64,000 nt of DNA from Kribbella rubisoli (lineage in GTDB: Bacteria > Actinomycetota > Actinomycetes > Propionibacteriales > Kribbellaceae), in the NCBI RefSeq assembly GCF_004217145.1, contig NZ_SHKR01000016.1:528852-592851 (forward strand), written 5' to 3'. Position numbers and translations under genes: made by a program. Shown here in pieces: positions 1-64,000 of the stretch. The notes below the pieces were generated by a model that did not search any database, was not told the origin of the DNA, and saw only the letters and a program-made list of their open reading frames with translations. The first letter of the stretch is position 1. Each line of letters starts with the position of its first letter.

Positions 1-10
1 ATCGGGATGG

Positions 11-853
11 TCAGGTCAGAGACGTCGCGGCCGGGCCGTCGGGACGCTGGTGCCGCTGGGCCCAGGCCGCGTCGACGAGCGCCGCCACCTCGTCCTCGGG
101 CAGCCGCCGGTAACCGTCCGCGGTGACCACGCCGACCACCGGGAAGATCCGCCGGAGCATGTCCGGGCCGCCGGTCGCCGAGTCGTCGTCGGCCGCGTCG
201 ATCAGCGACTGGATCATCACCGTCACGCAGTCGGTCTCCGACAGGTCCTCGCGGTACAGCTTCTTCAGCGCGCCGCGGGCGAACAACGAGCCCGAGCCGA
301 CGCTGTAGAAGTGGGTCTCCTCGTACCGCCCGCCGGTGGGGTCGTAGGAGAAGATCCGGCCGCCGTTGATGTCGTGGTCGTACCCCGCGAACAGCGGCAC
401 CACGGTCAGGCCCTGCATCGCCATCGGCAGGTTGCCGCGGATCAGCGCGCTGAGCCGGTTGGCCTTGCCGTCGAGGCTGAGCGTCGCGCCCTCGAGCTTC
501 TCGTAGTGCTCCAGCTCGACCTGGAACAACCGGACCATCTCGATCCCGAAACCGGCCGAGCCGGCGAACGCGACCGCCGAGTACTCGTCGGCCGGGAACA
601 CCTTCTCGATGTCACGCTGGGCGATAATGTTGCCCATCGTGGCCCGCCGGTCGCCGGCCATGATCACGCCACCGGGGAAGGTGGCCGCGACGATCGTCGT
701 ACCGTGCGGGACTTCGCTGGACAGGTCACCCGAACCCAGGGCCCGTCGTCCCGGCAACAGGTCGGGCGCGTGCCCGGCCAGGAAGTCCATGAACGACGAG
801 CCACCTGGGGTCAGGAAGGCTTCCGGCAACCGGCCGGAGGCATCAGAAGTCAT
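11..853 (-). CDS. prcB: Proteasome subunit beta (PrcB), proteolytic core
   Basis: Catalytic beta subunit of the bacterial 20S proteasome, which degrades pupylated proteins in the cytoplasm. The 280-residue product carries a propeptide of about 51 residues ending ...VPHG, followed by the mature N-terminus [11 protein letters not shown]. Thr52 is therefore the expected N-terminal nucleophile freed by autocleavage. The frame stays open upstream through pup, but the ATG at 853 has GGGGAG 11 bases before it and gives a normal propeptide; a GTG at 865 overlapping the pup stop is the alternative. The gene follows pup and dop on the same strand with almost no gap. The alpha subunit prcA would be next downstream but lies beyond the left edge. 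Family assignment is secure; only the start is open. Confidence 0.96.
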
Positions 854-861
854 CGAGCGGT

Positions 862-1071
862 TCACTCCCCACCCTTTTGCACGAATCCGCGGACGAACTC
901 CTCGGCGTTCTCCTCGAGCACCTCGTCGATCTCGTCCAGGATCGAATCGACGTCCTCGTCGAGTCGCTCTTTGCGCTCCTGGACGTCCTCCGACGCCTCG
1001 ACCTGCTCGACCTCTTCCTCGGTCGACGAACGCTTGGGCTGCTTGTGCTGCTGCCCGCCGTCTTTCGCCAT
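862..1071 (-). CDS. pup: Prokaryotic ubiquitin-like protein Pup, ending in Gly-Gly-Glu
   Basis: Small disordered protein modifier that is ligated through its C-terminal glutamate to lysines of proteasome substrates. The 69-residue form starts MAKDGGQQ at 1071, nine bases after an AGGAG; a GTG at 1080 would add three residues but abuts the Shine-Dalgarno sequence, so the shorter form is chosen. The body is rich in Glu/Asp/Lys with the helical segment that docks on the ARC coiled coil. The last residues are KGGE, not KGGQ, so the encoded Pup needs no deamidation before ligation by PafA (PafA is not in this window). It sits between dop and prcB in the standard order. Confidence 0.97.
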
Positions 1072-1148
1072 GACACACACCTCCTAGAACCGCCGACTGC
1101 GTCGGACGCCCAACCGACCCTTCGCAGTGCTTTCTCTATACGGCGACC

Positions 1149-2669
1149 CTACCCGGCAGCGCCCCCAGTAATGGTGCGAACCAGGTCACTGGCGGTGTCG
1201 CATTGGTCAAGAAGTGCTCCGACGTGGGCTTTCGTCCCCCGCAACGGGTCCAAAGTCGGGATCCGTTGCAATGACTCCTTACCGGGCAGATCGAAGATCA
1301 CCGAGTCCCAGGAAGCGGCCGCGACCTGCGGCGCGTACTGCTGCATGCAGCGGCCGCGGAAGTACGCCCGGGTGTCGGTCGGCGGGTGCGCGACCGCCAT
1401 CCGGATCTCCTCGTCGGTGACGATCCGCTGCATCCGGTTGGATTTCACCAACCTGTAATACAGGCCCTTGTCCGGGCGGAGATCGGCGTACTGCAGATCG
1501 ATCAGGTGCAGCTTCGGGTCGTCCCACTCCAGGCCGTCGCGATCGCGGTACTGCTGGAGCAGTTTGTACTTCGCGACCCAGTCGAGCTGGTCGGACAGCT
1601 TCATCGGGTCGATCGCGAGCTGGTCGAGGAGCTGCTCCCACCGGTGCAGGATGTCCTTGGTCTGCCGGTCCGCGTCGTCGCCGTACTTGTCCTCGACATA
1701 CTTGCGGGCCTGCTCCAGATACTCCGCCTGCAGCTGGACGGCGGTGATCTTGCGGCCGTCCTTCAGCGTGAGCAGATGTGTGCAGGACGGGTCGTGGCTG
1801 ACCTCGTGCAGCGCGGACACCGGACGGTCGACGCCCAGGTCGTCGGTGAGCCAGCCGTCCTCGATCATCGCGAGCACGAGCGACGTCGTACCGACCTTCA
1901 GGTACGTCGAGATCTCGGACAGGTTCGCGTCGCCGATGATCACGTGCAGCCGGCGGTAACGATCCGGATTCGCGTGCGGCTCGTCGCGGGTGTTGATGAT
2001 CGGGCGCTTCAGCGTCGTCTCCAGGCCGACCTCGACCTCGAAGTAGTCGGCCCGCTGGCTGATCTGGAAGCCGTGCGCGGCGCCGTCCTGGCCGATGCCG
2101 ACCCGGCCTGCGCCGGTGACCACCTGACGGCTCACGAAGAACGGCGTCAGGTGCCGCACGATCGACGCGAACGGCGTGGACCGGCGCATCAGGTAGTTCT
2201 CGTGCGAGCCGTACGACGCGCCCTTGTTGTCGGTGTTGTTCTTGTACAGGTTGAGCTGCGGAGCGCCGGGGATCAGCCGGGCCTGGCGGGCGCCCTCCAT
2301 GATCACCAGCTCGCCGGCCTTGTCCCAGACCACGGCGTCCCGCGGGTTCGTCGTCTCCGGAGCGGAGTACTCCGGGTGGGCGTGGTCGACGTACAACCTC
2401 GCGCCGTTGGTGAGGATCACGTTCGCCAGGCCGGTCTCCTCGTCGGTGAGCTGGCTGGAGTCCGCCACCTCCCGGCTCAGGTCGAAACCTCGCGCGTCGC
2501 GCAGCGGGTGCTCCTCGTCGAAGTCCCACCGCGTCTTGCGCGCGAGCGGCTGCGTCTGCGCGTAGCCGTTCACCACCTGGCTCGAGGTCAGCATCGGGTT
2601 GGCCCCGGGCTGGCCCGGCACCGAGATCCCGAACTCGGTCTCGGTACCCATGATCCGCCGAACACTCAT
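1149..2669 (-). CDS. dop: Depupylase/deamidase of Pup (Dop)
   Basis: Glutamine-synthetase-like enzyme that removes Pup from substrates and, where Pup ends in Gln, deamidates it to Glu. The 506-residue protein opens with [19 protein letters not shown], the family N-terminus containing the ATP/Mg-binding ETE segment, and has the usual family length. It lies directly upstream of pup with a 77-base gap. Because Pup here already ends in Glu, the likely essential role of this copy is depupylation; that is an inference from the Pup C-terminus. PafA, the homologous ligase, is not in the window. Confidence 0.96.
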
Positions 2670-2742
2670 GCGAACGAGCCTACGCGGTAAGGGCGACTAA
2701 AGGGGTTGCTGTGTCCACAGGGTTACGTGTGAGACTGCGCGC

Positions 2743-3978
2743 GTGGACGAAATGGTGGCGATCCTGGACGAAGACAACCATGTCACCGGGGCCGCGCCGC
2801 GATCCGTGATGCGGCGCGACAACCTGCGTCATTCCGCCACCGGAGTAGTCGTCCGGAATACGGCCGGTGAGATCTACGTGCACCGCCGTACGCCGATCAA
2901 GGACCTCTACCCGAGCCGGTACGACTTCACCGCCGGAGGGGTCGTCGCGGCCGGTGAGGACCCCTTCCACGCCGTCGTACGGGAGCTGGAGGAAGAGCTC
3001 GGGATCGCGGGTGTCGAGCTGACCCGGTTGCCGGAGGGCGACTACGCCGACGACCACACGCAGTACCACGCGTACCTGTACGCATGCGTCTGGGACGGCC
3101 CGGTGCGCCACCAGCCGGAAGAGGTCGAGTGGGGTGCGTGGATGTCCCCCGCCGAGCTCGCTGCCAAGCTGGACGACCCGTCGTGGCAGTTCATGCCCGA
3201 CGCGGTCGGCCTGCTCGGTGCGTTCGTCCGGAGTCTCGCGACTATCGACCAGGGCTGGGACAGCGACGCGTGGATCGAGGGTCCGTGGATCCATCGCTCC
3301 CCACGACGGGCCGCAGTACGGCCGCGCCTGCTGGCTGAGGCCACGCTCCTCCCCTGGCTCCCTCCGCAGCTACCCCTGCCGATCCCACTGCCTGAGCTGA
3401 CCGACAACGGCGTACGGCACCTGATGCTGCCCGGCTCACCCCTCACCGACGGCGGTCCGGCGACGGGCCGCGAGCTAGGCGCCTTCCTGAAGGCCCTACA
3501 CGCCGTCGACCCGGTCGAAGCGGTCGTACGTGGCGCTCTGGACGCCGCCACAGCGGATGCCGAGAAGGCGAGCTTCCTGGAGGACTGCAAGACGCAGATC
3601 GTGCCCCTGCTGCCCGCAGACGTCCGGGCTCGCGCACTGGAGTTGCTCGACCGCGTGGCCCGCGTCCGCACGTCCTTGATCCACTGCGACCTAGGCCCCG
3701 ATCACATCCTCATGACCGACGGCCAGATCACCGGCATCATCGACTGGACCGACTGCGTCATCGGCGACCCCGCACTGGACCTCTGCTGGCCCCTCAACGG
3801 CGCACCAGCCCCGCTCCGGGCCGGCCTGATCGACGTGTACCGACCGACCCCTGACGAGGTCGAACGCGCCGCAGACTGGGCCCGCCTCTCCCCCTGGTAC
3901 GGCGTTCACCGCGGCCTGCTGCTGGATCTCCCGGAGGACGTCGACACGGGGCTGAGCCAGATTCTGGCCCGGCTCTGA
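2743..3978 (+). CDS. Nudix hydrolase fused to aminoglycoside/macrolide phosphotransferase-like domain
   Basis: Two-domain protein of 411 residues. Residues 1 to about 165 are a Nudix hydrolase of the IPP-isomerase-like/YfcD type, with a complete Nudix box beginning GGVVAAGED and continuing RELEEELGI. Residues about 180-411 form an APH-like kinase fold: LIHCDLGPDHIL is the catalytic loop (Asp in HxD) and IIDWTD the metal-binding segment. His replaces the common Asn of the loop, as in macrolide phosphotransferases. The start is a GTG at 2743. Substrates are unknown; a house-cleaning or metabolite kinase/hydrolase role is as likely as drug inactivation. It stands alone, divergent from dop. Confidence 0.85.
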   Translation: MDEMVAILDEDNHVTGAAPRSVMRRDNLRHSATGVVVRNTAGEIYVHRRTPIKDLYPSRYDFTAGGVVAAGEDPFHAVVRELEEELGIAGVELTRLPEGDYADDHTQYHAYLYACVWDGPVRHQPEEVEWGAWMSPAELAAKLDDPSWQFMPDAVGLLGAFVRSLATIDQGWDSDAWIEGPWIHRSPRRAAVRPRLLAEATLLPWLPPQLPLPIPLPELTDNGVRHLMLPGSPLTDGGPATGRELGAFLKALHAVDPVEAVVRGALDAATADAEKASFLEDCKTQIVPLLPADVRARALELLDRVARVRTSLIHCDLGPDHILMTDGQITGIIDWTDCVIGDPALDLCWPLNGAPAPLRAGLIDVYRPTPDEVERAADWARLSPWYGVHRGLLLDLPEDVDTGLSQILARL

Positions 3979-4050
3979 TGCAACCATCGGGTGGGTGGCT
4001 GGTCACTACCCGATGTGAACATCATCCTGACTGACGATACGGAGCCGGCC

Positions 4051-4671
4051 ATGGCTGCGGGATCTGCGGGACCTGGATCGCCGACCGCGCCCGACCCGGG
4101 CTCCGACCCGGATCTGTGGGAGCGGCTGCGCGTCGGGGACCATTTCGCGCTGGGCGAGTTGTTCGACCGGTACGCCGACGACGTCCGGGCATTTGCCTTC
4201 CGACGCACCGCCTCCTGGAGTACTGCGGACGACGTCGTCCAGGCGACCTTCCTGAACACCTGGCGGCGCTTCCAGCGGAACCCACCGGGCCCGTTGGCCG
4301 GACCGACCGCCCGCGGCTGGCTGCTGATGGTGGCCGCGAACGAGTGCCGGAGCCTCTTCCGGACGGCGAACCGGCTGCGCAACCTGCTGGATCGCCTGCC
4401 CGACCCGGCGCCGGACCGTGACCACGCCCCCGAAGTCGCCCGCCGGCTGGACGACGAACGCCGCATGTCGGTGATTCGTCGCGCAGTCGCCAAGCTCCCC
4501 CGGCACGAACGCGAGACCCTCGAGCTCGTCGTCTGGTCCGGCCTCACCGTCACCGAAGCCGCGGACGCCCTCGGCGTACCTGTCGGAACCGTCAAAGCCC
4601 GCCTGCACCGCACCCGTCGCCGCTTTCCCGACCTGCTGACGCGGGTCGCCCTCACCGAGGAGCTGTCATGA
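4051..4671 (+). CDS. ECF-type RNA polymerase sigma factor
   Basis: Sigma-70 family factor of the extracytoplasmic-function type, directing RNA polymerase to a small regulon. Region 2 is visible in ELFDRYADDVRAFAFRR and DDVVQATFLNTWRRF, and region 4 in LPRHERETLELVVWSG followed by the helix-turn-helix LTVTEAADALGVPVGTVKAR. The ATG at 4051 follows GGAG by six bases and gives 206 residues; an upstream GTG at 3991 in the same frame is less likely. Its stop overlaps the next start (ATGA), so it is translationally coupled to the membrane protein that follows, the usual sigma/anti-sigma layout. Signal and target promoters are not evident. Confidence 0.9.
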   Translation: MAAGSAGPGSPTAPDPGSDPDLWERLRVGDHFALGELFDRYADDVRAFAFRRTASWSTADDVVQATFLNTWRRFQRNPPGPLAGPTARGWLLMVAANECRSLFRTANRLRNLLDRLPDPAPDRDHAPEVARRLDDERRMSVIRRAVAKLPRHERETLELVVWSGLTVTEAADALGVPVGTVKARLHRTRRRFPDLLTRVALTEELS

Positions 4672-5447
4672 ACCTCCGCCTCGACCCGCCTCCCGTCCCC
4701 CCGCTGGATCCGGCCCGACGGGCCCAGCTGCGCAAGCGAGTGATGGACAAGTCACGTCCCTTGGGCCACCGGCCGGCCCGGCGCTGGATCGCTCCGGCGG
4801 TCGGCGCCGTCGCCGTCGCCGTCGTGGTGGCCGGCACTCTCGTCATCACCAACCGGCCGCCCGCCGACCCCGGTGTCGCCGGGCCCGCGACGGCAGCAAC
4901 CCCGACCGGTCTCGAAGTCGTGCCGGACGCCGAGGCGACCGCCGCCTTCGCGAAGTCGTGCGAGCGGGGCGGGCATCTCAGGCTCGGCCGGCCGCTCACG
5001 GTTGTCTGGGCACGGCGCGTGCCGGGCGCGAATCCGAAGAACACCGAAGTCCTGATGGTTCTCAAGGGGTCCGGAACCTCTGGCCGCGCCGCCTGCCTCG
5101 CCCCGTCCGGAGCCAGCCTGTGGGAGAGAAATCCGTCGGAGCAGTGGGTCAAGCTGCCGACGCAGAAGGAAGGCCTCGCAGGCCTGATGTCCGCCGAATC
5201 CGCTGTATCGGCGCCGAAGCCGGCGTCCCGGATGTGGCGGCTCTACCGAGTCCGTCCGGAGATCGCCCGGATCGAGACGCGCCTGGTCTGGAAGGGCAAC
5301 GCCAGTCCCTGGCAACGAGGCTACGTCGACAGCGGCTACGCCTACGCGGACAACCGGGTCGATGTGACCGTCAATCTCAACACAGTGCGCCAGGAGGTGC
5401 GGGCGTACGACGCCCAGGGCCGGTTGCTCCCGCTCGTGCCGAGGTAG
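4668..5447 (+). CDS. Single-pass membrane protein coupled to ECF sigma factor, putative anti-sigma/sensor
   Basis: The 259-residue protein has a short cytoplasmic N-terminus of about 40 residues rich in Pro and Arg, one membrane segment (about residues 43-60, WIAPAVGAVAVAVVVAG) and an extracytoplasmic domain of about 200 residues with two cysteines (in AKSCERGG and RAACLAP). Its ATG overlaps the sigma-factor stop. Position and topology suggest an anti-sigma factor or co-regulated sensor, but no zinc-type anti-sigma motif (HxxxCxxC) is present in the short N-terminus, so sigma-binding is unproven. No closer family recognised. Confidence 0.7.
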   Translation: MNLRLDPPPVPPLDPARRAQLRKRVMDKSRPLGHRPARRWIAPAVGAVAVAVVVAGTLVITNRPPADPGVAGPATAATPTGLEVVPDAEATAAFAKSCERGGHLRLGRPLTVVWARRVPGANPKNTEVLMVLKGSGTSGRAACLAPSGASLWERNPSEQWVKLPTQKEGLAGLMSAESAVSAPKPASRMWRLYRVRPEIARIETRLVWKGNASPWQRGYVDSGYAYADNRVDVTVNLNTVRQEVRAYDAQGRLLPLVPR

Positions 5448-5453
5448 CGCGCG

Positions 5454-5792
5454 TCAGCGGCGGCGGGACATGGTGCGGGCGAAGTTGATGCTGACCAGGC
5501 CGAACCAGGCGATCAGCACGCCGAACGGGCCGATCATGGCGGCCGAGATCGCGGTGATCGGGATCGCGGCGACGATCGACACGATCGCCAGCGCCAGTCC
5601 GCCGGGATCGGTCTCGCGGCTGGGATGCCGTCGCGGAGCCGGCTCGGCGTACGGGCTGACACGTCGCTGGACATCCCGGGCATCGAGCTTCTCCAGGAAG
5701 CTGTCGATGATCTCGTTCTCGTACTCCGGCCCCAGTTCCTGCCGGGCCGCCACCGCGGCCCGCAGGTCCTTCCGCACCTCATCCGTCGCCAT
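5454..5792 (-). CDS. Small membrane protein, unknown function
   Basis: A 112-residue protein. The N-terminal half is charged and probably helical (MATDEVRKDLRAAVAARQEL, then YENEIIDSFLEKLDARD), followed by a Pro/Arg-rich linker and two hydrophobic segments (GGLALAIVSIVAAIPITAIS and MIGPFGVLIAWFGLVSINF). It ends in a basic tail, RTMSRRR. This layout matches small actinobacterial integral membrane proteins, but the function is not known. It is convergent with the preceding sigma-factor unit, seven bases away, and lies downstream of arc on the same strand but separated by a strong terminator, so it is probably transcribed alone. Confidence 0.72.
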   Translation of the reverse strand: MATDEVRKDLRAAVAARQELGPEYENEIIDSFLEKLDARDVQRRVSPYAEPAPRRHPSRETDPGGLALAIVSIVAAIPITAISAAMIGPFGVLIAWFGLVSINFARTMSRRR

Positions 5793-5878
5793 AACAGCAA
5801 GCTAAGCCCGCGCCGCCGCCGTACCAATCGGGGAAACCCCCCGATCACACCGGGGGTTAGGCCTACCCCCCCTGACAA

Positions 5879-5916
5879 CGAACCGCCCCCGGACCAGCAG
5901 GTCCGGGGGCGGTTCG
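5879..5916 (-). terminator. Strong hairpin terminator after arc
   Basis: Perfect 17-bp inverted repeat (5879-5895 with 5900-5916) around the four-base loop AGCA, very GC-rich, starting nine bases past the arc stop codon. There is no clear T-run, as is common in high-GC actinobacteria. The perfect arms would act in both directions. Confidence 0.85.
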
Positions 5917-5924
5917 CGGGTGTC

Positions 5925-7673
5925 TTACAGGTATTGACCGGTGTTGGTCGCGGTGTCGATCGAGCGACCTGGCTCGGTGCCCTGCTTGCCGGAGATGAGC
6001 GTGCGGATGTAGACGATCCGTTCGCCCTTCTTGCCGGAGATGCGGGCCCAGTCGTCCGGGTTGGTGGTGTTCGGCAGGTCCTCGTTCTCCTTGAACTCGT
6101 CCACGCAGGCCTGGAGCAGGTGCTGCACCCGCAGGCCCTTCTGGTTCTCGTCCAGGAAGGCCTTGATCGCCATCTTCTTCGCCCGGTCGACGATGTTCTG
6201 GATCATCGCGCCCGAGTTGAAGTCCTTGAAGTACAGGACCTCCTTGTCACCGTTGGCGTAGGTGACCTCGAGGAAGCGGTTCTCGTCGGCCTCGGTGTAC
6301 ATCCGCTCGACCGTGCGCTGGATCATGCCGTCCACGCACGCCTGCCGGTCGCCGCCGAACTCGCCGAGGTCGTCGTCGTGCAACGGCAGCCCTCTGGTCA
6401 GGTACTTCGAGAAGATGTCCCGGGCCGCCTCCGCGTCGGGGCGCTCGATCTTGATCTTCACGTCCAGCCGGCCGGGCCGCAGGATCGCCGGGTCGATCAT
6501 GTCCTCGCGGTTGGAGGCGCCGATGACCAGGACGTTCTCCAGACCCTCGACACCGTCGATCTCGCTCAGCAACTGCGGAACGATGGTGTTCTCCACGTCG
6601 GACGACACACCGGATCCGCGGGTGCGGAACAGCGAGTCCATCTCGTCGAAGAACACGATCACCGGCATACCCTCGGAAGCCTTCTCCCGGGCCCGCTGGA
6701 AGACCAGGCGGATGTGCCGCTCGGTCTCACCGACGTACTTGTTCAGCAGCTCGGGACCCTTGATGTTGAGGAAGAACGACTTCTGTTCGGCCACGCCGGT
6801 CCGCTCGGCGACCTTCTTGGCCAGCGAGTTCGCCACTGCCTTCGCGATCAGCGTCTTGCCGCAACCGGGCGGGCCGTAGAGCAGCACGCCCTTCGGCGGC
6901 TTGAGCTCGTGCTCAAGGAACAGGTCCTTGTGCAGGTACGGCAGCTCGACCGCGTCCCGGATGGCCTCGATCTGGCCGGCCAGGCCGCCGATCTGGGTGT
7001 AGTCGATGTCCGGGACCTCTTCGAGCACCAGCTCCTCGACCTCGGACTTCGGGATCTTCTCGTAGACATAACCGGAGCGGGGCTCGAGCAGCAGCGAGTC
7101 GCCGGACCGCAGGGCGATGTCGAGCAGCGGTGAGGCGAGCCGCACCACCCGCTCCTCGTCGGCCTGCGCGATGACCAGCGCCCGCTCGCCGTCGGCGAGC
7201 AGCTCCTTCAGCATCACCACGTCGCCGACGACCTCGAACTCGCAGGCCTCGACCACGTTGAGCGCTTCGTTCAGCATCAGTTCCTGGCCGAGCCGCAGCG
7301 CGTCCAGGTCCACCGACGGGCTCGCCGCGACCCGGAGTTTCCGGCCGCCGGTGAACACGTCCAGCGTGTCGTCTTCGTTCCGTCCGAGGAAGGTGCCGAA
7401 TCCGGACGGCGGTTGCGCCAGCCGGTCGACTTCCTCCTTCAGGGCGATGATCTTCTCTCGCGCCTCCCGCAGCGTGTCGGCCAGCCGCTCGTTCTGAGCG
7501 GTGACACTCGCCAAGGAGGCCTGTGTTTCGGACAGCCTGCTCTCGAGCGACCGGCTGTCTGCCGGGTGCTCGAGCAGCCGCCGTCGCAACGCCGCGACTT
7601 CGGCTTCCAGGTACCGGACCTGGTTACGCAGTTCTGCCGCGGTAGGACTCTCGTCTCCAGCCACGATCATCAC
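5925..7673 (-). CDS. arc: Proteasome-associated ATPase ARC/Mpa
   Basis: AAA+ ring ATPase that recognises Pup, unfolds the tagged substrate and threads it into the 20S core. The 582-residue protein has an N-terminal coiled coil (about residues 10-90, including [15 protein letters not shown]), which is the Pup-docking region, then OB-fold domains and one AAA module. Walker A is GPPGCGKT near residue 266, Walker B is IVFFDEMDS. The C-terminus is GQYL, the HbYX-like tail that opens the 20S gate. It lies a few kilobases from prcB/pup/dop, as is usual, and is followed by a strong terminator. The exact start (MMIV at 7673 or the next codons) is uncertain by a few residues. Confidence 0.96.
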
Positions 7674-7739
7674 CTCACCATGTGGGGCTCGACCCTATGG
7701 ACCTTACCCAGAAAACCTCGCCGGGCAAGCTGAATCCCA

Positions 7740-8708
7740 TCACGTGTCGGTTGCGGATGAACCAGTTGCCTTCGGCATGTCGTCGGTTGATTCCGAACGG
7801 GCCTCTTCGCGACGGGGCCCGAGGTAATCGTCGCCGTACGCGCCAGGCGCGGGGCGTCGCTTCTTCCGAGGTGCCTGCACCCCGTGCGCCATCCTTCGTG
7901 CTGTGACCAGGAAGGCGGTGTGACCTTGCATCCGGTGGCCCGGACGAACCGCAAGACCTTCTACATGCCAGTCTCGCACGAGTGACTCCCACGCGCGCGG
8001 CTCAGTGAACTCACCGTGTGCCCTCAGCGTCTCTACGAAGCGGCTCAGCTGCGTCGTGGTGGCCACATAGGCACAGAACACCCCACCGGGTGAAAGAGCC
8101 TCAGCAACGACGTCAACGCACTCCCACGGCGCCAGCATGTCGAGGACGACGCGGTCGACGTCCTGCTCGTCGAGCTTCTCGACCAGGTCACCGACCTCGA
8201 GCCGCCACGCCGGATGCTCGGCGCCGAAGAAACCGGTGACGTTCTTCCGCGCGACCTCGGCGAAGTCCTCCCGGCGCTCGAACGAGATCACCTGTCCGTG
8301 GATCCCGACCGCCCGCAACAATGCCGTGGTCAGCGCGCCGGAGCCGGCGCCCGCCTCGACCACCTTGGCGCCCGGGAAGATGTCGGCCATCGTCACGATC
8401 TGGGCCGTGTCCTTCGGGTAGATCACCGCCGCGCCGCGCGGCATCGACACCGAGTAATCGGCCATCAGCGGGCGCAGCGCGAGGTACTCGACGCCGCCCT
8501 TGGACCTGATCACGACCGCGTCCGGGCCGTCGATCAGGTCGTCGTGCGCGATCCCGCCCTTGGTGGTGTGGAAGATCTTCCCGCGCTCCAGGTTGACCGA
8601 ATGCCGGCGGCCCTTGGAGTCCTGCAGGGTGATCCACTCGCCCTCCTGCAGCGGTCCGTGATGGACCCCGGAGTACGCCTGGTCGGGAAAGTCACGCAAG
8701 TCAGCCAT
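7740..8708 (-). CDS. trmI: tRNA (adenine58-N1)-methyltransferase TrmI
   Basis: AdoMet-dependent enzyme that makes m1A58 in the T-loop of tRNA (in Mycobacterium also A57), stabilising tRNA in the cytoplasm. The 322-residue product has the small N-terminal beta domain (MADLRDFPDQAYSGVHHGPL), then a Rossmann methyltransferase domain with the AdoMet motif VVEAGAGSGALT near residue 117 and the catalytic-region motif VVLDMLAPWE. The C-terminal extension of about 50 residues is basic then polar and not obviously conserved. It lies between arc and an M50 protease, all on the same strand, with 66 bases to arc. Confidence 0.94.
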   Translation of the reverse strand: MADLRDFPDQAYSGVHHGPLQEGEWITLQDSKGRRHSVNLERGKIFHTTKGGIAHDDLIDGPDAVVIRSKGGVEYLALRPLMADYSVSMPRGAAVIYPKDTAQIVTMADIFPGAKVVEAGAGSGALTTALLRAVGIHGQVISFERREDFAEVARKNVTGFFGAEHPAWRLEVGDLVEKLDEQDVDRVVLDMLAPWECVDVVAEALSPGGVFCAYVATTTQLSRFVETLRAHGEFTEPRAWESLVRDWHVEGLAVRPGHRMQGHTAFLVTARRMAHGVQAPRKKRRPAPGAYGDDYLGPRREEARSESTDDMPKATGSSATDT

Positions 8709-8748
8709 AAGGCGCTCACCTTAACTTTCGGTCACCGCAACCGAGTAA

Positions 8749-9903
8749 TCAGCGCGAACGGAACGCGCGTTCCACGTCCGCGGTCGCGAGGACGCCGTAC
8801 ACCGCGCCACTCGCGTCGAGGACGAGGTACTCCGAGGCGGGGTGCTCGCGCAACGTGGCGAGGATCTCCTCGCCGGTGTCGTTGACGCCGATGATGTGGC
8901 CCGCGCCGATGGCGGTCGAAACCTCGCTGACCGTGGTCCACGGCCGCTGGTTCGGGGCAACCGCCGCGACCGCGGTCTCGGACACGAGGGCGTGCGGCTT
9001 CCCGTCGCCGTCGATCACCACGACCGCGCCGGCCTGGGTCTGGCCGGCCAGCCGGACGGCTTCGGAGATCGGCGTACCGGAATGTACGGCGACGGCGCGG
9101 CGGGCCAGCGTCCGGACCTGGAGGCTGGGCAGTTTGTTCCGCAGCCGGGCCTGCATCAACGAGGCGGTCGAGCCGGTCCAGAGGAAGAAGCCGACGAGCA
9201 GGGCGATGATGAAATCGATCATCGACGGCTGCCAGCCGAAGAACTGTTCGAGCAGGACCGGCACCGCCATCACCGCGAGCGCCAGCAGCCGCCCGGCCCA
9301 CGCGGCCACGATCGTGCCGGTGTGCATGTTGCCGGTGAACTTCCAGACGATCGCGCGCAGCACCCAGCCGCCGTCGAGCGGCAGACCGGGCAGCAGGTTG
9401 GTGACGCCGACGATCAGGTTCGCGATACCGAGCTCCCACAGGGCGACGTACCCGACACCCTCGTCGAAGGCCCGCGACCCGAGGTACGCGAGCCCGCCGA
9501 CGACCAGTGACGCGATCGGGCCGACCACCGAGACGGCGAACTCCTCGAGCGGTGACTTCCGCTCGCCCTCGATATGCGTGCCGGCCGCGAAGAAGCCGAG
9601 GTTGATCTCGGAGACGCCGATGCCGAACCGCAACGCCATCAGCGCGTGCGCCAGCTCGTGGACCAGGATCGACAGCGTGAACGCGACCACGAACGCGAAC
9701 GCCGCGGCGTACCGCCAGCCGCCGAGCTCGGGGAACTGCTGCCCGATGATCGCGGCGAACCCGACCGCGAGCAGCATCGCCACCGGCAGCCAGGTGAAGC
9801 GCATCGTCAACCGGATCCCGCGGATACGACCCAGCACCCAGGTCCCGGGCGGTGGAGGGCCGGCCGGCTGGGCGGGGTTCTGGGGATCACGCGAGTCTGG
9901 CAT
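8749..9903 (-). CDS. Site-2-type intramembrane metalloprotease (M50) with CBS domains
   Basis: Polytopic membrane zinc protease, 384 residues. HELAH near residue 80 is the HExxH zinc motif inside a membrane segment, and LLPGLPLDGG supplies the third metal ligand region. The C-terminal part (about 255-384) looks like a CBS pair (VHSGTPISEAV, SEYLVLDASGAVYGVLATAD), which usually binds adenine nucleotides. This is the Rip3-like group, distinct from the PDZ-containing RseP group. The start is the ATG at 9903 (MPDSRDPQNP); an open frame continues far upstream but overlaps the next gene. The substrate is unknown; membrane-bound anti-sigma factors are the usual kind of target. Confidence 0.9.
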   Translation of the reverse strand: MPDSRDPQNPAQPAGPPPPGTWVLGRIRGIRLTMRFTWLPVAMLLAVGFAAIIGQQFPELGGWRYAAAFAFVVAFTLSILVHELAHALMALRFGIGVSEINLGFFAAGTHIEGERKSPLEEFAVSVVGPIASLVVGGLAYLGSRAFDEGVGYVALWELGIANLIVGVTNLLPGLPLDGGWVLRAIVWKFTGNMHTGTIVAAWAGRLLALAVMAVPVLLEQFFGWQPSMIDFIIALLVGFFLWTGSTASLMQARLRNKLPSLQVRTLARRAVAVHSGTPISEAVRLAGQTQAGAVVVIDGDGKPHALVSETAVAAVAPNQRPWTTVSEVSTAIGAGHIIGVNDTGEEILATLREHPASEYLVLDASGAVYGVLATADVERAFRSR

Positions 9904-9938
9904 CAAGCCAAACCTACTTTGCCGTCGGTAACTCCGTG

Positions 9939-10727
9939 CTACACACCCACCGTCAAAGCCGCGATGTATCCCTGATCGACATCTCCCGTGACCGTGGCCA
10001 GCTGATGTACGCCGTCGTCGTCGCCGAACACGTTGTCGTTCCCGAGCGACGTCCGGCTCAGGTTCTGCGCGCTTCCGTCGTACCCATCGGCGGCGTAGAC
10101 GGCGCTGCACGCGTCCTCCGGGAGGGCGAGCTGCGACGTACGGGTGATCTGGCCGGCCTTGGTCGCATCGTCGATGCTCGGGTAGACCTCGAAGTGGATA
10201 TGCGGCCAACGGCCTTGGTACGCGGCGGGGAAGATCGTGGTGAACGTGACCTTGCCTGCGGCATCGGCTGATTGGACGCCGCGGAGGTAGTTCTCGTCGG
10301 TCGCGCCGTCGGAGTACAGCGAGTAGCGGCCCTGGGCGTCGCAGTGCCAGAGATAGATCGCGGCGCCTTCGAGCGGTGTGTCCTTGTCGGCGTCGACGAT
10401 TGTCAGCTCGACGGAGAGCGGTACGCCGGCTGCCTGGCCGGACGCTGTGCCGAAGGACTTGGTGATGTCCTTGCGGACGATGGCTGACTGGTTGAGGACG
10501 TTCGGCCCGTTGGAACCGTCGCCCGGGAAGGGACCGCCGGTCTCCTGTGGGATCTCGTCCACGCCTGAGGAACCGGTAGACGTGTTCGTGGGCGTGCTCT
10601 TGTCCGAGCAGCCTGCGACGGCGACCAGGCCGGCGCCGGCGACCAGGCCGAGGAAACGACGGCGATGGAGTGTCGCGAGGTCGTAGGTGAGCCCTCGGTC
10701 GTGGTTCGGCGGTGGCTGGCGGGTCAT
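9939..10727 (-). CDS. Lipoprotein intradiol ring-cleavage dioxygenase family protein
   Basis: Exported protein of 262 residues. The N-terminus has a twin-arginine signal (HRRRFLG, residues 21-27) and a lipobox ending VAGC40, so it is probably Tat-exported and anchored as a lipoprotein. The core matches intradiol dioxygenases: Tyr in DAQGRYSLY, Tyr in FPAAYQGR, and the His pair in WPHIHFEVY give the full Tyr2His2 iron site. Intracellular members cleave catechols or protocatechuate; the role of extracellular lipoprotein forms is not established, and no aromatic-degradation genes are nearby. It is divergent from the RecB-like gene. Confidence 0.88.
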   Translation of the reverse strand: MTRQPPPNHDRGLTYDLATLHRRRFLGLVAGAGLVAVAGCSDKSTPTNTSTGSSGVDEIPQETGGPFPGDGSNGPNVLNQSAIVRKDITKSFGTASGQAAGVPLSVELTIVDADKDTPLEGAAIYLWHCDAQGRYSLYSDGATDENYLRGVQSADAAGKVTFTTIFPAAYQGRWPHIHFEVYPSIDDATKAGQITRTSQLALPEDACSAVYAADGYDGSAQNLSRTSLGNDNVFGDDDGVHQLATVTGDVDQGYIAALTVGV

Positions 10728-10848
10728 ACGTCCAGGGTCGCGCGTCGAGCCGATGGTCCGCCGAAAGCAGGCTGGGAGTTTGCTGGGTTTTCCACAGGGC
10801 GGAGTGGGGTGCGCGCGAAGTGTCGGTGGTTGTGCCTAGGGTTTCGGT

Positions 10849-11736
10849 ATGAGCGTTGCAGCCGCAGTCGATCCGCATCAGCACTCGCGTGGGGCGTTGT
10901 CGCCGTCCCGAGCGGCGGATTTCATGAGCTGCCCGCTGAAGTACCGGTTCCGCGTCGTGGACCGGTTGCCCGAGAAGCCGTCGGCCGCAGCGGTGCGCGG
11001 GACCGTCGTTCACGCCGTGCTGGAGCGCTTGTTCGACCTGCCGCGCGGGGAGCGGACGCTGGAGCAGGCATCGGAGATGCTCGAGCCGCAGTGGCAGCGG
11101 ATCCTCGAGGAGGAGCCTGAGGTCGCCGAGCTGTTCGCAGAGGATGCGAGCGGCGAGGAGCTGGCGAAGTGGCTCGCCGAGGCCCACCAGCTGCTCGGCA
11201 AATACTTCACCCTCGAAGACCCCAACGCGCTCGAGCCCGCCGAGCGCGAGCTGTATGTCGAGACCGCCCTGGACTCAGGTCTGGTGCTGCGCGGATACGT
11301 CGACCGTCTCGACGTCGCGCCGACCGGAGAGATCCGGGTCGTCGACTACAAGACCGGTCGCTCACCGTCGGAGTTCTTCGAGGCCAAGGCCCTGTTCCAG
11401 ATGAAGTTCTACGCGCTTGTGCTGTGGAAGCTGCGCGGTGTCGTGCCGGCCATGCTCCAACTGGTGTATCTGGGCAACGGCGAGATCGTCCGCTACATCC
11501 CCGACGAGGCCGACCTCCGCGCCTGCGAGCGCAAGGTCTCCGCGCTCTGGATCGCGATCACCCGCGCCCTCGACTCCGGCGACTGGCGTCCCAGCCCCGG
11601 CCCGCTCTGCGACTGGTGTGACCACAAAGCCATCTGCCCCGCCTGGGGCGGCACCCCTCCGCCCCTCCCGACCCGCTCGGTCGAGGAGGTAGCCGCGGAG
11701 TCGGCCGGCATCGACCTGATCACAGTCGACGGCTGA
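10849..11736 (+). CDS. RecB/Cas4-like PD-(D/E)XK nuclease with Fe-S cluster
   Basis: Single-domain nuclease of 295 residues. SPSRAADFMSCPLKYRF near the start is the RecB-like helix carrying Cys28, the first ligand of an expected 4Fe-4S cluster; the other ligands are CDWCDHKAIC near the C-terminus. RGTVVHAVLE has the active-site His, and LRGYVDRLD followed by IRVVDYKTG has the catalytic Asp and the DxK pair. The family (as in mycobacterial Rv2119, next to trmI) is conserved in actinobacteria, probably in DNA repair, with no CRISPR link here. It is monocistronic and divergent from the dioxygenase gene. Confidence 0.9.
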   Translation: MSVAAAVDPHQHSRGALSPSRAADFMSCPLKYRFRVVDRLPEKPSAAAVRGTVVHAVLERLFDLPRGERTLEQASEMLEPQWQRILEEEPEVAELFAEDASGEELAKWLAEAHQLLGKYFTLEDPNALEPAERELYVETALDSGLVLRGYVDRLDVAPTGEIRVVDYKTGRSPSEFFEAKALFQMKFYALVLWKLRGVVPAMLQLVYLGNGEIVRYIPDEADLRACERKVSALWIAITRALDSGDWRPSPGPLCDWCDHKAICPAWGGTPPPLPTRSVEEVAAESAGIDLITVDG

Positions 11737-11790
11737 TCCTCCACCTCCACCCCACCGGAGGAACCCTCGGTCGATCGATACGGTTCGTCG

Positions 11791-11850
11791 CTTGACGTCC
11801 TCCTCGCCGTACGGCAAGGATTCCGACCCGTCTATCCATGGGTAGAGGGT
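11791..11850 (-). ncRNA. Candidate guide-RNA (omega/reRNA) 3' scaffold at TnpB right end
   Basis: TnpB guide RNAs overlap the tnpB 3' end and run to the element border. Here the minus strand after the tnpB stop region carries a 9-bp stem with UA loop and one G-U wobble (11801-11820), then GGACGUCAAG, where the scaffold is expected to end. The adjoining about 20 bases (11771-11790 read on the minus strand, beginning CGACGAACCG) would be the guide. The 5' end of the RNA within tnpB cannot be set by eye. Confidence 0.5.
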
Positions 11851-13025
11851 TGAGGTTCACGCTTCACAGACATCCGCGTTGGCCTGTCTCCGCGTGCACT
11901 GACCGCCCGCCCGGCGGCGATGTTGATTGCTGCGTTCACGTCGGCATGATCGCGATATCCGCAGCACTGGCACCGGAACGCTTGGCTCTCGCGGTTCCCA
12001 GGTGCACAGTGACCGCAACGCGAACATGTCTGACTGGTATAGGCCGGCTGGATCCGCTCGACCCTGCCATGCGCTTTGTCCTCGAGTCGCCGCACCAAAA
12101 GCCCCCAGCCGCTGGCGAGGATGGCACGGCTCAGCGCTGCTTTGCTACGGCGGCGATTGGGTAAGTAGCCGCCAGGCAGCGCAGGATCCGGTATCGGGCG
12201 CGGTCGCCGCGTCATCTGCGGGATCCGGAGGTCCTCGACCCGAATCACATCAAAACGACGCGCAATCTCCGTCGACAGCTTCTCTATCCAGTCACGCCGG
12301 CGGTCGACGAGACGCGCATATAACTTGGCGATCGCGATCTTGGCACGCTGCCTGCGCCTCGATCCGCGGCGCGCTCTGGCGAGGCGTCGCTGAAGGAGAA
12401 CCAGCCTGAGGTCCTCGGAGTCGGAGCTCCCTGGGCAACGGAACAACTCTCCGGTCGACAAGGCCACCGAGACCGAAATGCCACGATCGATCCCAACGAC
12501 CTTTTCGGTTCCGGGCGCCGGGATCGGAGCCGGTACGGCCGCGAACGCGATGTGCCACCGTCCAGCGCGATCACGGCTGATCCGGTACGACTTCGCCACC
12601 GGAACGGTGCGGCTCACCCGGAACCGGACCCAGCCGACCTTCGGGACCAGGACCCGCGCCCACCTACGGTTCATTCGTTCAACCCGCTGCGCCTGCGGGC
12701 CGACGACACGAAACCCCTCGTGCTGTCCAAGTCGGCGCCAGGTTGGACAGCCATGGGTGCCGGCGATGTAGTTTCTGCGCGCTTGCTCGAAGTCCCGCAA
12801 CGCCTGCTGCTGGACAGTCTGCGAACCGGCCCTCAGCCAGCCGAATGCTGCTCTCGCCGCGGTCAACTGCCTGGCTTGCTCGGCGTAACCAGGAACGCCT
12901 CGTCGGCCGGGCCTCCTCATCGACCACTGCTCGGTGGCCAGGTTCCACACATACCTCGCGTGCGCACAGTGACCGAGTAAGCCAGTAACCTGCGCAGGTG
13001 TGGGATCCAAGCGAAATCGAGACAC
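11832..13025 (-). CDS. tnpB: RNA-guided nuclease TnpB, catalytic residues intact
   Basis: TnpB is the RuvC-type nuclease ancestral to Cas12 that uses an RNA made from the element's right end to cut DNA. From the GTG at 13025 the protein has 397 residues and starts MSRFRLDPTPAQ, the normal family N-terminus; a TTG at 13055 would add ten residues. All RuvC residues can be seen: Asp in GIDRGIS, Glu in VEDLRIP and Asp in DHADVNAAINIA. Between the last two is a zinc ribbon, CSRCGHC to CQCCGY. Basic composition fits nucleic-acid binding. No TnpA lies nearby, so mobility would need help in trans. Confidence 0.92.
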   Translation of the reverse strand: MSRFRLDPTPAQVTGLLGHCAHARYVWNLATEQWSMRRPGRRGVPGYAEQARQLTAARAAFGWLRAGSQTVQQQALRDFEQARRNYIAGTHGCPTWRRLGQHEGFRVVGPQAQRVERMNRRWARVLVPKVGWVRFRVSRTVPVAKSYRISRDRAGRWHIAFAAVPAPIPAPGTEKVVGIDRGISVSVALSTGELFRCPGSSDSEDLRLVLLQRRLARARRGSRRRQRAKIAIAKLYARLVDRRRDWIEKLSTEIARRFDVIRVEDLRIPQMTRRPRPIPDPALPGGYLPNRRRSKAALSRAILASGWGLLVRRLEDKAHGRVERIQPAYTSQTCSRCGHCAPGNRESQAFRCQCCGYRDHADVNAAINIAAGRAVSARGDRPTRMSVKREPQPSTHG

Positions 13026-13130
13026 GCTTGGTAGCCAATCAGCCACCGCCGACAAATTCTGCGTTCACCTCGAAGGGAGGGAGTCGCCGCTTGTCCGCCC
13101 GTCACGACGGGCCAAGCTGCGACCCGTTTG

Positions 13131-13886
13131 ATGAATGAGATTGCCGTTCGGGCGGTCGGGGTGTGGAAGGTGTACGGCGGCGGGCAGACGCAGGTGGATG
13201 CGCTGGCCGACGTGAGTGCAGACTTCGGGAAGGGCCGGTTCACCGCGATCATGGGGCCGTCCGGCTCCGGGAAGTCGACGCTGCTGCACTGTCTCGCCGG
13301 GCTGGACAAGCCCTCGGACGGCAAGGTGCTGCTCGGTGACATCGATCTGACGACGCTGCCCGAGAAGCAGCTGACCCATCTGCGCCGGGACCGGATCGGC
13401 TTCGTCTTCCAGGCGTTCAACCTGGTCCCGACCCTGACCGCGCTCGAGAACATCACGCTCCCCCTCGACCTGGCCGGCCGGAAGCCTGATCAGGAGTGGC
13501 TGACCACGGTCATCGACGCGATCGGCCTCAGCGATCGTCTGAGCCATAAGCCGGCCGAGCTTTCCGGTGGCCAGCAGCAGCGCGTCGCGTGCGCCCGAGC
13601 TCTCGTCTCGCGTCCGGACGTCGTGTTCGCGGACGAGCCGACCGGCAACCTCGACTCCCGCTCCTCCGCCGACGTCCTCGACTTCCTCCACCGCTCCGTC
13701 CGCGACTTCGGCCAGACCGTTGTCATGGTCACGCACGACCCGAGCGCCGCGGCGTACGCCGATCGGGTCCTGTTCCTGGCCGACGGCACGCTGCAGTCCG
13801 AGCTGCTCGACCCGACCGCCGAGTCGGTGCTCGACACGATGAAGAAGCTCGAAACGGCCCTGCCCGCCGAACACGTGGCCGGCTGA
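13131..13886 (+). CDS. ABC transporter ATP-binding protein, MacB/LolD type
   Basis: ATPase of 251 residues for a FtsX-type (MacB/LolD) ABC system. Walker A is GPSGSGKST, the signature LSGGQQQRVACARAL, Walker B VVFADEPTGNLD, and the H-loop MVTHDP. NLDS after Walker B is typical of this subfamily. The stop overlaps the permease ATG (TGATG), so the two are coupled. No good ribosome-binding site precedes the ATG, and the TnpB element ends only a few bases upstream, so the insertion may have replaced the native leader. Substrate unknown; MacB-like systems export peptides, lipoproteins or drugs or act as mechanotransmitters. Confidence 0.92.
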   Translation: MNEIAVRAVGVWKVYGGGQTQVDALADVSADFGKGRFTAIMGPSGSGKSTLLHCLAGLDKPSDGKVLLGDIDLTTLPEKQLTHLRRDRIGFVFQAFNLVPTLTALENITLPLDLAGRKPDQEWLTTVIDAIGLSDRLSHKPAELSGGQQQRVACARALVSRPDVVFADEPTGNLDSRSSADVLDFLHRSVRDFGQTVVMVTHDPSAAAYADRVLFLADGTLQSELLDPTAESVLDTMKKLETALPAEHVAG

Positions 13887-16408
13887 TGTTCAGGCTCGGC
13901 CTCCGCTCGGTCCTCGCGCACCGGCTCAGATTCGTCCTGTGCACGCTCGCCGTCACGCTGGGCGTTGCGTTCGCCGGCGGCGCGATGGTCTTCACCGACA
14001 CCCTTTCGCACGCGCTGAAGAAGAACTTCGCGGTGAGTACGGCGGACATCACCGTCACGCCGTCGTCCCCGATCGAGACCGGCACGGACCGCCCCGCGAC
14101 GTTCCAGTCCGAGGTCGCGGACCGCGTCGCCGCCGTACCTGGGGTCGCGAGCGCGATCCCGCAGCTGATGGTCAGCGATGTCGAGATCCTCGGGCCGGAC
14201 GGCAAGAAGGTCGAGAACTACGGGCTGACCAGCTTCGGAGCCGCGTGGCCGCGGGACGCAGCGACCGCGCCGTTCAAGCTGGTCGACGGCACCCCGCCGT
14301 ACGGCGGCAGCCAACTGGCGCTCGACGAGTCAACGGCGAGTCGGGCCGGCTACGAGCTCGGTGACCAGGTCAGGATCGTCACGCCGACCCAGGCACTCAC
14401 CGCGACACTGACAGGGACCACCACGCCCGCTGTCGCAGGTGCCGCCGCTGGGGCGCCTCTGGTCACCTTCGACGGTGCGACGGCTCAGCGCTTACTGCTC
14501 GGCAAGGCCGGCTGGACGTCGGTCACGGTTGCGCTCAAGCCGGGATCCGACGCCGACACCGTCAGCAAGGCGATCTCCACGACCATCGGTGACTCGGTGA
14601 AGGTCCGGACCGCGAAGCAGGTCTCGGCCGACGGCCGGCACGACCTCGACACCACGTTCGGCGGCTTCAGCACCGTGCTCGTGCTGTTCGCTTGCCTGGC
14701 GTTGTTCGTCGGCACGTTCCTGATCGTCAACACGTTCGCGATGGTCGTCGCGCAACGGTCCCGCGAGCTCGCGATGCTCCGGGCGATCGGCGCGTCCCGC
14801 AGTCAGGTCACCAGCTCGATCGTCGCCGAGAGCGCCATCATCGGCTTCCTCGGCTCCACGCTCGGCCTGTTGATCGGCATCGGCGTCGCCGTCGCGATTC
14901 GCTTCACGTACGAAACGCTCGACCTGCGCATCCCAACTGCGTCGCTCCAGGTCACCCCGACGACGATCATCGCCTGCTACGTCATCGGCACCGGCGTCAC
15001 GATCGCCGCCGCGGCACCGGCTGCCCGCAGAGCCGGGAGGCTCCCCCCGATCGCCGCGATGCGCGATGACGTCTCGGTGCCGGAACGCTCGCTGCTCGTC
15101 CGGATCCTGATCGGCGCCTTCGTGCTGTTGATGGCCGTCCTGTTCTACGCGATCGGCCTGAACACCGGCGGCCTGCCGGGCGTCGTACTCATCGTTCTCG
15201 GCGCCGGGACCGCGGTCATCGGCATCGTGATGCTCAGCCCGCTCCTCAGCAGGTACGTCGTCCGCGCGCTGATGTACCCGTTCGGCCGCAAGGCACCGGT
15301 CACGCTCGGCCGCCGCAACGCCGAGCGCAACCCACGCCGTACGTCAGCCACCGCGTCCGCGTTGATGATCTCGGTCTCGCTGATCAGCGGCCTGATGGTG
15401 ATCGCGGCGTCGGCGAAGGCCTCGATCAACGAGAACATCGCCGAGGCGCTCGGCACCTCGCAGATCCTCATCACCACCGATGGGACGCCGGCCTTCAGCA
15501 CGCAGGTCGGCGATCGGACGGAGAAGGTCGCCGGCGTACGGTCCGTGCACCGGGTCCGGACCGAGACCGGCAAGGTCGGGAAGACGAACGTCCAGGTCAC
15601 CGGGATCAGCGACGGCACGCTGGACGGCCCGATCACGACGAAGTACGACTCGGGCTCCGCGGCCGCGCTCGGCTCAGGCCAGGCGCTCCTCCCCCGCAAC
15701 CTCGCGACCACGCTCGGCGTGACCGTCGGCAAGACCTTCGAGCTGGCCACCACGACCGGGACGCACAAGCTGGCCGTCGGCGGGATCGTCGCACCGAACA
15801 GGCAGCTCAACGCGGTGATCGTTTCGCTGCCGACGTACCAGACCATCGGCGGCACGACCAGCGACAACCTCCTGTACGTCGAAGTTGCTGACGGCAACCA
15901 AGTGGGCCAGGTCCGGGCCGACATCCTCGGCCGGCTCACGAAGGACTACCCGTCGATCCAGGTCCGCGACCAGCAGGCGTACGCCGCCGCGGCCCGCGAG
16001 CCGGTGAACGGCGTACTGGCCGCGGTCGGCTTCCTGCTCGTGCTCGCGGTTCTGATCGCTCTGCTCGGCATCGTGAACACGCTCGGGCTCGGCGTGGTCG
16101 AGCGGACCCGCGAGATCGGCCTGCTGCGGGCGGTCGGGATGGACTCGCCGCAGCTGAGCCGGATGCTTCGGGTCGAGTCGATCGCGATCACGATGCTCGG
16201 ATCGCTGCTGGGCTTGGCGCTCGGTGTCGGCGTCGCGGCCGCGATCCAGTCCGCGATGGTCGACAACGGCCTCGGCGTTCGTGACATCCCGGTGCTCCAA
16301 CTGGTCGCAGCCGTCGCCGCGGCGATGCTGTTCGGCGTACTCGCTGCGGTCTGGCCGTCACGCCGTGCGAGTCGGCTGAATGTACTGCGGGCAATCGCGG
16401 CAGAGTGA
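13886..16408 (+). CDS. FtsX-domain ABC permease, MacB-like, two FtsX repeats
   Basis: Membrane partner of the preceding ATPase, 840 residues. The N-terminal membrane segment (LRFVLCTLAVTLGVAFAGG) is followed by a large extracytoplasmic domain, then an FtsX domain (VLVLFACLALFVGTFLIVNT with ELAMLRAIGASRSQV). A second extracytoplasmic domain and a second FtsX domain (LLVLAVLIALLGIVNTLGL with EIGLLRAVGMDSPQLSRM) end the protein. This duplicated layout is the long actinobacterial form; a homodimer-like permease in one chain is inferred. ATG overlaps the ATPase stop. Confidence 0.92.
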   Translation: MFRLGLRSVLAHRLRFVLCTLAVTLGVAFAGGAMVFTDTLSHALKKNFAVSTADITVTPSSPIETGTDRPATFQSEVADRVAAVPGVASAIPQLMVSDVEILGPDGKKVENYGLTSFGAAWPRDAATAPFKLVDGTPPYGGSQLALDESTASRAGYELGDQVRIVTPTQALTATLTGTTTPAVAGAAAGAPLVTFDGATAQRLLLGKAGWTSVTVALKPGSDADTVSKAISTTIGDSVKVRTAKQVSADGRHDLDTTFGGFSTVLVLFACLALFVGTFLIVNTFAMVVAQRSRELAMLRAIGASRSQVTSSIVAESAIIGFLGSTLGLLIGIGVAVAIRFTYETLDLRIPTASLQVTPTTIIACYVIGTGVTIAAAAPAARRAGRLPPIAAMRDDVSVPERSLLVRILIGAFVLLMAVLFYAIGLNTGGLPGVVLIVLGAGTAVIGIVMLSPLLSRYVVRALMYPFGRKAPVTLGRRNAERNPRRTSATASALMISVSLISGLMVIAASAKASINENIAEALGTSQILITTDGTPAFSTQVGDRTEKVAGVRSVHRVRTETGKVGKTNVQVTGISDGTLDGPITTKYDSGSAAALGSGQALLPRNLATTLGVTVGKTFELATTTGTHKLAVGGIVAPNRQLNAVIVSLPTYQTIGGTTSDNLLYVEVADGNQVGQVRADILGRLTKDYPSIQVRDQQAYAAAAREPVNGVLAAVGFLLVLAVLIALLGIVNTLGLGVVERTREIGLLRAVGMDSPQLSRMLRVESIAITMLGSLLGLALGVGVAAAIQSAMVDNGLGVRDIPVLQLVAAVAAAMLFGVLAAVWPSRRASRLNVLRAIAAE

Positions 16409-16467
16409 GTACTGCAGTGAACTCCTGAGGTGAAGCCATACCAGTGATTCACAGGTAATCTGCCGGT

Positions 16468-17226
16468 GTGCCGGGGACTGTGCAGTCGATCGAGCGGGCC
16501 GCGGCGGTGCTGCGACTTCTCGCAGCCGCGCCCGACGGGCTGGGGGTCGCCGATCTCGGCAACGCACTGGGGCTGGCGAAGACGACCGTGCACGGAATCC
16601 TGCGGACCCTCCACCAGGTCGGCTTCGTCGAGCAGGACCACAGCGGCGCGCATTACCATCTGAGCGACGCGTTCGGCCGGCTCGGCGAGAGCTATCTCGA
16701 TCCGAACGAACTCCGCAGCCGCGCGATCAACTGGGCCGACTCGCTGGCCTCCCGCAGCGGTGAGGTCGTTCGCGTCGGCCGCCTGGTCGAGGGCAAGGTC
16801 GTCGTGGTGCACCACGTGTTCCGGCCCGACGACAGCGACCAGGACCTCGACGTCGGTACGACGCTTCCGCCGCACGCCACCGCGCTGGGCAAGGCCGTTC
16901 TCGCGTACGACGCCAGCGGCGCCTCCCGGCCGCACAAGCTCGAGGCGTTCACCACCCGGACGATCACCGACCCGGCCCGGCTGGCCGAGGAGCTCGCCGC
17001 AGTCCGGGCCCGCGGGTGGGCCAGCGAATTCGAGGAGCACACGGTGGAGCTCGCGAGCATCGCCGCCCCGATCCGCGGCCTGGGCGGCCTGGTCGTCGGC
17101 GCCGTCGGCCTCGCCGGCCGGGTAGAACGCATCTGCGACAGCCGCCTCCGCCACCGAGCCGACCTCGTAACCATGGTCCGAGCCACCGCCGAAGCCATCG
17201 CCCGCGACCTCCGGGAGGACGCATGA
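16468..17226 (+). CDS. IclR-family regulator, probable glycerol operon regulator (GylR-like)
   Basis: Transcription factor of 252 residues. The N-terminal winged helix (VQSIERAAAVLRLLAA, then VADLGNALGLAKTTVHGILRTL) is followed by the IclR effector domain (about residues 75-250) with the conserved TTLPPHATALGKAVLA and the GLGGLVVGAVGLAG segment. Its place upstream of glpK1 and the rest of the glycerol genes, and the known role of GylR in Streptomyces, make glycerol or glycerol-3-phosphate the likely signal. GTG start at 16468. The gene is followed by a repeat-rich 240-base spacer before glpK1. Confidence 0.88.
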   Translation: MPGTVQSIERAAAVLRLLAAAPDGLGVADLGNALGLAKTTVHGILRTLHQVGFVEQDHSGAHYHLSDAFGRLGESYLDPNELRSRAINWADSLASRSGEVVRVGRLVEGKVVVVHHVFRPDDSDQDLDVGTTLPPHATALGKAVLAYDASGASRPHKLEAFTTRTITDPARLAEELAAVRARGWASEFEEHTVELASIAAPIRGLGGLVVGAVGLAGRVERICDSRLRHRADLVTMVRATAEAIARDLREDA

Positions 17227-17231
17227 CCCCC

Positions 17232-17315
17232 TCCCCGCCCACCTCCCCGCCCACCTCCCCGCCCACCTCCCCGCCCACCTCCCCGCCCACCGCCCTGCCC
17301 ACCGCCCTGCCCACC
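17232..17315. repeat. 12-bp tandem repeat, seven copies
   Basis: Five exact copies of TCCCCGCCCACC (17232-17291) followed by two copies of the variant GCCCTGCCCACC (17292-17315), starting six bases after the iclR-family stop. A frame across it would read Ser-Pro-Pro-Thr repeats, but nothing else supports coding. Such a simple repeat is prone to copy-number change by slippage. Confidence 0.9.
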
Positions 17316-17343
17316 GCCGCATGCGCCGCCGGCATCGCGCCCC

Positions 17344-17438
17344 GGACGTCTCAGGGGTCAACCCCTCGGCCGGTCGGTTGCCTCCTGAGATTCTTCGGGG
17401 GCAACCGACCGACTCAGGGGTTGACCCCTGAGACGTCC
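17344..17438. repeat. Long imperfect inverted repeat (39-bp arms) before glpK1
   Basis: Arms 17344-17382 and 17400-17438 match at 36 of 39 positions around a 17-base loop. Inside each arm is a smaller palindrome, AGGGGTCAACCCCT or its complement. The hairpin may terminate iclR transcription, shape the glpK1 leader, or be a copy of a dispersed palindromic repeat; one window cannot decide. Confidence 0.85.
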
Positions 17439-17466
17439 GGCGGTGGGGTGGTTGGGGGGTGGGGAG

Positions 17467-18984
17467 ATGGCTGAGCAGTACGTCGCAGCCGTGGATCAGG
17501 GGACCAATTCGACGCGGTGCATCCTGTTCGATCGGCGCGGGCGGTTGGTGTCGGTGGCGCAACGTGAGCACCACCAGCTCTTCCCGCGGCCCGGTTGGGT
17601 CGAGCACGATGCCGGCGAGATCTGGAACAACGTCACCCGCGTAGTGCCCGGCGCGATCAAGCAGATCGGCGCCTCGCCGGCCCAGATCGTTGCCATCGGC
17701 ATCGCCAACCAGCGCGAGACCAGCCTGCTCTGGGACCGGCTGACCGGCCGGCCGATCGGGCATGCGGTGACCTGGCAGGACACGCGGACCGACCGCCTCG
17801 TCACCGAGCTCGCCGGCACCGAAGGCCCGGACCGGTTCGCCGAGCTGTGCGGTCTCCCGTTGACGACGTACTTCTCGGCGCCGCGGATCAAGTGGATGCT
17901 CGACCACACGCCCGGTCTGCGGCAGCGCGCCGAGCGCGGCGAGATCCTCTTCGGCACGATGGAGAGCTGGCTGATCTGGAACTTCACCGGCGGCGCGAAG
18001 GGCGGCCTGCACGCCACCGACGTGACCAACGCGAGCCGCACGATGCTGATGAACATCGAGACGCTCGAATGGGACGACCGGCTGCTCGAGGCGTTCGACG
18101 TACCGCGGGCGATCCTGCCGGAGATCCGCCCGTCGTCCGGGGTTTTCGCGACCGCGACCGAAGTGCTGCCCGGGGTCCGGATCGGTGCGGCGCTCGGCGA
18201 TCAGCAGGCCGCGCTGTTCGGGCAGACCTGTTTCAGCGCCGGTGAGGCGAAGTGCACGTACGGCACCGGATCGTTCCTGTTGCTGCACACCGGGCAGGAG
18301 ATCGTCCGGTCGAAGCACGGAATGCTGACCACGGTCGCGTACCAGATCGGTGACCACCCCGCGTCGTACGCGCTGGAAGGCTCGATGGCGGTGACCGGCT
18401 CGCTGGTCCAGTGGTTCCGGGACGGGCTCGGGATGATCCACACCGCGGCAGAGATCGAGACGCTGGCGCGCACGGTGGAGGACAACGGCGGCGCGTACAT
18501 CGTGCCGGCGTTCTCCGGGTTGTTCGCACCACACTGGCGCAGCGAGGCGCGCGGGGTGATCGCCGGCCTGACCGGGTACATCACGAAGGGCCATCTGGCC
18601 CGCGCTGTCCTCGAAGCGACCGGCTTCCAGACGCTCGAGGTCGTCGACGCGATGAACGCCGACTCCGGTATCGCACTGACCGCGCTCAAGGTCGACGGCG
18701 GGATGACGGCGAACAATCTGCTGATGCAGTTCCTCGCCGATCTGCTCGACGTTCGCGTCGTACGCCCGATGGTGACCGAGACCGTCTCCCTCGGTGCCGC
18801 GTACGCCGCCGGCCTGGCGGTCGGCTACTGGCCCGACCTGGAGGGTCTGCGCAGCAACTGGCACCGCGCAGGTCAGTGGATGCCGCACATGGATCCGGCC
18901 CGCCGCAAGACCGAGTACGCCAACTGGCAGGCCGCCGTCCAGCGCACCTTCAACTGGATCCGACCCGAGGACCAGGAGCTTTAG
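17467..18984 (+). CDS. glpK: Glycerol kinase, copy 1
   Basis: FGGY-family kinase making sn-glycerol 3-phosphate from glycerol and ATP. The 505-residue protein has the N-terminal phosphate loop [13 protein letters not shown], the substrate-binding WQDTRTDRL region, the [19 protein letters not shown] segment and [12 protein letters not shown]. The ATG at 17467 follows GGGGAG. It is transcribed with the IclR-family gene but separated from it by a repeat region, and it is convergent with glpD across a shared terminator. A second, clearly different glycerol kinase of the same length lies 3 kb away. Confidence 0.95.
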
Positions 18985-19007
18985 CAACTCGCCAACGGCT
19001 GACAAAG

Positions 19008-19043
19008 CTGATGGGGAGGACCGTGGTGGTCCTTCCCCATCAG
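19008..19043. terminator. Bidirectional terminator between glpK1 and glpD
   Basis: Stem of 15 base pairs with a one-base bulge (19008-19022 with 19028-19043, loop GTGGT) lying between two convergent stop codons, 24 bases after the glpK1 stop. Confidence 0.8.
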
Positions 19044-19047
19044 ATGC

Positions 19048-20760
19048 TCAGGCCGGCGAGACGATGTCCGGCGCCTCGAGGCGGACCTTGTCGGCGGACT
19101 CGTCGTCGGGCTGGTCCTGCGAGTCGCGTTCGGACTGGACGCGCTGGGTGTAGAACGAGACCTCGCGCTCGATCGTCGCCTCGTCCCAGCCGAGGATCGG
19201 CGCGACCAACCGGGCCGCTGCCTCCGCTGCGCCGACGCCGCGGTCCCAGGCCTCGATCGAGATCCGGGTCCGCCGGGCGAGGATGTCGTCGAGATGACGA
19301 GCGCCCTCGGCCTTGGCGCCGTACACGATCTCCGCCTTCAGGTAGTCCTGCGTGCCGGGCAACTGCTCGCCCAGCGACGGGTCCTCCTCGACAAGCTTCA
19401 GTACTTCGTCGACCAGCGCGCCGTACCGGTTCAGCAGGTGCTCGATACGCGCCACGTGCAGGCCGGAGCGCTGCGCGATCAGGTGACGCTGGTTCCACAA
19501 CGCGTGATACCCGTCGGCGCCGACCAGCGGGATGTTCTTCGTGACGCTCTTCGGCACCCGCCCGTCGAGCGCGTCCGCGGCCGCGTCGATCGCGTCCTTG
19601 GCCATCACCCGGTACGTCGTGTACTTGCCGCCGGCAACCACCACGAGGCCGGGCGCCGCGTGCGCGACGACATGTTCGCGGGACAGCTTCGACGTACTCT
19701 CCGACTCACCGGCGAGCAGCGGCCGCAGTCCGGCGTACACGCCCTCGACGTCCTCGCGGGTGAGCGGCGTCGTCAGTACTGCGTTCACGTGGTCGAGCAG
19801 GTACTCGATGTCCTTGCTCGTCGCGGCCGGGTGCGCCTTGTCGAGGTGCCAGTCGGTGTCCGTGGTGCCGATCAGCCAGTGCCGGCCCCACGGGATGATG
19901 AACAGCACGGACTTCTCGGTCCGCAGGATCATCCCGGTGCTGGACTGGATCCGGTCCTTCGGGACGACGAGGTGGATGCCCTTCGACGCGCGGACGTGGT
20001 ACTGCCCGCGCTCCCCCACCATCGCCTGCGTGTCGTCGGTCCAGACGCCGGTCGCGTTCACGACCTGCTTCGCGCGGACCTCGAACTCGCGGCCGCTCTC
20101 CAGGTCCTTCGCCTGTACGCCGGTGACTCGCTCGCCCTGACGCAGGAAACCCGTCACCTTCACACGGTTCGCCACATGTGCGCCGTACGACGCGGCTGTG
20201 CGCGCGAGCTCCATCGTGTGACGGGCGTCGTCGACCTGCGCGTCGTAGTACTGCAGCGCGCCGATCAGGGCGGACTTCTTCAACGACGGGACCAACCGCA
20301 TCGCGCCGCGGCGGGTCAGGTGCCGGTGGAGCGGCAGGCCGGCGCCGAGGCCCGAGCTGACCGCCATACCGTCGTACAGCGCGACGCCGGAGCCGGCGTA
20401 GAACCGCTCCCACCAGCGGTGCTGGAGCGGGTACAGGAACGGCACCGGCTTGACCAGGTGCGGCGCCAGGCGTTGCAGGAGCAGGCCACGCTCCTGCAAC
20501 GCCTCGTGCACCAGTCGGAAGTCGAGCATCTCCAGGTAGCGAAGGCCGCCGTGGATCAGCTTGCTGGACCGGCTGGAGGTGCCGCTCGCGAAGTCGCGCG
20601 CCTCCAGCAGTCCGGTGGTCAGACCCCGGGTCGCGGCGTCGAGCGCCGACCCGGTGCCGACCACCCCGCCACCGATCACCAGGACGTCCAGTTCTCGTCC
20701 GTCGGCCATCGCGTCGATCGCGTCGGCCCTTGCTTGCGGTGACAGAGCCACTACGCCCAC
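19048..20760 (-). CDS. glpD: Glycerol-3-phosphate dehydrogenase, FAD-dependent (aerobic type)
   Basis: Membrane-associated flavoenzyme oxidising glycerol 3-phosphate to dihydroxyacetone phosphate, passing electrons to the quinone pool. The FAD-binding motif is DVLVIGGGVVGTGSALDA, followed by SRSSKLIHGGLRYLE, a GlpD hallmark. The C-terminal helical cap domain (from about residue 420) is present, giving the normal length of 570. The GTG at 20760 is preferred because AGGAAC lies a few bases upstream; a frame reaching 20796 would add twelve residues across a repeat. Third gene of the apparent glpF-glpK2-glpD operon, 79 bases after glpK2. Confidence 0.95.
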   Translation of the reverse strand: MGVVALSPQARADAIDAMADGRELDVLVIGGGVVGTGSALDAATRGLTTGLLEARDFASGTSSRSSKLIHGGLRYLEMLDFRLVHEALQERGLLLQRLAPHLVKPVPFLYPLQHRWWERFYAGSGVALYDGMAVSSGLGAGLPLHRHLTRRGAMRLVPSLKKSALIGALQYYDAQVDDARHTMELARTAASYGAHVANRVKVTGFLRQGERVTGVQAKDLESGREFEVRAKQVVNATGVWTDDTQAMVGERGQYHVRASKGIHLVVPKDRIQSSTGMILRTEKSVLFIIPWGRHWLIGTTDTDWHLDKAHPAATSKDIEYLLDHVNAVLTTPLTREDVEGVYAGLRPLLAGESESTSKLSREHVVAHAAPGLVVVAGGKYTTYRVMAKDAIDAAADALDGRVPKSVTKNIPLVGADGYHALWNQRHLIAQRSGLHVARIEHLLNRYGALVDEVLKLVEEDPSLGEQLPGTQDYLKAEIVYGAKAEGARHLDDILARRTRISIEAWDRGVGAAEAAARLVAPILGWDEATIEREVSFYTQRVQSERDSQDQPDDESADKVRLEAPDIVSPA

Positions 20761-20790
20761 TGTGCTGTTCCTTCCGATTTCAGTTACCAC

Positions 20791-20832
20791 TACCAACTAC
20801 TGCCAACTACTTGCCCACTGCTTGCCAACTGC
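20791..20832. repeat. Degenerate 10-11 bp tandem repeat between glpK2 and glpD
   Basis: Four imperfect units: TACCAACTAC, TGCCAACTAC, TTGCCCACTGC and TTGCCAACTGC, filling most of the spacer between the two genes. No function is evident. Confidence 0.6.
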
Positions 20833-20839
20833 TGCTCGA

Positions 20840-22357
20840 TCAGTCGACGTCCACCCAGTCCAGTGTCCGCTGGACCGCCTTCTGCCAACCGGCGTACCCC
20901 TCGGCACGCTGCTCGTCGGACCACTGCGGCTCCCACCGCTTGTCCTCGTTCCAGTTCTGGACGAGCTCTTCCTTGGTCTTCCAGAACCCGACCGCGAGAC
21001 CGGCCGCGTACGCCGCACCGAGAGCCGTCGTCTCCGCGACGACCGGCTTGCTCACCGGTACGCCGAGGATGTCGGCCTGCATCTGCATGGCCAGCTCGTT
21101 GGCCGTCACGCCGCCGTCGACCTTCAGCACGTCGAGCGTCACGCCCGAGTCCTTCTCCATCGCGTCGGTGACGTCCTTGCTCTGGTAGCAGATCGCTTCC
21201 AGTGTTGCGCGCGCCAGGTGAGCGTTGGTGTTGAACCGCGACAGCCCGACGATCGCCCCGCGGGCGTCGGACCGCCAGTACGGCGCGAACAGCCCGGAGA
21301 ACGCGGGCACGAAGTACACGCCGCCGTTGTCCTCGACCTGCTTGGCCAGGGTCTCGATCTCGGCCGCGCCGGAGATGATGCCGAGCTGGTCCCGCAGCCA
21401 CTGCACTGCGGATCCCGTCACGGCGATGGAGCCCTCGAGTGCGTAGACCGGCGCCTCGTCGCCGAACTTGTAGCACATCGTGCTGAGCAGGCCGGCCTTC
21501 GACCGGACCAGCTCGGTACCGGTGTTCAGCAGCATGAAGTTGCCGGTGCCGTAGGTGTTCTTCGCCTCGCCCGGGTTGAAGCAGACCTGACCGACGGTCG
21601 CCGCCTGCTGGTCGCCGAGGTCACCGGTCAGCGCGACGACGCCGCCCACCGGGCCGTTGGCGAGCGTCTCGCCGTACTTGTTCGGGTCCGACGACGGACG
21701 GATCTCCGGCAGCATCTGCCGCGGGATGTTGAAGAAGCTGATCAGCTCGTCGTCCCAGTCGAGCGTCTCGAGGTTCATCAGCATCGTCCGGCTGGCGTTC
21801 GTCACATCGGTGATGTGTACGCCGCCCTCGGTGCCGCCGGTGAGGTTCCACAGCAGCCAGGTGTCGGTGTTGCCGAACACGGCGTCACCGGCCTCGGCGG
21901 CCGCGCGGACCCCGTCGACGTTCTCCAGGATCCACTGCACCTTGCCGGCCGAGAAGTACGTCGCCGGCGGTAGACCGGCCTTCTGCCGGATCACGTCACC
22001 CTTGCCCTCACGCTCCAGCGCGGAGGCGATCCGGTCGGTCCGGGTGTCCTGCCAGACGATCGCGTTGTAGTACGGGCGACCGGTCTTGCGGTTCCACACC
22101 ACCGCGGTCTCGCGCTGGTTGGTGATGCCGAGCGCGGCCAGGTCGCTCGCGTGCAGGTTGTTCGCGTTCAGCGCGGTCCGGATCACCGAGCTGGTCCGCT
22201 CCCAGATCTCCAGCGGGTTGTGCTCCACCCACCCCGCCTGCGGCAGGATCTGCTCGTGCTCCAGCTGGTGGATGCCCACCGCGTTGCCGGAGTGGTCGAA
22301 GATCATGAATCGGGTGCTCGTGGTGCCCTGGTCGACAGCACCGACGAAGTCAGCCAT
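20840..22357 (-). CDS. glpK: Glycerol kinase, copy 2
   Basis: Second FGGY glycerol kinase, 505 residues, starting [21 protein letters not shown] at the ATG at 22357, which follows GAGAGGAA. It keeps [26 protein letters not shown] and [15 protein letters not shown]. It sits between glpF and glpD, the classical operon position, so this is probably the main catabolic enzyme. It differs from copy 1 along its whole length, so the two are old paralogues or one was acquired, not a recent duplication. Confidence 0.95.
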
Positions 22358-22387
22358 GGAAGTTCCTCTCCTCACACAGGGGTGGTG

Positions 22388-23224
22388 TCATGCGCTCGTG
22401 TTCTCCTCCGGGATGCGGCCCGGTTCCTCGTCCTCGTCGGCGATCGGCAGGTTCCGTCCGACCAGCAGGTCGTACAGGAACGCGCCGAGCAGCGCGCCGA
22501 GGATCGGCGCCACGATCGGCACCCAGAAATACAGATCCCCGAACTGATCCTTCAACGCTCCGCCGTACCCCGTGATCAACGACGCTACCCGCGGCCCGAA
22601 GTCACGGGCAGGGTTGATCGCGTACCCGGCGTTGGTGCCCCAGGCCATGCCGATGCCGACCACCAACAGGCCGATGATGAACGGCGCCATGTTGGCGGCC
22701 GGGGCCGTGTTGCGCAGGTCGGTGATGGCCAGGATCACCATCATCAGGATCGCCGTACCGATGATCTGGTCGCGGAAGCCGCCCCACATGTGGACGCCGA
22801 GGTCCAGGCTGCCGTTGCCGGGGAGCGTGGAGAACACGCCCTGGGTCTTGATGGTCAGACCGGGGTCGACCTTGTGCAATGCCTCGGTGTAGTTCCAGCG
22901 GACCACCAGTGCCGCCACGAACGCCCCTAGGAACTGCGCCAGCACGTACGGCAGTACCTTCCGCCAGCTGAAGCCGCGGAACGCCGCGAGTGCGACCGTC
23001 ACCGCCGGGTTCAGATGCGCGCCGCTCATCCGGCCCGCAACGTAGATGCCCAGTGTCACGCCGATACCCCAGGCCCAGGCGATCGAGTCGTGGTCACCGA
23101 TCCCGCCGGCCACCACCTGCGCCACCACCCCGACGCCGAACAGGATCAGGATGAACGTGCCCGCGAATTCCGCGGAACACTCCCCCAGGAGGGTTTTCGC
23201 TTTGACCGCTTCGGTCGTAGCCAT
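22388..23224 (-). CDS. glpF: Glycerol facilitator GlpF (aquaglyceroporin)
   Basis: MIP-family channel of 278 residues passing glycerol across the inner membrane. Both pore motifs are intact: HLNPAVTVAL and AINPARDFGPR. The Asp after the second NPAR is the mark of aquaglyceroporins as opposed to water-only aquaporins. Six membrane segments are apparent. The ATG at 23224 has a strong GGGAGG a few bases upstream. First gene of the glpF-glpK2-glpD unit and divergent from an esterase gene; a good promoter and palindrome lie upstream. Confidence 0.95.
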   Translation of the reverse strand: MATTEAVKAKTLLGECSAEFAGTFILILFGVGVVAQVVAGGIGDHDSIAWAWGIGVTLGIYVAGRMSGAHLNPAVTVALAAFRGFSWRKVLPYVLAQFLGAFVAALVVRWNYTEALHKVDPGLTIKTQGVFSTLPGNGSLDLGVHMWGGFRDQIIGTAILMMVILAITDLRNTAPAANMAPFIIGLLVVGIGMAWGTNAGYAINPARDFGPRVASLITGYGGALKDQFGDLYFWVPIVAPILGALLGAFLYDLLVGRNLPIADEDEEPGRIPEENTSA

Positions 23225-23266
23225 ACCGAACCTCCCTTCCCCGCCGTGACGACCACGGCTGGCTGG

Positions 23267-23295
23267 AATCTAGGAGCCACAACCACCCCTGACAA
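23267..23295 (-). promoter_or_regulatory. Sigma-70-type promoter of glpF-glpK2-glpD
   Basis: Read on the minus strand: TTGTCA (23295-23290), a 17-base spacer and TAGATT (23272-23267), close to the TTGACA/TAnnnT pattern of housekeeping actinobacterial promoters. The start point would be about 35 bases before the glpF ATG, leaving a short leader with its ribosome-binding site. Confidence 0.65.
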
Positions 23296-23302
23296 CGCCC
23301 CC

Positions 23303-23321
23303 CGTTCGACATTGTCGAACG
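23303..23321. promoter_or_regulatory. Palindromic operator candidate upstream of glpF
   Basis: Perfect 8-3-8 palindrome CGTTCGAC-ATT-GTCGAACG, seven bases upstream of the -35 box of the glpF promoter, so centred near -52. IclR-family proteins bind palindromes of this size, and the IclR-family gene at 16468 is the natural candidate; the divergent esterase gene could also be served. Confidence 0.6.
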
Positions 23322-23443
23322 CCGATCCCCACGCCGTGAGCTGCGACACACGGTAATCTCCTGATCACTCAACGGAACATGCCAACCGGGTGCTGTAGTT
23401 CGGCGTCTCGCCTGTGGGTCTAGTCGGCTTCTGGAGGGGTTGG

Positions 23444-24739
23444 ATGAGTGTGTCGCTGCTTGGGGGATGGTTTCCGGCGGTGCTGGATGTGGTGGCGGGG
23501 GGTGCGTTGGTTGCGGCTGTGGGGTGGCGGGATCGGCGGTGGCGGTTGGGGGTGGTGCCGGTTGTTGTGCTGGGGGCCGCGTTCGTGACGTTGTTCGCGG
23601 CGTACCCGGGGGCTGCGCTCATCGGGCTGACGGATCCGTTGCCGTTCTCGGTGTGGTTGTGGTTCGGGCTCGGGGTCGGTGCGTTGATCGTGCTGGGGGC
23701 CGGGTGGCGGACGGCGCGGTGGTGGCGGCGGGGTACGGCGGTGGTCGCGGCGGGGCTGGCCGCGTTGGTGTGTGCCAACGGGATCAATCAGTTCGTCGGT
23801 TACTACCCGACGATCGACTCGGCGGTGAACGACTGGACGGACACACCGCTGCCGGGTCAGGTATCGATGTCGGGGCTCGCCCACACGGCCGGTACGACGA
23901 AGGTGCCGCCGGCCGGTCGGCTGGTCGCGGTGAACATCCCCGCGACGTACAGCCATTTCAAGCACCGGCAGGAGCTCGTGTATCTCCCGCCGATCTGGTT
24001 CCACGGTGACCACCGGCCCGCGCTGCCCGTCGTCGAGCTGATCGGCGGCGAGCGCGGCGGTCCGGGCGACTGGGTGCGGCTCGGCAACGCCGTGCAGGTG
24101 TCCGACGCGTACGCGCACCGGCACCACGGGTACGCGCCGATCCTGGTCTTCGTCGACGCGACCGAGCGGTTCGACAACGACACCGAGTGCGTGAACGGCC
24201 CGCGCGGGAACTCCGCCGACCACCTGGACCAGGACATCCCGCACTTCGTCGAGAAGATGTTCGGCGCCTCGCACGACCCGCGGCAGTGGGCCGTCGCCGG
24301 GTTCTCGATGGGCGGCACCTGCGCCATCGACCTGGTCGTCGAGCACCCGGACGTGTTCGACCACTTCGTCGACATCTCCGGCGACCTCGCGCCGTACACG
24401 ACCACGCCCGCGGCGAGCCTGCACGATCTGTACGGCGGCAACGTTGCGCTCGAGCACGCCAACGAGCCGCTCCTGGTGATGCATGCCCACGGCAAGTACA
24501 CGAACGTCAACGGCCTGTTCCTCACCAGCACCCAGGAGCTGCGGCACCAGCACGAGGCCGAGGAGCTCTCGACGGCCGCCGCCAAGGTCGGGATCTGGTC
24601 CCGGGTCGAGATCTCGCCCGGCACGCACGTGTGGCAGTTCGCGGCTCCGGCCTTCGCGTCGGCCTATCCTTGGCTGGCGAACCAGCTCGAGCTTCCGGCC
24701 AGCCCCCATCACGGAACGAGGCACACGAAAACGGCGTGA
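23444..24739 (+). CDS. Membrane-anchored esterase, antigen-85/esterase D-like alpha/beta hydrolase
   Basis: Protein of 431 residues with about three to four N-terminal membrane segments (first about 110 residues) followed by an extracytoplasmic alpha/beta hydrolase domain. The nucleophile elbow is GFSMGGTCAID; a His in SPGTHVWQF is a plausible catalytic base. This layout is found in actinobacterial envelope esterases related to the antigen 85 fold; mycolic-acid transfer should not be assumed. The ATG at 23444 follows GGAGGGG. The stop overlaps the GTG of the next hydrolase gene (GTGA), so the two are coupled. Confidence 0.85.
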   Translation: MSVSLLGGWFPAVLDVVAGGALVAAVGWRDRRWRLGVVPVVVLGAAFVTLFAAYPGAALIGLTDPLPFSVWLWFGLGVGALIVLGAGWRTARWWRRGTAVVAAGLAALVCANGINQFVGYYPTIDSAVNDWTDTPLPGQVSMSGLAHTAGTTKVPPAGRLVAVNIPATYSHFKHRQELVYLPPIWFHGDHRPALPVVELIGGERGGPGDWVRLGNAVQVSDAYAHRHHGYAPILVFVDATERFDNDTECVNGPRGNSADHLDQDIPHFVEKMFGASHDPRQWAVAGFSMGGTCAIDLVVEHPDVFDHFVDISGDLAPYTTTPAASLHDLYGGNVALEHANEPLLVMHAHGKYTNVNGLFLTSTQELRHQHEAEELSTAAAKVGIWSRVEISPGTHVWQFAAPAFASAYPWLANQLELPASPHHGTRHTKTA

Positions 24740-25545
24740 TCCAGACACTCCGACGACTCGCGATCGGTCTGGTCGTCCTGACGATCGTCACCGCGATCAG
24801 CAGTGCCGACACGATCAGCGAGGTCCTCCGGCCGCAGCCGCAGGCTGCCGGTCAGGTCCGGATCGTCGCCCTCGGCGACTCGGTCACGTCCGGCCACAAC
24901 TGCAACTGCGCCGCCTTCCCCCAGATGTACGGCGACCTGCTCCACGACCGCTCCGGCGGATCCGTGATCGTCAACAATCTCGGCGTCGCGGGTCTCGACT
25001 CGAACGGTCTGCTGCAGCTGCTCGACCAACGCAACTCCCCCGCCGAGCAGGCCACCGACGCGGCGAGCGTCGTACTGATCACGATCGGCGCGAACGATTT
25101 CGGCGACCACCACGACGACGTCACCAGTGGCCAGTGCACGGGCGACTGCGTGTCCGACGAGTTCGAGCAGCTCCAGGTCAACCTCGGCAAGATCCTGGCC
25201 CGCATCCACGTACTGCGGGCCGACCTGCCGACCACGATCCTGATGACCGGCTACTGGAACGTCTTCAAGGACGGCGACGTCGCCAAACGCCAGTACACCC
25301 CGAGCGGCCGGATCGCCAGCGACCAGCTCACCGTCCGTACCAACGCCGCGATCGCCGCCGCGGCCCACGCGGACGATGCGACGTACGTAGACATCTACAC
25401 GCCGTTCGAGGACAGCACCGACATCACCGGCCTGCTCGCCTCCGACGGCGACCACCCGAACGCGGCCGGCCACGCCCTGATCGCCCGAACCCTCCTGGCC
25501 GCAACACCCAACCCTTTGACGCCGTCCCCACGTCAGGGAAGGTAG
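24736..25545 (+). CDS. Secreted or membrane-tethered SGNH/GDSL hydrolase
   Basis: Esterase/lipase-like enzyme of 269 residues. An N-terminal hydrophobic helix (RLAIGLVVLTIVTAISSA) is a signal peptide or anchor. The SGNH blocks are IVALGDSVTSG (Ser), ITIGANDFG (Asn) and DGDHPNAAGH (Asp-His). Several cysteines (CNC, CTGDC) near the active site suggest disulfides and an extracytoplasmic location. GTG start overlapping the esterase stop; the sigma-factor gene begins 19 bases after its stop. Confidence 0.88.
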   Translation: MIQTLRRLAIGLVVLTIVTAISSADTISEVLRPQPQAAGQVRIVALGDSVTSGHNCNCAAFPQMYGDLLHDRSGGSVIVNNLGVAGLDSNGLLQLLDQRNSPAEQATDAASVVLITIGANDFGDHHDDVTSGQCTGDCVSDEFEQLQVNLGKILARIHVLRADLPTTILMTGYWNVFKDGDVAKRQYTPSGRIASDQLTVRTNAAIAAAAHADDATYVDIYTPFEDSTDITGLLASDGDHPNAAGHALIARTLLAATPNPLTPSPRQGR

Positions 25546-25564
25546 ATCGACCGAGGGGAACCAG

Positions 25565-26059
25565 ATGAGCTTCGGGGACTTCGCGACGAGCCGGCACGGC
25601 GCGCTCTACCGGTACGCCTACCTGCTGGCCGGCGACCGCGGTCTGGCCGAGGACCTCGTCCAGGAAGCCCTGGTCAAGACGTACGTCGGCTGGCACCGCC
25701 TCCGCGACCCGAACAACGCCGAGGCCTACACCCGTCGCGTCATCACCACGACCGCCATCGGCTGGTGGCGGCGCAAGTCCTGGCGCGCCGAGCTCCCCAA
25801 CGACGACGTACCGGATCGTCCCGCCGACCCGGACGACGTCACGGCCCGAGTCTGGCTGTGGCACGAGCTACAAAAGCTCCCGCCCCGGCAACGCGCAGCG
25901 CTGGTGCTGCGGTACTACGAGGACCTCACCGAATCGCAGACGGCCGAAGTGCTCGGCTGCAGCGTCGGGACCGTGAAGAGCCAGGTCTCCGACGCACTCA
26001 AGAAGCTCCGGACCCGTCTCGGGTCCGACGTCGTGCTGAAAGCAGGGATGACGGAATGA
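25565..26059 (+). CDS. SigE-family ECF sigma factor
   Basis: Sigma factor of 164 residues belonging to the actinobacterial SigE family of short ECF factors. Region 2 shows in LYRYAYLLAGDRGLAEDLVQEALVKTYVGW, here in parts, and region 4 in LPPRQRAALVLRYYEDL with the helix-turn-helix SQTAEVLGCSVGTVKSQ. A GAGGGGAA ribosome-binding site precedes the ATG. The stop overlaps the start of the next gene (ATGA). Together with two upstream envelope hydrolases it may form one four-gene unit. Confidence 0.92.
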   Translation: MSFGDFATSRHGALYRYAYLLAGDRGLAEDLVQEALVKTYVGWHRLRDPNNAEAYTRRVITTTAIGWWRRKSWRAELPNDDVPDRPADPDDVTARVWLWHELQKLPPRQRAALVLRYYEDLTESQTAEVLGCSVGTVKSQVSDALKKLRTRLGSDVVLKAGMTE

Positions 26060-27228
26060 CCGATCTCCTCCGGGACACCCTCAACGAGCACGCCACCGGC
26101 GTCGAACCGCCGCCCCTCGACCTCGACGGCATCGTTGCGGCCGGCAACCGGCAGATCTCCCGCCGGCGGGCCTTGACCGTCCTCGGCGGCGCGGTCGCGA
26201 CGGCAGCCGTAGCCGTCGGCGGCGCGGCCGTCATCCGGCCCCGCGAACAACGACCCCAGCCGGCCCGCCCGGCGCCGTACGTCGAACGCCGCGCGGTGAC
26301 CTTTGCGCTCGGCAACAAGATCCACTACGGCAGCGACGTCATCGCGGTGCCGTCCAAGCACATCAACGCCTTCGTCCAGACCGACGCCGGCTTCGTGTTC
26401 CTTGACGAAGGCAACAACATCCACATCGCCGACCGCGACGGGGTCCGCGCCACCGGGAAGGGCGCGTGGAGCCTGACAGCCGATCACCGCGGCAGCCTGG
26501 TCGCGTGGACCGAAGGCTCCAACGACCACTTCGAGTCGGTGGTGTACGACGTGGCGGCGAACCGCGAGCTCGTCCGTACGCCGGTCGGCAACGCGATCCC
26601 GTCCGGCGCCAGCCTCGTGCGCGGACCGAGCATCGTCGCGATCGACGGCAACAAGGCGTACTTCGGTACGCTCGAAGGCCTGTACCGCTGGGACATCAAC
26701 GCGAACAAAGGTGAGCTGCTGGCCGACGTGTCACCGGTCGCAGTCCGGACCGTCACCGCGGGCCAACTGGTGTACCAGCAACCGCTCGAGCAACCGCTCA
26801 CGGGTCACACACTCAAGGTCGGCCCCACGCTGACCACCGGAGCCAGGACCACGTTCAGCGGCGAGCAGGCCTTCCTGTCACCCGGCGCGCAGTACCTCGT
26901 CACCCAGCCGGACGACGCGAGGATGGGCGATCAGCCCATCTGGTCCGACCTCCAACTGTTCGGCGTCACCGCCCCGACCGGCGGCCCACTCAAGCGCTCC
27001 GAGTACTGGGCCTTCAGATTCGGTCAATGGCTCGACGACGCGACGTTCACAGCAGCCGCAGCCCGAAACACCTCACGCCAGGAGACGGACCTGCTTGTGT
27101 TCGACGCCCGGACCAGCACCTACAGAATCGTGGCCCCGGGCTTCTCCACCTACACGTTCAGCAAGACGGCACCGCGAACGCCTCCGTTCGCGATGCCGAC
27201 CGGTGCCCCGATCTACGACTTGGCCTGA
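26056..27228 (+). CDS. Membrane/exported partner of SigE-family sigma factor, beta-propeller-like
   Basis: Protein of 390 residues coupled to the sigma factor by ATGA overlap. A cytoplasmic N-terminus of about 35 residues is followed by [25 protein letters not shown], a single membrane segment with arginines before it. The remainder (about 310 residues) is rich in short beta-strands typical of TolB/WD-like propellers. Such proteins often accompany SigE-family factors and are presumed anti-sigma factors or sensors; no zinc motif is visible. Its last 16 bases overlap the convergent dppF gene. Confidence 0.75.
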
Positions 27229-28292
27229 TCCACTGCCGCGGCCGGCGTCTCCGTACCTTGGTTCTCCGGGAAGTGGCAGGCGGTCTGGTGGCCGGGGGCC
27301 AGTTCGACCAGCGGCGGCTCGACGGCCTTGCAGATGTCCTGTGCCTTCCAGCAGCGGGTGTGGAAGCGGCACGCGGGCGGCGGGTTGATCGGGCTCGGAA
27401 CGTCACCCTGCAAGCGGATGCGTTCCTGCTTCGCCTTCCGCTTGGTGTCCGGAACCGGGACCGCCGACAGCAGCGCGACCGTGTACGGGTGCATCGGCTT
27501 CTCGTACAGGTCGACGCGGTCGGCGAGCTCGACGATCTTGCCGAGGTACATGACCGCGACCCGATCCGACACATGCCGTACGACGGACAGGTCGTGCGCG
27601 ATCATCACGTACGTCAGGTCGAACTCTTCCTGCAGATCCTCGAGCAGGTTCACCACCTGCGCCTGGATCGACACGTCCAGCGCGGACACCGGCTCGTCGG
27701 CGACGATCAGCTTCGGCCGCAGGGCCAGCGTACGGGCGATACCGATGCGCTGCCGCTGACCGCCGGAGAACTCGTGCGGGTACCGGTTGTAGTGCTCCGG
27801 GCTCAGACCCACCAGCTCGAGCAGCTCCTGCACGGCCTTCTTCACGCCGTGCTCGGTCTTCACGTGCTGCAGCTTGAACGGCGCGCCGACGATCTTGCCG
27901 ACCGTGTGCCGCGGGTTCAGCGAACCGTACGGGTCCTGGAAGATCATCTGTACGTCGCGACGCAGCGGTCGCATCTGGCCCTCGCGCAGGTGGCTGATGT
28001 CGCGGCCCTCGAAGACGATCTCGCCGGACGTCGGCTCGAGCAAACGGGTCAGGAGCCGTCCGGTGGTGGTCTTGCCACAGCCGGACTCGCCCACCAGCGA
28101 CAGGGTCTCACCGCGGGTCACGTTGAAGGTCAGGCCGTCGACCGCCTGGACCGCACCGACCTGGCGCTGCAGCACGCCCTTACGGATCGGGAAGTGCTTG
28201 ACGAGGCTGGTGACCGAGAGGATCTCCTCGCCGATCTTCGGGACGGCGGGAGTGGATTCGGCGTCAGTAGTGGTCACAGTCGTCCCGTTCAC
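27213..28292 (-). CDS. dppF: Peptide ABC importer ATPase, DppF/OppF type
   Basis: Second ATPase of a di/oligopeptide importer, 359 residues. Walker A is [14 protein letters not shown], signature [15 protein letters not shown], Walker [13 protein letters not shown]. The C-terminal oligopeptide-transporter extension has [14 protein letters not shown]. The GTG at 28292 overlaps the dppD stop (GTGA); a longer frame to 28319 would run inside dppD and is less likely. Last gene of the dpp unit, convergent with the sigma-factor partner. Confidence 0.94.
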
Positions 28293-29359
28293 AGCTTCGG
28301 CTTGATGTCGGTCTCCCACGCCTGCTGGCGGTTCTGCGGGGAGAGGTGGCAGGCGACCATGTGGCCGTTGCCGGTGTCGAGCAGCTCCGGGCGATCGGTC
28401 TCGCTGGCGCCGCCGTTCAGGTGCGCGTAGTTGCAGCGCGGGTTGAACGCACAGCCCGTCGGGACGTTGATCAAGCTCGGAGGCGTGCCCTTGATCGGGA
28501 TCAGCCGCTCGCTACGTTCCCGGTCGATCCGCGGCATCGAGCCGAGCAGACCCCAGGTGTACGGGTGCTGCGGCTCGTCGAAGATCTCTTCGGCGGTGCC
28601 GTACTCGGCCGCGCGGCCGGCGTACATCACCTGGATGTCGTCGGCCAACTCAGCGACCACGCCGAGGTCGTGGGTGATGATGATGACGGCGGAGTTGAAC
28701 TCGCGCTGCAGGTCCCGGATCAGGTCCAGGATCTGCGCCTGCACGGTGACGTCGAGGGCCGTGGTCGGCTCGTCGGCGATCAGCAGGTCCGGGTCGCACG
28801 ACAGCGCCATCGCGATCATCGCGCGCTGCCGCATACCGCCGGAGAACTGGTGCGGGTACGAGTCGACGCGCCGGTCGGGCTGCGGGATGCCGACCCGGTC
28901 GAGCATCTCGATCGCGTGCTTCTTCGCGACCTGCTTGCTGACCTTGTTGTGGACCCGGTATGCCTCGATGATCTGGTGCCCGACCGTGTAGAACGGGTGC
29001 ATCGCCGACAGCGGGTCCTGGAAGATCATCGCCATCCGCTTGCCGCGGAGCAGCCGGACCTCTTCGCGGCTCGCCTGGACCAGGTCCTGTCCGTCCAGGA
29101 AGATCTCGCCGCTGATCCTGGCCACGCCCGGCGGGTGCAGACCCATGATCGACAGGCTCGTGACGCTCTTGCCGGAGCCGGACTCACCCACGATGCCGAG
29201 GGTCTTGCCCCGCTCGAGCTTGAACGAGATCCCGTCGACCGACTTCACCACACCGTCGTCGGTCGGGAAGTGCACCTTGAGGTCGCGTACGTCGAGGAAC
29301 GCTTCGCCGCGCGCCACCCGCTGGACGGAGTCCTGGACTTCTTCGATCGGCTCGGTCAC
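28289..29359 (-). CDS. dppD: Peptide ABC importer ATPase, DppD/OppD type
   Basis: First ATPase of the importer, 356 residues. Walker [13 protein letters not shown], signature [15 protein letters not shown], Walker [13 protein letters not shown] and H-loop IITHDLGV are all intact. The C-terminal Cys-containing extension ([10 protein letters not shown]) is present. It is linked to dppB and dppF by GTGA overlaps on both sides, so the three are translationally coupled. Confidence 0.95.
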
Positions 29360-30369
29360 GAGATCCGCACCCTCGGGTCGACGACGGCGTACAGCAGGTC
29401 AACGATCAGGTTGGCCAGCACGATGAAGAAGGCGGCGACCAGGGTCACGCCGAGCACCTTCGGCAGGTCGTTGGCCCGCAGCGCGATGACGGCGTACTGA
29501 CCGATGCCCGGGAGCGAGAACGTCGTCTCGGTGAGGATCGCGCCGCCCATCAGCAGCCCGAGGTCGAGGCCGAAGATGGTCAGGATCGGCGTCAGCGCGG
29601 ACCGCAGCCCGTGTCTGAGGACGACGTCCCGCTCGGTCAGGCCCTTGGCCCGCGCCGTCCGGACGTAGTCCTCGTTCATCGTCTCGAGCATGCCGGCCCG
29701 GGTCAGCCGGGCGTACGCCGCGGCGTACAGGAACGCGAGCGTCGTCCACGGAAGTATCAGGTCGTACGCCCACCAGATCGGATTGGTTTCGTCGAGTGGG
29801 TTCGTGCCGCCCTGCGCTGTCCAGCCGAGGCCGTAGCTGAAGATCGACAGCGAGAGCAGACCGGTGAAGAAGATCGGCAGCGACACACCGGCCAGCGCCA
29901 CCGACATGAGTGATCGGTCCAGCACCGAACCGCGTCTCAGCGCCGATATCACACCGGTGCCGACGCCGGTGACGAGCCAGATGAATGCCGCACCACCTGC
30001 CAGCGAGGCGGTGACCGGTATTCGCGCGACCAGGTCCGGCCAGACCGGCGTCTGGGTCAGGAACGAGTAGCCGAAGCACGGCGGCGGGCAGTGCTCTGTC
30101 GACGGGCCGTAGTTGTAGTCGGTTCCGACGACCAGACCCTTCACGAAGCGCCCGTACTGCACGTACAGCGGATCGGTGAAGCCGAGCCGCTCCGCGGTCT
30201 GGTGGATCTGTTCCTTGCCGACACTGCGGCCGACGTACCGCGAGGCCAGGTCGTCCGCCGTGGCACCGCCGACCCGCGGGACCAGGAAGAAGATCGAGAA
30301 CGTGACTGCCGTGACGATGAAGAGCAGGACCACTGCCCCGATCAGCCGGCGGATCAGATATGCGAGCAC
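29356..30369 (-). CDS. dppB: Peptide ABC importer permease, DppB/OppB type
   Basis: Inner-membrane permease of 337 residues with six expected membrane segments. It begins LAYLIRRLIGAVVLLFIVTAV, the usual DppB start, and carries the EAA loop (YVRTARAKGLTERDVVLRHGLR). A long periplasmic loop follows the first segment and includes two cysteines (CPPPCFG). GTG start. It is preceded by a strong intergenic hairpin that separates it from dppA. Confidence 0.93.
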   Translation of the reverse strand: MLAYLIRRLIGAVVLLFIVTAVTFSIFFLVPRVGGATADDLASRYVGRSVGKEQIHQTAERLGFTDPLYVQYGRFVKGLVVGTDYNYGPSTEHCPPPCFGYSFLTQTPVWPDLVARIPVTASLAGGAAFIWLVTGVGTGVISALRRGSVLDRSLMSVALAGVSLPIFFTGLLSLSIFSYGLGWTAQGGTNPLDETNPIWWAYDLILPWTTLAFLYAAAYARLTRAGMLETMNEDYVRTARAKGLTERDVVLRHGLRSALTPILTIFGLDLGLLMGGAILTETTFSLPGIGQYAVIALRANDLPKVLGVTLVAAFFIVLANLIVDLLYAVVDPRVRIS

Positions 30370-30380
30370 CGTGCGCGGCG

Positions 30381-30416
30381 TGGTGGCCGGTGATCATCGC
30401 TGATCACCGGCCACCA
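30381..30416 (-). promoter_or_regulatory. Perfect 16-bp intergenic hairpin between dppA and dppB
   Basis: Arms 30381-30396 and 30401-30416 are exact complements around the loop TCGC. The hairpin starts 48 bases after the dppA stop and ends 11 bases before the dppB GTG. In other importers such hairpins stabilise or partly terminate the message so the binding protein is made in excess; that is the likely role here, not a full stop, because dppB has no other obvious promoter. Confidence 0.8.
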
Positions 30417-30464
30417 TCAGCCTTCACCTACCTCTGCTGGCGAAATGATGGTTGGTCAGGGCAA

Positions 30465-32243
30465 CTACTTCTGCGCGAGCCCGATCGCCGCGTAGTCGTA
30501 CATGTTCTGACCGTCGTTGCTGAAGACGTTGGCCAGGGTGTCCGGACGGTACAGCAGGCCCTTGGCCCAGATGCCCGGCAGCGCGGCCGCCTGCTCCATG
30601 ACCTTCTTGTCGACGTCGACCCACAGCTTGTTACGCGCGGCCTCGTCGGTGGTGGACATCGCCTGGTCGATCAGCTTGTCGACCTCGGGGATGCGGATAC
30701 CCAGGTTGGTGTTACCACCGGTGTCCCGGATGACCCGGCTGTCGACGATCTGGCTCAGGAAGCCGAAGCCGTCGTTCCAGTCCGCGCCCCAGCTGTAGAC
30801 GATCAGGCCGAGGCGGTTCGCCTTCGCGAAGTCCGGCTTGCCGGCGTACAGCTTGGTGTAGTCACCGGTCGGGTACGGCTTGGTGGTCAGGTTGATACCG
30901 ACCCGCTTCAGCGACTGCTGCAGCGTCTCGGCGACCGCCTTCTCCTTGGCCCGGTCGGTGCGGTAGGTGATGTTGATCGCGAAGCCGTTCGGCTGACCGC
31001 ACTGCTTCAGCTCGTCCTTGGCCTTGTCGACGTTGCCGTTCTTGTCGGTCAGGAAGCCGTAGTCGTCGAAGCTCTGCGCACCGGTGACACCCGGCGGCAT
31101 CAGGTTCGTCGCGATGTCGCCGCCGATCGGGCCGCCGTACGCGCGCTGGTAGCCCTCGTGGTCGGCCGCGTAGAGCACCGCCTTGCGGCAGTGCACGTTG
31201 TCCAGCGGCGGGACCTGGCTGTTCAGCACGGTCCAGTTCAGCCGCGGCGCCGGCACGTTGTCGGCGTGCGCCTTCAGGTTCGGGTCGGCGAGGATCTTCG
31301 CCTGGGTCTCAGGCTGCACGCCGGTACCGGCGAGGTCGACGTCCAGGTCACCGGCCAGCAGCCGGTTGTCGATGTCCGTGCCCTCGACGTTGTACGCGAT
31401 GGTGATCTTGTCCGGCAGCGCCTTGCGGCCCGAGTCCGGGTCGGTGGACGCGTCGTACTGGTCGTTGCGGACCAGGTCGAAGCCGCTGTTCGGGTTGTAC
31501 GTGCCGAACTTGTACGGACCGGTCGCGATCGGGTGTTCCTTGTACTTCGCGCCGGTGTCCTTGGCCTGCGGCACCGGAGCCGTCGACGGCAGCTGCGCGA
31601 AGTAGTCGAAGCTCGCGAACGGCTTGTTCAGGTGGAACACGATGGTCTGGTCGTCCGGCGTCTCGATCGCCTTCGCGACCCCGGCCAGCGACTTGTCCTT
31701 GTAGACGCTGTAGCCCTTCGGGACGTCCAGCAGGAAGTCGTTGAAGTACGTCGGGCCGTTCGGCAGCGTCGCCTTGTCCAGCGACCGCGCGACGGCGTAC
31801 TTCACGTCCTTCGACGTGACCGGCGTGCCGTCCTCGTACTTCACGCCCTTGCGGAGCTTGTACGTCCAGGTCTTCGCGTCGTCACTGGGCACACCGGGGG
31901 CCTCGGCCAGGTCCGGGACCGGCTTCGCGCCCTCGGCACCCGGAGCCGCCTTGAACGTCATCAGCGGACGGACATAGTTACGAACCAGGTTCCAGGACAG
32001 GCCGTAGTAGGTGTCACCGGGGTCAGTGGAGTCCCACTGCTCGGTGATCGCCATCCGCAGCGTGCCACCCTTCTTGTCGCTCGGGTTGAAGTTCTTGCCG
32101 ACGGCCGCGTTGAACTCGGCCTTCGCAGAACTCCCACCGCTGGACCCCCCGCCGGGCGTCGCCTTGGGTCCCCCGCAAGCCACCAGGCTGAGGGCGACGG
32201 CCGCACTGACGGCGGTAACCGTCGTGATGCGATTCCATCTCAT
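30465..32243 (-). CDS. dppA: Peptide-binding lipoprotein of the ABC importer (SBP_bac_5)
   Basis: Solute-binding protein of 592 residues, family 5 (di/oligopeptides, nickel, some sugars). A lipoprotein signal peptide ends SLVACGG with the lipid-modified Cys at residue 23, followed by a Gly/Ser linker. The family signature region is WDSTDPGDTYYGLSWNLVRN and the extended C-terminal lobe is complete. ATG at 32243 gives a compact signal; a GTG at 32255 would add four residues. It lies between dppC and dppB, an unusual order. Confidence 0.92.
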   Translation of the reverse strand: MRWNRITTVTAVSAAVALSLVACGGPKATPGGGSSGGSSAKAEFNAAVGKNFNPSDKKGGTLRMAITEQWDSTDPGDTYYGLSWNLVRNYVRPLMTFKAAPGAEGAKPVPDLAEAPGVPSDDAKTWTYKLRKGVKYEDGTPVTSKDVKYAVARSLDKATLPNGPTYFNDFLLDVPKGYSVYKDKSLAGVAKAIETPDDQTIVFHLNKPFASFDYFAQLPSTAPVPQAKDTGAKYKEHPIATGPYKFGTYNPNSGFDLVRNDQYDASTDPDSGRKALPDKITIAYNVEGTDIDNRLLAGDLDVDLAGTGVQPETQAKILADPNLKAHADNVPAPRLNWTVLNSQVPPLDNVHCRKAVLYAADHEGYQRAYGGPIGGDIATNLMPPGVTGAQSFDDYGFLTDKNGNVDKAKDELKQCGQPNGFAINITYRTDRAKEKAVAETLQQSLKRVGINLTTKPYPTGDYTKLYAGKPDFAKANRLGLIVYSWGADWNDGFGFLSQIVDSRVIRDTGGNTNLGIRIPEVDKLIDQAMSTTDEAARNKLWVDVDKKVMEQAAALPGIWAKGLLYRPDTLANVFSNDGQNMYDYAAIGLAQK

Positions 32244-32298
32244 CTGTTGTTGCACCCCTTTTTTCGTGAGAGCCAGGCTCCCTGGTTGGAGAGAAGTC

Positions 32299-33291
32299 CT
32301 AGCGCGACCGCGGGTCGAGCGCGTCGCGCAGCCCGTCGCCGAACAGGTTGAACGCCAGCACGGTGATGAAGATGGCCAGACCCGGCGAGATCATGTACCA
32401 CGGGTCGACGGCGTACCACTTGGCCGCGATCGACAGCATGTCTCCCCAGCTGGCGGTCGGCGGACGGACGCCGACGCCGAGGTAGGACAGACCCGCCTCG
32501 AACAGCACGTTGGTCGGGATCAGCAGCGTCGCGTAGACCAGGATCGGGGCGATCAGGTTCGGGAGCAGCTCGGTGAACAGGATGTACGGGCGGCGCGCGC
32601 CGAGGCTGCGGGCCGCGTCGACGAACTCGCGCTCACGCAGTGACAGCGTCTGACCACGGATGATCCGGCCGATGTACGGCCAGCTGAAGAAGCCGATGAT
32701 GAATACGATCAGCCCGACCCGCAGCGAGTCGCCGCTGAGTCCGAGGATCGAGTCCGGCACCGCGCCGACCAGCGCCAGCGCGAACAGCACCAGCGGGAAG
32801 GCGAGGAAGATGTCCATCAAGCGGCTGATCAGCGAGTCGACCCAGCCGCCGAAGTACCCGGCGACGATGCCCATCACGACGCCGATCACCACCGACATCA
32901 GCGTCGCCAGGAACGCGATCAGCAGCGAGATCCGGGCCCCGTAGACGATCCGGGCGAAGATGTCGCGACCGTTGAGCGGCTCGATACCGAGCGGGTGGTC
33001 CCAGCTGATGCCGCCGAACCGGCCGAGCGGCACCTGCCGCGACGGATCGACCAGGTCCTGGTGGAAGTCGTTCGGGGTGACACCGACGAGCTTGCACAGC
33101 AACGGCGCGAAGATCGCGACCAGGATCAGGAGCAGCACAATGACCCCGCCCGCGATCGCGACCTTGTCGCGCTTCAGCCGTATCCAGGAGATCTGCCAGA
33201 GCGACCGGCCCTCGATCTTGCCGACGCCCTCGAGGATGGCGTCCGGCTGCGCCGACGATGCTCCGGGCTCGACCTCGAGTGGCGCGCTCAC
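32299..33291 (-). CDS. dppC: Peptide ABC importer permease, DppC/OppC type
   Basis: Second permease, 330 residues. A cytoplasmic N-terminus of about 40 residues is followed by the first membrane segment (VAIAGGVIVLLLILVAIFAP), then the DppC-type periplasmic region (HPLGIEPLNGRDIFARIVYG) and the EAA loop (FVDAARSLGARRPYILFTELL). GTG start at 33291. It is the first gene of the dppC-A-B-D-F series; the 264-base region upstream separates it from a second binding-protein gene on the same strand. Confidence 0.93.
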   Translation of the reverse strand: MSAPLEVEPGASSAQPDAILEGVGKIEGRSLWQISWIRLKRDKVAIAGGVIVLLLILVAIFAPLLCKLVGVTPNDFHQDLVDPSRQVPLGRFGGISWDHPLGIEPLNGRDIFARIVYGARISLLIAFLATLMSVVIGVVMGIVAGYFGGWVDSLISRLMDIFLAFPLVLFALALVGAVPDSILGLSGDSLRVGLIVFIIGFFSWPYIGRIIRGQTLSLREREFVDAARSLGARRPYILFTELLPNLIAPILVYATLLIPTNVLFEAGLSYLGVGVRPPTASWGDMLSIAAKWYAVDPWYMISPGLAIFITVLAFNLFGDGLRDALDPRSR

Positions 33292-33324
33292 GCGATGGGT
33301 ACCCCTGCCTGGTTCGGTTTTTGA

Positions 33325-33342
33325 ACGGGAACGAAATCCCGT
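33325..33342. promoter_or_regulatory. Palindrome upstream of dppC, possible operator
   Basis: ACGGGA-N6-TCCCGT, 34 bases before the dppC GTG, in the 264-base spacer. A TTGACT on the minus strand (33385-33380) could be a -35 box for a dpp promoter, but no convincing -10 is at the right spacing, so this stays tentative. Confidence 0.35.
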
Positions 33343-33536
33343 ATGGCTGCGGCCTTAACCTGCCGCCATTACAGCGCGGAGTCAAACGCGGAAAGTGCTG
33401 CGTTGCCCGATCGTGATCGTCAGGAAATCGTCCCGTATCGTGGACGTTCCGCAGTAAACCACGGTGTCGCACCCTCGGTCGCCGCGGCCTCGCCAACCGT
33501 TACTGCCATGGCATTTTTGTGTCAGTACCGAGATCA

Positions 33537-33551
33537 GGGCGATATTCGCCC
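33537..33551 (-). terminator. Short hairpin after second peptide-binding protein gene
   Basis: GGGCGA-TAT-TCGCCC lies five bases after the stop of the binding-protein gene at 33556. Stem of six base pairs only and no T-run, so termination may be partial and the downstream dpp genes could share its transcript. Confidence 0.4.
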
Positions 33552-33555
33552 GGTT

Positions 33556-35121
33556 TCAGCGCCTCATCCCGGAGAAATAGACGAACGACAGCGGATCGAT
33601 GGCCGGCTGGACGTTCTCGACGTCGTTGTGGGCGACGACGGCGACCCTCCCCTGCCAGCTCGGGATCACCGGCACCTCTCGCGCGATCACGGTCTGTAGC
33701 TGGCCGATGAGCTCGTCGCGCTTCAGCCCGTTCTGCTCGGTCCGTTGCTGCTGCAGCAGCTTCGTGGCCGCGGCCGAGCGGTACCCGTTCTGGAACGGTA
33801 CGTCGGTCACGAACGGCGCAAGGTAGTCGTCGGCGTCCGGGAACTCCGGGATCCAGCCGAACTGGTACATGTCGTACGCCCCGGCCTTCGCGGCCTGCTG
33901 GTACTGCGGCCACTCGGCACTTCGCAGGGTCACCCGGAACAGCCCCGACGCCTCCAGCTGACGCTTGAGCTCGAGTACTTCGGCCTTCGCGCCGGTGCCG
34001 AACTGCGTCGGCGTCCAGCCGACCGTCAGCGGGACCGGCGCGGCGATGTTCGCGGCCTTGAGGATCGCCGCGGCCGCCGTCTTGCTCGGCTGCTTGTACT
34101 CCGTCTTGAACGCGTCGGTCTGACCGCCGAACCCGGGCGGCACCACGGAGTACAGCGGCGACACGTGGTCGCCGTATGCCTTCTTCGCGATCGCCGGGCG
34201 ATCGATCAGCTGGGCGACCGCCTGCCGGATCGCCGGCTTGCGCGCCAGCAGCGACTTCATCTGGAAGGCGAAGAAGCGGATCTCCGCGGAGTTGGTCTCG
34301 ACCACCTGCACCTGGTCGGACTTGCGCAGCTTGTCCAGCAGGCTCGGACCGAACCCATGGAACGCGATGTCCGCCTTGCCGGAGGTGACGGCCTGGTACA
34401 GCGCGGTCGAGTCCTTCAGCTGGCTGATCGTGACGCCGTCGTTCTGCGCGGCCCGCGGACCCTTGTACCCGGCGAACTTGGCGAGCGTGATCTCCACGCC
34501 GGGTTTGTACGCCGCCAGCTGGTACGGCCCGCTGCCGATAGCTTTCGCGTCAAGCAACCTGTTCGCCGGGTAGGACTGCTCGTCGACGATCGAGGCCGCC
34601 GTCGTGGTCAGCAGGTACGGCAGGCGCGCGTCGGGGCTGGTCAGGTTGAACACCGCGGTCAGGTCGTCCGGAGTACTCACGGACTTCACCGAGGAGAACA
34701 GGTGCGCCGCTCCCCCGGGCGTCTTCAGCCGGACCATCCGGTCGAAGCTGAACTTCACGTCCGACGAGGTCAACTCGTGCCCGTTCGGGAAGGTCAGGTG
34801 TTCCTTCAGGCTGCACGTGTACGTCGTCGGCGAGTCGAACTGGCAGTCCGCCGCGTCCGGCACCGGGGTCGGTTTGTCGGGCAGGATCGTCAGCAGCGTC
34901 TGGTACAGGTTCGCCTGGACGGTGCGCGAGCCTGCGTCGTACGGGCCGGCCGGGTCGAGCGAGGCGATCGAGTCCGTCGTCGCCACCCGCAGCAGCATCA
35001 GCTTCGGCGACGTCTCCCCCGGGTGCGGCGCATTGTCGTCCGGCTGACCGCAGGCAGCCAAAGACACCCCCAGGGCACCCACAGCCACGGCCGCCGACAT
35101 CCGGCGCACCCACTTGCTCAC
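33556..35121 (-). CDS. Second peptide-binding lipoprotein (SBP_bac_5)
   Basis: Family-5 solute-binding protein of 521 residues, not closely similar to the first. GTG at 35121 follows GGGGAG by nine bases and gives a compact lipoprotein signal, MSKWVRRMSAAVAVGALGV then SLAAC with Cys24; an ATG at 35142 would add seven residues across the ribosome-binding site. The lobe motifs SLKEHLTFPNG, SDVKFSFDRM and GSGPYQLAAY are recognisable. It lies upstream of dppC on the same strand and may feed the same transporter. Confidence 0.9.
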   Translation of the reverse strand: MSKWVRRMSAAVAVGALGVSLAACGQPDDNAPHPGETSPKLMLLRVATTDSIASLDPAGPYDAGSRTVQANLYQTLLTILPDKPTPVPDAADCQFDSPTTYTCSLKEHLTFPNGHELTSSDVKFSFDRMVRLKTPGGAAHLFSSVKSVSTPDDLTAVFNLTSPDARLPYLLTTTAASIVDEQSYPANRLLDAKAIGSGPYQLAAYKPGVEITLAKFAGYKGPRAAQNDGVTISQLKDSTALYQAVTSGKADIAFHGFGPSLLDKLRKSDQVQVVETNSAEIRFFAFQMKSLLARKPAIRQAVAQLIDRPAIAKKAYGDHVSPLYSVVPPGFGGQTDAFKTEYKQPSKTAAAAILKAANIAAPVPLTVGWTPTQFGTGAKAEVLELKRQLEASGLFRVTLRSAEWPQYQQAAKAGAYDMYQFGWIPEFPDADDYLAPFVTDVPFQNGYRSAAATKLLQQQRTEQNGLKRDELIGQLQTVIAREVPVIPSWQGRVAVVAHNDVENVQPAIDPLSFVYFSGMRR

Positions 35122-35185
35122 CGTCTCACTCTCCCCAGCCATTACCCGAACAACGCCCCCGAAGGCACCAGGTGACGGTAGCTGG

Positions 35186-35839
35186 TCAACGGAGCAGCGC
35201 GCGCAGGGACTCCGGCGTGAGCGGTTCGAGCGACTTGACGACGAGTCGGCGAGGTGCCTCGGGGATCGAGATCCACTGCGGCACGGCGACGACGTACGCG
35301 CCGGCCGCCGTACCTGCCTGGGTGCCGGTCATCGAGTCCTCGATCACGACGCAGTTGGCCGGATCGACGCCGAGCTTGGCCGCGGCGGTCAAGTACGGCT
35401 CGGGGTTCGGCTTGCCGAGCGTCACCTCGTCACCGGCAATGATCACGTCGAACAGGTCCGCAGGCAGGTGCAGGAGAACGGCGTCGATCATCTGCCGGTA
35501 CGACGCCGACACCAGCGCGCACGGGACATCTTCCTTGCGCAGTGCCTGCAGCAGCTCGAGCGCGCCGGGCTGGAACGTGACCTCCTTGCGGAGCGCCACG
35601 ATCACCTCGGAGAACATCCGGTCGGCCAGCTCTTCGGCGGTGATCACGCCGGCCGGGATCCGCGCCATCCAGACCTGGACGGCATCGCGCAGGTCGCTGC
35701 CGATCAGGCTCATGCAGTCGTCCATCGTCCAGGTCGCGCCGAGCTCGGCCAGTAAGGCAAGCTGGACCTCCGCCCAGACCTTCTCGGAGTCGACCAACGT
35801 CCCGTCCATGTCCCACAGCACTGCTTGCAGGGCCGGCAA
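35186..35839 (-). CDS. HAD-superfamily hydrolase, beta-phosphoglucomutase/phosphatase-like
   Basis: Small-molecule phosphatase or phosphomutase of 217 residues. Motif I is LWDMDGTLVDSE, motif II LVSAS, motif III lysine in LGKPNPEPY, and motif IV VIEDSMTGTQAG. The helical cap lies after motif I (C1 cap), as in the beta-PGM/GS1-like group. The TTG at 35839 is preferred because AGGAG lies seven bases before it. The substrate is not predictable. It is divergent from the PAC2 gene across 191 bases that hold an ACGTGT-N8-ACACGT palindrome (35956-35975) and no other clear signal. Confidence 0.88.
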   Translation of the reverse strand: MPALQAVLWDMDGTLVDSEKVWAEVQLALLAELGATWTMDDCMSLIGSDLRDAVQVWMARIPAGVITAEELADRMFSEVIVALRKEVTFQPGALELLQALRKEDVPCALVSASYRQMIDAVLLHLPADLFDVIIAGDEVTLGKPNPEPYLTAAAKLGVDPANCVVIEDSMTGTQAGTAAGAYVVAVPQWISIPEAPRRLVVKSLEPLTPESLRALLR

Positions 35840-36030
35840 CTACCGCTCCTCTACGTCGTTCGCTCAGATCAGATCCACTCCATTCTCCCTGGTCGCGCCA
35901 GGTCCGGACATTTCGGGTCTCACCGACACGTTCCGCTGGGCGTGAAACCGGGCACACGTGTCCGCCGGAACACGTAGGCTGGCAGTCCGGTTTCCCGCCG
36001 GATTGCCTACAGACGACAGGGGGCCTGCGA

Positions 36031-36879
36031 GTGGTTGACCTCGCGAACCTGAGGGACCCGGTCGTGATCGCCGCGTTCGAGGGCTGGAACGACGCGGCCG
36101 AGGCGGCCACCGGAGCGGTCGACCATCTCGTCGACGAGTGGGACGCGGAGCTCGTCACGGCGATCGACCCCGAGGACTACTACGACTTCCAGGTGAACCG
36201 TCCCCAGGTCGGCCTCGACGAGGACGGCGTACGGCGGTTGACCTGGCCGACGACGCGGATCTACCTGGCGCGTCCCGACGACACCGGCCGCGACGTGCTG
36301 CTGATCCGCGGCATCGAGCCGAACATGCGCTGGCGCGCGTTCTCCCGCGAGCTGCTGGAGATCGTCGACGAGTCCAACGCGCAGATCGTCGTCGTGCTCG
36401 GCGCGCTGCTCGCCGACTCGCCGCACACCCGCCCGATCCCGGTGTCCGCGACCTCGTCCGACCCGGAGCTCACCGCATCGTGGAGCCTCGAGGCGTCGAC
36501 GTACGAAGGCCCGACGGGTATCACCGGTGTCTTCGCCGACCTGTGCACCACGCTCGGCGTCCCGTCGGTCTCGATCTGGTCCGCGATCCCGCACTACATC
36601 GCCGGCACGCCGTGCCCGAAGGCGTCACTCGCATTGCTCGGCAAGATCGAGGCACTGCTGGATCTGGCCATCCCCGAGGGCGATCTGCCGGAGCTGTCCC
36701 GCGCGTGGCAGCGCGGCGCCGACGAGCTCAGCGAAGAGGACCCGGAGGTCGCGGAGTACGTCCAGTCGCTCGAGGAGCAGCGCGACACGGCCGACCTCCC
36801 CGAAGCCACCGGCGAGGCGATCGCAGCCGAGTTCGAGCGCTACCTCAGACGCCGCAACAAGAACCACCCGAGCGACTAA
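36031..36879 (+). CDS. PAC2-family protein (proteasome assembly chaperone 2-like fold)
   Basis: Cytoplasmic protein of 282 residues with the PAC2 fold, which in eukaryotes and archaea includes proteasome-assembly chaperones. Family motifs include VVIAAFEGWNDAAEAAT near the start, LIRGIEPNMRWRAF and the GPTGITGVFADLC segment. Actinobacterial members (such as mycobacterial Rv2125) lie near proteasome genes, but a chaperone role in bacteria is not proven. GTG start. Its last four bases overlap the convergent merR-type gene. Confidence 0.88.
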   Translation: MVDLANLRDPVVIAAFEGWNDAAEAATGAVDHLVDEWDAELVTAIDPEDYYDFQVNRPQVGLDEDGVRRLTWPTTRIYLARPDDTGRDVLLIRGIEPNMRWRAFSRELLEIVDESNAQIVVVLGALLADSPHTRPIPVSATSSDPELTASWSLEASTYEGPTGITGVFADLCTTLGVPSVSIWSAIPHYIAGTPCPKASLALLGKIEALLDLAIPEGDLPELSRAWQRGADELSEEDPEVAEYVQSLEEQRDTADLPEATGEAIAAEFERYLRRRNKNHPSD

Positions 36880-37244
36880 GCCGGCATCTCGCGCGTCGCT
36901 GTAGTGATGACGTCGTCGAGTACGGCGCGGGACGTGGTGAGGTCGGCGATCATCTGGTCGATGCGGTCCCGTTCGGCGGTCAGCTCGGTGACGAGCTCGG
37001 GCGTGGCCCGCTCGTTCGGCCCGCCGTCCGGGTCCCGCATGCACGGCAGCAACTCGGCGATCTTCTTGCTGTGCAGCCCGGCGGCGAACAGCTCCTGGAT
37101 CAGGATCACGCGATCCACGGCGCGTTCGGCGTACTCACGTTGCCCGCCGGCTGTCCGTTCGGACACGAGTAGGCCCTGCACTTCGTAGTACCGCAACGAC
37201 CGCACACTCACCCCGGCCCGCTCCGCCAGCTCCCCGATCCGCAC
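36876..37244 (-). CDS. MerR-family transcriptional regulator
   Basis: Regulator of 122 residues. The N-terminal winged helix is VRIGELAERAGVSVRSLRYY, followed by the dimerising coiled coil (LVTELTAERDRIDQMIADL). One cysteine (LLPCMRD) is not enough to call a metal sensor. GTG at 37244 follows GGAGG by four bases; an in-frame GTG at 37271 is less likely. It is divergent from the deacetylase gene, and the region between carries a typical MerR promoter. Confidence 0.88.
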   Translation of the reverse strand: MRIGELAERAGVSVRSLRYYEVQGLLVSERTAGGQREYAERAVDRVILIQELFAAGLHSKKIAELLPCMRDPDGGPNERATPELVTELTAERDRIDQMIADLTTSRAVLDDVITTATREMPA

Positions 37245-37258
37245 GCCGCCTCCAGGAC

Positions 37259-37288
37259 TTGAACCTGACACTGATGTCAGACTTTACC
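37259..37288 (+). promoter_or_regulatory. MerR-type promoter with central palindrome, driving the deacetylase gene
   Basis: TTGAAC (37259-37264) and TTTACC (37283-37288) are 18 bases apart, longer than the normal 17, or 19 if TTACCG is used. The spacer holds CTGACA-CTGA-TGTCAG (37265-37280), a perfect palindrome between -35 and -10. This is the layout where MerR proteins untwist an over-long spacer. The ATG of the deacetylase is at 37297, so the transcript is probably leaderless. Confidence 0.7.
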
Positions 37289-37296
37289 GTCCCGGT

Positions 37297-38127
37297 ATGA
37301 CGCTCTACGACTACGGCCCGATCACCGAACGACCCGCCCTCGACTGGCCCGACGGCAAGCGCGTGGCCTTCTATGTCGGCCTCAACATCGAGCACTTCCT
37401 GCCCGACGAGCCCTCCACCAGCATCTGGCCGATCGACGTCAAACCCGACGCGCTGAACCACGGATGGCGCGAGTACGGCGCCCGCGTCGGCATCTGGCGG
37501 ACCATCGACATCCTCGACCGGTACGGCGTCCGCGCGAGTGCTCTCGTGAACTCGATGGTTGCCGAGAGCAACCCGCAGATCATCAAGGCCGGCGTCGAAC
37601 GCGACTGGGCCTGGCTCTCCCACGGGCAGACCAATTCGATCCTGCACACCGGCTACGAGCCCGACGAGGAACGTCGCATCCTCACCGACATCACCAGCAC
37701 GATCGAGACCGCCACCGGCAAGCGGCCGAAAGGCTGGATGGGGCCGGCGCTGACCGAGACCCACAACACCCCGGAACTGCTCGGCGAGCTCGGGTACCGG
37801 TACGTCCTCGACTGGACCAACGACGATCAGCCGTACCGCCTCAACGTGCCCGGGATGCTCAGCGTCCCGTACACGCTCGAGCTCAACGACCTCGGCCTGC
37901 TCCTCCGCGGCCTGTCCGGCCCCGACTTCCTCCAGATGGTGAAGGACCAGTACGACGTACTCCGTGAAGAGGGCGGGCGAGTGATGGCGCTGGCGCTGCA
38001 TCCGTTCGTGATCGGGCAGCCGTTCCGGGCGAAGTACCTGAACCTCGCACTGGAGTACATTGCCGCGCAGAGCGACGTCTGGCTGACCACGAGTGACGAC
38101 ATCGCCGCCCACCACTCGACCACGTAA
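37297..38127 (+). CDS. Polysaccharide deacetylase/allantoinase (PuuE)-like family protein
   Basis: NodB-fold hydrolase of 276 residues. It begins near LDWPDGKRVAFYVGLNIEHF, like the PuuE/allantoinase-type group, with WLSHGQTNS, KGWMGPALTETHNT and GGRVMALALHPFVIGQP as the metal-site and catalytic segments. No signal peptide, so it is cytoplasmic, which fits a small-molecule amidohydrolase better than cell-wall deacetylation. No other purine or ureide genes are here, so the substrate is open. It is probably controlled by the divergent MerR protein. Confidence 0.83.
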   Translation: MTLYDYGPITERPALDWPDGKRVAFYVGLNIEHFLPDEPSTSIWPIDVKPDALNHGWREYGARVGIWRTIDILDRYGVRASALVNSMVAESNPQIIKAGVERDWAWLSHGQTNSILHTGYEPDEERRILTDITSTIETATGKRPKGWMGPALTETHNTPELLGELGYRYVLDWTNDDQPYRLNVPGMLSVPYTLELNDLGLLLRGLSGPDFLQMVKDQYDVLREEGGRVMALALHPFVIGQPFRAKYLNLALEYIAAQSDVWLTTSDDIAAHHSTT

Positions 38128-38185
38128 CCCGGCCCGGCATGGCGCGTTGTTACTAATGGGTTTATTCTCGTCCGGATAACTGGGG

Positions 38186-38205
38186 GGTGACGGCGCGCCG
38201 TCACC
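38186..38205. promoter_or_regulatory. Perfect 20-bp palindrome before the L,D-transpeptidase gene
   Basis: GGTGACGGCG joined directly to CGCCGTCACC, 18 bases before the ATG at 38224. On RNA it can form an 8-bp stem with a CGCG loop next to the ribosome-binding site; on DNA it is a candidate operator. Confidence 0.6.
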
Positions 38206-38223
38206 GGGAGCACGGGGAGTGAT

Positions 38224-38994
38224 ATGCGCGACGAGCGGGGCGGTACTTCGATCCCTGCCCTTGCCGTGCTCGTGCTGCTCGGCATCGTCGCCGCGGTCGG
38301 CATCTTCGGTAACAAGACGAAGCAGGTCACCGTCGACCTCACCACGCTGACGGCGTCGACGACCGCCACCACGATCGCCACCGCTCCGCTCGACACCCAG
38401 CCGTTCTCCGGGACCAACGGCCTGGTCGTCCACCCGCGTGCCGAGGCGGCCCTGTTCACCGCCCCGGACGCCGACGCGTTCGGCAAGATCGCGCCCACGC
38501 AGTTCGGCCAGACCTGGTTGCCGGTCGTCGAGCAGACCGATGGCTGGGTGCGGGTCCTGCTCCCCTCCAAGCCCAACCGGTCCACCGGCTGGCTGCAGGA
38601 CGAGGACCTCGACCGCGCCTCCTCGTCGTACCTGATCCGTGTGCACACCAGTTCGCGGACCATCGAGCTCTTCGACAAGAACAAGAGCCTGGGCACCTGG
38701 AAGGCCGGGGTCGGCGCGAAGAAGACGCCGACGCCGCCCGGCCGGACCTTCCTGCTCGGCTCGATCATCGACCACAAGCGGTCGGCGTCGCCGATCGTGC
38801 TCCCGTTGGGTGCACACAGTCCCACCTTGGACACGTTCGGTGGCGGACCTGGTACGGTCGCGATCCACGGCTGGCCGAATCCCCACGTCTTCGGGGCGGC
38901 GATCAGCGCGGGCTGCGTCCGGGTGCCGAAGACCGCCCTCGCCGATCTGCAGAAGGTTCCGCTCGGGACGCTTGTCCTGATCGACAGCAAATAA
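38224..38994 (+). CDS. L,D-transpeptidase (YkuD domain), cell-wall cross-linking
   Basis: Exported enzyme of 256 residues. A membrane segment (ALAVLVLLGIVAAVGIFG, residues about 12-29) anchors it; residues about 60-135 look like an SH3-type wall-binding domain; the YkuD domain follows. The catalytic motif has His in AIHGWPNP and, 13 residues on, SAGCVRV with the nucleophile Cys. Such enzymes form 3-3 peptidoglycan cross-links. The gene is followed after 11 bases by a secreted-protein gene, so the two are probably co-expressed. Confidence 0.93.
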   Translation: MRDERGGTSIPALAVLVLLGIVAAVGIFGNKTKQVTVDLTTLTASTTATTIATAPLDTQPFSGTNGLVVHPRAEAALFTAPDADAFGKIAPTQFGQTWLPVVEQTDGWVRVLLPSKPNRSTGWLQDEDLDRASSSYLIRVHTSSRTIELFDKNKSLGTWKAGVGAKKTPTPPGRTFLLGSIIDHKRSASPIVLPLGAHSPTLDTFGGGPGTVAIHGWPNPHVFGAAISAGCVRVPKTALADLQKVPLGTLVLIDSK

Positions 38995-39005
38995 GGAGAT
39001 TCCGT

Positions 39006-39899
39006 ATGCGACGACAGTTGACTCCGACTGTGCTGACGGCTGCGGCCGTCGCGGGGGTCGTGACGTTCAGCCTGGTCGCCAGTGCGCCGGCCGGCAACGC
39101 CGCGGCCCGCCCGTCGTCGGCGTACGCCGTGAGCGCGGAAGGCCAGGTGCCGATCGCGAAGACGCCGTACGCCGAATCGCTCGACGGCAAGCGGCAGACG
39201 ACCTCCGCGCTGGAGCTCCCGAAGAACCCGCTGCTCTCGGTCCGGGCCGGTACGGCGACCGCGGGCAACGACTCGGCGTCCGTCGAACTGTTCGACATCG
39301 TGGTCGGTCCGGACATCCTCAGCCAGGTGCAGATCCCGCCGGAGCTGAAGCAGCAGTGCGCGAGCCTGCCGAAGACCGGCGCGGACGACCTGCCGCTGCC
39401 GGACATCGCGCTGCCCGACCTGGGCCTGCCTCTGCCGAAGCTGAGCACCAAGGACCTGCCGGTCAAGAACCTCCCGGACCTGTGCAACCTGCTGCTCAAC
39501 CCGCCGAGCTCGCTGCTCGCCATCGACTCGCTGAACGTCTACTGCTCGGGTGACTCCGGCGGCGTCGACCTCGGCGCGGTGACGCTGCTCGGTCAGACCC
39601 TGAAGCTGCCGAGCACCAAGCAGGGCGCGTCCTTGCCTTCCAACCCGCTGGCGGCCATCAGCGTCAACAGCCAGGGCAAGCGCTCGGACGGCTCGTTCAC
39701 CATCACCGGCCTGACCATCAACCTGGGCGGCGGCACCGAGGTCATCAACCTCGCCTCGGCCACCTGCGCCAAGCCGGCCGCCAAGCCGAAGCCCACCCCG
39801 AAGCCGACCCAGCCGGACGTCCAGGCTCCGCCGGTCGACCACGTCCCAGCGGCCCCGGTCCCCACCCCCGTCAAAACCCACCAAGCCGTCACCGGCTAA
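39006..39899 (+). CDS. Secreted protein with Pro/Lys-rich C-terminal tail, unknown function
   Basis: A 297-residue exported protein: signal peptide (MRRQLTPTVLTAAAVAGVV to ASAPAGNAAA), a central beta-rich domain with five cysteines that could form disulfides, and a C-terminal tail with KPAAKPKPTPKPTQP. The domain resembles actinobacterial surface proteins of the choice-of-anchor type, but no certain family is recognised. No LPxTG or membrane anchor is seen; the basic tail may bind wall polymers. A GGAG ribosome-binding site precedes ATG 39006. Confidence 0.75.
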   Translation: MRRQLTPTVLTAAAVAGVVTFSLVASAPAGNAAARPSSAYAVSAEGQVPIAKTPYAESLDGKRQTTSALELPKNPLLSVRAGTATAGNDSASVELFDIVVGPDILSQVQIPPELKQQCASLPKTGADDLPLPDIALPDLGLPLPKLSTKDLPVKNLPDLCNLLLNPPSSLLAIDSLNVYCSGDSGGVDLGAVTLLGQTLKLPSTKQGASLPSNPLAAISVNSQGKRSDGSFTITGLTINLGGGTEVINLASATCAKPAAKPKPTPKPTQPDVQAPPVDHVPAAPVPTPVKTHQAVTG

Positions 39900-39913
39900 C
39901 CCGCATCAAACGA

Positions 39914-39959
39914 GTTGGGGAGGATCTTGTACCGAATCGGGCACAAGATCCTCCCCAAC
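39914..39959. terminator. Bidirectional terminator, 17-bp perfect stem
   Basis: Arms 39914-39930 and 39943-39959 are exact complements around a 12-base loop. It lies between the stop of the secreted-protein gene and that of the convergent mshC gene. Confidence 0.88.
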
Positions 39960-39965
39960 CTCTTG

Positions 39966-41186
39966 CTAGAGCTTGACGCCCAAGAGGGCGTCGACGGCTA
40001 CGGCGACCAGGGCGGGAGCCTCGTGGTCGTCGCCTTCGCTCTCCGCCCAGGCATCCACGGCAGCCAGCGCAGCGACCGTGTCCAGATCGTTCGTGAGCGC
40101 CGCCCGCAGGGCATCTACCGCAGCCGCGCCATCGGGCCCAGACCCGCGGCCCGCCGCACCACGCCAGACGTCGAGGCGCGCCTGCGCATCGGCCAGGTCG
40201 GACGGCATCCAGAACCAGTCGGTGCGGTAGTGATGCGTGAGCAGAGCCAGCCGGATAGCCATCGGGTCCGCGCCCGCGAGCCGCTCCTTCGACACCAGCA
40301 CCAGGTTGCCCTTGGACTTCGACATCTTCTCGCCGTCGAGCCCGACCATCGCCTGGTGCACGTACGCCCGCGCGAACGGATGCTCGCCGGTCGCGACCTG
40401 CGCACCGCTCGCCGACATCTCGTGGTGCGGGAAGATCAGGTCCGTTCCGCCGCCCTGGACGTCGAACGTCATCCCGAGGTACTTCAGCGCGATCGCCGAG
40501 CACTCCACATGCCACCCCGGCCGGCCGCGTCCGAGCCCCGAGTCCCACGAGGGCTCCCCCGGTCGCTCGTGCCGCCAGAGCAGGCTGTCCAGTGGGTCCT
40601 GCTTGCCCTCGCGATCCGGGTCGCCGCCGCGCTCCGCGAACAGCTCCCGCATCGTCTCGCGGTCGTAGTTCGACACGCCGCCGAACAGCGGGTCGGTCTT
40701 CACCGCGAAGTACAGGTCGCCGTCGACGGAGTACACGGCCCCGGCCCGGCGCAGGTCCTCGACCGCATCGGAGACCAGATCGATCGACTCGACGACGCCG
40801 ATGTAGTGCTGCGGCGGGATCACCCGCAACGCGGTCATGTCGTCGCGGAACAGCTGGATCTCCTGCGCGGCCAGCTCGGTCCATTCGACGCCGGTCGCCG
40901 TCGCCCGCTCGAGCAGCGGATCGTCGACGTCGGTGATGTTCTGCGTGTAGTGGACGTCGTACCCGCTGTCCCGCCACATCCGGTTGATCAGGTCGAACGT
41001 GACGTACGTCGCGGCATGGCCCATGTGGGTCGCGTCGTACGGCGTGATCCCGCACACATACATCCGGGCGGTCGCGCTGTCCGTCGGGGGCACCTCGACC
41101 AGGCCGCGGGAGGCGGTGTCGTAGAGGCGCAGCCGCCGGGCCGGCCCGGGTACGACCGGGATGTCTGGTTTCGTCCACGCCTGCAT
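39966..41186 (-). CDS. mshC: Cysteine:1-D-myo-inosityl 2-amino-2-deoxy-glucopyranoside ligase (MshC)
   Basis: ATP-dependent ligase that joins cysteine to GlcN-Ins in mycothiol synthesis, the main low-molecular-weight thiol of actinobacteria. It is a cysteinyl-tRNA synthetase paralogue of 406 residues: [14 protein letters not shown] holds the zinc-binding Cys and HIGH-like motif, [10 protein letters not shown] and FPHHE further zinc ligands, and [10 protein letters not shown] the KMSKS loop. The shorter length and missing tRNA-binding C-terminal domain distinguish it from CysS. Other mycothiol genes are not in the window. Confidence 0.95.
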
Positions 41187-41287
41187 GTGTCGGAGCTTAT
41201 GCCAGTCCGATTTTCAATGACGCAACACGGTTCCAATCTGTGGTCCGTCCACCGGCTGGCCCCCACGTCCAGCTAGCGTCGCGAGCG

Positions 41288-41986
41288 ATGAGCGCTGACT
41301 TCGGTTCCGACTTCCAGGCGTACGGCGGCTGGATCGCCGCCGCCGCGATCCAGCAACAGGACCTCTTCAACGAGGTGGTCGGCCCTGGCTCGTTGCACGC
41401 CGACCTCGACGCGCGGACGCTCACCGGCGACCGAACCGCCCTCGGCGGCGTCTCGTTGCTCGGCAGCTTCTCGCACCAGGACAGCACCTGGCTGTGGGGC
41501 TGGGCGAACCCGGGCTTCGGCCCGGACGCGCCGGCAGTCGCGCCGACCGACGCGATCCGGCAGTTCGGCGGCAGGCACGGGATCGACGAGTTCACCACCG
41601 GCAGCCTGGACCTGAGCGGGTTCCCGCAACCGGCGCAGGCCGCGATCACGCTCGCGATCACCGCGGGCGCCGTACTCGGTGGTCGTGGCGTCTGGTCGAC
41701 CGCGATCAACGACGGTCGCGGGCAGGTGTATCTGCATGTCGCGGACGAGCAGCTGCCGCTGGCCGGGTTCGATGCGATCGCCACGCCGCGACTGCTGATG
41801 ACGGCTGTCAGCGTGTTCCCGTCCGACCACCGTCAGGTCGTCCGCGGGTACTTCCAGCACTTCGGCCTGCCGTACGACGAGGGGCCCGACGCGATCCGCG
41901 GCACGGCGCCGAACGGCAGCGCCGTGGTCGTGACCTTCGACGACCTCGGCCGCATCGGCAACGTCGGCGTCGAACCGAAGGGCTAG
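41288..41986 (+). CDS. DUF6882 family protein, unknown function
   Basis: Cytoplasmic protein of 232 residues, matching a family of actinobacterial proteins known only as DUF6882. Visible features are WLWGWANP and the GIDEFTTG segment, with no catalytic motif or membrane segment. The ATG at 41288 is the first with a reasonable context. It lies on the opposite strand between mshC and the kinase-like gene, overlapping the latter's end by four bases, so it interrupts an otherwise conserved row. Confidence 0.75.
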   Translation: MSADFGSDFQAYGGWIAAAAIQQQDLFNEVVGPGSLHADLDARTLTGDRTALGGVSLLGSFSHQDSTWLWGWANPGFGPDAPAVAPTDAIRQFGGRHGIDEFTTGSLDLSGFPQPAQAAITLAITAGAVLGGRGVWSTAINDGRGQVYLHVADEQLPLAGFDAIATPRLLMTAVSVFPSDHRQVVRGYFQHFGLPYDEGPDAIRGTAPNGSAVVVTFDDLGRIGNVGVEPKG

Positions 41987-42777
41987 AACGCCGGCCAGGG
42001 AATCGCGGGCCAGTCGTCGCTCGGATACGGGAAGCTGCCGGTCTTGAGCAGCGTCGCGCAGCGCTCGCGGGTCGCGGTCAGCTCGACCGTGGTGATCAGC
42101 TCGCACAGTTGTTGCCCGAAGCCACCAGCGAGCTGATCCGCCAACCGGCGTACGTCGTCCAGCAGGTCGGCCGGGATCGGGTCGCCGGCCCAGCCCCACA
42201 GCACCGTGCGGAGCTTGTCGTCGGCGTTGAACGTGACGCCGTGGTCCACGCCGTACACCCGGCCGTCGCCCGGGTTCAGCACGTGGCCGCCCTTGCGGTC
42301 GGCATTGTTGACCACGGCATCGAAGACGGCCATCCGCTTCAGGGCGTCGTTGTCCGCGTGCACGAGCGTGACCGGGTTGTGGCGGCCGTCGAGCGCCTCG
42401 AGTACGCCGACCCAGCCCTTCGGCACGCGACCTTGCGGAACGATGTCGACCAGCTCGGTCTCCCCCGCCCCGAGCTCGGCCTCGTCGATCCACAACTGCA
42501 CCATGCCCTCGCCGAGCGGCCCGTCCCGCAACAGCGTCGGCGGCACGACCGACCAGCCGAGCGTCTCGGACACGACGTACGCCGCGAACTCGCGCTGCGC
42601 GAGCGTGCCGTCGGGGAAGTCCCACAGCGGCCGCTCACCCTCGATCGGCTTGTAGACGACAGTAGCGGTCTCCCCGTCCAGGCTCACGGAGCCCTGGTAG
42701 GTGCCGTTCGAGGCCGCGACGAGGCGACCGTGCAGTGACAGCTCCCCGCGGGCGAGCAGGTCGGAATCAGTCATCAT
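41983..42777 (-). CDS. SCO1664-family protein, PI3/PI4-kinase-like fold
   Basis: Conserved actinobacterial protein of 264 residues, found next to mshC. Kinase-like elements can be seen: VVYKPIEGERPLWD has the expected Lys, FDAVVNNADRKGGHVL the catalytic-loop-like Asp with Asn/Lys, and VYGVDHGVTFN the metal-binding Asp. It thus resembles small PI3/4-kinase-fold enzymes, but no activity is known. Its start overlaps the stop of DUF3090 (ATGATGA). A similar set (recalled as Rv2133c-Rv2135c) exists in mycobacteria. Confidence 0.82.
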   Translation of the reverse strand: MMTDSDLLARGELSLHGRLVAASNGTYQGSVSLDGETATVVYKPIEGERPLWDFPDGTLAQREFAAYVVSETLGWSVVPPTLLRDGPLGEGMVQLWIDEAELGAGETELVDIVPQGRVPKGWVGVLEALDGRHNPVTLVHADNDALKRMAVFDAVVNNADRKGGHVLNPGDGRVYGVDHGVTFNADDKLRTVLWGWAGDPIPADLLDDVRRLADQLAGGFGQQLCELITTVELTATRERCATLLKTGSFPYPSDDWPAIPWPAF

Positions 42778-43349
42778 TCCGGCAGGTGTCGGCGGTAACC
42801 GTTGGCCCGCGGGCAGATGTGTCCGTCCGCGTCGATCGGCCGACCGCAGAACGGGCAGCTCGGGCGACCGGACGCGACCAGCGCGACCGCACGCCGGGCG
42901 AACGCCCTGGCCTGCTCCTCGGTGATCCGGACGATGAACACCTCGGCGTCGTCGGACTCCATCGCGGCCGTGACCGGATCGGTCTCCTCGAGGTCGGCCT
43001 GCTCACCCGTGACGACCGCGAACACCTCGATCACCACGCGCTCGGCGTCGGCCTCCCAGGCCAGCGTCATCGTGCCGGCCCGGAACTCCTCCTCGATCGG
43101 CTGCTCCAGCGGCGCAGTGTCGTCCACCGCGGTCTGCGTCACCGGATCGCGGTCGAAGCGCCGGGCGACCTCGTCCAGCATCACGTCGAGACGCTCCGCG
43201 AGAGCCATCACCTGCTCCTTCTCGCACGCGACCGACGTCAGCCGTTGCCCGGCCCTGGCCTGCAGGAAGAACGTCCTCGCACCTGGTTCTCCGACGGTGC
43301 CGGCGACGAACCGCTCTGGGTCGTCGTAGGTATGTACAACTCGCGCCAT
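42774..43349 (-). CDS. DUF3090 family protein with zinc-knuckle-like C-terminus
   Basis: Protein of 191 residues conserved in actinobacteria. The N-terminal region starts ARVVHTYDDPERFVAGTVGE; the C-terminus has CPFCGRPIDADGHICPR, probably a zinc-binding C-x2-C/H-x-C site. No enzymatic motif is known. It sits between the phosphatase and the kinase-like gene, 12 bases after the former and overlapping the latter, so the three are surely one operon. Confidence 0.88.
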   Translation of the reverse strand: MARVVHTYDDPERFVAGTVGEPGARTFFLQARAGQRLTSVACEKEQVMALAERLDVMLDEVARRFDRDPVTQTAVDDTAPLEQPIEEEFRAGTMTLAWEADAERVVIEVFAVVTGEQADLEETDPVTAAMESDDAEVFIVRITEEQARAFARRAVALVASGRPSCPFCGRPIDADGHICPRANGYRRHLPE

Positions 43350-43361
43350 ATCTAGACCCTA

Positions 43362-44075
43362 TTACCGTCCGCCGACCACTGCGTCCGAGGACTGCTTCTT
43401 GGGCTTGCCTTTCGCTGTCGGCTTAGGAACCAGTGAAGCCAGCTCGCTGCCGGAGTCGTTCAGGCGGACCAGGAACGGGCGGGTCGCGGTGTAGGTGATG
43501 ATCGTGGTCGAGGCGGTGTCCACGACGATCCGCTGGAACGTGTCCAGGTGCTGGCCGAGCGCATCCGCCACGATCGCCTTGATCACGTCGCCGTGTGAGA
43601 CCGCGACCCAGATCGCGTTGTTGCCATGGGACTTGGCGAGCTCCGCGTCGTGCGCTCGTACGGCGTCGACCGCGCGCTGCTGCATCCCCCGCATCGACTC
43701 GCCGTTCGGGAACGTGACCGCCGACGGGTGCTGCTGGACGACGGCCCACAGCGGGTCCTTCGCGAGGGTCGCGATCTTCTTGCCGGTCCAGTCGCCGTAC
43801 CCGCACTCGGTCAACCGCCGGTCGGTTGCCGGACGCAACACGTGCTCGGGATGGTGCTCGGCGTGGTGCTTGGCGATCGCTGCGGCGGTCTGCTTACACC
43901 GCTCGAGCGGCGAGGTGACGATCGCGGCCAGCGGCAGCTCGGCCAGCCGCTGCGCCACCGCCTCGGCCTGTTTGACGCCGGTCTCGTCCAGCTTCACACC
44001 GGGCGTGCGACCAGCCAGCGTGCCGGACGTATTCGCGGCACTACGGCCGTGACGGACCAGAATCACCGTGGGCAT
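43362..44075 (-). CDS. Histidine phosphatase (MSMEG_4193/Rv2135c-like)
   Basis: Branch-1 histidine phosphatase of 237 residues. The catalytic RHG motif is ILVRHGRSAAN near the N-terminus, and VSHGDVIKAIV carries the second His; SPLERCKQTA supplies the phosphate-binding Arg. The C-terminal tail is basic (KPTAKGKPKKQ). Mycobacterial relatives dephosphorylate general substrates in vitro; the natural substrate is open. It heads the operon with DUF3090 and the kinase-like protein, pairing a phosphatase with a kinase fold. Confidence 0.9.
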   Translation of the reverse strand: MPTVILVRHGRSAANTSGTLAGRTPGVKLDETGVKQAEAVAQRLAELPLAAIVTSPLERCKQTAAAIAKHHAEHHPEHVLRPATDRRLTECGYGDWTGKKIATLAKDPLWAVVQQHPSAVTFPNGESMRGMQQRAVDAVRAHDAELAKSHGNNAIWVAVSHGDVIKAIVADALGQHLDTFQRIVVDTASTTIITYTATRPFLVRLNDSGSELASLVPKPTAKGKPKKQSSDAVVGGR

Positions 44076-44112
44076 GGTGTGCACGTTATCCGGTCCGGCA
44101 AGTTCGGGTGCC

Positions 44113-45096
44113 ATGATGGGGGACGTGATCGTGGACTGCGGGGTGTACGCCGAGGGGGAACGGCGGGATCTGCCCAAGGATCCCGAGACCGTTGCCCAGG
44201 CCATCGACGACGACCACGACTCGTTCGGGTGGATCGGGCTGCACGACCCGTCCGACGACGAGATGAAGCGGGTGCAGCGGCTGTTCAATCTGCACGATCT
44301 TGCCGTCGAGGACGCACTGCAGATCCACCAGCGGCCGAAGGTCGAGCGGTTCGGCGACATGATCCTCGTCGTACTGCGGACCCTCTGGTACGTCGACGAA
44401 GGTGACGCGGTCGAGACCGGCCAGGTGACGGCGTTCATCGGCCAGCGGTACGTCGTGACCGTGCGGCACGGGGAAGGCGGTGAGCTCGCCACCACGCGGC
44501 ACGAGCTTGAGGAGCGCGCGTCGATGCTCGGGCACGGGCCGGCCGCCGTACTGTGGGCGATCTGCGACGCGATCGTCGACCAGTACGAGACCGTCGCCGA
44601 ACAGGTCGAGTTCGACGTCGACGAGATCGAGAGCTCGGTGTTCTCGCCCGAGCGGACCAGCGACGCGGAGCGGATCTACCGGCTCAAGCGCGAGGTGCTC
44701 GAGATGCGTCGGGCGATCGATCCGCTGCGCGAGCCGATGGAGGAGTTCGCGCACGGCGTCGCCGGCCTCGGCCCGAAGGCGAGCCCGTTCTTCCGCGATG
44801 TCGCCGACCACCTCACCCGCGTCTCCGAGCAGACCGAGTCGATCGACATCCTGCTCCAGTCGGCGCTGAACGCACACCTCGCCCGGGTGTCCGTCCAGCA
44901 GAACGACGACATGCGAAAAATCTCAGCCTGGGTTGCCATCGCGGCGGTCCCCACGATGCTGGCGGGCATCTACGGCATGAACTTCGACAACATGCCCGAA
45001 CTCCGCTGGCACTTCGGCTACTACGCCGTCCTCCTCCTGATGGCCATCGTCTGCACCACCATGTACGCCTTCTTCCGCAAGGTCGGCTGGCTGTAG
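44113..45096 (+). CDS. corA: CorA-type magnesium/cobalt channel
   Basis: Homopentameric inner-membrane Mg2+ channel of 327 residues. A long cytoplasmic alpha/beta domain is followed by two C-terminal membrane segments; the pore signature YGMNFDNMPE closes the first. The chosen ATG is at 44113 (MMGDVIVDCG); an open frame from 44068 would overlap the divergent phosphatase start. No Mg riboswitch can fit in the short upstream region. Convergent with uppP across a hairpin. Confidence 0.93.
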   Translation: MMGDVIVDCGVYAEGERRDLPKDPETVAQAIDDDHDSFGWIGLHDPSDDEMKRVQRLFNLHDLAVEDALQIHQRPKVERFGDMILVVLRTLWYVDEGDAVETGQVTAFIGQRYVVTVRHGEGGELATTRHELEERASMLGHGPAAVLWAICDAIVDQYETVAEQVEFDVDEIESSVFSPERTSDAERIYRLKREVLEMRRAIDPLREPMEEFAHGVAGLGPKASPFFRDVADHLTRVSEQTESIDILLQSALNAHLARVSVQQNDDMRKISAWVAIAAVPTMLAGIYGMNFDNMPELRWHFGYYAVLLLMAIVCTTMYAFFRKVGWL

Positions 45097-45111
45097 GGGT
45101 TCTCCACTGGT

Positions 45112-45153
45112 GTTGCGCCTTCTCCCCCCTCACACGAGCAGAGAAGGCACAAC
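45112..45153. terminator. Terminator-like hairpin between corA and uppP
   Basis: Arms GTTGCGCCTTCTC (45112-45124) and GAGAAGGCACAAC (45141-45153) pair at 12 of 13 positions around a 16-base loop, between two convergent genes. Confidence 0.7.
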
Positions 45154-45187
45154 AGGAACGGATATCCCTCCGCGCGCCGGCGTCCGC

Positions 45188-45219
45188 GGGCGCGCGGGGT
45201 TGCGGGCGCGCGGGGTTGC
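45188..45219. repeat. 16-bp tandem duplication next to uppP stop
   Basis: GGGCGCGCGGGGTTGC occurs twice head to tail (45188-45203, 45204-45219), ending one base before the uppP stop codon. Confidence 0.85.
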
Positions 45220-45220
45220 G

Positions 45221-46048
45221 TCAGGTGGCGGTGATGGTGCTGGTGGCCAGGAGGATTACGAGGACTATGCCCAGTAGGACGCGGTAGAAGGCGAAGACCT
45301 CGATGGTGTGCTTGGCGACGAAGCGGAGCAGCCAGGCGATCGACGCGTACGCGACGACGAAGCTGACGACCGTGCCGACGAGCAGAGGCACGGCGCCTAC
45401 GGTGCCGTGGAGAGCGTCCTTCAGTTCATAGACGCCTGCGCCTACAAGCGCCGGGATGCCCAGCAGGAACGAGATTCTCGTCGCGGCTACTCGGTCCAGG
45501 CCTCGGAAGAGGCCGGCTGAGATTGTGGCGCCGGAGCGGGAGATGCCGGGGATCAGGGCCAGGCATTGGACCAGGCCCATGACGAGCGCATCGATGAACG
45601 TGATGCGGGTCAGCGGGCGTTCCTTGGTGCCGATGCGTTCCGCGGCGACCATTACGACCGACCAGCCGATCAGGGCGGCGGCGACCCACCACAGGCTGCG
45701 CAGCGGACCCGAGATCAGGTCGCGGGCGAGGAAGCCGACGATCACGATCGGAACGGAGCCGACGATGACGTACCAGCCCATGCGGTGGTCGAACTCGCCG
45801 CGGTGTTCGGGGTTCGCCAGGCCGCGGACCCAGGCGACCGCGATGCGGGAGATGTCTTTCCAGAAGTACAGGACGACCGCGGCGATCGCGCCGACCTGGA
45901 TCACCGCGGTGAAGCCGGTGATCGACGGGTCGTCGATCTTCAGGCCGAGCATCTTCGACACGATGGTCAGGTGCCCGGTGCTGGAGACCGGGAGGAATTC
46001 GGTCAGGCCCTCGACGATGCCGAGGATGATGGAGTCCCAGATCGTCAT
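45221..46048 (-). CDS. uppP: Undecaprenyl-diphosphatase UppP (BacA)
   Basis: Integral membrane phosphatase of 275 residues that recycles undecaprenyl diphosphate to the monophosphate carrier for peptidoglycan and other wall polymers; excess confers bacitracin resistance. Both active-site motifs are intact: GIVEGLTEFLPVSSTGH and IPGISRSGATISAGL. Its ATG overlaps the upstream oxidoreductase stop (TGATG). Confidence 0.95.
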   Translation of the reverse strand: MTIWDSIILGIVEGLTEFLPVSSTGHLTIVSKMLGLKIDDPSITGFTAVIQVGAIAAVVLYFWKDISRIAVAWVRGLANPEHRGEFDHRMGWYVIVGSVPIVIVGFLARDLISGPLRSLWWVAAALIGWSVVMVAAERIGTKERPLTRITFIDALVMGLVQCLALIPGISRSGATISAGLFRGLDRVAATRISFLLGIPALVGAGVYELKDALHGTVGAVPLLVGTVVSFVVAYASIAWLLRFVAKHTIEVFAFYRVLLGIVLVILLATSTITAT

Positions 46049-47100
46049 CAGCCCGCGACCCCGGACAGCTCGAGCGCCTCGGCGGCGGTGTGCAGGTCGG
46101 CGATCCGCTGCTCGACGGTCGACGCGAACGGCGTCACCGCGACCGTCGTCGCCCCGGCCTCGGCGTACGCCGTGAGCTTCTCGGCCATCCGCTCCTTCGA
46201 ACCGAGCAGCGAGATCGAGTCCAGGAACCCGAACGGTACGGCGGCCATCGCCTCGCGGTGCTTCTTGGCCAGGTACAGGTCCTGGATCTGCTTGGCCTCC
46301 TCGGCGTACCCCATCCGGACCGCGAGTGCGTTGTAGAAGTTCTTCTCCCGGCTGCCCATGCCGCCGATGTACAGCGCGGCGTACCCGCGGACCGGGTCGG
46401 CCGCGACCTGCAGGTCGTCCCCGGTCATCAGCGGCGTGGAAACCACCACGTCGAAGCCGTCGAGACCGAGCTGACGGGCTTGCCGGCCCGCCTTGATGTG
46501 CGTCAACTGCTCTCCCAGGTAGGCAGGATCGTTCAGGATGCCGAGCCAGCCGTCGGCGATCTCGCCGGCCAGCTCGAGGTTCTTCGGACCGACCGCCGCC
46601 AGGTACACCGGCACGTGGTCGCGGATCGGCCGCACGGTCAGTTTCAGCGCCTTGCCCGGTCCGTCGGGCAGCGGCAAGGTGAAGTGCTTCCCCTCGTACG
46701 CGACGGTCTCACGCCGGAGGGCCGCGTTCACGATGTCAACGTACTCACGGGTCCTGAGCAGAGGCTGAGAGAAACGGACACCGTGCCAACCCTCCGAAAC
46801 CTGCGGCCCCGACACGCCGAGACCCAGCCGGAACCGGCCGTTCGACAGCCGGTCCAGCGTGGCTGCGGTCATCGCGGTCATGGCCGGCGTCCGGGCCGGG
46901 ATCTGGAAAACGGCCGCGCCGACGTCGATCGTGGTGGTCTGGGCGGCGATCCAGCTGAGCAGCGTGGCCGCGTCCGAGCCGTACGCCTCCGCGGCCCAGG
47001 TGACAGCGAAGCCGAGTGCCTCGGCCTCCCTCACCAGCCTCAGGTGATCGAGATGGTCGTCGCCGCCGAAGACGAAGCCGATGTTGAGTCCGAGTCGCAT
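46048..47100 (-). CDS. LLM-class F420-dependent oxidoreductase
   Basis: Luciferase-like (beta/alpha)8-barrel protein of 350 residues, in the group that usually uses coenzyme F420. It starts MRLGLNIGFVFGGDD at the ATG at 47100; an open frame further up adds 25 unlikely residues. Motifs include AEAYGSDAATLLSWIAAQT, GRFRLGLGVSGPQVSEGWHG and AAVGPKNLELAGEIADGWL, typical of the LLM F420 family. The substrate is unknown. It is coupled to uppP, and divergent from the aldo/keto reductase gene. Confidence 0.9.
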   Translation of the reverse strand: MRLGLNIGFVFGGDDHLDHLRLVREAEALGFAVTWAAEAYGSDAATLLSWIAAQTTTIDVGAAVFQIPARTPAMTAMTAATLDRLSNGRFRLGLGVSGPQVSEGWHGVRFSQPLLRTREYVDIVNAALRRETVAYEGKHFTLPLPDGPGKALKLTVRPIRDHVPVYLAAVGPKNLELAGEIADGWLGILNDPAYLGEQLTHIKAGRQARQLGLDGFDVVVSTPLMTGDDLQVAADPVRGYAALYIGGMGSREKNFYNALAVRMGYAEEAKQIQDLYLAKKHREAMAAVPFGFLDSISLLGSKERMAEKLTAYAEAGATTVAVTPFASTVEQRIADLHTAAEALELSGVAG

Positions 47101-47151
47101 GACTGGCGAGCCTAGCGAGAGGTTGTCGGTGGGCCGCAATAGGCTCGGGTC

Positions 47152-48093
47152 ATGCAGCAGCGCTATCTCGGTCACAGTGGACTGGCGGTGAGCAGGCTAA
47201 GCCTGGGCACCATGTCGTGGGGCCGGGACACCGATGAGCATGAGGCGCGTGAGCAGCTGGCGGCGTTCGTGTCCGCGGGCGGGACGCTGATCGACACGGC
47301 CGCGGCGTACGGCGATGGTGACAGCGAGCTGCTGATCGGGTCGCTGCTCGGCGACGTGGTCGACCGCGACGACCTGGTGATCGCGACCAAGGCGGGGTTC
47401 AGCGTCCGCCGGGGCGAGCGGATCACCGACACCTCCCGCGGCGCCCTGCTGCGCGACCTCGAGGGCTCGCTGCGCCGGATGAACGTCGACCACATCGATC
47501 TCTGGCAGCTGCACACCTGGTCCGACGACGTCCCGCTGGAGGAAACGCTCTCCGCGCTGGATCACGCGGTCACCTCCGGCAAGGTGCGGTACGTCGGGAT
47601 CTCGAACTACGCGGGCTGGAAGTCCGCCCGGGCCGTCACCTGGCAGCAGGCGTGGCCGGGCCGCGCGATCCCGGTGTCGAACCAGGTGGAGTACTCGCTG
47701 CTCGCCCGGGACGCCGAGGTCGACGCACTCCGCGCTGCCGCCGGGCTCGGGATCGGCGTCCTGGCGTGGTCCCCGCTTGGCCGCGGTGTATTGACCGGGA
47801 AGTACCGGACGGGCATCCCGGCGGACTCCCGGGCGGCATCTCAGCATCTGTCCAGATTCGTCGACCCCTACCTCGACGCCCGGTCTTCGGGCATCGTGGA
47901 GGCGGTCGCGCGAGCCGCCGACGGACTCGGCTGGACCCCGCTCGAGGTCGCGCTGACCTGGGTGCGGGACCGGCCCGGCGTGTCGGCAGCCATCGTCGGA
48001 GCCCGGACTGCGCTGCAATTGAAGTCGGTGCTCGGAGTGGAGGAACTCACCCTGCCGCCCGCGATCGCCGCGGCGCTGGAGGATGTTTCGTGA
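47152..48093 (+). CDS. Aldo/keto reductase
   Basis: NADP(H)-dependent TIM-barrel reductase of 313 residues. The catalytic tetrad is visible: Asp in LIDTAAAYGDGDSE with its Tyr, Lys in VIATKAGFS and His in DLWQLHTWSDD. VGISNYAGW and the C-terminal cofactor loop GARTALQLKSVL complete the family pattern. Substrate open. A small DUF5703 gene follows after 32 bases on the same strand. Confidence 0.92.
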   Translation: MQQRYLGHSGLAVSRLSLGTMSWGRDTDEHEAREQLAAFVSAGGTLIDTAAAYGDGDSELLIGSLLGDVVDRDDLVIATKAGFSVRRGERITDTSRGALLRDLEGSLRRMNVDHIDLWQLHTWSDDVPLEETLSALDHAVTSGKVRYVGISNYAGWKSARAVTWQQAWPGRAIPVSNQVEYSLLARDAEVDALRAAAGLGIGVLAWSPLGRGVLTGKYRTGIPADSRAASQHLSRFVDPYLDARSSGIVEAVARAADGLGWTPLEVALTWVRDRPGVSAAIVGARTALQLKSVLGVEELTLPPAIAAALEDVS

Positions 48094-48125
48094 GGGTTTG
48101 GTTGTTCCCGTAGGTGGAGGTGCGG

Positions 48126-48311
48126 ATGGCCGAATACGAGCTGCAGCAGTTCGAGGTGTCCAGGACGGAGTCCCGCGGTGCGGTGCGCAGGTTGCTCACC
48201 GAGCACGCGGAGTACGGCGGGTGGGAGCTTGCCCGTCTTCGTCGCTATCCCGACGGCACCCGCCGCGTCTGGCTCCGCCGCCGCATCATCCGCGTGATGC
48301 GGACCCTCTGA
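48126..48311 (+). CDS. DUF5703 small protein
   Basis: Basic protein of 61 residues: MAEYELQQFEVSRTESRGAV, then RRLLTEHAEYGGWELAR and a very Arg-rich end (YPDGTRRVWLRRRIIRV). Matches a family of small actinobacterial proteins found next to aldo/keto reductases. GGAGG five bases upstream sets the ATG at 48126. Its last 26 bases overlap the convergent LuxR-type gene. Function unknown; the basic tail suggests nucleic-acid or membrane contact. Confidence 0.82.
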   Translation: MAEYELQQFEVSRTESRGAVRRLLTEHAEYGGWELARLRRYPDGTRRVWLRRRIIRVMRTL

Positions 48312-49347
48312 GCAACACACTCACCAGCTCGCGTCGGCTCCCGACGCCGACCTTGTCGAACGACGCCCGCGCGTGCTCCTGCACGGTGTGTGGCGACAGG
48401 CACAACCGCTCGACGATCTGCCGCGTGGAGTACCCGCGCAACAAGAGTTCCGTGACCCGCTGCTGAGCCGGCGTGAGTCCATGCAGATCCAGCAGCAAGG
48501 ACCCCAGCTGAGCTGGTGTCACCGGCTCGATCACGACGACAATCCGCCCCTCGTCCCCCAGCCGCGACGCCTGAAGCTGTAACCAGTCGCCAGCCCGCGT
48601 CCTGACCTTCAGCCTCGCCGTCGCCTGGTCGAGCTGCATCCGCGCGGCCACCGACCGGACGGCAACGGGCAGCTCATCCGCCGAGCCGAGCTCTGCGAGC
48701 CAGTGATCCGCCTCGACGCTCGACGACTGCATCCGGAGCCTGGTGTCCAGCACCACCACCCCCGGCCCGACTCGCGGCCCACCGGCATACCATACGGTAT
48801 GGTCTGTCGGTCCCGGCCCGGGCTCCCGCGCCTCGAAGGCGGTGGGGCGGAGTCCGAGACGCAGGCCCTCGCCGAGGTGCGGCGCGAGGCGGCGTACCAA
48901 CTGAACCTCCTGCTCCGCGAAACCCGCCTCTGCGGTCTCGCGGTGGAGACACAGGACGCCCCAGCAGCGGCCGTTCGACATCAGCGCGGCGCGGAGTTCG
49001 TCGCCGAGACCGAGCGGGCGCATCAACTCGACGTACCGCGGGCTGCTCCCCCAGTCGCCCTTCGTCGCCTGGCCCAGCGACCGCACCGGATCGCGGCCGC
49101 CGGCCAGTACGGCGAACTTGTTCACGTCGTCCTGCCCGAACTCGTTCGCGATGAACTGCTCGGTGATCGCACCGAGCGGCTCGTCGACCATCGCCGACGT
49201 GAACAGCACCGTCGCCGGGTCCACCGTCGCGAAGAACGCCGCGTCGACCGTCAGCACACCCCGCAGCCGCGCGAGCACTTCGGACCGCAATTGATCGGCG
49301 TCCAGCCCCGCGTAACAGCGCTGGATCAGCACCTCCAGGCGATCCAT
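48286..49347 (-). CDS. LuxR-type transcriptional regulator with GAF-like sensor domain
   Basis: Regulator of 353 residues. The first about 160 residues look like a GAF domain (AAFFATVDPATVLFTSAM, GRCWGVLCLHRETAEAGF); a middle PAS-like part follows, and the C-terminus is a LuxR helix-turn-helix (LTPAQQRVTELLLRGYSTRQ and LCLSPHTVQEHARASFDKVG). No receiver domain, so it senses a ligand directly or is constitutive. Targets unknown; the neighbouring SnoaL-like gene lies 28 bases upstream on the same strand and could be a partner. Confidence 0.9.
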   Translation of the reverse strand: MDRLEVLIQRCYAGLDADQLRSEVLARLRGVLTVDAAFFATVDPATVLFTSAMVDEPLGAITEQFIANEFGQDDVNKFAVLAGGRDPVRSLGQATKGDWGSSPRYVELMRPLGLGDELRAALMSNGRCWGVLCLHRETAEAGFAEQEVQLVRRLAPHLGEGLRLGLRPTAFEAREPGPGPTDHTVWYAGGPRVGPGVVVLDTRLRMQSSSVEADHWLAELGSADELPVAVRSVAARMQLDQATARLKVRTRAGDWLQLQASRLGDEGRIVVVIEPVTPAQLGSLLLDLHGLTPAQQRVTELLLRGYSTRQIVERLCLSPHTVQEHARASFDKVGVGSRRELVSVLLRGSASRG

Positions 49348-49375
49348 CGTCCCCCACCCCGCCCCGCCCCCATGG

Positions 49376-49792
49376 TCAGGATGCTACGCCGAGTTGCCGC
49401 TGGAATCCGAGGTCGTCGAGCAGACCCCAGCGTTCGACGATCAGGCCGTCCCGGAGCCGCCAGATGTTGATCCCCGGCAGGCTGAGCGCCTTGCCGGTCG
49501 GCGGCACGCCCATCACCTCGCCGCGGTGCGTCCCGGCGGCCGTGAACCGCTCGACGACGAGGTCGCCCTCCGCGATCAGCGCGTGCGTGTCGCTGTGCCA
49601 GTCCGGGAACGCGGCCCGGATCATCTTCCCGGCGTCCCGCATCCCCTCGCGGTCCGGCGTCACGCCGAACGGCGGGTCGTGGTTGATGAAGTCCTCGGCC
49701 AGGTGGGTGTCCACGGCACCGAGGTCCCCTTTGGTGAACAGTCCGTCGATGAAGTCATTGACGACGGTTTTGTTGCTCTCTGTTGTGCTCAT
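49376..49792 (-). CDS. SnoaL-like ester cyclase/polyketide cyclase-family protein
   Basis: NTF2-fold protein of 138 residues of the SnoaL-like group. Typical features are VVNDFIDGLFTKGDL, LAEDFINHDPPFG, FPDWHSDTHALIAEGDLVV and the C-terminal GINIWRLRDGLIVERW. Most such proteins in non-producing loci have no known substrate, and no polyketide genes are here. It is divergent from the marR-type gene. Confidence 0.88.
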   Translation of the reverse strand: MSTTESNKTVVNDFIDGLFTKGDLGAVDTHLAEDFINHDPPFGVTPDREGMRDAGKMIRAAFPDWHSDTHALIAEGDLVVERFTAAGTHRGEVMGVPPTGKALSLPGINIWRLRDGLIVERWGLLDDLGFQRQLGVAS

Positions 49793-49860
49793 GACTCGAT
49801 CGTGCGCGGGTCCGGATCCCGGCTGTACCCCGATTAGTTGGGGTTCTGCCGATGAAATAT

Positions 49861-49873
49861 CTCTGCGACAGAG
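49861..49873. promoter_or_regulatory. Palindrome before marR-drrAB, probable MarR operator
   Basis: CTCTG-CGA-CAGAG, extending with one mismatch to seven-base arms, 14 bases upstream of the GTG start. It lies between divergent genes (SnoaL-like and MarR) and fits autoregulation by a MarR dimer. Confidence 0.5.
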
Positions 49874-49887
49874 GTAATCTCGGAGAC

Positions 49888-50352
49888 GTGACCGAGACCC
49901 TCGCCGAGGACCTGCTGGCTGCGATCGGGCTGGTACGCCGCCGGCTACGTCGTTCCGCGGGCCGGCCGTTGGCGCTCAGCACGCTGACCGGCTCGCAGGC
50001 GGAGCTGGTACGGCTCGTGCGACGCAATCCGGGCATCTCCGTCGCCGAGGCCGCCGCCGAGCTCGGCCTCGTCGCGAACACGGTGTCAACCCTGGTCGGC
50101 CAGCTCACCGAGCGCCGCATGCTGCTGCGCGCACCCGACGAGGCGGACCGCCGGGTCGCCCGCCTGACCCTGACCGAACCGGCCCGCGAGCAGGTCGAGG
50201 CCTGGCGCGACCGCCGCGCCGCCCTCGTCAACGAAGCCCTCGACGGTCTCACCGCTGACGACCGTGACGCATTGCGGGCTGCTCTTCCGGTTCTCGACAA
50301 GCTCGCCGAGCGCCTCACCCCAACCGAGCAGAACGTCAAGGAGCGCGTATGA
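49888..50352 (+). CDS. MarR-family regulator of the adjacent DrrAB-type exporter
   Basis: Winged-helix repressor of 154 residues: LSTLTGSQAELVRLVRRNPG, the recognition helix AAAELGLVANTVSTLVGQL and the wing LLRAPDEADRRVARLTLT. The GTG at 49888 is preferred over an ATG at 49852, because GGAG precedes it and the palindrome lies in the stretch that the longer form would translate. The stop overlaps the ATPase ATG (ATGA), so regulator and transporter form one operon. Confidence 0.87.
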   Translation: MTETLAEDLLAAIGLVRRRLRRSAGRPLALSTLTGSQAELVRLVRRNPGISVAEAAAELGLVANTVSTLVGQLTERRMLLRAPDEADRRVARLTLTEPAREQVEAWRDRRAALVNEALDGLTADDRDALRAALPVLDKLAERLTPTEQNVKERV

Positions 50353-51176
50353 GTGCCGAAACCGCGTCACCAGCAGTGCCGGCCGCAGAGATCGCCGGGC
50401 TGAGTCACCGGTTCGGCGACCATCTCGCCGTCGACAGCCTTGACCTGACCGTCGCGCCCGGCGAGTGCTTCGGTCTGCTCGGCCCGAACGGCGCCGGGAA
50501 GACGACCACCCTTCGGGTGCTCAACACGCTCTATCCGCCGCAGTCGGGCACGGTCCGCGTCTTCGGCCTCGATGTGCGCAGGGATGCCATGTCTGTACGG
50601 CGGATGCTCGGCTACGTGCCACAGCAGTTGTCGATCGAGGGAGCGCTGACCGGCCGCGAGAACGTGTCGTGGTTCGCGCGGCTGTTCGACGTACCGCGGC
50701 GTGAACGGGCGGCGCGCGTGGCCGAAGTACTGGAGATCGTTGATCTGACAGATGCAGCGGACCGGCTCGCGTCGACGTACTCCGGCGGGATGGTACGGCG
50801 CCTCGAGCTCGCGCAGGCGCTGGTGAACCGGCCCGCGCTGCTCGTGCTCGACGAGCCGACGGTCGGGCTGGATCCGGTCGCGCGGGACTCGGTGTGGGCG
50901 CGGGTCCAGGACATGCAGGAGCGGTACGGGATGACCGTGCTGCTGACCACGCACTACATGGAGGAGGCCGACATCCTCTGCGACCGGGTTGCGCTGATGC
51001 ACCTGGGTCGGCTGCGGGCTCTCGGCTCACCGACTGATCTGAAAGCCGAGCTCGGTCCCGAGGCGAGCCTCGAGGACGTGTTCCGCCACCACACCGGCGA
51101 AAGCCTCGCGGCTTCGGAGAAGGGAGGCCTGCGCGATGTCCGTGGCACCCGTCGCACCGCCCAGCGCATGGGTTGA
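50349..51176 (+). CDS. ABC-2 type exporter ATPase, DrrA-like
   Basis: ATPase of 275 residues of the daunorubicin-resistance type. Walker A is GPNGAGKTTTLRVLNTL, signature YSGGMVRRLELAQAL, Walker B LLVLDEPTVGLDP and H-loop LLTTHYMEEAD. The C-terminal about 40 residues include EASLEDVFRHHTGE, a common DrrA-like end. It overlaps the MarR gene by four bases and the permease gene by 41 bases. Confidence 0.93.
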   Translation: MSAETASPAVPAAEIAGLSHRFGDHLAVDSLDLTVAPGECFGLLGPNGAGKTTTLRVLNTLYPPQSGTVRVFGLDVRRDAMSVRRMLGYVPQQLSIEGALTGRENVSWFARLFDVPRRERAARVAEVLEIVDLTDAADRLASTYSGGMVRRLELAQALVNRPALLVLDEPTVGLDPVARDSVWARVQDMQERYGMTVLLTTHYMEEADILCDRVALMHLGRLRALGSPTDLKAELGPEASLEDVFRHHTGESLAASEKGGLRDVRGTRRTAQRMG

Positions 51177-51954
51177 TTCGCGGCCGCGAGCTGCGCTCCG
51201 GCTGTTGTCCAGGATCGGCACGTTCTGCCTGATCGAGCTGCAGAAGCTGCGGCACGACCGGACCGAGCTGATCACGCGCGCGATCCAGCCGATCCTGTGG
51301 CTGGTGATCTTCGGCCAGACGTTCAGCCGGATCCGCGCGATCCCGACCGGCAACGTCCCGTACCTCGACTACCTCGCGCCGGGCATCATCGCCCAGTCGG
51401 CGCTGTTCGTCGCGATCTTCTACGGCATCCAGATCATCTGGGAACGCGACGCCGGCATCCTCACCAAGCTCCTCGTCACGCCCAGCCCTCGCTCTGCTCT
51501 CGTTGCAGGCAAGGCGTTCGCGGCCGGCGTCCGGACGATCTCGCAGGCGATCGTCGTCATCATCGTCGCCGCACTGCTCGGCGTCAGCCTGACGTGGAAC
51601 CCGCTGAAGCTGCTTGCGGTGCTCGTGGTCGTCGTACTGGGTGCGGCGTTCTTCTCGTGCCTGTCGATGACCATCGCCGGCCTGGTACTGCGCCGCGACC
51701 GCCTGATGGGTATCGGCCAGGCGATCACGATGCCGCTGTTCTTCGCGTCGAGCGCGCTGTATCCGATCGCGATCATGCCCGCCTGGCTGAAGGTCCTGAG
51801 CCACGCGAACCCGCTGACCTACGAAGTAAGCGCCCTCCGCGGCCTACTCATCGGCCAACCCACCAACTACTGGCTCGACTTCGGCGTCCTGATCGTCGCC
51901 GCGATCGCAGGCATCTGCGCGGCGTCCGCCTTGCTCAGCCGGCTGGCGCGTTAG
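51136..51954 (+). CDS. ABC-2 type exporter permease, DrrB-like
   Basis: Membrane partner of the preceding ATPase, 272 residues with six expected membrane segments. The typical ABC-2 region is NVPYLDYLAPGIIAQSALFV and the later SALYPIAIMPAWLKVLSHANPL, here split. The ATG at 51136 lies inside the ATPase gene; a later start is possible but would cut the N-terminal helix. Substrate: drug or lipid. No biosynthetic cluster is attached. Convergent with a GNAT gene, overlapping by four bases. Confidence 0.9.
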   Translation: MSVAPVAPPSAWVDSRPRAALRLLSRIGTFCLIELQKLRHDRTELITRAIQPILWLVIFGQTFSRIRAIPTGNVPYLDYLAPGIIAQSALFVAIFYGIQIIWERDAGILTKLLVTPSPRSALVAGKAFAAGVRTISQAIVVIIVAALLGVSLTWNPLKLLAVLVVVVLGAAFFSCLSMTIAGLVLRRDRLMGIGQAITMPLFFASSALYPIAIMPAWLKVLSHANPLTYEVSALRGLLIGQPTNYWLDFGVLIVAAIAGICAASALLSRLAR

Positions 51955-52703
51955 AGGTCGTGGCGGACCCAGACGTTGGGTTCGACGTAGACGGCGTGGT
52001 TGTGGCGGACGTCTACGTGGACGGGGACCAGTGCCTTGGGTACGACGACGTCGCCGGTCGTGTCGAACGGGAGACCCGTCCAGCCGCGCCATTCGTCGAG
52101 GGTGCCGGCGATGACCATCGAGCGTGGGGCGACCTGGAGGATCGTGCCGCCGGCTTTGACGTGGACGCGCAGCCACGGGTCCTCGGGTAGACCGTCCGAC
52201 CGCAGTTTCTCGACGTACTGCGTCATCGGTTGGTGCGGGTCGGTCTTGCCGTTCGGGCGGACCGGGGCGTAGAGGGTGGTGTGGCCCTTGGCCTTGACCG
52301 CCTGGCGCATCGCGTCGAGCATCGCGTGGGACAACCCGCGACCCTGATGCGACGGACGGATCAGGATCTCCAGAGCGCTCGACACGTTCGGCTCCCGGCC
52401 GTGACGCCGGTCGGCGAAGCCCCACTGGAGGACCCGGTCCCAGCCGTCGGCGGGCAACTCCTGACGGTCCTCGTCCGGGTAGACGAACGGGATACTCCGG
52501 CCGTGCGCGACCGGCTCGCCGTCCTCGGTCGCCACCAGGCACTGGTCGGGGAAGTTCGCCGCCACCTGACCCATCAGCGCGTTGCCGATGGGGTCGTTGA
52601 ACATGAACTTCGGCCAGGTGTCGGCGAACTCGTACATCCGCTGGAGGTACTCAGGCCGCTCTGCCAACGTGGTGATCACGATCGCTCGACTGTTCTCTGG
52701 CAT
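51951..52703 (-). CDS. GNAT-family N-acetyltransferase
   Basis: Acetyl-CoA-dependent transferase of 250 residues. The acetyl-CoA site is LEILIRPSHQGRGLSHAMLD (the R/Q-x2-G-x-G/A pattern), and the C-terminal region PWLRVHVKAGGTILQVAPRS is shared with a group of longer GNATs. The substrate is unknown. Its start lies 53 bases inside the end of the upstream MFS gene, so the two are co-transcribed. Confidence 0.85.
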   Translation of the reverse strand: MPENSRAIVITTLAERPEYLQRMYEFADTWPKFMFNDPIGNALMGQVAANFPDQCLVATEDGEPVAHGRSIPFVYPDEDRQELPADGWDRVLQWGFADRRHGREPNVSSALEILIRPSHQGRGLSHAMLDAMRQAVKAKGHTTLYAPVRPNGKTDPHQPMTQYVEKLRSDGLPEDPWLRVHVKAGGTILQVAPRSMVIAGTLDEWRGWTGLPFDTTGDVVVPKALVPVHVDVRHNHAVYVEPNVWVRHDL

Positions 52704-53868
52704 GTTCCGCAGTGTGACACCGCAGCAGGACGGTCAGCGACACAATTGCCGTGACGAGTCCGGCACCGACGAGGGTGTGCTCGGCGCCGAGCGTGGCGAT
52801 GATCGGGCCGCCGCACAGCATGCCCACGGAGCTGCCCGCATTCGTCACAACGGTCTGGCCCGACAACAGCGCGCGCCGATCGGCGCCCGATGACTCCCTG
52901 GCGATCAGCTGGGAGATCGCGGCATTCCCCACGGCGACGGTCAGGCCGGCGCCTGCCCCTAGCACCGCGATCGCCGGCGGTGTCGTCCACAGCCCCATGC
53001 CCACGAAGCACAGACCGGCACTGGCCCACGCGATCGATGCGAGCGGCACTGGTTTGACCCGCCGGATCACGGCCAGCGAAGCGGCCGAACCGATCAGCGA
53101 GCCGACGCCGTACCCGGTCATGCCGGCGGCCAGGTAGATCCCCGGGCGCCCGCGGTGCTCGCCGATGATCGACAGGCCGAGACTGAACGCGAACCACATC
53201 ACGCAGCCGGTGCCGCGGACGATCCAGCCGTGGAGAACGGCAGGCCGGCCTTGGAGGCTCGCCCGGATCGACGGCGTCGCCGTACCGTCGGGGGCACGCT
53301 CCGCCCGCACCGTGCAGGCGAGAAGGCCGGCGACGAGTACTGCGACGGCCTCGATCCACAGCAGACCATTCGTGAGGCCGGTCGACACGGCCAACGCGCC
53401 GGCAGACGGACCGAGCAGCATGCCGATCCGGCGCAGACCGTCCTGCCACGTGAGCAGTACGACGGCCTGCCCCTCGCGCCAGCGGTCTCCGGTGTCGGCC
53501 AGGAGCGCAGATCGGCCCGGACTCGACAACGCGTCGCCGAAGCCGAGGAGCAACCCACTCAGGACGAGCAGGCCAGGCGTGAGCAGCCCAACCTCGGCAG
53601 CTGCCGGCACAGATGCGAGGGCCAGCGCGGAGATCGCGGCGACCACCGCGAGGCGCGGACCGGAATCCACCCATTGACGGGCCTTTCGCGCCCACCACGG
53701 CGACAGCAACATCGGTACGCCCGCGACACCGCCGACCAGTCCGGTCGCGGCGACTGAGCCAGTCTCTCGCAGGATCACCAGCGGTAGCGCGATCTGTGTG
53801 AAGCGGAGCGCGAAGTCCGCCACTCCTCCCCCGGCGAGCAATGCGATGGCTTCGGTCCGGGCCCTCAT
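52651..53868 (-). CDS. MFS transporter
   Basis: Major-facilitator transporter of 405 residues with about twelve membrane segments. Start at the ATG at 53868 (MRARTEAIALLAGGGVADF); a frame beyond it is an artefact over the divergent LysR gene. It shows the two-fold repeat with central charged loop (ERAPDGTATPSIRASLQG). The type is that of drug or metabolite exporters. It is divergent from a LysR gene, which is its likely regulator. Confidence 0.9.
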   Translation of the reverse strand: MRARTEAIALLAGGGVADFALRFTQIALPLVILRETGSVAATGLVGGVAGVPMLLSPWWARKARQWVDSGPRLAVVAAISALALASVPAAAEVGLLTPGLLVLSGLLLGFGDALSSPGRSALLADTGDRWREGQAVVLLTWQDGLRRIGMLLGPSAGALAVSTGLTNGLLWIEAVAVLVAGLLACTVRAERAPDGTATPSIRASLQGRPAVLHGWIVRGTGCVMWFAFSLGLSIIGEHRGRPGIYLAAGMTGYGVGSLIGSAASLAVIRRVKPVPLASIAWASAGLCFVGMGLWTTPPAIAVLGAGAGLTVAVGNAAISQLIARESSGADRRALLSGQTVVTNAGSSVGMLCGGPIIATLGAEHTLVGAGLVTAIVSLTVLLRCHTAEHAREQSSDRDHHVGRAA

Positions 53869-53925
53869 GCCTTTGATTCTTTGCGAATCCGGCCCGCTCA
53901 GGTAGCCGTCGAGAGTTGGGTGATT

Positions 53926-53946
53926 GCCATAGGCTGAACCTATGGC
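53926..53946. promoter_or_regulatory. 21-bp perfect palindrome spanning the LysR start codon
   Basis: GCCATAGG-N5-CCTATGGC, whose right arm contains the ATG at 53942. It fits a LysR autoregulatory site between the divergent LysR and MFS genes. Confidence 0.65.
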
Positions 53947-54802
53947 CTCATTACCCGCGGTCGAGGATCTACGTCTGGTCCAGGCGATCAGCCGGACCGG
54001 CGCGGTCGCCACCGCCGCCCGCGAGCTGCGCATCTCGCAGCCGTCGGCGTCGCAGCGGCTGAGCCGGCTGGAGCGGACCTGCGGAGCCAAGCTCTTCGAG
54101 CGCGACACCCGCGGCGCCCGGCCGACCCCAGCCGGCGCTGAGCTCAGTCGCCGCGCCGACCACATCCTGCGCCACCTCGAGGAGGTGTACGACGCGACCC
54201 GAGCGGCAGCGACCGGTCAGCGCCTGGTGATCGGCACCTTCGGGGGCCTGTCGCCGATCCTGTTCCCCGTCCTCGACGCCGCGCTGCCCGATATCGACAT
54301 CGAGCAGCAGGTCGACCACGGCCACTTCCTGGTCGAGCGCGTCGCCGAGGGCACGATGGACGCCGCGTTCATCGCGATCGCCGAGCAGATGACACTCCCC
54401 CGCGGCACCGTCGCCCGGCGGATCGGCTACGACGACCTCGTCCTGTTCGTCCCGTCCGGCGCCCGGCCTCCTGGCCGCGGCCGGCAGCCGCTCAAGGGTC
54501 GGCCGATCGTGTTCGCGACCTACGACCGCGGGGTCGACGAGATCCACGCCCGCCTGGTTGCGCTGGGCGCGACTCCGCGCCGCGGCGTCAACCTGGGCAC
54601 CACTGTCGCCATGGCCCGCCGCCGCACCCACCTGGCCCTGGTCCCCCGCACCGCCCTCGCCACCGAACTCCGCCCCGGCGAACACCTCGCGACCGCGCTG
54701 TTCCGCTACCGCCTCACCCTCTCCGTGGTCACCACCCCGACTCCGCCCAAGTCCCTCATGGCCCACCTCCCCGACCTCCGAGCCACGTTGAACTTGTCGT
54801 GA
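53942..54802 (+). CDS. LysR-family transcriptional regulator
   Basis: Regulator of 286 residues. The N-terminal helix-turn-helix is DLRLVQAISRTGAVATAARE and LRISQPSASQRLSRLERTCG, with the family end ARPTPAGAELSRRADHIL. Residues about 90-286 form the effector-binding domain (RLVIGTFGGLSPILFPVLD). Adjacent and divergent MFS gene suggests it controls that exporter; the palindrome overlapping its ATG suggests negative autoregulation. Confidence 0.92.
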   Translation: MASLPAVEDLRLVQAISRTGAVATAARELRISQPSASQRLSRLERTCGAKLFERDTRGARPTPAGAELSRRADHILRHLEEVYDATRAAATGQRLVIGTFGGLSPILFPVLDAALPDIDIEQQVDHGHFLVERVAEGTMDAAFIAIAEQMTLPRGTVARRIGYDDLVLFVPSGARPPGRGRQPLKGRPIVFATYDRGVDEIHARLVALGATPRRGVNLGTTVAMARRRTHLALVPRTALATELRPGEHLATALFRYRLTLSVVTTPTPPKSLMAHLPDLRATLNLS

Positions 54803-54844
54803 ACACCGGCGAGTCGGGCGCCCGGAGGAGGCAGACTCGGGGGC

Positions 54845-55459
54845 ATGAACCCGGGACGGTTGGGGCGCGGGCGGCGGATTTTGGCGGGGTTCTGGGGTGC
54901 GACGGTCGTGCAGGTCGCGGCCGTTGCTTTTGACGTCAACATCCTCACGCAGGCCAGCAAGGCGACGCTGATGCCGCTGCTGTGGCAGTGGTCGCGCACG
55001 CAGGACGCGCCGCCGCTGCTTCAGGCGGCGCTGCTTGCGTCGGCGGCCGGGGATCTCTTGCTCGAGACTGATGCTCAGTTGGCTGGGATGGCGGCCTTTG
55101 CGGCGGCGCATGCGTGTTACCTCGCGGTGTTTCTCGCCAACCCGGCGCAGCGGTCATGGCGGGTGCTCGCGGCGTACGCGGCGCTGTGGGCAGCCCTGAT
55201 CGCGGTGCTGTCCCCCGGGCTCGGTGGCCAGCGGGTGCCGGTGGCGGTGTACGCGTTGTTGCTCACGGCAACTGCGATCGCGTCGCGCTGGCACAACTCG
55301 CGGAGCGGTGTCGGCGGCGCGCTGTTCCTGATCTCGGACGCGTTGATCGCGCTGCGGATGTCAGGGCGGGACTTTCCGGGCCGCGGAGCGCTCACGATGT
55401 CGACGTACGCCGTCGGTCAGTACCTGCTGACCTCGGGCGTGACCAAATCTGACCGGTAG
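54845..55459 (+). CDS. YhhN/TMEM86-family membrane protein, lysoplasmalogenase-like
   Basis: Polytopic membrane protein of 204 residues. AKATLMPLLW-like segment (here SKATLMPLLWQ), ASAAGDLLLE and ISDALIALRM are the family motifs, with the conserved Asp residues. Animal members hydrolyse lysoplasmalogen; bacterial substrates are not settled. It lies 48 bases before the glycosidase gene on the same strand. Confidence 0.85.
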   Translation: MNPGRLGRGRRILAGFWGATVVQVAAVAFDVNILTQASKATLMPLLWQWSRTQDAPPLLQAALLASAAGDLLLETDAQLAGMAAFAAAHACYLAVFLANPAQRSWRVLAAYAALWAALIAVLSPGLGGQRVPVAVYALLLTATAIASRWHNSRSGVGGALFLISDALIALRMSGRDFPGRGALTMSTYAVGQYLLTSGVTKSDR

Positions 55460-55507
55460 TGGTCATCCTCGTTGACCCTGCGCGGCCCTCCGCTGTGGGG
55501 TGAGGGT

Positions 55508-57919
55508 ATGGCGACCGTCGACGACGTACGACGACAGTTCCGGAACCCGCCGCCCGAGGGGCGGCCGATGATGCGCTGGTGGTGGTTCGGACCGTCCATC
55601 GAGCGAGACGAAATCGACCGCGAGCTGGCCGCGATGGCCGCAGCGGGACTGGGTGGCGCCGAGGTCTCGTTCGTCTATCCGATGGGGCCTGTGACGGCTC
55701 CCTTCGGCTCACCGAAGCTGCTCGAGTTGGTCGGGCACGCGGCGCGGACGGCGCGGTCGCTCGGGCTGCGGTTCGACGTGACGCTGGGCAGCGGCTGGTC
55801 GTACGGCGGTCCGCACGTCGGGACCGAGCACGCCGCGCGGCAGTTGCATTGGGATCGGCGGGAGATCGGCAGCGCGGCGTACGACGTACCGATCGTTGCT
55901 GCCTGGCCCGGTGACGAGTTCGTCGCGGCCTTCGTCGGCGACGGAGGGCTCTGCGCGCCGTCGTCGTACGTCGAGGTGCCGGTGCGGGACGGGGTGATCG
56001 AGGTACCGGCAGGCGGGCAGCCGCGTGAGGTGTTGATCGCGACGTCGCGCGTGACCGGACAGAACGTGAAGCGGGCCGCCGCTGGTGCGGAGGGGCACAC
56101 GCTTGATCACTACTCGGCGGCTGCGGCTGCTGCGCACATCAAGCATGTGGCGGAGCCATTGCTGCTCGCGGCTGGGGCGGAACTGCTCGGGTCCGTGTTC
56201 TGCGACAGCCTCGAGGTGTACAAGGGCGACTGGACGCCGGGGATCTTCGAGGAGTTCGCCAAGCGCCGGGGGTACGACCTGCGGCCGCGGCTGTATGAGC
56301 TGTTCGTCGACAGGGGTGAGTGGCGGCAGCTGCGGATCGACTTCGGGCGGACGCTGTCGGAGCTGTACGAGGACAACTTCCTGAAGGTGTTCCAGCAGTG
56401 GGCGGCCGGGCACGGCGTACCGTTCCGCATCCAGAGCTACGGCGAACCGCCGGCGACGATGAGCAGCTACCGGTTCGCGGACATGTTCGAAGGTGAGGGC
56501 TGGGGCTGGACCCGGATCCCCGAGACGCGGTGGGCGTCGTCGGCGGCGAACATCTACGGCCGGTCGGTCGTGTCGGCGGAGGTGTGGACCTGGGTGCATT
56601 CGCCGTCGTTCCGCGCGACGCCGCTCGATCTCCAGGGTGAGGCGCACGAGCATTTCCTGTCCGGCGTCAACCAGCTCATCGGCCACGGCTGGCCGTACTC
56701 GCCGTCGAACGGACCCGGCCTCGGCTGGATCTTCTACGCCGCCGGCGCCCTCGACGACCGGAACCCATGGTGGCCGGTGGCAACCGATCTGTTCGCCTCA
56801 CTCCACCGCCTGTCCTGGCTCCTCCAGCAAGGTACGCCGGTCCGCCCGGTCAAGATCTACATCCCGGCCTCCGACGCGTACGCCGACAGCGGCGTCGACG
56901 AGCCGAACAACCTGTACCGCGTCGTACGCCGCCTGATCCCGGAGAGCATTCCCCGCACAATCCGCGAGGCAGGCCTCGACTACGACCTGATCGATGATGA
57001 CGCCATCGCGGTCGTCGATCCCGCTGACGTCCCGCTGATCGTCGTACCTGAAGGAACCACGACGCCTCCGGAGACTCGGCATTGGCTCGATGCTGTAGTC
57101 GCCTCGGGCGGGCAGGTGGTGACCGATCCTGCCGAACACTTGCCGGCGGCACCGATCACACCACCTCCCGGCATCGGCGTCGTGCACCGGCGCCTCGATG
57201 ACGGCGACTTCTACTTCGTCGCCAACACCGGAGCTGAGCCTCGCACGTTGACGTTCGATGAGCCGATGGACCACTGGACCGCCCAGGAGCCGGTCATCAC
57301 TCTCACGCTGCACCCGTACGAATCCGCCGTGCTGTCCCCGACCGCCGCGACCGCCACAGTTGCCTCCACCGACCAGCTTGCTGAATCGCTCCAGGGCAAC
57401 TGGTCGGTTGCCTTCGACAACAACATTCGCGCCGTCACGCTGCCCCACCGTTGGGAGGACGACCCGGCGCTGGCGACGTACTCCGGCTCTGCCACCTACG
57501 AAGTCGAACTGCAACTGGAGCGGACCGACGGCAAGGTCTTCCTGGACTTCGGCCCCGGCGAGCCCGTCGCCCCCGACAGCGAGCCGTATCTTCCCAGCAA
57601 CTCCTACCGCGCTCTCATCACCCCGCCGGTAGGCGTCGCCGCCGAGGTCTACCTCAACGACACACCATGCGGCACGCTCTGGGCTCCGCCGTACCGCGTG
57701 GACCTCACTGACGCCGCGCGGGTAGGCACCAACGTCCTGCGCATCGTCGTACACAACACCGCGGCGAACGCACTCTCCACCGACCAGCACCTACTCGAAA
57801 CGGCGGCTGACGTGACGGCGCAGTACGGGCGACGCTTCGACCTGCAGCACATCGATCACGCGGCCGACTACCTCAACTCCGGCCTGCTCGCCGTACCGAC
57901 GATCATCCGAACCAGCTAG
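55508..57919 (+). CDS. Large glycoside hydrolase, GH106 rhamnosidase-like
   Basis: Protein of 803 residues resembling alpha-L-rhamnosidases of family GH106. PMMRWWWFGPSIERDEIDRE and GLRFDVTLGSGWSYGGPHV are characteristic of its N-terminal barrel; SVFCDSLEVYKGDWTPG and GWGWTRIPETRWASSAANIYG, here only parts, are in the catalytic region. A beta-sandwich at the C-terminus (NVLRIVVHNTAANALS) is typical. No signal peptide, so it is probably cytoplasmic and acts on imported oligosaccharides. ATG at 55508 after GAGGGT. It ends four bases inside the convergent chorismate-mutase gene. GH106 assignment is by recalled motif only. Confidence 0.78.
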   Translation: MATVDDVRRQFRNPPPEGRPMMRWWWFGPSIERDEIDRELAAMAAAGLGGAEVSFVYPMGPVTAPFGSPKLLELVGHAARTARSLGLRFDVTLGSGWSYGGPHVGTEHAARQLHWDRREIGSAAYDVPIVAAWPGDEFVAAFVGDGGLCAPSSYVEVPVRDGVIEVPAGGQPREVLIATSRVTGQNVKRAAAGAEGHTLDHYSAAAAAAHIKHVAEPLLLAAGAELLGSVFCDSLEVYKGDWTPGIFEEFAKRRGYDLRPRLYELFVDRGEWRQLRIDFGRTLSELYEDNFLKVFQQWAAGHGVPFRIQSYGEPPATMSSYRFADMFEGEGWGWTRIPETRWASSAANIYGRSVVSAEVWTWVHSPSFRATPLDLQGEAHEHFLSGVNQLIGHGWPYSPSNGPGLGWIFYAAGALDDRNPWWPVATDLFASLHRLSWLLQQGTPVRPVKIYIPASDAYADSGVDEPNNLYRVVRRLIPESIPRTIREAGLDYDLIDDDAIAVVDPADVPLIVVPEGTTTPPETRHWLDAVVASGGQVVTDPAEHLPAAPITPPPGIGVVHRRLDDGDFYFVANTGAEPRTLTFDEPMDHWTAQEPVITLTLHPYESAVLSPTAATATVASTDQLAESLQGNWSVAFDNNIRAVTLPHRWEDDPALATYSGSATYEVELQLERTDGKVFLDFGPGEPVAPDSEPYLPSNSYRALITPPVGVAAEVYLNDTPCGTLWAPPYRVDLTDAARVGTNVLRIVVHNTAANALSTDQHLLETAADVTAQYGRRFDLQHIDHAADYLNSGLLAVPTIIRTS

Positions 57920-58221
57920 TCCGCGGCGCGCGCCTCGGCGAGGCGTTCGTGGTGGTGGATGACCTCGGCGATCACGAAGGCGAGGAACTTCTCGGCGAAG
58001 ACCGGGTCGAGACCGGACTCGGCGGCGAGCTCGCGGAGCCGGGCCACCTGCGCCTGCTCGCGGGACTTGTCGGCGGGCGGCATCCCTGTCCGGGCCTTGA
58101 GAGCACCGACCTGCTGGGTGCACTTGAAGCGCTCGGCGAGCAGATGGATCAGCGCGGCGTCGATGTTGTCGATGCTGCTGCGGAGCCGGGTGAGCTCCTC
58201 GGGGGCGTTGTCTGCGGTCAC
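57916..58221 (-). CDS. Chorismate mutase, AroQ type
   Basis: All-helical enzyme of 101 residues turning chorismate to prephenate, first step to Phe and Tyr. LRSSIDNIDAALIHLLAERF with Arg/Asp and VGALKARTGMP with the active-site Lys are visible; EKFLAFVIAEVIHHHE provides the last helix. Cytoplasmic, single-domain, GTG start. It is followed by no other aromatic gene. The M20 peptidase ends 31 bases upstream on the same strand. Confidence 0.92.
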   Translation of the reverse strand: MTADNAPEELTRLRSSIDNIDAALIHLLAERFKCTQQVGALKARTGMPPADKSREQAQVARLRELAAESGLDPVFAEKFLAFVIAEVIHHHERLAEARAAD

Positions 58222-58252
58222 GCTCTTACCTTCTCAGGCCGCCGGTCCGAGC

Positions 58253-59578
58253 TCACGCCTGATCCAGGAAGCGGTCCAGCACCCGCGAGCCGAACTCCAG
58301 TGACGCCGTCGGCACCCGCTCGTCGATGCCGTGGAACATGCCCATGAAGTCCAGGTCCGGCGGCAGCTGCAGCGGCACGAACCCGAAGCACCGCACTCCG
58401 AGCCGGCTCCACGACTTGGCGTCCGTACCACCCGACATCAGCAACGGCGCGGTCCTGCTCTGCGGGTCCTCGGCCGCGAGACACGCCTTCATCGCCTCGA
58501 CAAGCCCACCGCTGAACTCGGTCTCCAGCGCGATGTCGTTGACGACCGTCTCCCGCTGCACCTTGTCGCCGAGCAGCTCGTCGATGGTCGCGTAGAACTC
58601 GTCCTCGTACCCGGGCAGGAAGCGCCCGTCGATGTGCGCCTCGGCGTCGCCGGGGATCACGTTCACCTTGTAGCCGGCGTTCAGCATCGTCGGGTTGGAG
58701 GTGTTGCGGATCGTGGCACCGAACATCCGGCTGAACGTGCCCAGCTTCGCGAGCGTCGAGGTCATGTCCTCGGGATCGAGCTCGACCTCGAGCACGTCCT
58801 CCAGTGTCTTCAGGAACTCGCGGACCGTCGGCGTGATCCGCAACGGCCACTCGTGCCCGCCGATCCGGGTGACGGCCTCGACCAGGTTGGTGACGGCGTT
58901 GTCGTTGTTCACCATCGACCCGTGTCCCGCCGTACCGCGGGCCTTGAGCCGCATCCAGTTCATGCCCTTCTCGGCCGTCTCGATCAGGTACAGCCGCAGG
59001 TCGTCCTTGACCGTGATCGAGAACCCGCCGACCTCGCCGATGCCCTCGGTGCAGTCCGCGACGGTGTCCGGGTGATTGTTGATCAGCCACTGCGCGCCGT
59101 ACACGCCGCCGGCCTCTTCATCGGCGGTGAACACCAGACGCACCGGCCGCCGCGGCTTCACCCCGGCGCGCTGACGGGCGCGGACCACCGACAGCACCAT
59201 CGCGTCGAAGTCCTTCATGTCGACCGCGCCGCGACCCCACACGCAGCCGTCGAAGATGTCCCCGGAGAACGGGTCGACCTTCCAGTCCTTCGGGTCCGCC
59301 GGCACGACGTCGAGGTGCCCGTGCACGAGCAACGGATCCGCATTCTGGTCCTCGCCGTCCCAATGGGCGACCAGCGTCGCGCGACCCGGCTCGGACTCGT
59401 AGATCGTCGACTCGATCCCGACCTCGTCCAGCTTCGCGGCGACGTACTCGGCCGCGACCCGCTCCCCGTTGCTCTTGCCGTTGCCGTAGTTCGTGGTGTC
59501 GATTCGGATCAGCTCACTGCAGAGCTCCACCACCTCGGCGTCGGGGGCGTACGACGGACGGTCGCTGGAGGTCGTCAT
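58253..59578 (-). CDS. M20-family metallopeptidase
   Basis: Zinc-dependent peptidase/deacylase of 441 residues, in the CPG2/ACY1 group. LLVHGHLDVVPAD has the first metal His and Asp, FTADEEAGGVYGAQWLINNH the catalytic Glu pair, and GGTDAKSWSRLGV the later His/Asp region. Ligand loop MNWMRLKARGTAGHGSM marks the lid domain. ATG at 59578 is nine bases after GAGAGG; ATG 59587 is too close to it. Substrate unknown. Confidence 0.92.
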   Translation of the reverse strand: MTTSSDRPSYAPDAEVVELCSELIRIDTTNYGNGKSNGERVAAEYVAAKLDEVGIESTIYESEPGRATLVAHWDGEDQNADPLLVHGHLDVVPADPKDWKVDPFSGDIFDGCVWGRGAVDMKDFDAMVLSVVRARQRAGVKPRRPVRLVFTADEEAGGVYGAQWLINNHPDTVADCTEGIGEVGGFSITVKDDLRLYLIETAEKGMNWMRLKARGTAGHGSMVNNDNAVTNLVEAVTRIGGHEWPLRITPTVREFLKTLEDVLEVELDPEDMTSTLAKLGTFSRMFGATIRNTSNPTMLNAGYKVNVIPGDAEAHIDGRFLPGYEDEFYATIDELLGDKVQRETVVNDIALETEFSGGLVEAMKACLAAEDPQSRTAPLLMSGGTDAKSWSRLGVRCFGFVPLQLPPDLDFMGMFHGIDERVPTASLEFGSRVLDRFLDQA

Positions 59579-59625
59579 GCCGACCATCCTCTCTCACCGC
59601 GTCCGGGGAGGCATCCCGAGGTCGG

Positions 59626-60027
59626 TCAGATCAGCGTGATCGAGTCTCCGGAGACGGTGATCTGTTTCGGCGGGAGCGGCTTCGGCGCGGGACCTGCCAC
59701 GACCGAGCCGTCCTTCACCGAGTACTTGCTGCCGTGGCAAGGGCAGTCGATGGTGCCGTTGGCAACGGTCGTGACCTGGCAACCCTGGTGGGTGCAGGTG
59801 GTGCTGAACGCCTTGAACGTACCCTTCACCGGCTGCGTGACGACGACCTGGTTCTCGTCGAAGATCTTGCCCTCGCCGACCGGGATCTCCTCGGTCGTCC
59901 CGAGTACGGCGTTCGCCGGCGCCGTCTGCGGTGGCGGGTTCGACGGTTCGCCGTACTTCGAACAGCCGGCGGCGGTCGCTCCGAGTGCGACGGCCAGCAC
60001 TGTGCGGCGGCCTGGTTGCTCCGTCAT
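59626..60027 (-). CDS. Rieske 2Fe-2S lipoprotein
   Basis: Exported iron-sulfur protein of 133 residues. The N-terminus has RR at 7-8 and a lipobox ending AAGC22, so Tat export as a folded cofactor protein and lipid anchoring are expected. The Rieske ligands are CTHQGC and CPCHGSKY. It ends at VSGDSITLI. This small ferredoxin-like form is not the bc1-complex subunit. Its ATG overlaps the upstream DUF6529 stop (ATGA), so the two should work together in electron transfer. Confidence 0.93.
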   Translation of the reverse strand: MTEQPGRRTVLAVALGATAAGCSKYGEPSNPPPQTAPANAVLGTTEEIPVGEGKIFDENQVVVTQPVKGTFKAFSTTCTHQGCQVTTVANGTIDCPCHGSKYSVKDGSVVAGPAPKPLPPKQITVSGDSITLI

Positions 60028-60554
60028 CGGATCACTCCGAACGTCGTGAAGAACCACAGCGCCGAAGTCAGCCACAGGCCGATCAGCGCGGTGAACAGGG
60101 CTCCGCCGACGACGGGCAGGAGCCACTTGGGGGCATCGGTCCGGCTGAGGGTGAGCATCTTCGCGACGAACGCGCCGTAGAAGAAGCAGCCCAGCAGCGA
60201 GTGGATCAGCACGCGGGGTTCGCCGTACTGGAAGCCGAGTGCATAGAGGCAGTGCGCGACCACAGGCAGCGTGACCGCGACGGCGGCGCGGCCGGACCAG
60301 CGGTGGAGCGGCGCGACCTTGGGGCGGCCGTGGTACAGGGCATAGGCGCTGACAACCTGCACCAGGCCCAGCACCGCCGCGAGTGTGGCGAGCCAGGTTT
60401 TGACGGACTGGAAGCTGGAGAAACCGGCGATGTTGATCGCGACGCCGGCCGGATCGTGGAGGCGGCCGTAGACACCGAGCGCGACGGCCGCCGCGGCGCC
60501 GACCGCCAGCGGTACCGCGATCGTGGTCGCTTTCTGGACCTGTGCTGTGCTCAT
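60024..60554 (-). CDS. DUF6529 membrane protein, cytochrome b561-like
   Basis: Membrane protein of 176 residues with about five segments. It has the form of small b-type cytochromes: His in YHGRPKVAPLHRWSGR and VVAHCLYALG, and His in RVLIHSLLGC, could bind haem. It is a family known only as DUF6529 and typically sits beside small Rieske proteins. It overlaps both its neighbours, so the three genes are a coupled unit. The haem call is inference. Confidence 0.82.
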   Translation of the reverse strand: MSTAQVQKATTIAVPLAVGAAAAVALGVYGRLHDPAGVAINIAGFSSFQSVKTWLATLAAVLGLVQVVSAYALYHGRPKVAPLHRWSGRAAVAVTLPVVAHCLYALGFQYGEPRVLIHSLLGCFFYGAFVAKMLTLSRTDAPKWLLPVVGGALFTALIGLWLTSALWFFTTFGVIR

Positions 60555-61228
60555 CAGAACGTCTCATCTCCGACGACTGCTTGCGCGGTCACGGGTACGC
60601 CGTTCACCGTCGCGGCGCGGGTGGTGGTGTCGAGCGGCGGGGCGGGCGCCGGCGTACCGTCGTTGTCGACGCCGACCTGCTTGCCGTCCGGCAGGACGAT
60701 CCAGCCGATGGTGCTGGTGGAGTTCTTCCCGCGGTAGAGGCCGGCCGGCGGGCCGGCCTTCGCGATCGAGAACCGCAGCGTGCGACCACTGAGCGTGAAC
60801 GTGCCGGTAGCGGTGTTGTTGGTGATGGCGGCGGTCAGGCGCTCGCCGGTCTTGGAGCGGAGTACGAGCTGGCCGTTGCGGTAGGTGCCGGTCAGCCAGG
60901 CTTCGAGGCTCCGGCCGTCGCACACGTAGGCCGCGGCTCGGTCGCCCTTCGTGGCAATGGCCAGCGAGGCTTCACGTTCGTTGGTCCGACCTGCGTAGAC
61001 CGCAGGTGGTTTGGCCGTCGCCGCCGGCGCTGTGCTGGGTGGCGTCGTGGTGGGCGGTGGCGTGGTCTCGGGTGCCGTCGGGGTGACGGTGCCTTGGGCG
61101 GCCGGCGTGGCCGCGGGCGGACTGCTCGCGGGTGCCGGACTGCCGGTCTGGGTGCTGTTGACCACCAGGAACCCGACCAGCCCGACGGCCGTCGCCGCCA
61201 ACGTCACCAACGGACTTCGCTGCCCCAT
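60554..61228 (-). CDS. Membrane-anchored secreted protein, partner of DUF6529/Rieske
   Basis: Protein of 224 residues: one N-terminal membrane segment (LVTLAATAVGLVGFLVV), a Pro/Thr/Ser-rich linker of about 50 residues (PETTPPPTTTPPSTAP), then a small beta domain (about residues 75-224) with one Cys. No family recognised. Its stop overlaps the DUF6529 ATG (TGATG). ATG at 61228 is used; a frame from 61291 is less likely. Confidence 0.78.
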   Translation of the reverse strand: MGQRSPLVTLAATAVGLVGFLVVNSTQTGSPAPASSPPAATPAAQGTVTPTAPETTPPPTTTPPSTAPAATAKPPAVYAGRTNEREASLAIATKGDRAAAYVCDGRSLEAWLTGTYRNGQLVLRSKTGERLTAAITNNTATGTFTLSGRTLRFSIAKAGPPAGLYRGKNSTSTIGWIVLPDGKQVGVDNDGTPAPAPPLDTTTRAATVNGVPVTAQAVVGDETF

Positions 61229-61320
61229 CGCTGCCCCACCACCCCTGAGACTCCGTCTCACCCCGAGACGAGGATCCCGCTCGGCATCCACTCGGTCAAC
61301 GTCTGAGCGGGGTCAGCGGT

Positions 61321-61809
61321 TCAGAGCACCTTGAGGCCGTACATCTCGCCGAGCGGATCCGAGATCAGTTCGATCCGCGCGCCGTCGGGGTCGCGGAAGT
61401 AGATCGACGTACCGCTCTCCTCCTGGAAGTCGACCCCGTGCGCGGTCAGGCTCTCCTTGAGTTCGTCCCACCGCCCCGGCTCGACCGAGATCGCCATGTG
61501 GTGCAGCCCGCCGAGCACCTCGGCGTACGGCCCGAGATCCAGCCCCGGGAAATCGAAGAACGCCAGCAGGTTCCCGTTCCCGATGTCGAAGAAGAAGTGC
61601 GTCGAGCCCTCGTAGTCGCGGTTCCCGACCATCTCGGTCAGCGGGAAGCCGAGCACGTCCTGGTAGAACTTCACCGTCCGCTCGACGTCCGCACACAGCA
61701 ACGCTGTGTGATGCAGCCCGCGCGCCGACGACGTCCCACCTGCCTTCAGGTACGCCGCCCTGATCCGGTCCCGCTCCGCCTCGATGGCACGCAGGTCGAT
61801 GTCGGTCAT
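61321..61809 (-). CDS. VOC/glyoxalase-fold protein
   Basis: Vicinal-oxygen-chelate fold protein of 162 residues. HHTALLCADVERTVKFYQDV, HFFFDIGNGNLLAFFDFPG, LHHMAISVEP and IYFRDPDGARIELI give the paired beta-alpha-beta-beta-beta units with metal ligands His, Glu. It may be a dioxygenase, isomerase or binding protein. The stop of the maleylpyruvate-isomerase-like gene lies nine bases upstream, so the two are co-transcribed. Confidence 0.88.
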   Translation of the reverse strand: MTDIDLRAIEAERDRIRAAYLKAGGTSSARGLHHTALLCADVERTVKFYQDVLGFPLTEMVGNRDYEGSTHFFFDIGNGNLLAFFDFPGLDLGPYAEVLGGLHHMAISVEPGRWDELKESLTAHGVDFQEESGTSIYFRDPDGARIELISDPLGEMYGLKVL

Positions 61810-61818
61810 GCGATCCCC

Positions 61819-62628
61819 TCAGATCCGGAAGAACAGGTTCAGGTACCGATCCGCAACAGCCCGGTCGCCACGGATCGTACCGGCGTTGCTCCGGCCGAAC
61901 GCGGTCAGCACGAAGCTCCCCGGGTCGAACTCGATGACCGCCGGCAGCCCGCTTACGTCGCCGGCCTCGTAGTCCATCCCGTCCGGCCCGACCGCCACAC
62001 GCGTGTCGCCGGCGTTCGGACCGCTGGTGATCCGGATGCCGAGTTCGCACGGATCCTTGGCCCCGGTCGTGTACTTCCAGAGCACGAACATGAACGGGAC
62101 CAGCAGGTCGGCCGCCTCGCCCGACAGCCCGTGCGCCCGGCCCGTCCCCTGCCGGATGTCCCAGGAGTGGACGCCGTAGTCCATCAACTGGAACGCCGGG
62201 TAGAAGAACGCCGGCAGCGGACCCATGTAGAAGTGCGGGACGGTCAGGCCGGCCCACTCGTCCGGCCCGAGTGCGTCGAAGATCCCCATCACCTTGTCGA
62301 AGTCGGTCCGGAGCCGCTCGACCAACTCGTCCTGCGGTACGTCGCGCAGCGCCAGCGCCTGCTTGTCCACCCGCTCGGCCATCCCCACCAGCCCGTACGC
62401 CGGCGGTACCTCGGTGTGCGAGCGGGCGGCGTCGAACGCAACGAAGTACGCCTCGGTGGTGTCCGTGAGATGCGCCACCACGTCCCGCACCTGCCAGTGC
62501 CCGGCCCCGGTCGGCGCCTCCCAGACGTCGTCGCCACCCACCATCCCGAAGAACAGCTCCGCCTCCCGCCGTACCACCCGGAGCATCGTCTCCTTGCCCT
62601 CGAACGCCATCCCGTCCCACGCGCTCAC
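61819..62628 (-). CDS. Maleylpyruvate isomerase/DinB-like family protein
   Basis: Protein of 269 residues whose N-terminal half matches the mycothiol-dependent maleylpyruvate isomerase/DinB four-helix fold (GAGHWQVRDVVAHLTDTTEA, then HSWDIRQGTGR). His residues at these places are the usual metal ligands. The C-terminal half (about 180-269) resembles an SCP2-like domain. GTG at 62628 follows AGGAGG by several bases. With mshC in the genome, a mycothiol-linked role is possible. Confidence 0.83.
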   Translation of the reverse strand: MSAWDGMAFEGKETMLRVVRREAELFFGMVGGDDVWEAPTGAGHWQVRDVVAHLTDTTEAYFVAFDAARSHTEVPPAYGLVGMAERVDKQALALRDVPQDELVERLRTDFDKVMGIFDALGPDEWAGLTVPHFYMGPLPAFFYPAFQLMDYGVHSWDIRQGTGRAHGLSGEAADLLVPFMFVLWKYTTGAKDPCELGIRITSGPNAGDTRVAVGPDGMDYEAGDVSGLPAVIEFDPGSFVLTAFGRSNAGTIRGDRAVADRYLNLFFRI

Positions 62629-62680
62629 GACGTACCTCCTCCGCCCCACACCCACTCCTTGAATTTCAAACTACGCCGCC

Positions 62681-62720
62681 CCGACCCGCCCGTCACCACC
62701 CCGACCCGCCCGTCACCACC
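62681..62720. repeat. 20-bp tandem duplication upstream of tRNA-Leu
   Basis: CCGACCCGCCCGTCACCACC occurs twice in tandem, followed by a partial third copy (CCGACCGCCCG). No function evident. Confidence 0.85.
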
Positions 62721-62799
62721 CCGACCGCCCGATGTGAATTCCACCCCTGGAGTTTGCTACTGTTCTCCGGTCGGCACCGCACCCCGGTGCAGACCACTC

Positions 62800-62885
62800 G
62801 TCCGGGTGGCGGAATAGGCAGACGCGCTAGCTTGAGGTGCTAGTGCCCTTTACGGGGCGTGGGGGTTCAAGTCCCCCCTCGGACA
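62800..62885 (+). tRNA. tRNA-Leu (anticodon GAG)
   Basis: Class II tRNA of 86 bases. The acceptor stem is GTCCGGG with CTCGGAC (one G-U pair), and the discriminator is A at 62885. The anticodon stem CTAGC/GCTAG encloses TTGAGGT, anticodon GAG, reading CUC/CUU Leu codons. The long variable arm expected of tRNA-Leu (TGCCCTTTACGGGGCG) and the T-loop GTTCAAGTC are present. CCA is not encoded. Confidence 0.95.
62866..62885. other. Probable att site in tRNA-Leu 3' end
   Basis: The serine-recombinase gene ends inside the tRNA T-loop and its last codons use the acceptor sequence, the usual layout when integration has rebuilt the tRNA 3' end. The exact crossover core needs the other junction. Confidence 0.5.
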
Positions 62886-64000
62886 CGGTACTTATCCACA
62901 CGGTCGGCCAATGGGTCGACTTCCACCTCCACGATCTGCTCCACGTGGTGGTAGGTCAGAGACAGTCGAAGCGAAGCGTAAAGCTCGCTTAGCTCCTGGG
63001 GCTCCGCCCAGTCGAGCGCCTTCGCGACATTGCCGAGCTGGTCGACGTACCCCTCGAGCTCTTCACGACTCAGACGCTTCTCGCTTGGCGCCGCAGCCAG
63101 CGCCGTCTCAGCCGCCCGCTTCTCCGCGACCGCTGCGTTGTACTGCGCACGCAGCTCGACCGGATCCCAGCCCGCATCCAATGCCTTGCGCAACTTCTTC
63201 ATAACGACCTCAGCCGCGGCAACCCGATCCTGCAGCCGTTCAACGTGCTCCAGTTGCTCATCGCCTGAGTCGTCAGCATCAAGTAGAGCAGTGATCGTGT
63301 CGTCCCGATGCATTGGATCGAACAACGAGCCGATCCAGCGATGGATCGGCGGCGTGATCAGATCCTCCCGAAGGTAGATCTGCTGAGGGTGAGCGGTCGC
63401 CATCGCAGATCCAGGCACAAGCGTGCGAGCGTTGCAGCGGTAGTAGATCGTGTCCCCCCGGCGCGCCGCACCCTCCATCTTCCTCGCGCAGATGCCGCAC
63501 TTGATCCGACCCCGCAATCGGTACACACGCTTCTTCGACACCCGCCGCCGATCGACCGACGACCAGCCGACCTTGCCGCCGGCCTTCCGCTTCCGCCTCT
63601 CGAGCTCCGCAGCAGTGAACGTCTCGACCGACACGATCGCCGGGTGTGCCGGCTGACGCGACCGCACGATCTTCGCCTGCGGCGACCGCCGGAACCTGAC
63701 GACGTAGCCAGCAGCGACGTCATCGGCGTCAAGCAGCTCCTCCACCTTCTGCCAGCGGCCGTAGACCGCGTAACCGGTGTATCGCGGGTTCTCCAGGATC
63801 GCCGCGATCGTCGAGTGCTGCCAACCGTCCATCCTGCGATGCCGGTTCTGCCTCGGCATGTGCGCCGACGGGCACGGTACGCCTTCACGGTTCAGGCATT
63901 CCGCAATAGCCTTCCTGCCCCAGCCGTCCAAGTAGAGATCGAAGATCCGCCGCACAACCGCGGCCGCAAACTCATCGATCAGAAGCACCTTCAGCCGCTG
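62867..64000 (-). CDS. Large serine recombinase/integrase, N-terminal part beyond window
   Basis: C-terminal about 377 residues of a large serine integrase; the frame stays open to the window edge. The recombinase domain starts at FAAAVVRRIFDLYLDGWGRK, with LNREGVPCPS and the DNA-contact segment PRYTGYAVYGRW. A zinc ribbon follows (LRGRIKCGICARKMEG, YYRCNAR) and a long coiled coil (EHVERLQDRVAAAEVVMKKL, EELEGYVDQLG). The catalytic Ser domain must lie right of 64000. The stop is inside tRNA-Leu. It probably integrated the element that follows to the right. Confidence 0.93.
   Translation of the reverse strand, partial: QRLKVLLIDEFAAAVVRRIFDLYLDGWGRKAIAECLNREGVPCPSAHMPRQNRHRRMDGWQHSTIAAILENPRYTGYAVYGRWQKVEELLDADDVAAGYVVRFRRSPQAKIVRSRQPAHPAIVSVETFTAAELERRKRKAGGKVGWSSVDRRRVSKKRVYRLRGRIKCGICARKMEGAARRGDTIYYRCNARTLVPGSAMATAHPQQIYLREDLITPPIHRWIGSLFDPMHRDDTITALLDADDSGDEQLEHVERLQDRVAAAEVVMKKLRKALDAGWDPVELRAQYNAAVAEKRAAETALAAAPSEKRLSREELEGYVDQLGNVAKALDWAEPQELSELYASLRLSLTYHHVEQIVEVEVDPLADRVDKYRVRGGT

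Follow-up and report, generated by a model that had tools for sequence, protein, structure and literature searches.

Most actinomycetes rely on mycothiol as their main protective thiol. In the accessible parts of a 2010 paper (PMC2834668), its pathway is presented without a predicted phosphatase, normal mycothiol is reported for impA, suhB, and cysQ mutants, and the authors raise the possibility that ImpC acts early in mycothiol synthesis. In order to describe a locus that may bear on this step, a window of 64,000 nucleotides from Kribbella rubisoli (the whole stretch of DNA that was analyzed) was considered, in which a histidine phosphatase (P), a DUF3090 protein (D), and a protein of the SCO1664 family (K) are encoded near mshC (Table 1). 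Following a model that had first read the letters of the window (the sequence-only reading), we regard Rv2135c of M. tuberculosis as the presumed orthologue of P. As far as the available sections of its study go (PMC3866925), Rv2135c is a histidine phosphatase adjoining a uppP homologue; it showed weak acid phosphatase activity, and no inositol compound was among the substrates assayed. The sequence-only reading had ranked the locus as undescribed, which is right in part: all three families are present in NCBIfam, where they have no assigned substrate, and the linkage of K with mshC is already in print (2013 review, PMC4255298, in the portion available).

Gene order and neighbors of the three genes

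The three ORFs lie on the minus strand where the sequence-only reading had placed them, and their products score well over the NCBIfam cut-offs: P with 311.1 vs. 203.85 bits (TIGR03848), D with 232.7 vs. 117.25 bits (TIGR03847), and K with 375.5 vs. 172.4 bits (TIGR03843), the latter as a full-length member (residues 8–264 on profile positions 1–253). D is also a member of PF11290 (216.9 vs. 27 bits), and P passes PF00300, branch 1 of the histidine phosphatase superfamily (165.8 vs. 21.7 bits). The start of K lies over the stop of D, with an overlap of 4 bp (ATGA), while P and D are spaced by 12 bp, so the translational coupling that had been claimed for all three genes holds, as coupling by overlap, for D and K and not for P and D. 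As the DUF6882 gene, which was detected in three of six Kribbella loci, sits between K and mshC, P-D-K and mshC are not one continuous operon in the window.

Table 1 Features of the locus (positions are those of the window)
Feature	Position	Strand	Remarks
mshC, mycothiol cysteine ligase (TIGR03447)	39966–41186	-	632.2 bits vs. cut-off 485.1
Convergent DUF6882 gene, separating K from mshC	41240–41986	+	family match
K, SCO1664 family (TIGR03843), predicted PI4K type II-like kinase fold	41983–42777	-	264 aa
K, D178-H-G	42238–42246	-	opposite the metal-binding IDNG of PI4KII in the alignment; D178 in 116/116
K, catalytic loop D160-R-K-x-x-H165	42283–42300	-	aligned with DRGNDN of PI4KII
D, DUF3090 (TIGR03847, PF11290), predicted PUR/Whirly-like fold and C-terminal CxxC...HxC	42774–43349	-	191 aa
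D, putative zinc site C165, C168, H177, C179	42813–42857	-	alignment conservation
P, histidine phosphatase, MSMEG_4193 family (TIGR03848)	43362–44075	-	237 aa from ATG at 44075; operon gene 1
uppP, undecaprenyl-diphosphate phosphatase	45221–46048	-	family match

For comparison, 80 loci (the best 80 of 592, biased to the class of the window genome, the home class) were retrieved by a search for the pattern NN[AT]DRK[GAS][GS]H. All three genes are present in 68 of these best 80, always in the order P-D-K and on one strand, and the same order on a single strand was found in all 34 complete loci of a second set of 38. In ten of the best 80 loci P is not nearby, and in all ten it is encoded elsewhere in the genome. 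P, D, and K are thus a minus-strand operon whose order is real and not due to chance, and the conservation that the sequence-only reading had made a test of its proposal was found. A start of mshC on the same strand within 225 bp downstream of K was present in 46 of the best 80 loci, and the mycobacterial arrangement named in the sequence-only reading was recovered in four loci (L111, L120, L130, and L136), where mshC follows 789–938 bp downstream.

Other neighbors were less constant. When ORFs of ≥ 90 aa from 36 loci were clustered with blastp, the largest cluster listed beyond the trio and antisense ORFs comprised nine loci, with the unlisted part falling among clusters of 35–36 loci; the mshC cluster falls in this size class and consists of the home class only, as does the uppP cluster (7 of 36 loci). 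Some groups of deep loci have neighbors in common (5–6 loci each). The proximity of uppP, close in the window and near the trio in 31 of the best 80 loci, agrees with a suggestion made by the authors of the Rv2135c study (PMC3866925, sections available), by which P and UppP would recycle undecaprenyl phosphate; however, uppP is a less constant neighbor than D, K, and mshC, and K would be left unexplained, so we consider this highly improbable.

K was also found in two plasmid records and one phage record, in which no sign of a mobile system was seen for it; since uppP, P, D, and the beginning of mshC are encoded on the phage record as well, this record looks like bacterial DNA. An apparent D-K fusion in one locus (L091) was rejected as an artefact, its ORF crossing a run of N, and SCO1521, picked from a guessed name, is not a member of this family and is placed beside RuvABC in its own paper.

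Conserved residues and predicted folds

The call of P as a histidine phosphatase was confirmed by the catalytic residues R8, H9, and H161, which are kept in 107/107 aligned sequences; the residue after RH is G in 98 and A in 9 of them (RHG in the window). By equivalog cut-offs, P is neither a dPGM-type phosphoglycerate mutase (NF038349, 89.5 vs. 225 bits) nor an alpha-ribazole phosphatase (TIGR03162, 111.4 vs. 162.9 bits), the latter being its next-best NCBIfam match. TIGR03848 itself is described as ‘putative phosphomutase’. Phosphoserine phosphatase 1 was the first PDB match of P, and CobC and glucosyl-3-phosphoglycerate phosphatase were also present.

The kinase fold anticipated for the 264-residue K was supported by its structure model (pLDDT 88.8), which matched type II phosphatidylinositol 4-kinase (PI4KII) with Z 17.9 (rmsd 4.1, 229 residues aligned, 17% identity), at a low Foldseek TM-score of 0.44. 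The top nine structural matches were all PI4KII (Z 16.7–17.9), followed by Fam20 (Z 13.8), CtkA (12.8), and HipA (10.8); the Z lists for both K and D are a re-comparison of Foldseek’s own matches, and other families fall outside their scope. At the sequence level, the whole-sequence profile of K reached PI4KIIbeta with an E-value of 1.8e−4, and Pfam PI3_PI4_kinase was touched by 29 of 32 members of the K family (E ≤ 0.1, best 1.1e−13), the K of the window staying below the PF00454 gathering cut-off (13.8 vs. 27.1 bits). Fam20C was touched by three and HipA_2, weakly, by seven of the 32. Searching solved structures with the single K sequence gave weak matches that were taken as chance.

K43, E63, and D178 are invariant in 116/116 aligned K sequences. 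The motif D160-R-K-x-x-H165 is likewise present in all 116 rows, but 80 of these were fetched with the pattern that contains it, and its conservation there is by construction; among the 36 sequences not selected by motif, the window included, D-x4-H replaces D-x4-N in 36/36. This exchange of the metal-binding Asn for His could mean that K is a pseudokinase or scaffold, all the more as Fam20A chains that match the K profile, with Glu at the same position, are named pseudokinases. We regard this as very unlikely, since a degenerate kinase is not expected to keep K43, E63, and D178, the E-value of the Fam20A match (0.005) is weak, and the closer relative of K, PI4KII, is an active kinase. Based on the model, K probably has a kinase fold of the PI4K type II kind with an unusual D-x4-H active site, and is predicted to be a kinase.

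For D, which the sequence-only reading had named a probable zinc protein, the zinc-type ligands are conserved: of 116 aligned sequences, of which one is truncated, 115 have the cysteines and 114 the His of the putative site. A nucleic-acid-binder likeness had not been foreseen: residues 9–161 of the D model align with PUR repeats I–II (Z 9.9, rmsd 3.2, 112 residues, 7% identity; best Foldseek E 0.015), Whirly proteins match with Z 5.0–5.7, and two uncharacterised cyanobacterial proteins with Z 6.8 and 6.5. Profile searches gave no PUR or Whirly match at the sequence level, and the weak matches obtained when solved structures were searched with a single D protein and with a D profile were taken as chance. 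The predicted structure of DUF3090 thus resembles PUR/Whirly folds, to which a conserved CxxC...HxC tail is added; no paper with this fold reading was found in the literature searched.

These likenesses would fit a protein-phosphorylation switch, in which the target of K would be a protein, possibly D itself or one of its partners, P would undo the modification, and D would act as a nucleic-acid-binding effector. Fam20, CtkA, and HipA, the nearest folds to K after PI4KII, are protein kinases, the D and K genes overlap, the best PDB match of P is a phosphoserine phosphatase, and the modelled fold and tail of D would suit such an effector. In the C. glutamicum control genome and in the second P-K pair of one genome (G008, locus L053), however, K and P persist while D is missing, so D is no obligatory substrate of K, and the co-occurrence with MshA-like genes described below would need a separate reason. 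A switch of this kind is possible, and we hold it as a tentative alternative.

Co-occurrence with MshA and MshC and the proposed function

Presence was scored in a phylum sample (197 genomes, of which 179 are outside the home class) and in a class sample, with thresholds of E ≤ 1e−50 for P, E ≤ 1e−100 for MshA, and > 340 bits for MshC-like genes (matches listed down to ~ 280 bits). In the phylum sample, 81 genomes have both D and K, and D without K or K without D was seen in one genome each. The P threshold misses three genomes of this sample (G077 and G188, where P is visible beside D in L044 and L051, and G150, where D is at a contig edge) and two of the class sample (G285, from a family whose P matches lie close to the threshold, and G345), and K was counted from weak matches in G165 (partial, E 9.1e−4) and, in the class, G341 (E 1.2e−4). 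MshC in the class covered 18 genomes in common with the phylum sample and 14 others.

Outside the home class, MshA-like genes were found in 56/64 D-positive vs. 3/115 D-negative genomes, and MshC-like genes in 23/64 vs. 2/115. As D also tracks MshC-like genes, the statement that it follows MshA rather than MshC depends on the 35 of the 56 D- and MshA-like-positive genomes from which MshC-like genes are missing. P and MshA were both present in 73 genomes of the phylum sample and both absent in 114 (P only in 6, MshA only in 4), and the corresponding figures for the class sample were 182 and 9 (P only 2, MshA only 4), kinship being uncontrolled in either. The trio-MshA-like association is therefore strong yet confounded by ancestry, and common descent may explain most of it. 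The MshA family cut-off was passed by just 10 of 59 MshA-like matches outside the class, and the available part of the 2013 review (PMC4255298) has the mycothiol pathway absent outside actinomycetes except for Acidimicrobium ferrooxidans; hence many of these genes may be other glycosyltransferases, and the function of the MshA-like genes of deep lineages may differ.

Exceptions were seen in both directions. At the MshA threshold, D is without MshA in ten genomes, namely two of the class with MshC over its cut-off (G350 and G377) and eight outside it, of which two have an MshC-like gene and six have neither. MshA without D was found in three genomes outside (G044, G055, and G193) and two inside the class (G224 and G305). 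In G256, K alone is missing, with P, D, mshC, and MshA all retained. In one family of the home class (f81), nine of ten genomes gave no match passing the thresholds for P, D, K, MshA, or MshC, and the tenth (G350) has the trio and MshC on different contigs. The nine genomes belong to two genera, and four of them are single-contig.

The tie to mshC postulated by the sequence-only reading is borne out by the neighborhood in the home class and is weaker than suggested across the phylum sample, where MshC is under its cut-off in 60 of 78 complete trios. The latter figure would suit a housekeeping small-molecule kinase-phosphatase pair that is unrelated to mycothiol, with the nearness of mshC as inherited gene order in one class. 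The nine-locus ceiling on neighbor clusters with mshC confined to the home class, the six genomes with D and neither MshA- nor MshC-like genes, and the loss of K alone in G256 point the same way. Against such a pair stand the strong association with MshA-like genes, which do not adjoin the trio in the positions listed, and the nine f81 genomes from which the trio is missing together with MshA and MshC, in a family where G350 has trio and mshC on separate contigs; we judge it possible, little less so than the protein switch.

Since the trio is mostly found where the first mycothiol gene or a close relative is present, one of its proteins may be a missing step of the mycothiol pathway, and together with the joint absence in f81 this makes P a reasonable candidate for MshA2, the dephosphorylation step; no locus assigned to MshA2 was found in the literature searched. 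Our preferred reading, offered tentatively, is that the trio is a phosphorylation module that works within the inositol/mycothiol part of the metabolism of actinobacteria. P would hydrolyse a phosphorylated inositol glycoside, with GlcNAc-inositol-phosphate, the MshA product, as the leading candidate, and K, as an ATP-dependent kinase, would counter it by phosphorylating a compound that contains inositol, for salvage or flux control. D may be an accessory or regulatory part, because the kinase-phosphatase pair can exist without it. An inositol substrate, which had already been proposed from the letters of the window, is plausible and unproven. In a more specific version, which we find doubtful, P is MshA2, K is a soluble bacterial inositol-glycoside kinase of PI4K type II fold with D-x4-H that opposes P, D is a PUR-fold regulator, and the same module serves another inositol-glycoside product in those deep lineages of actinobacteria where MshA-like genes occur without a recognisable MshC. 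The mycothiol dephosphorylation step would thereby gain a concrete candidate gene, P, and a kinase family with an unusual active site is seen to be conserved inside the home class and also outside of it.

Comparison with known systems

At the family level, the window proteins do not differ from TIGR03843, TIGR03847/PF11290, and TIGR03848, and the window adds the DUF6882 gene between K and mshC. The three families and the K-mshC link were thus already known, while the likeness of K to PI4KII with its D-x4-H, the fold reading of DUF3090, and the co-occurrence of the trio with MshA-like genes outside the class are new. In the portion of its study at hand, Rv2135c is like P a histidine phosphatase near uppP, and it carries RHA where the P of the window carries RHG. 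With PI4KII alpha and beta, K has the N-x-D-R and I-D-x-G motifs in common and, judging from the model, the fold over nearly the whole chain, but the metal-binding Asn of PI4KII (DRGNDN) is His165 in K, and the CCPCC motif of PI4KII is absent from the K sequence. Fam20, CtkA, and HipA appear to have the same broad atypical kinase fold as K with scores under those of PI4KII; Fam20A has Glu in place of His165, and no HipB-like partner was seen among the annotated genes adjoining K. Compared with the single-strand-binding proteins Pur-alpha and Whirly, D shows a predicted likeness of fold, and its zinc-type tail is an extra.

Organisation and conservation of the three-gene operon

A histidine phosphatase (P), a DUF3090 protein (D) and an SCO1664 family protein (K) are encoded in the order P, D, K on the minus strand, with a P-D gap of 12 bp and a D-K overlap of 4 bp (ATGA). 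The sequence-only reading had noticed these genes correctly: they are direct neighbours and all three products are clear NCBIfam members, P carrying the label "putative phosphomutase". The TIGRFAM notes reportedly already describe the set as an actinobacterial system of three genes, one of them for a probable kinase akin to phosphatidylinositol kinases. The host genome measures 8.64 Mb, and the closest named K among the matches listed is that of Kribbella sindirgiensis (92% identity). The true start of the adjoining corA-type transporter gene is probably further in, as its mechanical GTG start overlaps the start of P.

Features of the operon region in the window
Feature	Positions	Strand	Remarks
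corA-type transporter	44068-45096		divergent from P
P	43362-44075	minus	TIGR03848 member
D	42774-43349	minus	TIGR03847 member
K	41983-42777	minus	TIGR03843 member
DUF6882 gene	41240-41986		convergent, between K and mshC; its end overlaps the K end by 4 bp

Conservation was followed in 80 named loci (the best 80 of 592 matches to the pattern NN[AT]DRK[GAS][GS]H, leaning to the actinomycete class of the window) and in 38 further loci from sampled genomes. The predicted operon held, the one-strand order P-D-K being present in all 68 named and all 34 further loci that contain the complete trio. P was not seen in 12 of the 80 named loci, two of which (L091 and L102) begin close to D; the other ten genomes all encode a P of 318.8–331.2 bits elsewhere, so genomes tend to retain the set even where it has been split up.

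Among 197 genomes sampled across the phylum, K and D were each found in 82 (the K of genome G165 being only a weak partial match) and P was found in 79; the presence of K and D agreed in 195. The corresponding numbers for 197 genomes of the home class were 185 (184 over the cut-off), 186 and 184. The parts are nevertheless separable: D is absent from the Corynebacterium glutamicum control genome, which has K and P, and from a second P-K pair in G008 (locus L053, 8892-10266), and G256 has a contiguous P-D-mshC (locus L163, 8605-11149) with no K match anywhere in the genome. The second pair of G008 may mean horizontal gain, since its K is nearest (54%) to deep-lineage K proteins.

Predicted folds and active sites

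The kinase fold anticipated for K was borne out by both structure and profile comparisons. The best Foldseek match of its AlphaFold2 model (pLDDT 88.8) was PI4K type II (E 1.3e-5, TM-score only 0.44), which also came first in VIA (Z 17.9, rmsd 4.1, 229 residues), followed by Fam20, CtkA, HipA and PI3K-type kinases. A sequence profile of 32 relatives matched PI4KIIbeta over the whole chain (E 1.8e-4), which is an independent line of evidence. In an alignment of 116 distinct sequences (the window, 35 from sampled genomes and the 80 named), K43, E63, D153, D178, K188, R190, T191 and W194 were invariant. N158, D160, R161, K162 and H165 were also invariant in 116/116, with independent support of 36/36 because the 80 named sequences were retrieved with a pattern containing that stretch; they were likewise invariant in a set of 32 sequences. 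Unlike PI4KII, K has His165 at the aligned position of the metal-binding Asn, and we infer that it may be active as a kinase whose metal site is unusual.

For the D model (pLDDT 84.4, pTM 0.75), no strong Foldseek match was found (best E 0.015). Re-comparison of the matches with VIA put Pur-alpha repeats I-II first (Z 9.9, rmsd 3.2, 112 residues), with lower scores for two uncharacterised cyanobacterial proteins (6.8 and 6.5) and Whirly proteins (5.0–5.7), and the C-terminal C165, C168, H177 and C179 were conserved in 114–115 of 116 sequences. With moderate confidence, D is a candidate PUR/Whirly-like protein with a zinc-type tail; nucleic-acid binding is only suggested by the predicted fold.

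The catalytic RH and His of P were invariant in 107/107 sequences. Below its own family, its best NCBIfam match was alpha-ribazole phosphatase, at a score (111.4 bits) too low for membership of that family, and phosphoserine phosphatases came first among solved structures, with CobC and glucosyl-3-phosphoglycerate phosphatase also among the matches. A possible protein-phosphorylation switch formed by the trio carries about the same weight as the inositol idea discussed below. Rv2135c, the mycobacterial counterpart of P in the sequence-only reading, is its putative orthologue. Excerpts of the Rv2135c paper report weak acid phosphatase activity and inactivity on 3-phosphoglycerate, ADP and glucose-6-phosphate (PMC3866925), and a term search of that paper returned no occurrence of the word inositol.

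Association with mycothiol genes

As in the window, mshC, the cysteine ligase gene of mycothiol synthesis, lies downstream of K on the same strand in 64 of the 80 named loci (within 225 bp in 46 and within 1000 bp in 55). It is on the opposite strand in one and not visible in 15, two of them for lack of sequence and 13 with at least 5 kb of downstream sequence each. The DUF6882 gene was detected in three of six Kribbella loci, uppP was present within the available stretch in 31 of the 80, and, among the clusters listed, neighbours beyond the trio region were common to at most nine of 36 mostly deep loci. Locus L172 (MT835969.1) is classified as a Bacteriophage sp. record of human faecal origin; as it contains uppP, the complete trio and the beginning of mshC, it looks like bacterial chromosome. 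L173 (NZ_LR134462.1), Tsukamurella "plasmid 20" with uppP, the trio, mshC and metH, is probably a piece of chromosome.

MshC passed the cut-off in 18 of the 197 genomes sampled across the phylum; these 18 make up the whole home-class part of the sample, and 60 of 78 complete trios are consequently without it. MshA, the first step, was found in 77 (E up to 1e-100), of which 28 passed the family cut-off, only 10 of 59 outside the class. Outside the class (179 genomes), the distributions of D and MshA-like proteins agreed strongly: 56 genomes have both, eight D only (six of them also without an MshC-like protein), three MshA only and 112 neither. MshC-like proteins above 340 bits occurred there in 23 of 64 genomes with D vs. 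two of 115 without, and some may be true MshC. On these counts, the trio is associated with the first step, which uses inositol phosphate, no less closely than with the cysteine step. For the 35 of 56 genomes with D and MshA-like but no protein above 340 bits to the MshC model, it becomes a question what product, if any, is made from GlcNAc-inositol. These tables count species and not independent events, and most of the D/MshA association stems from deep clades that either have or lack the trio. The reading of the trio as a module unrelated to mycothiol has about the same weight as the inositol idea.

Within the class sample, K was missing from 12, D from 11, P from 13 and MshA from 11 of 197 genomes at the thresholds used. 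Nine genomes of one family (genera g186 and g190) were without K, D, P, MshA and MshC at these thresholds. In the tenth, G350, different contigs carry the trio and MshC, about 34 kb and about 241 kb from the respective contig ends, so in this family a single deletion would not obviously remove both. G350 and G377 have MshC and the trio, but no MshA match reached the threshold there; G224 and G305 (96–97% complete) have MshA and miss K, D, P and MshC, which one assembly gap could explain, as the four genes are neighbours in most of the class loci examined.

Comparison with the known mycothiol pathway

The inositol substrate proposed from sequence gained indirect support, and its sharper form is the hypothesis that P is a candidate for MshA2, the GlcNAc-inositol-phosphate phosphatase step, with a weight about equal to that of each of the two alternatives. 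Excerpts of a 2010 study describe this predicted phosphatase as missing from the pathway, report that mutants of impA, suhB and cysQ had normal mycothiol, and raise ImpC as a possibility (PMC2834668), and MshA2/mshA2 is used as a name with no locus in the portions seen of four papers (PMC4360819, PMC10826361, PMC10893638, PMC2628429). Neither P as MshA2 nor a fold for DUF3090 was found as a proposal in the openly accessible literature searched, mostly by listing; other mentions of trio members were incidental table entries in a rifampicin screen, a ClpC1 interactome and a dibucaine screen. According to a paper on Pontimonas, Microbacteriaceae use mycothiol sparingly (PMC6106888). A 2013 review, again in excerpt, states that the pathway is absent from non-actinomycete actinobacteria except Acidimicrobium ferrooxidans (PMC4255298); if right, many MshA-like genes outside the class act otherwise or make a non-mycothiol inositol glycoside. 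The same review presents SCO1664 as an actinobacterial signature protein "generally very close to mshC" and, in another passage, "invariably closely linked", from which the 13 named loci without mshC depart, and suggests its involvement in a mycothiol network (PMC4255298).
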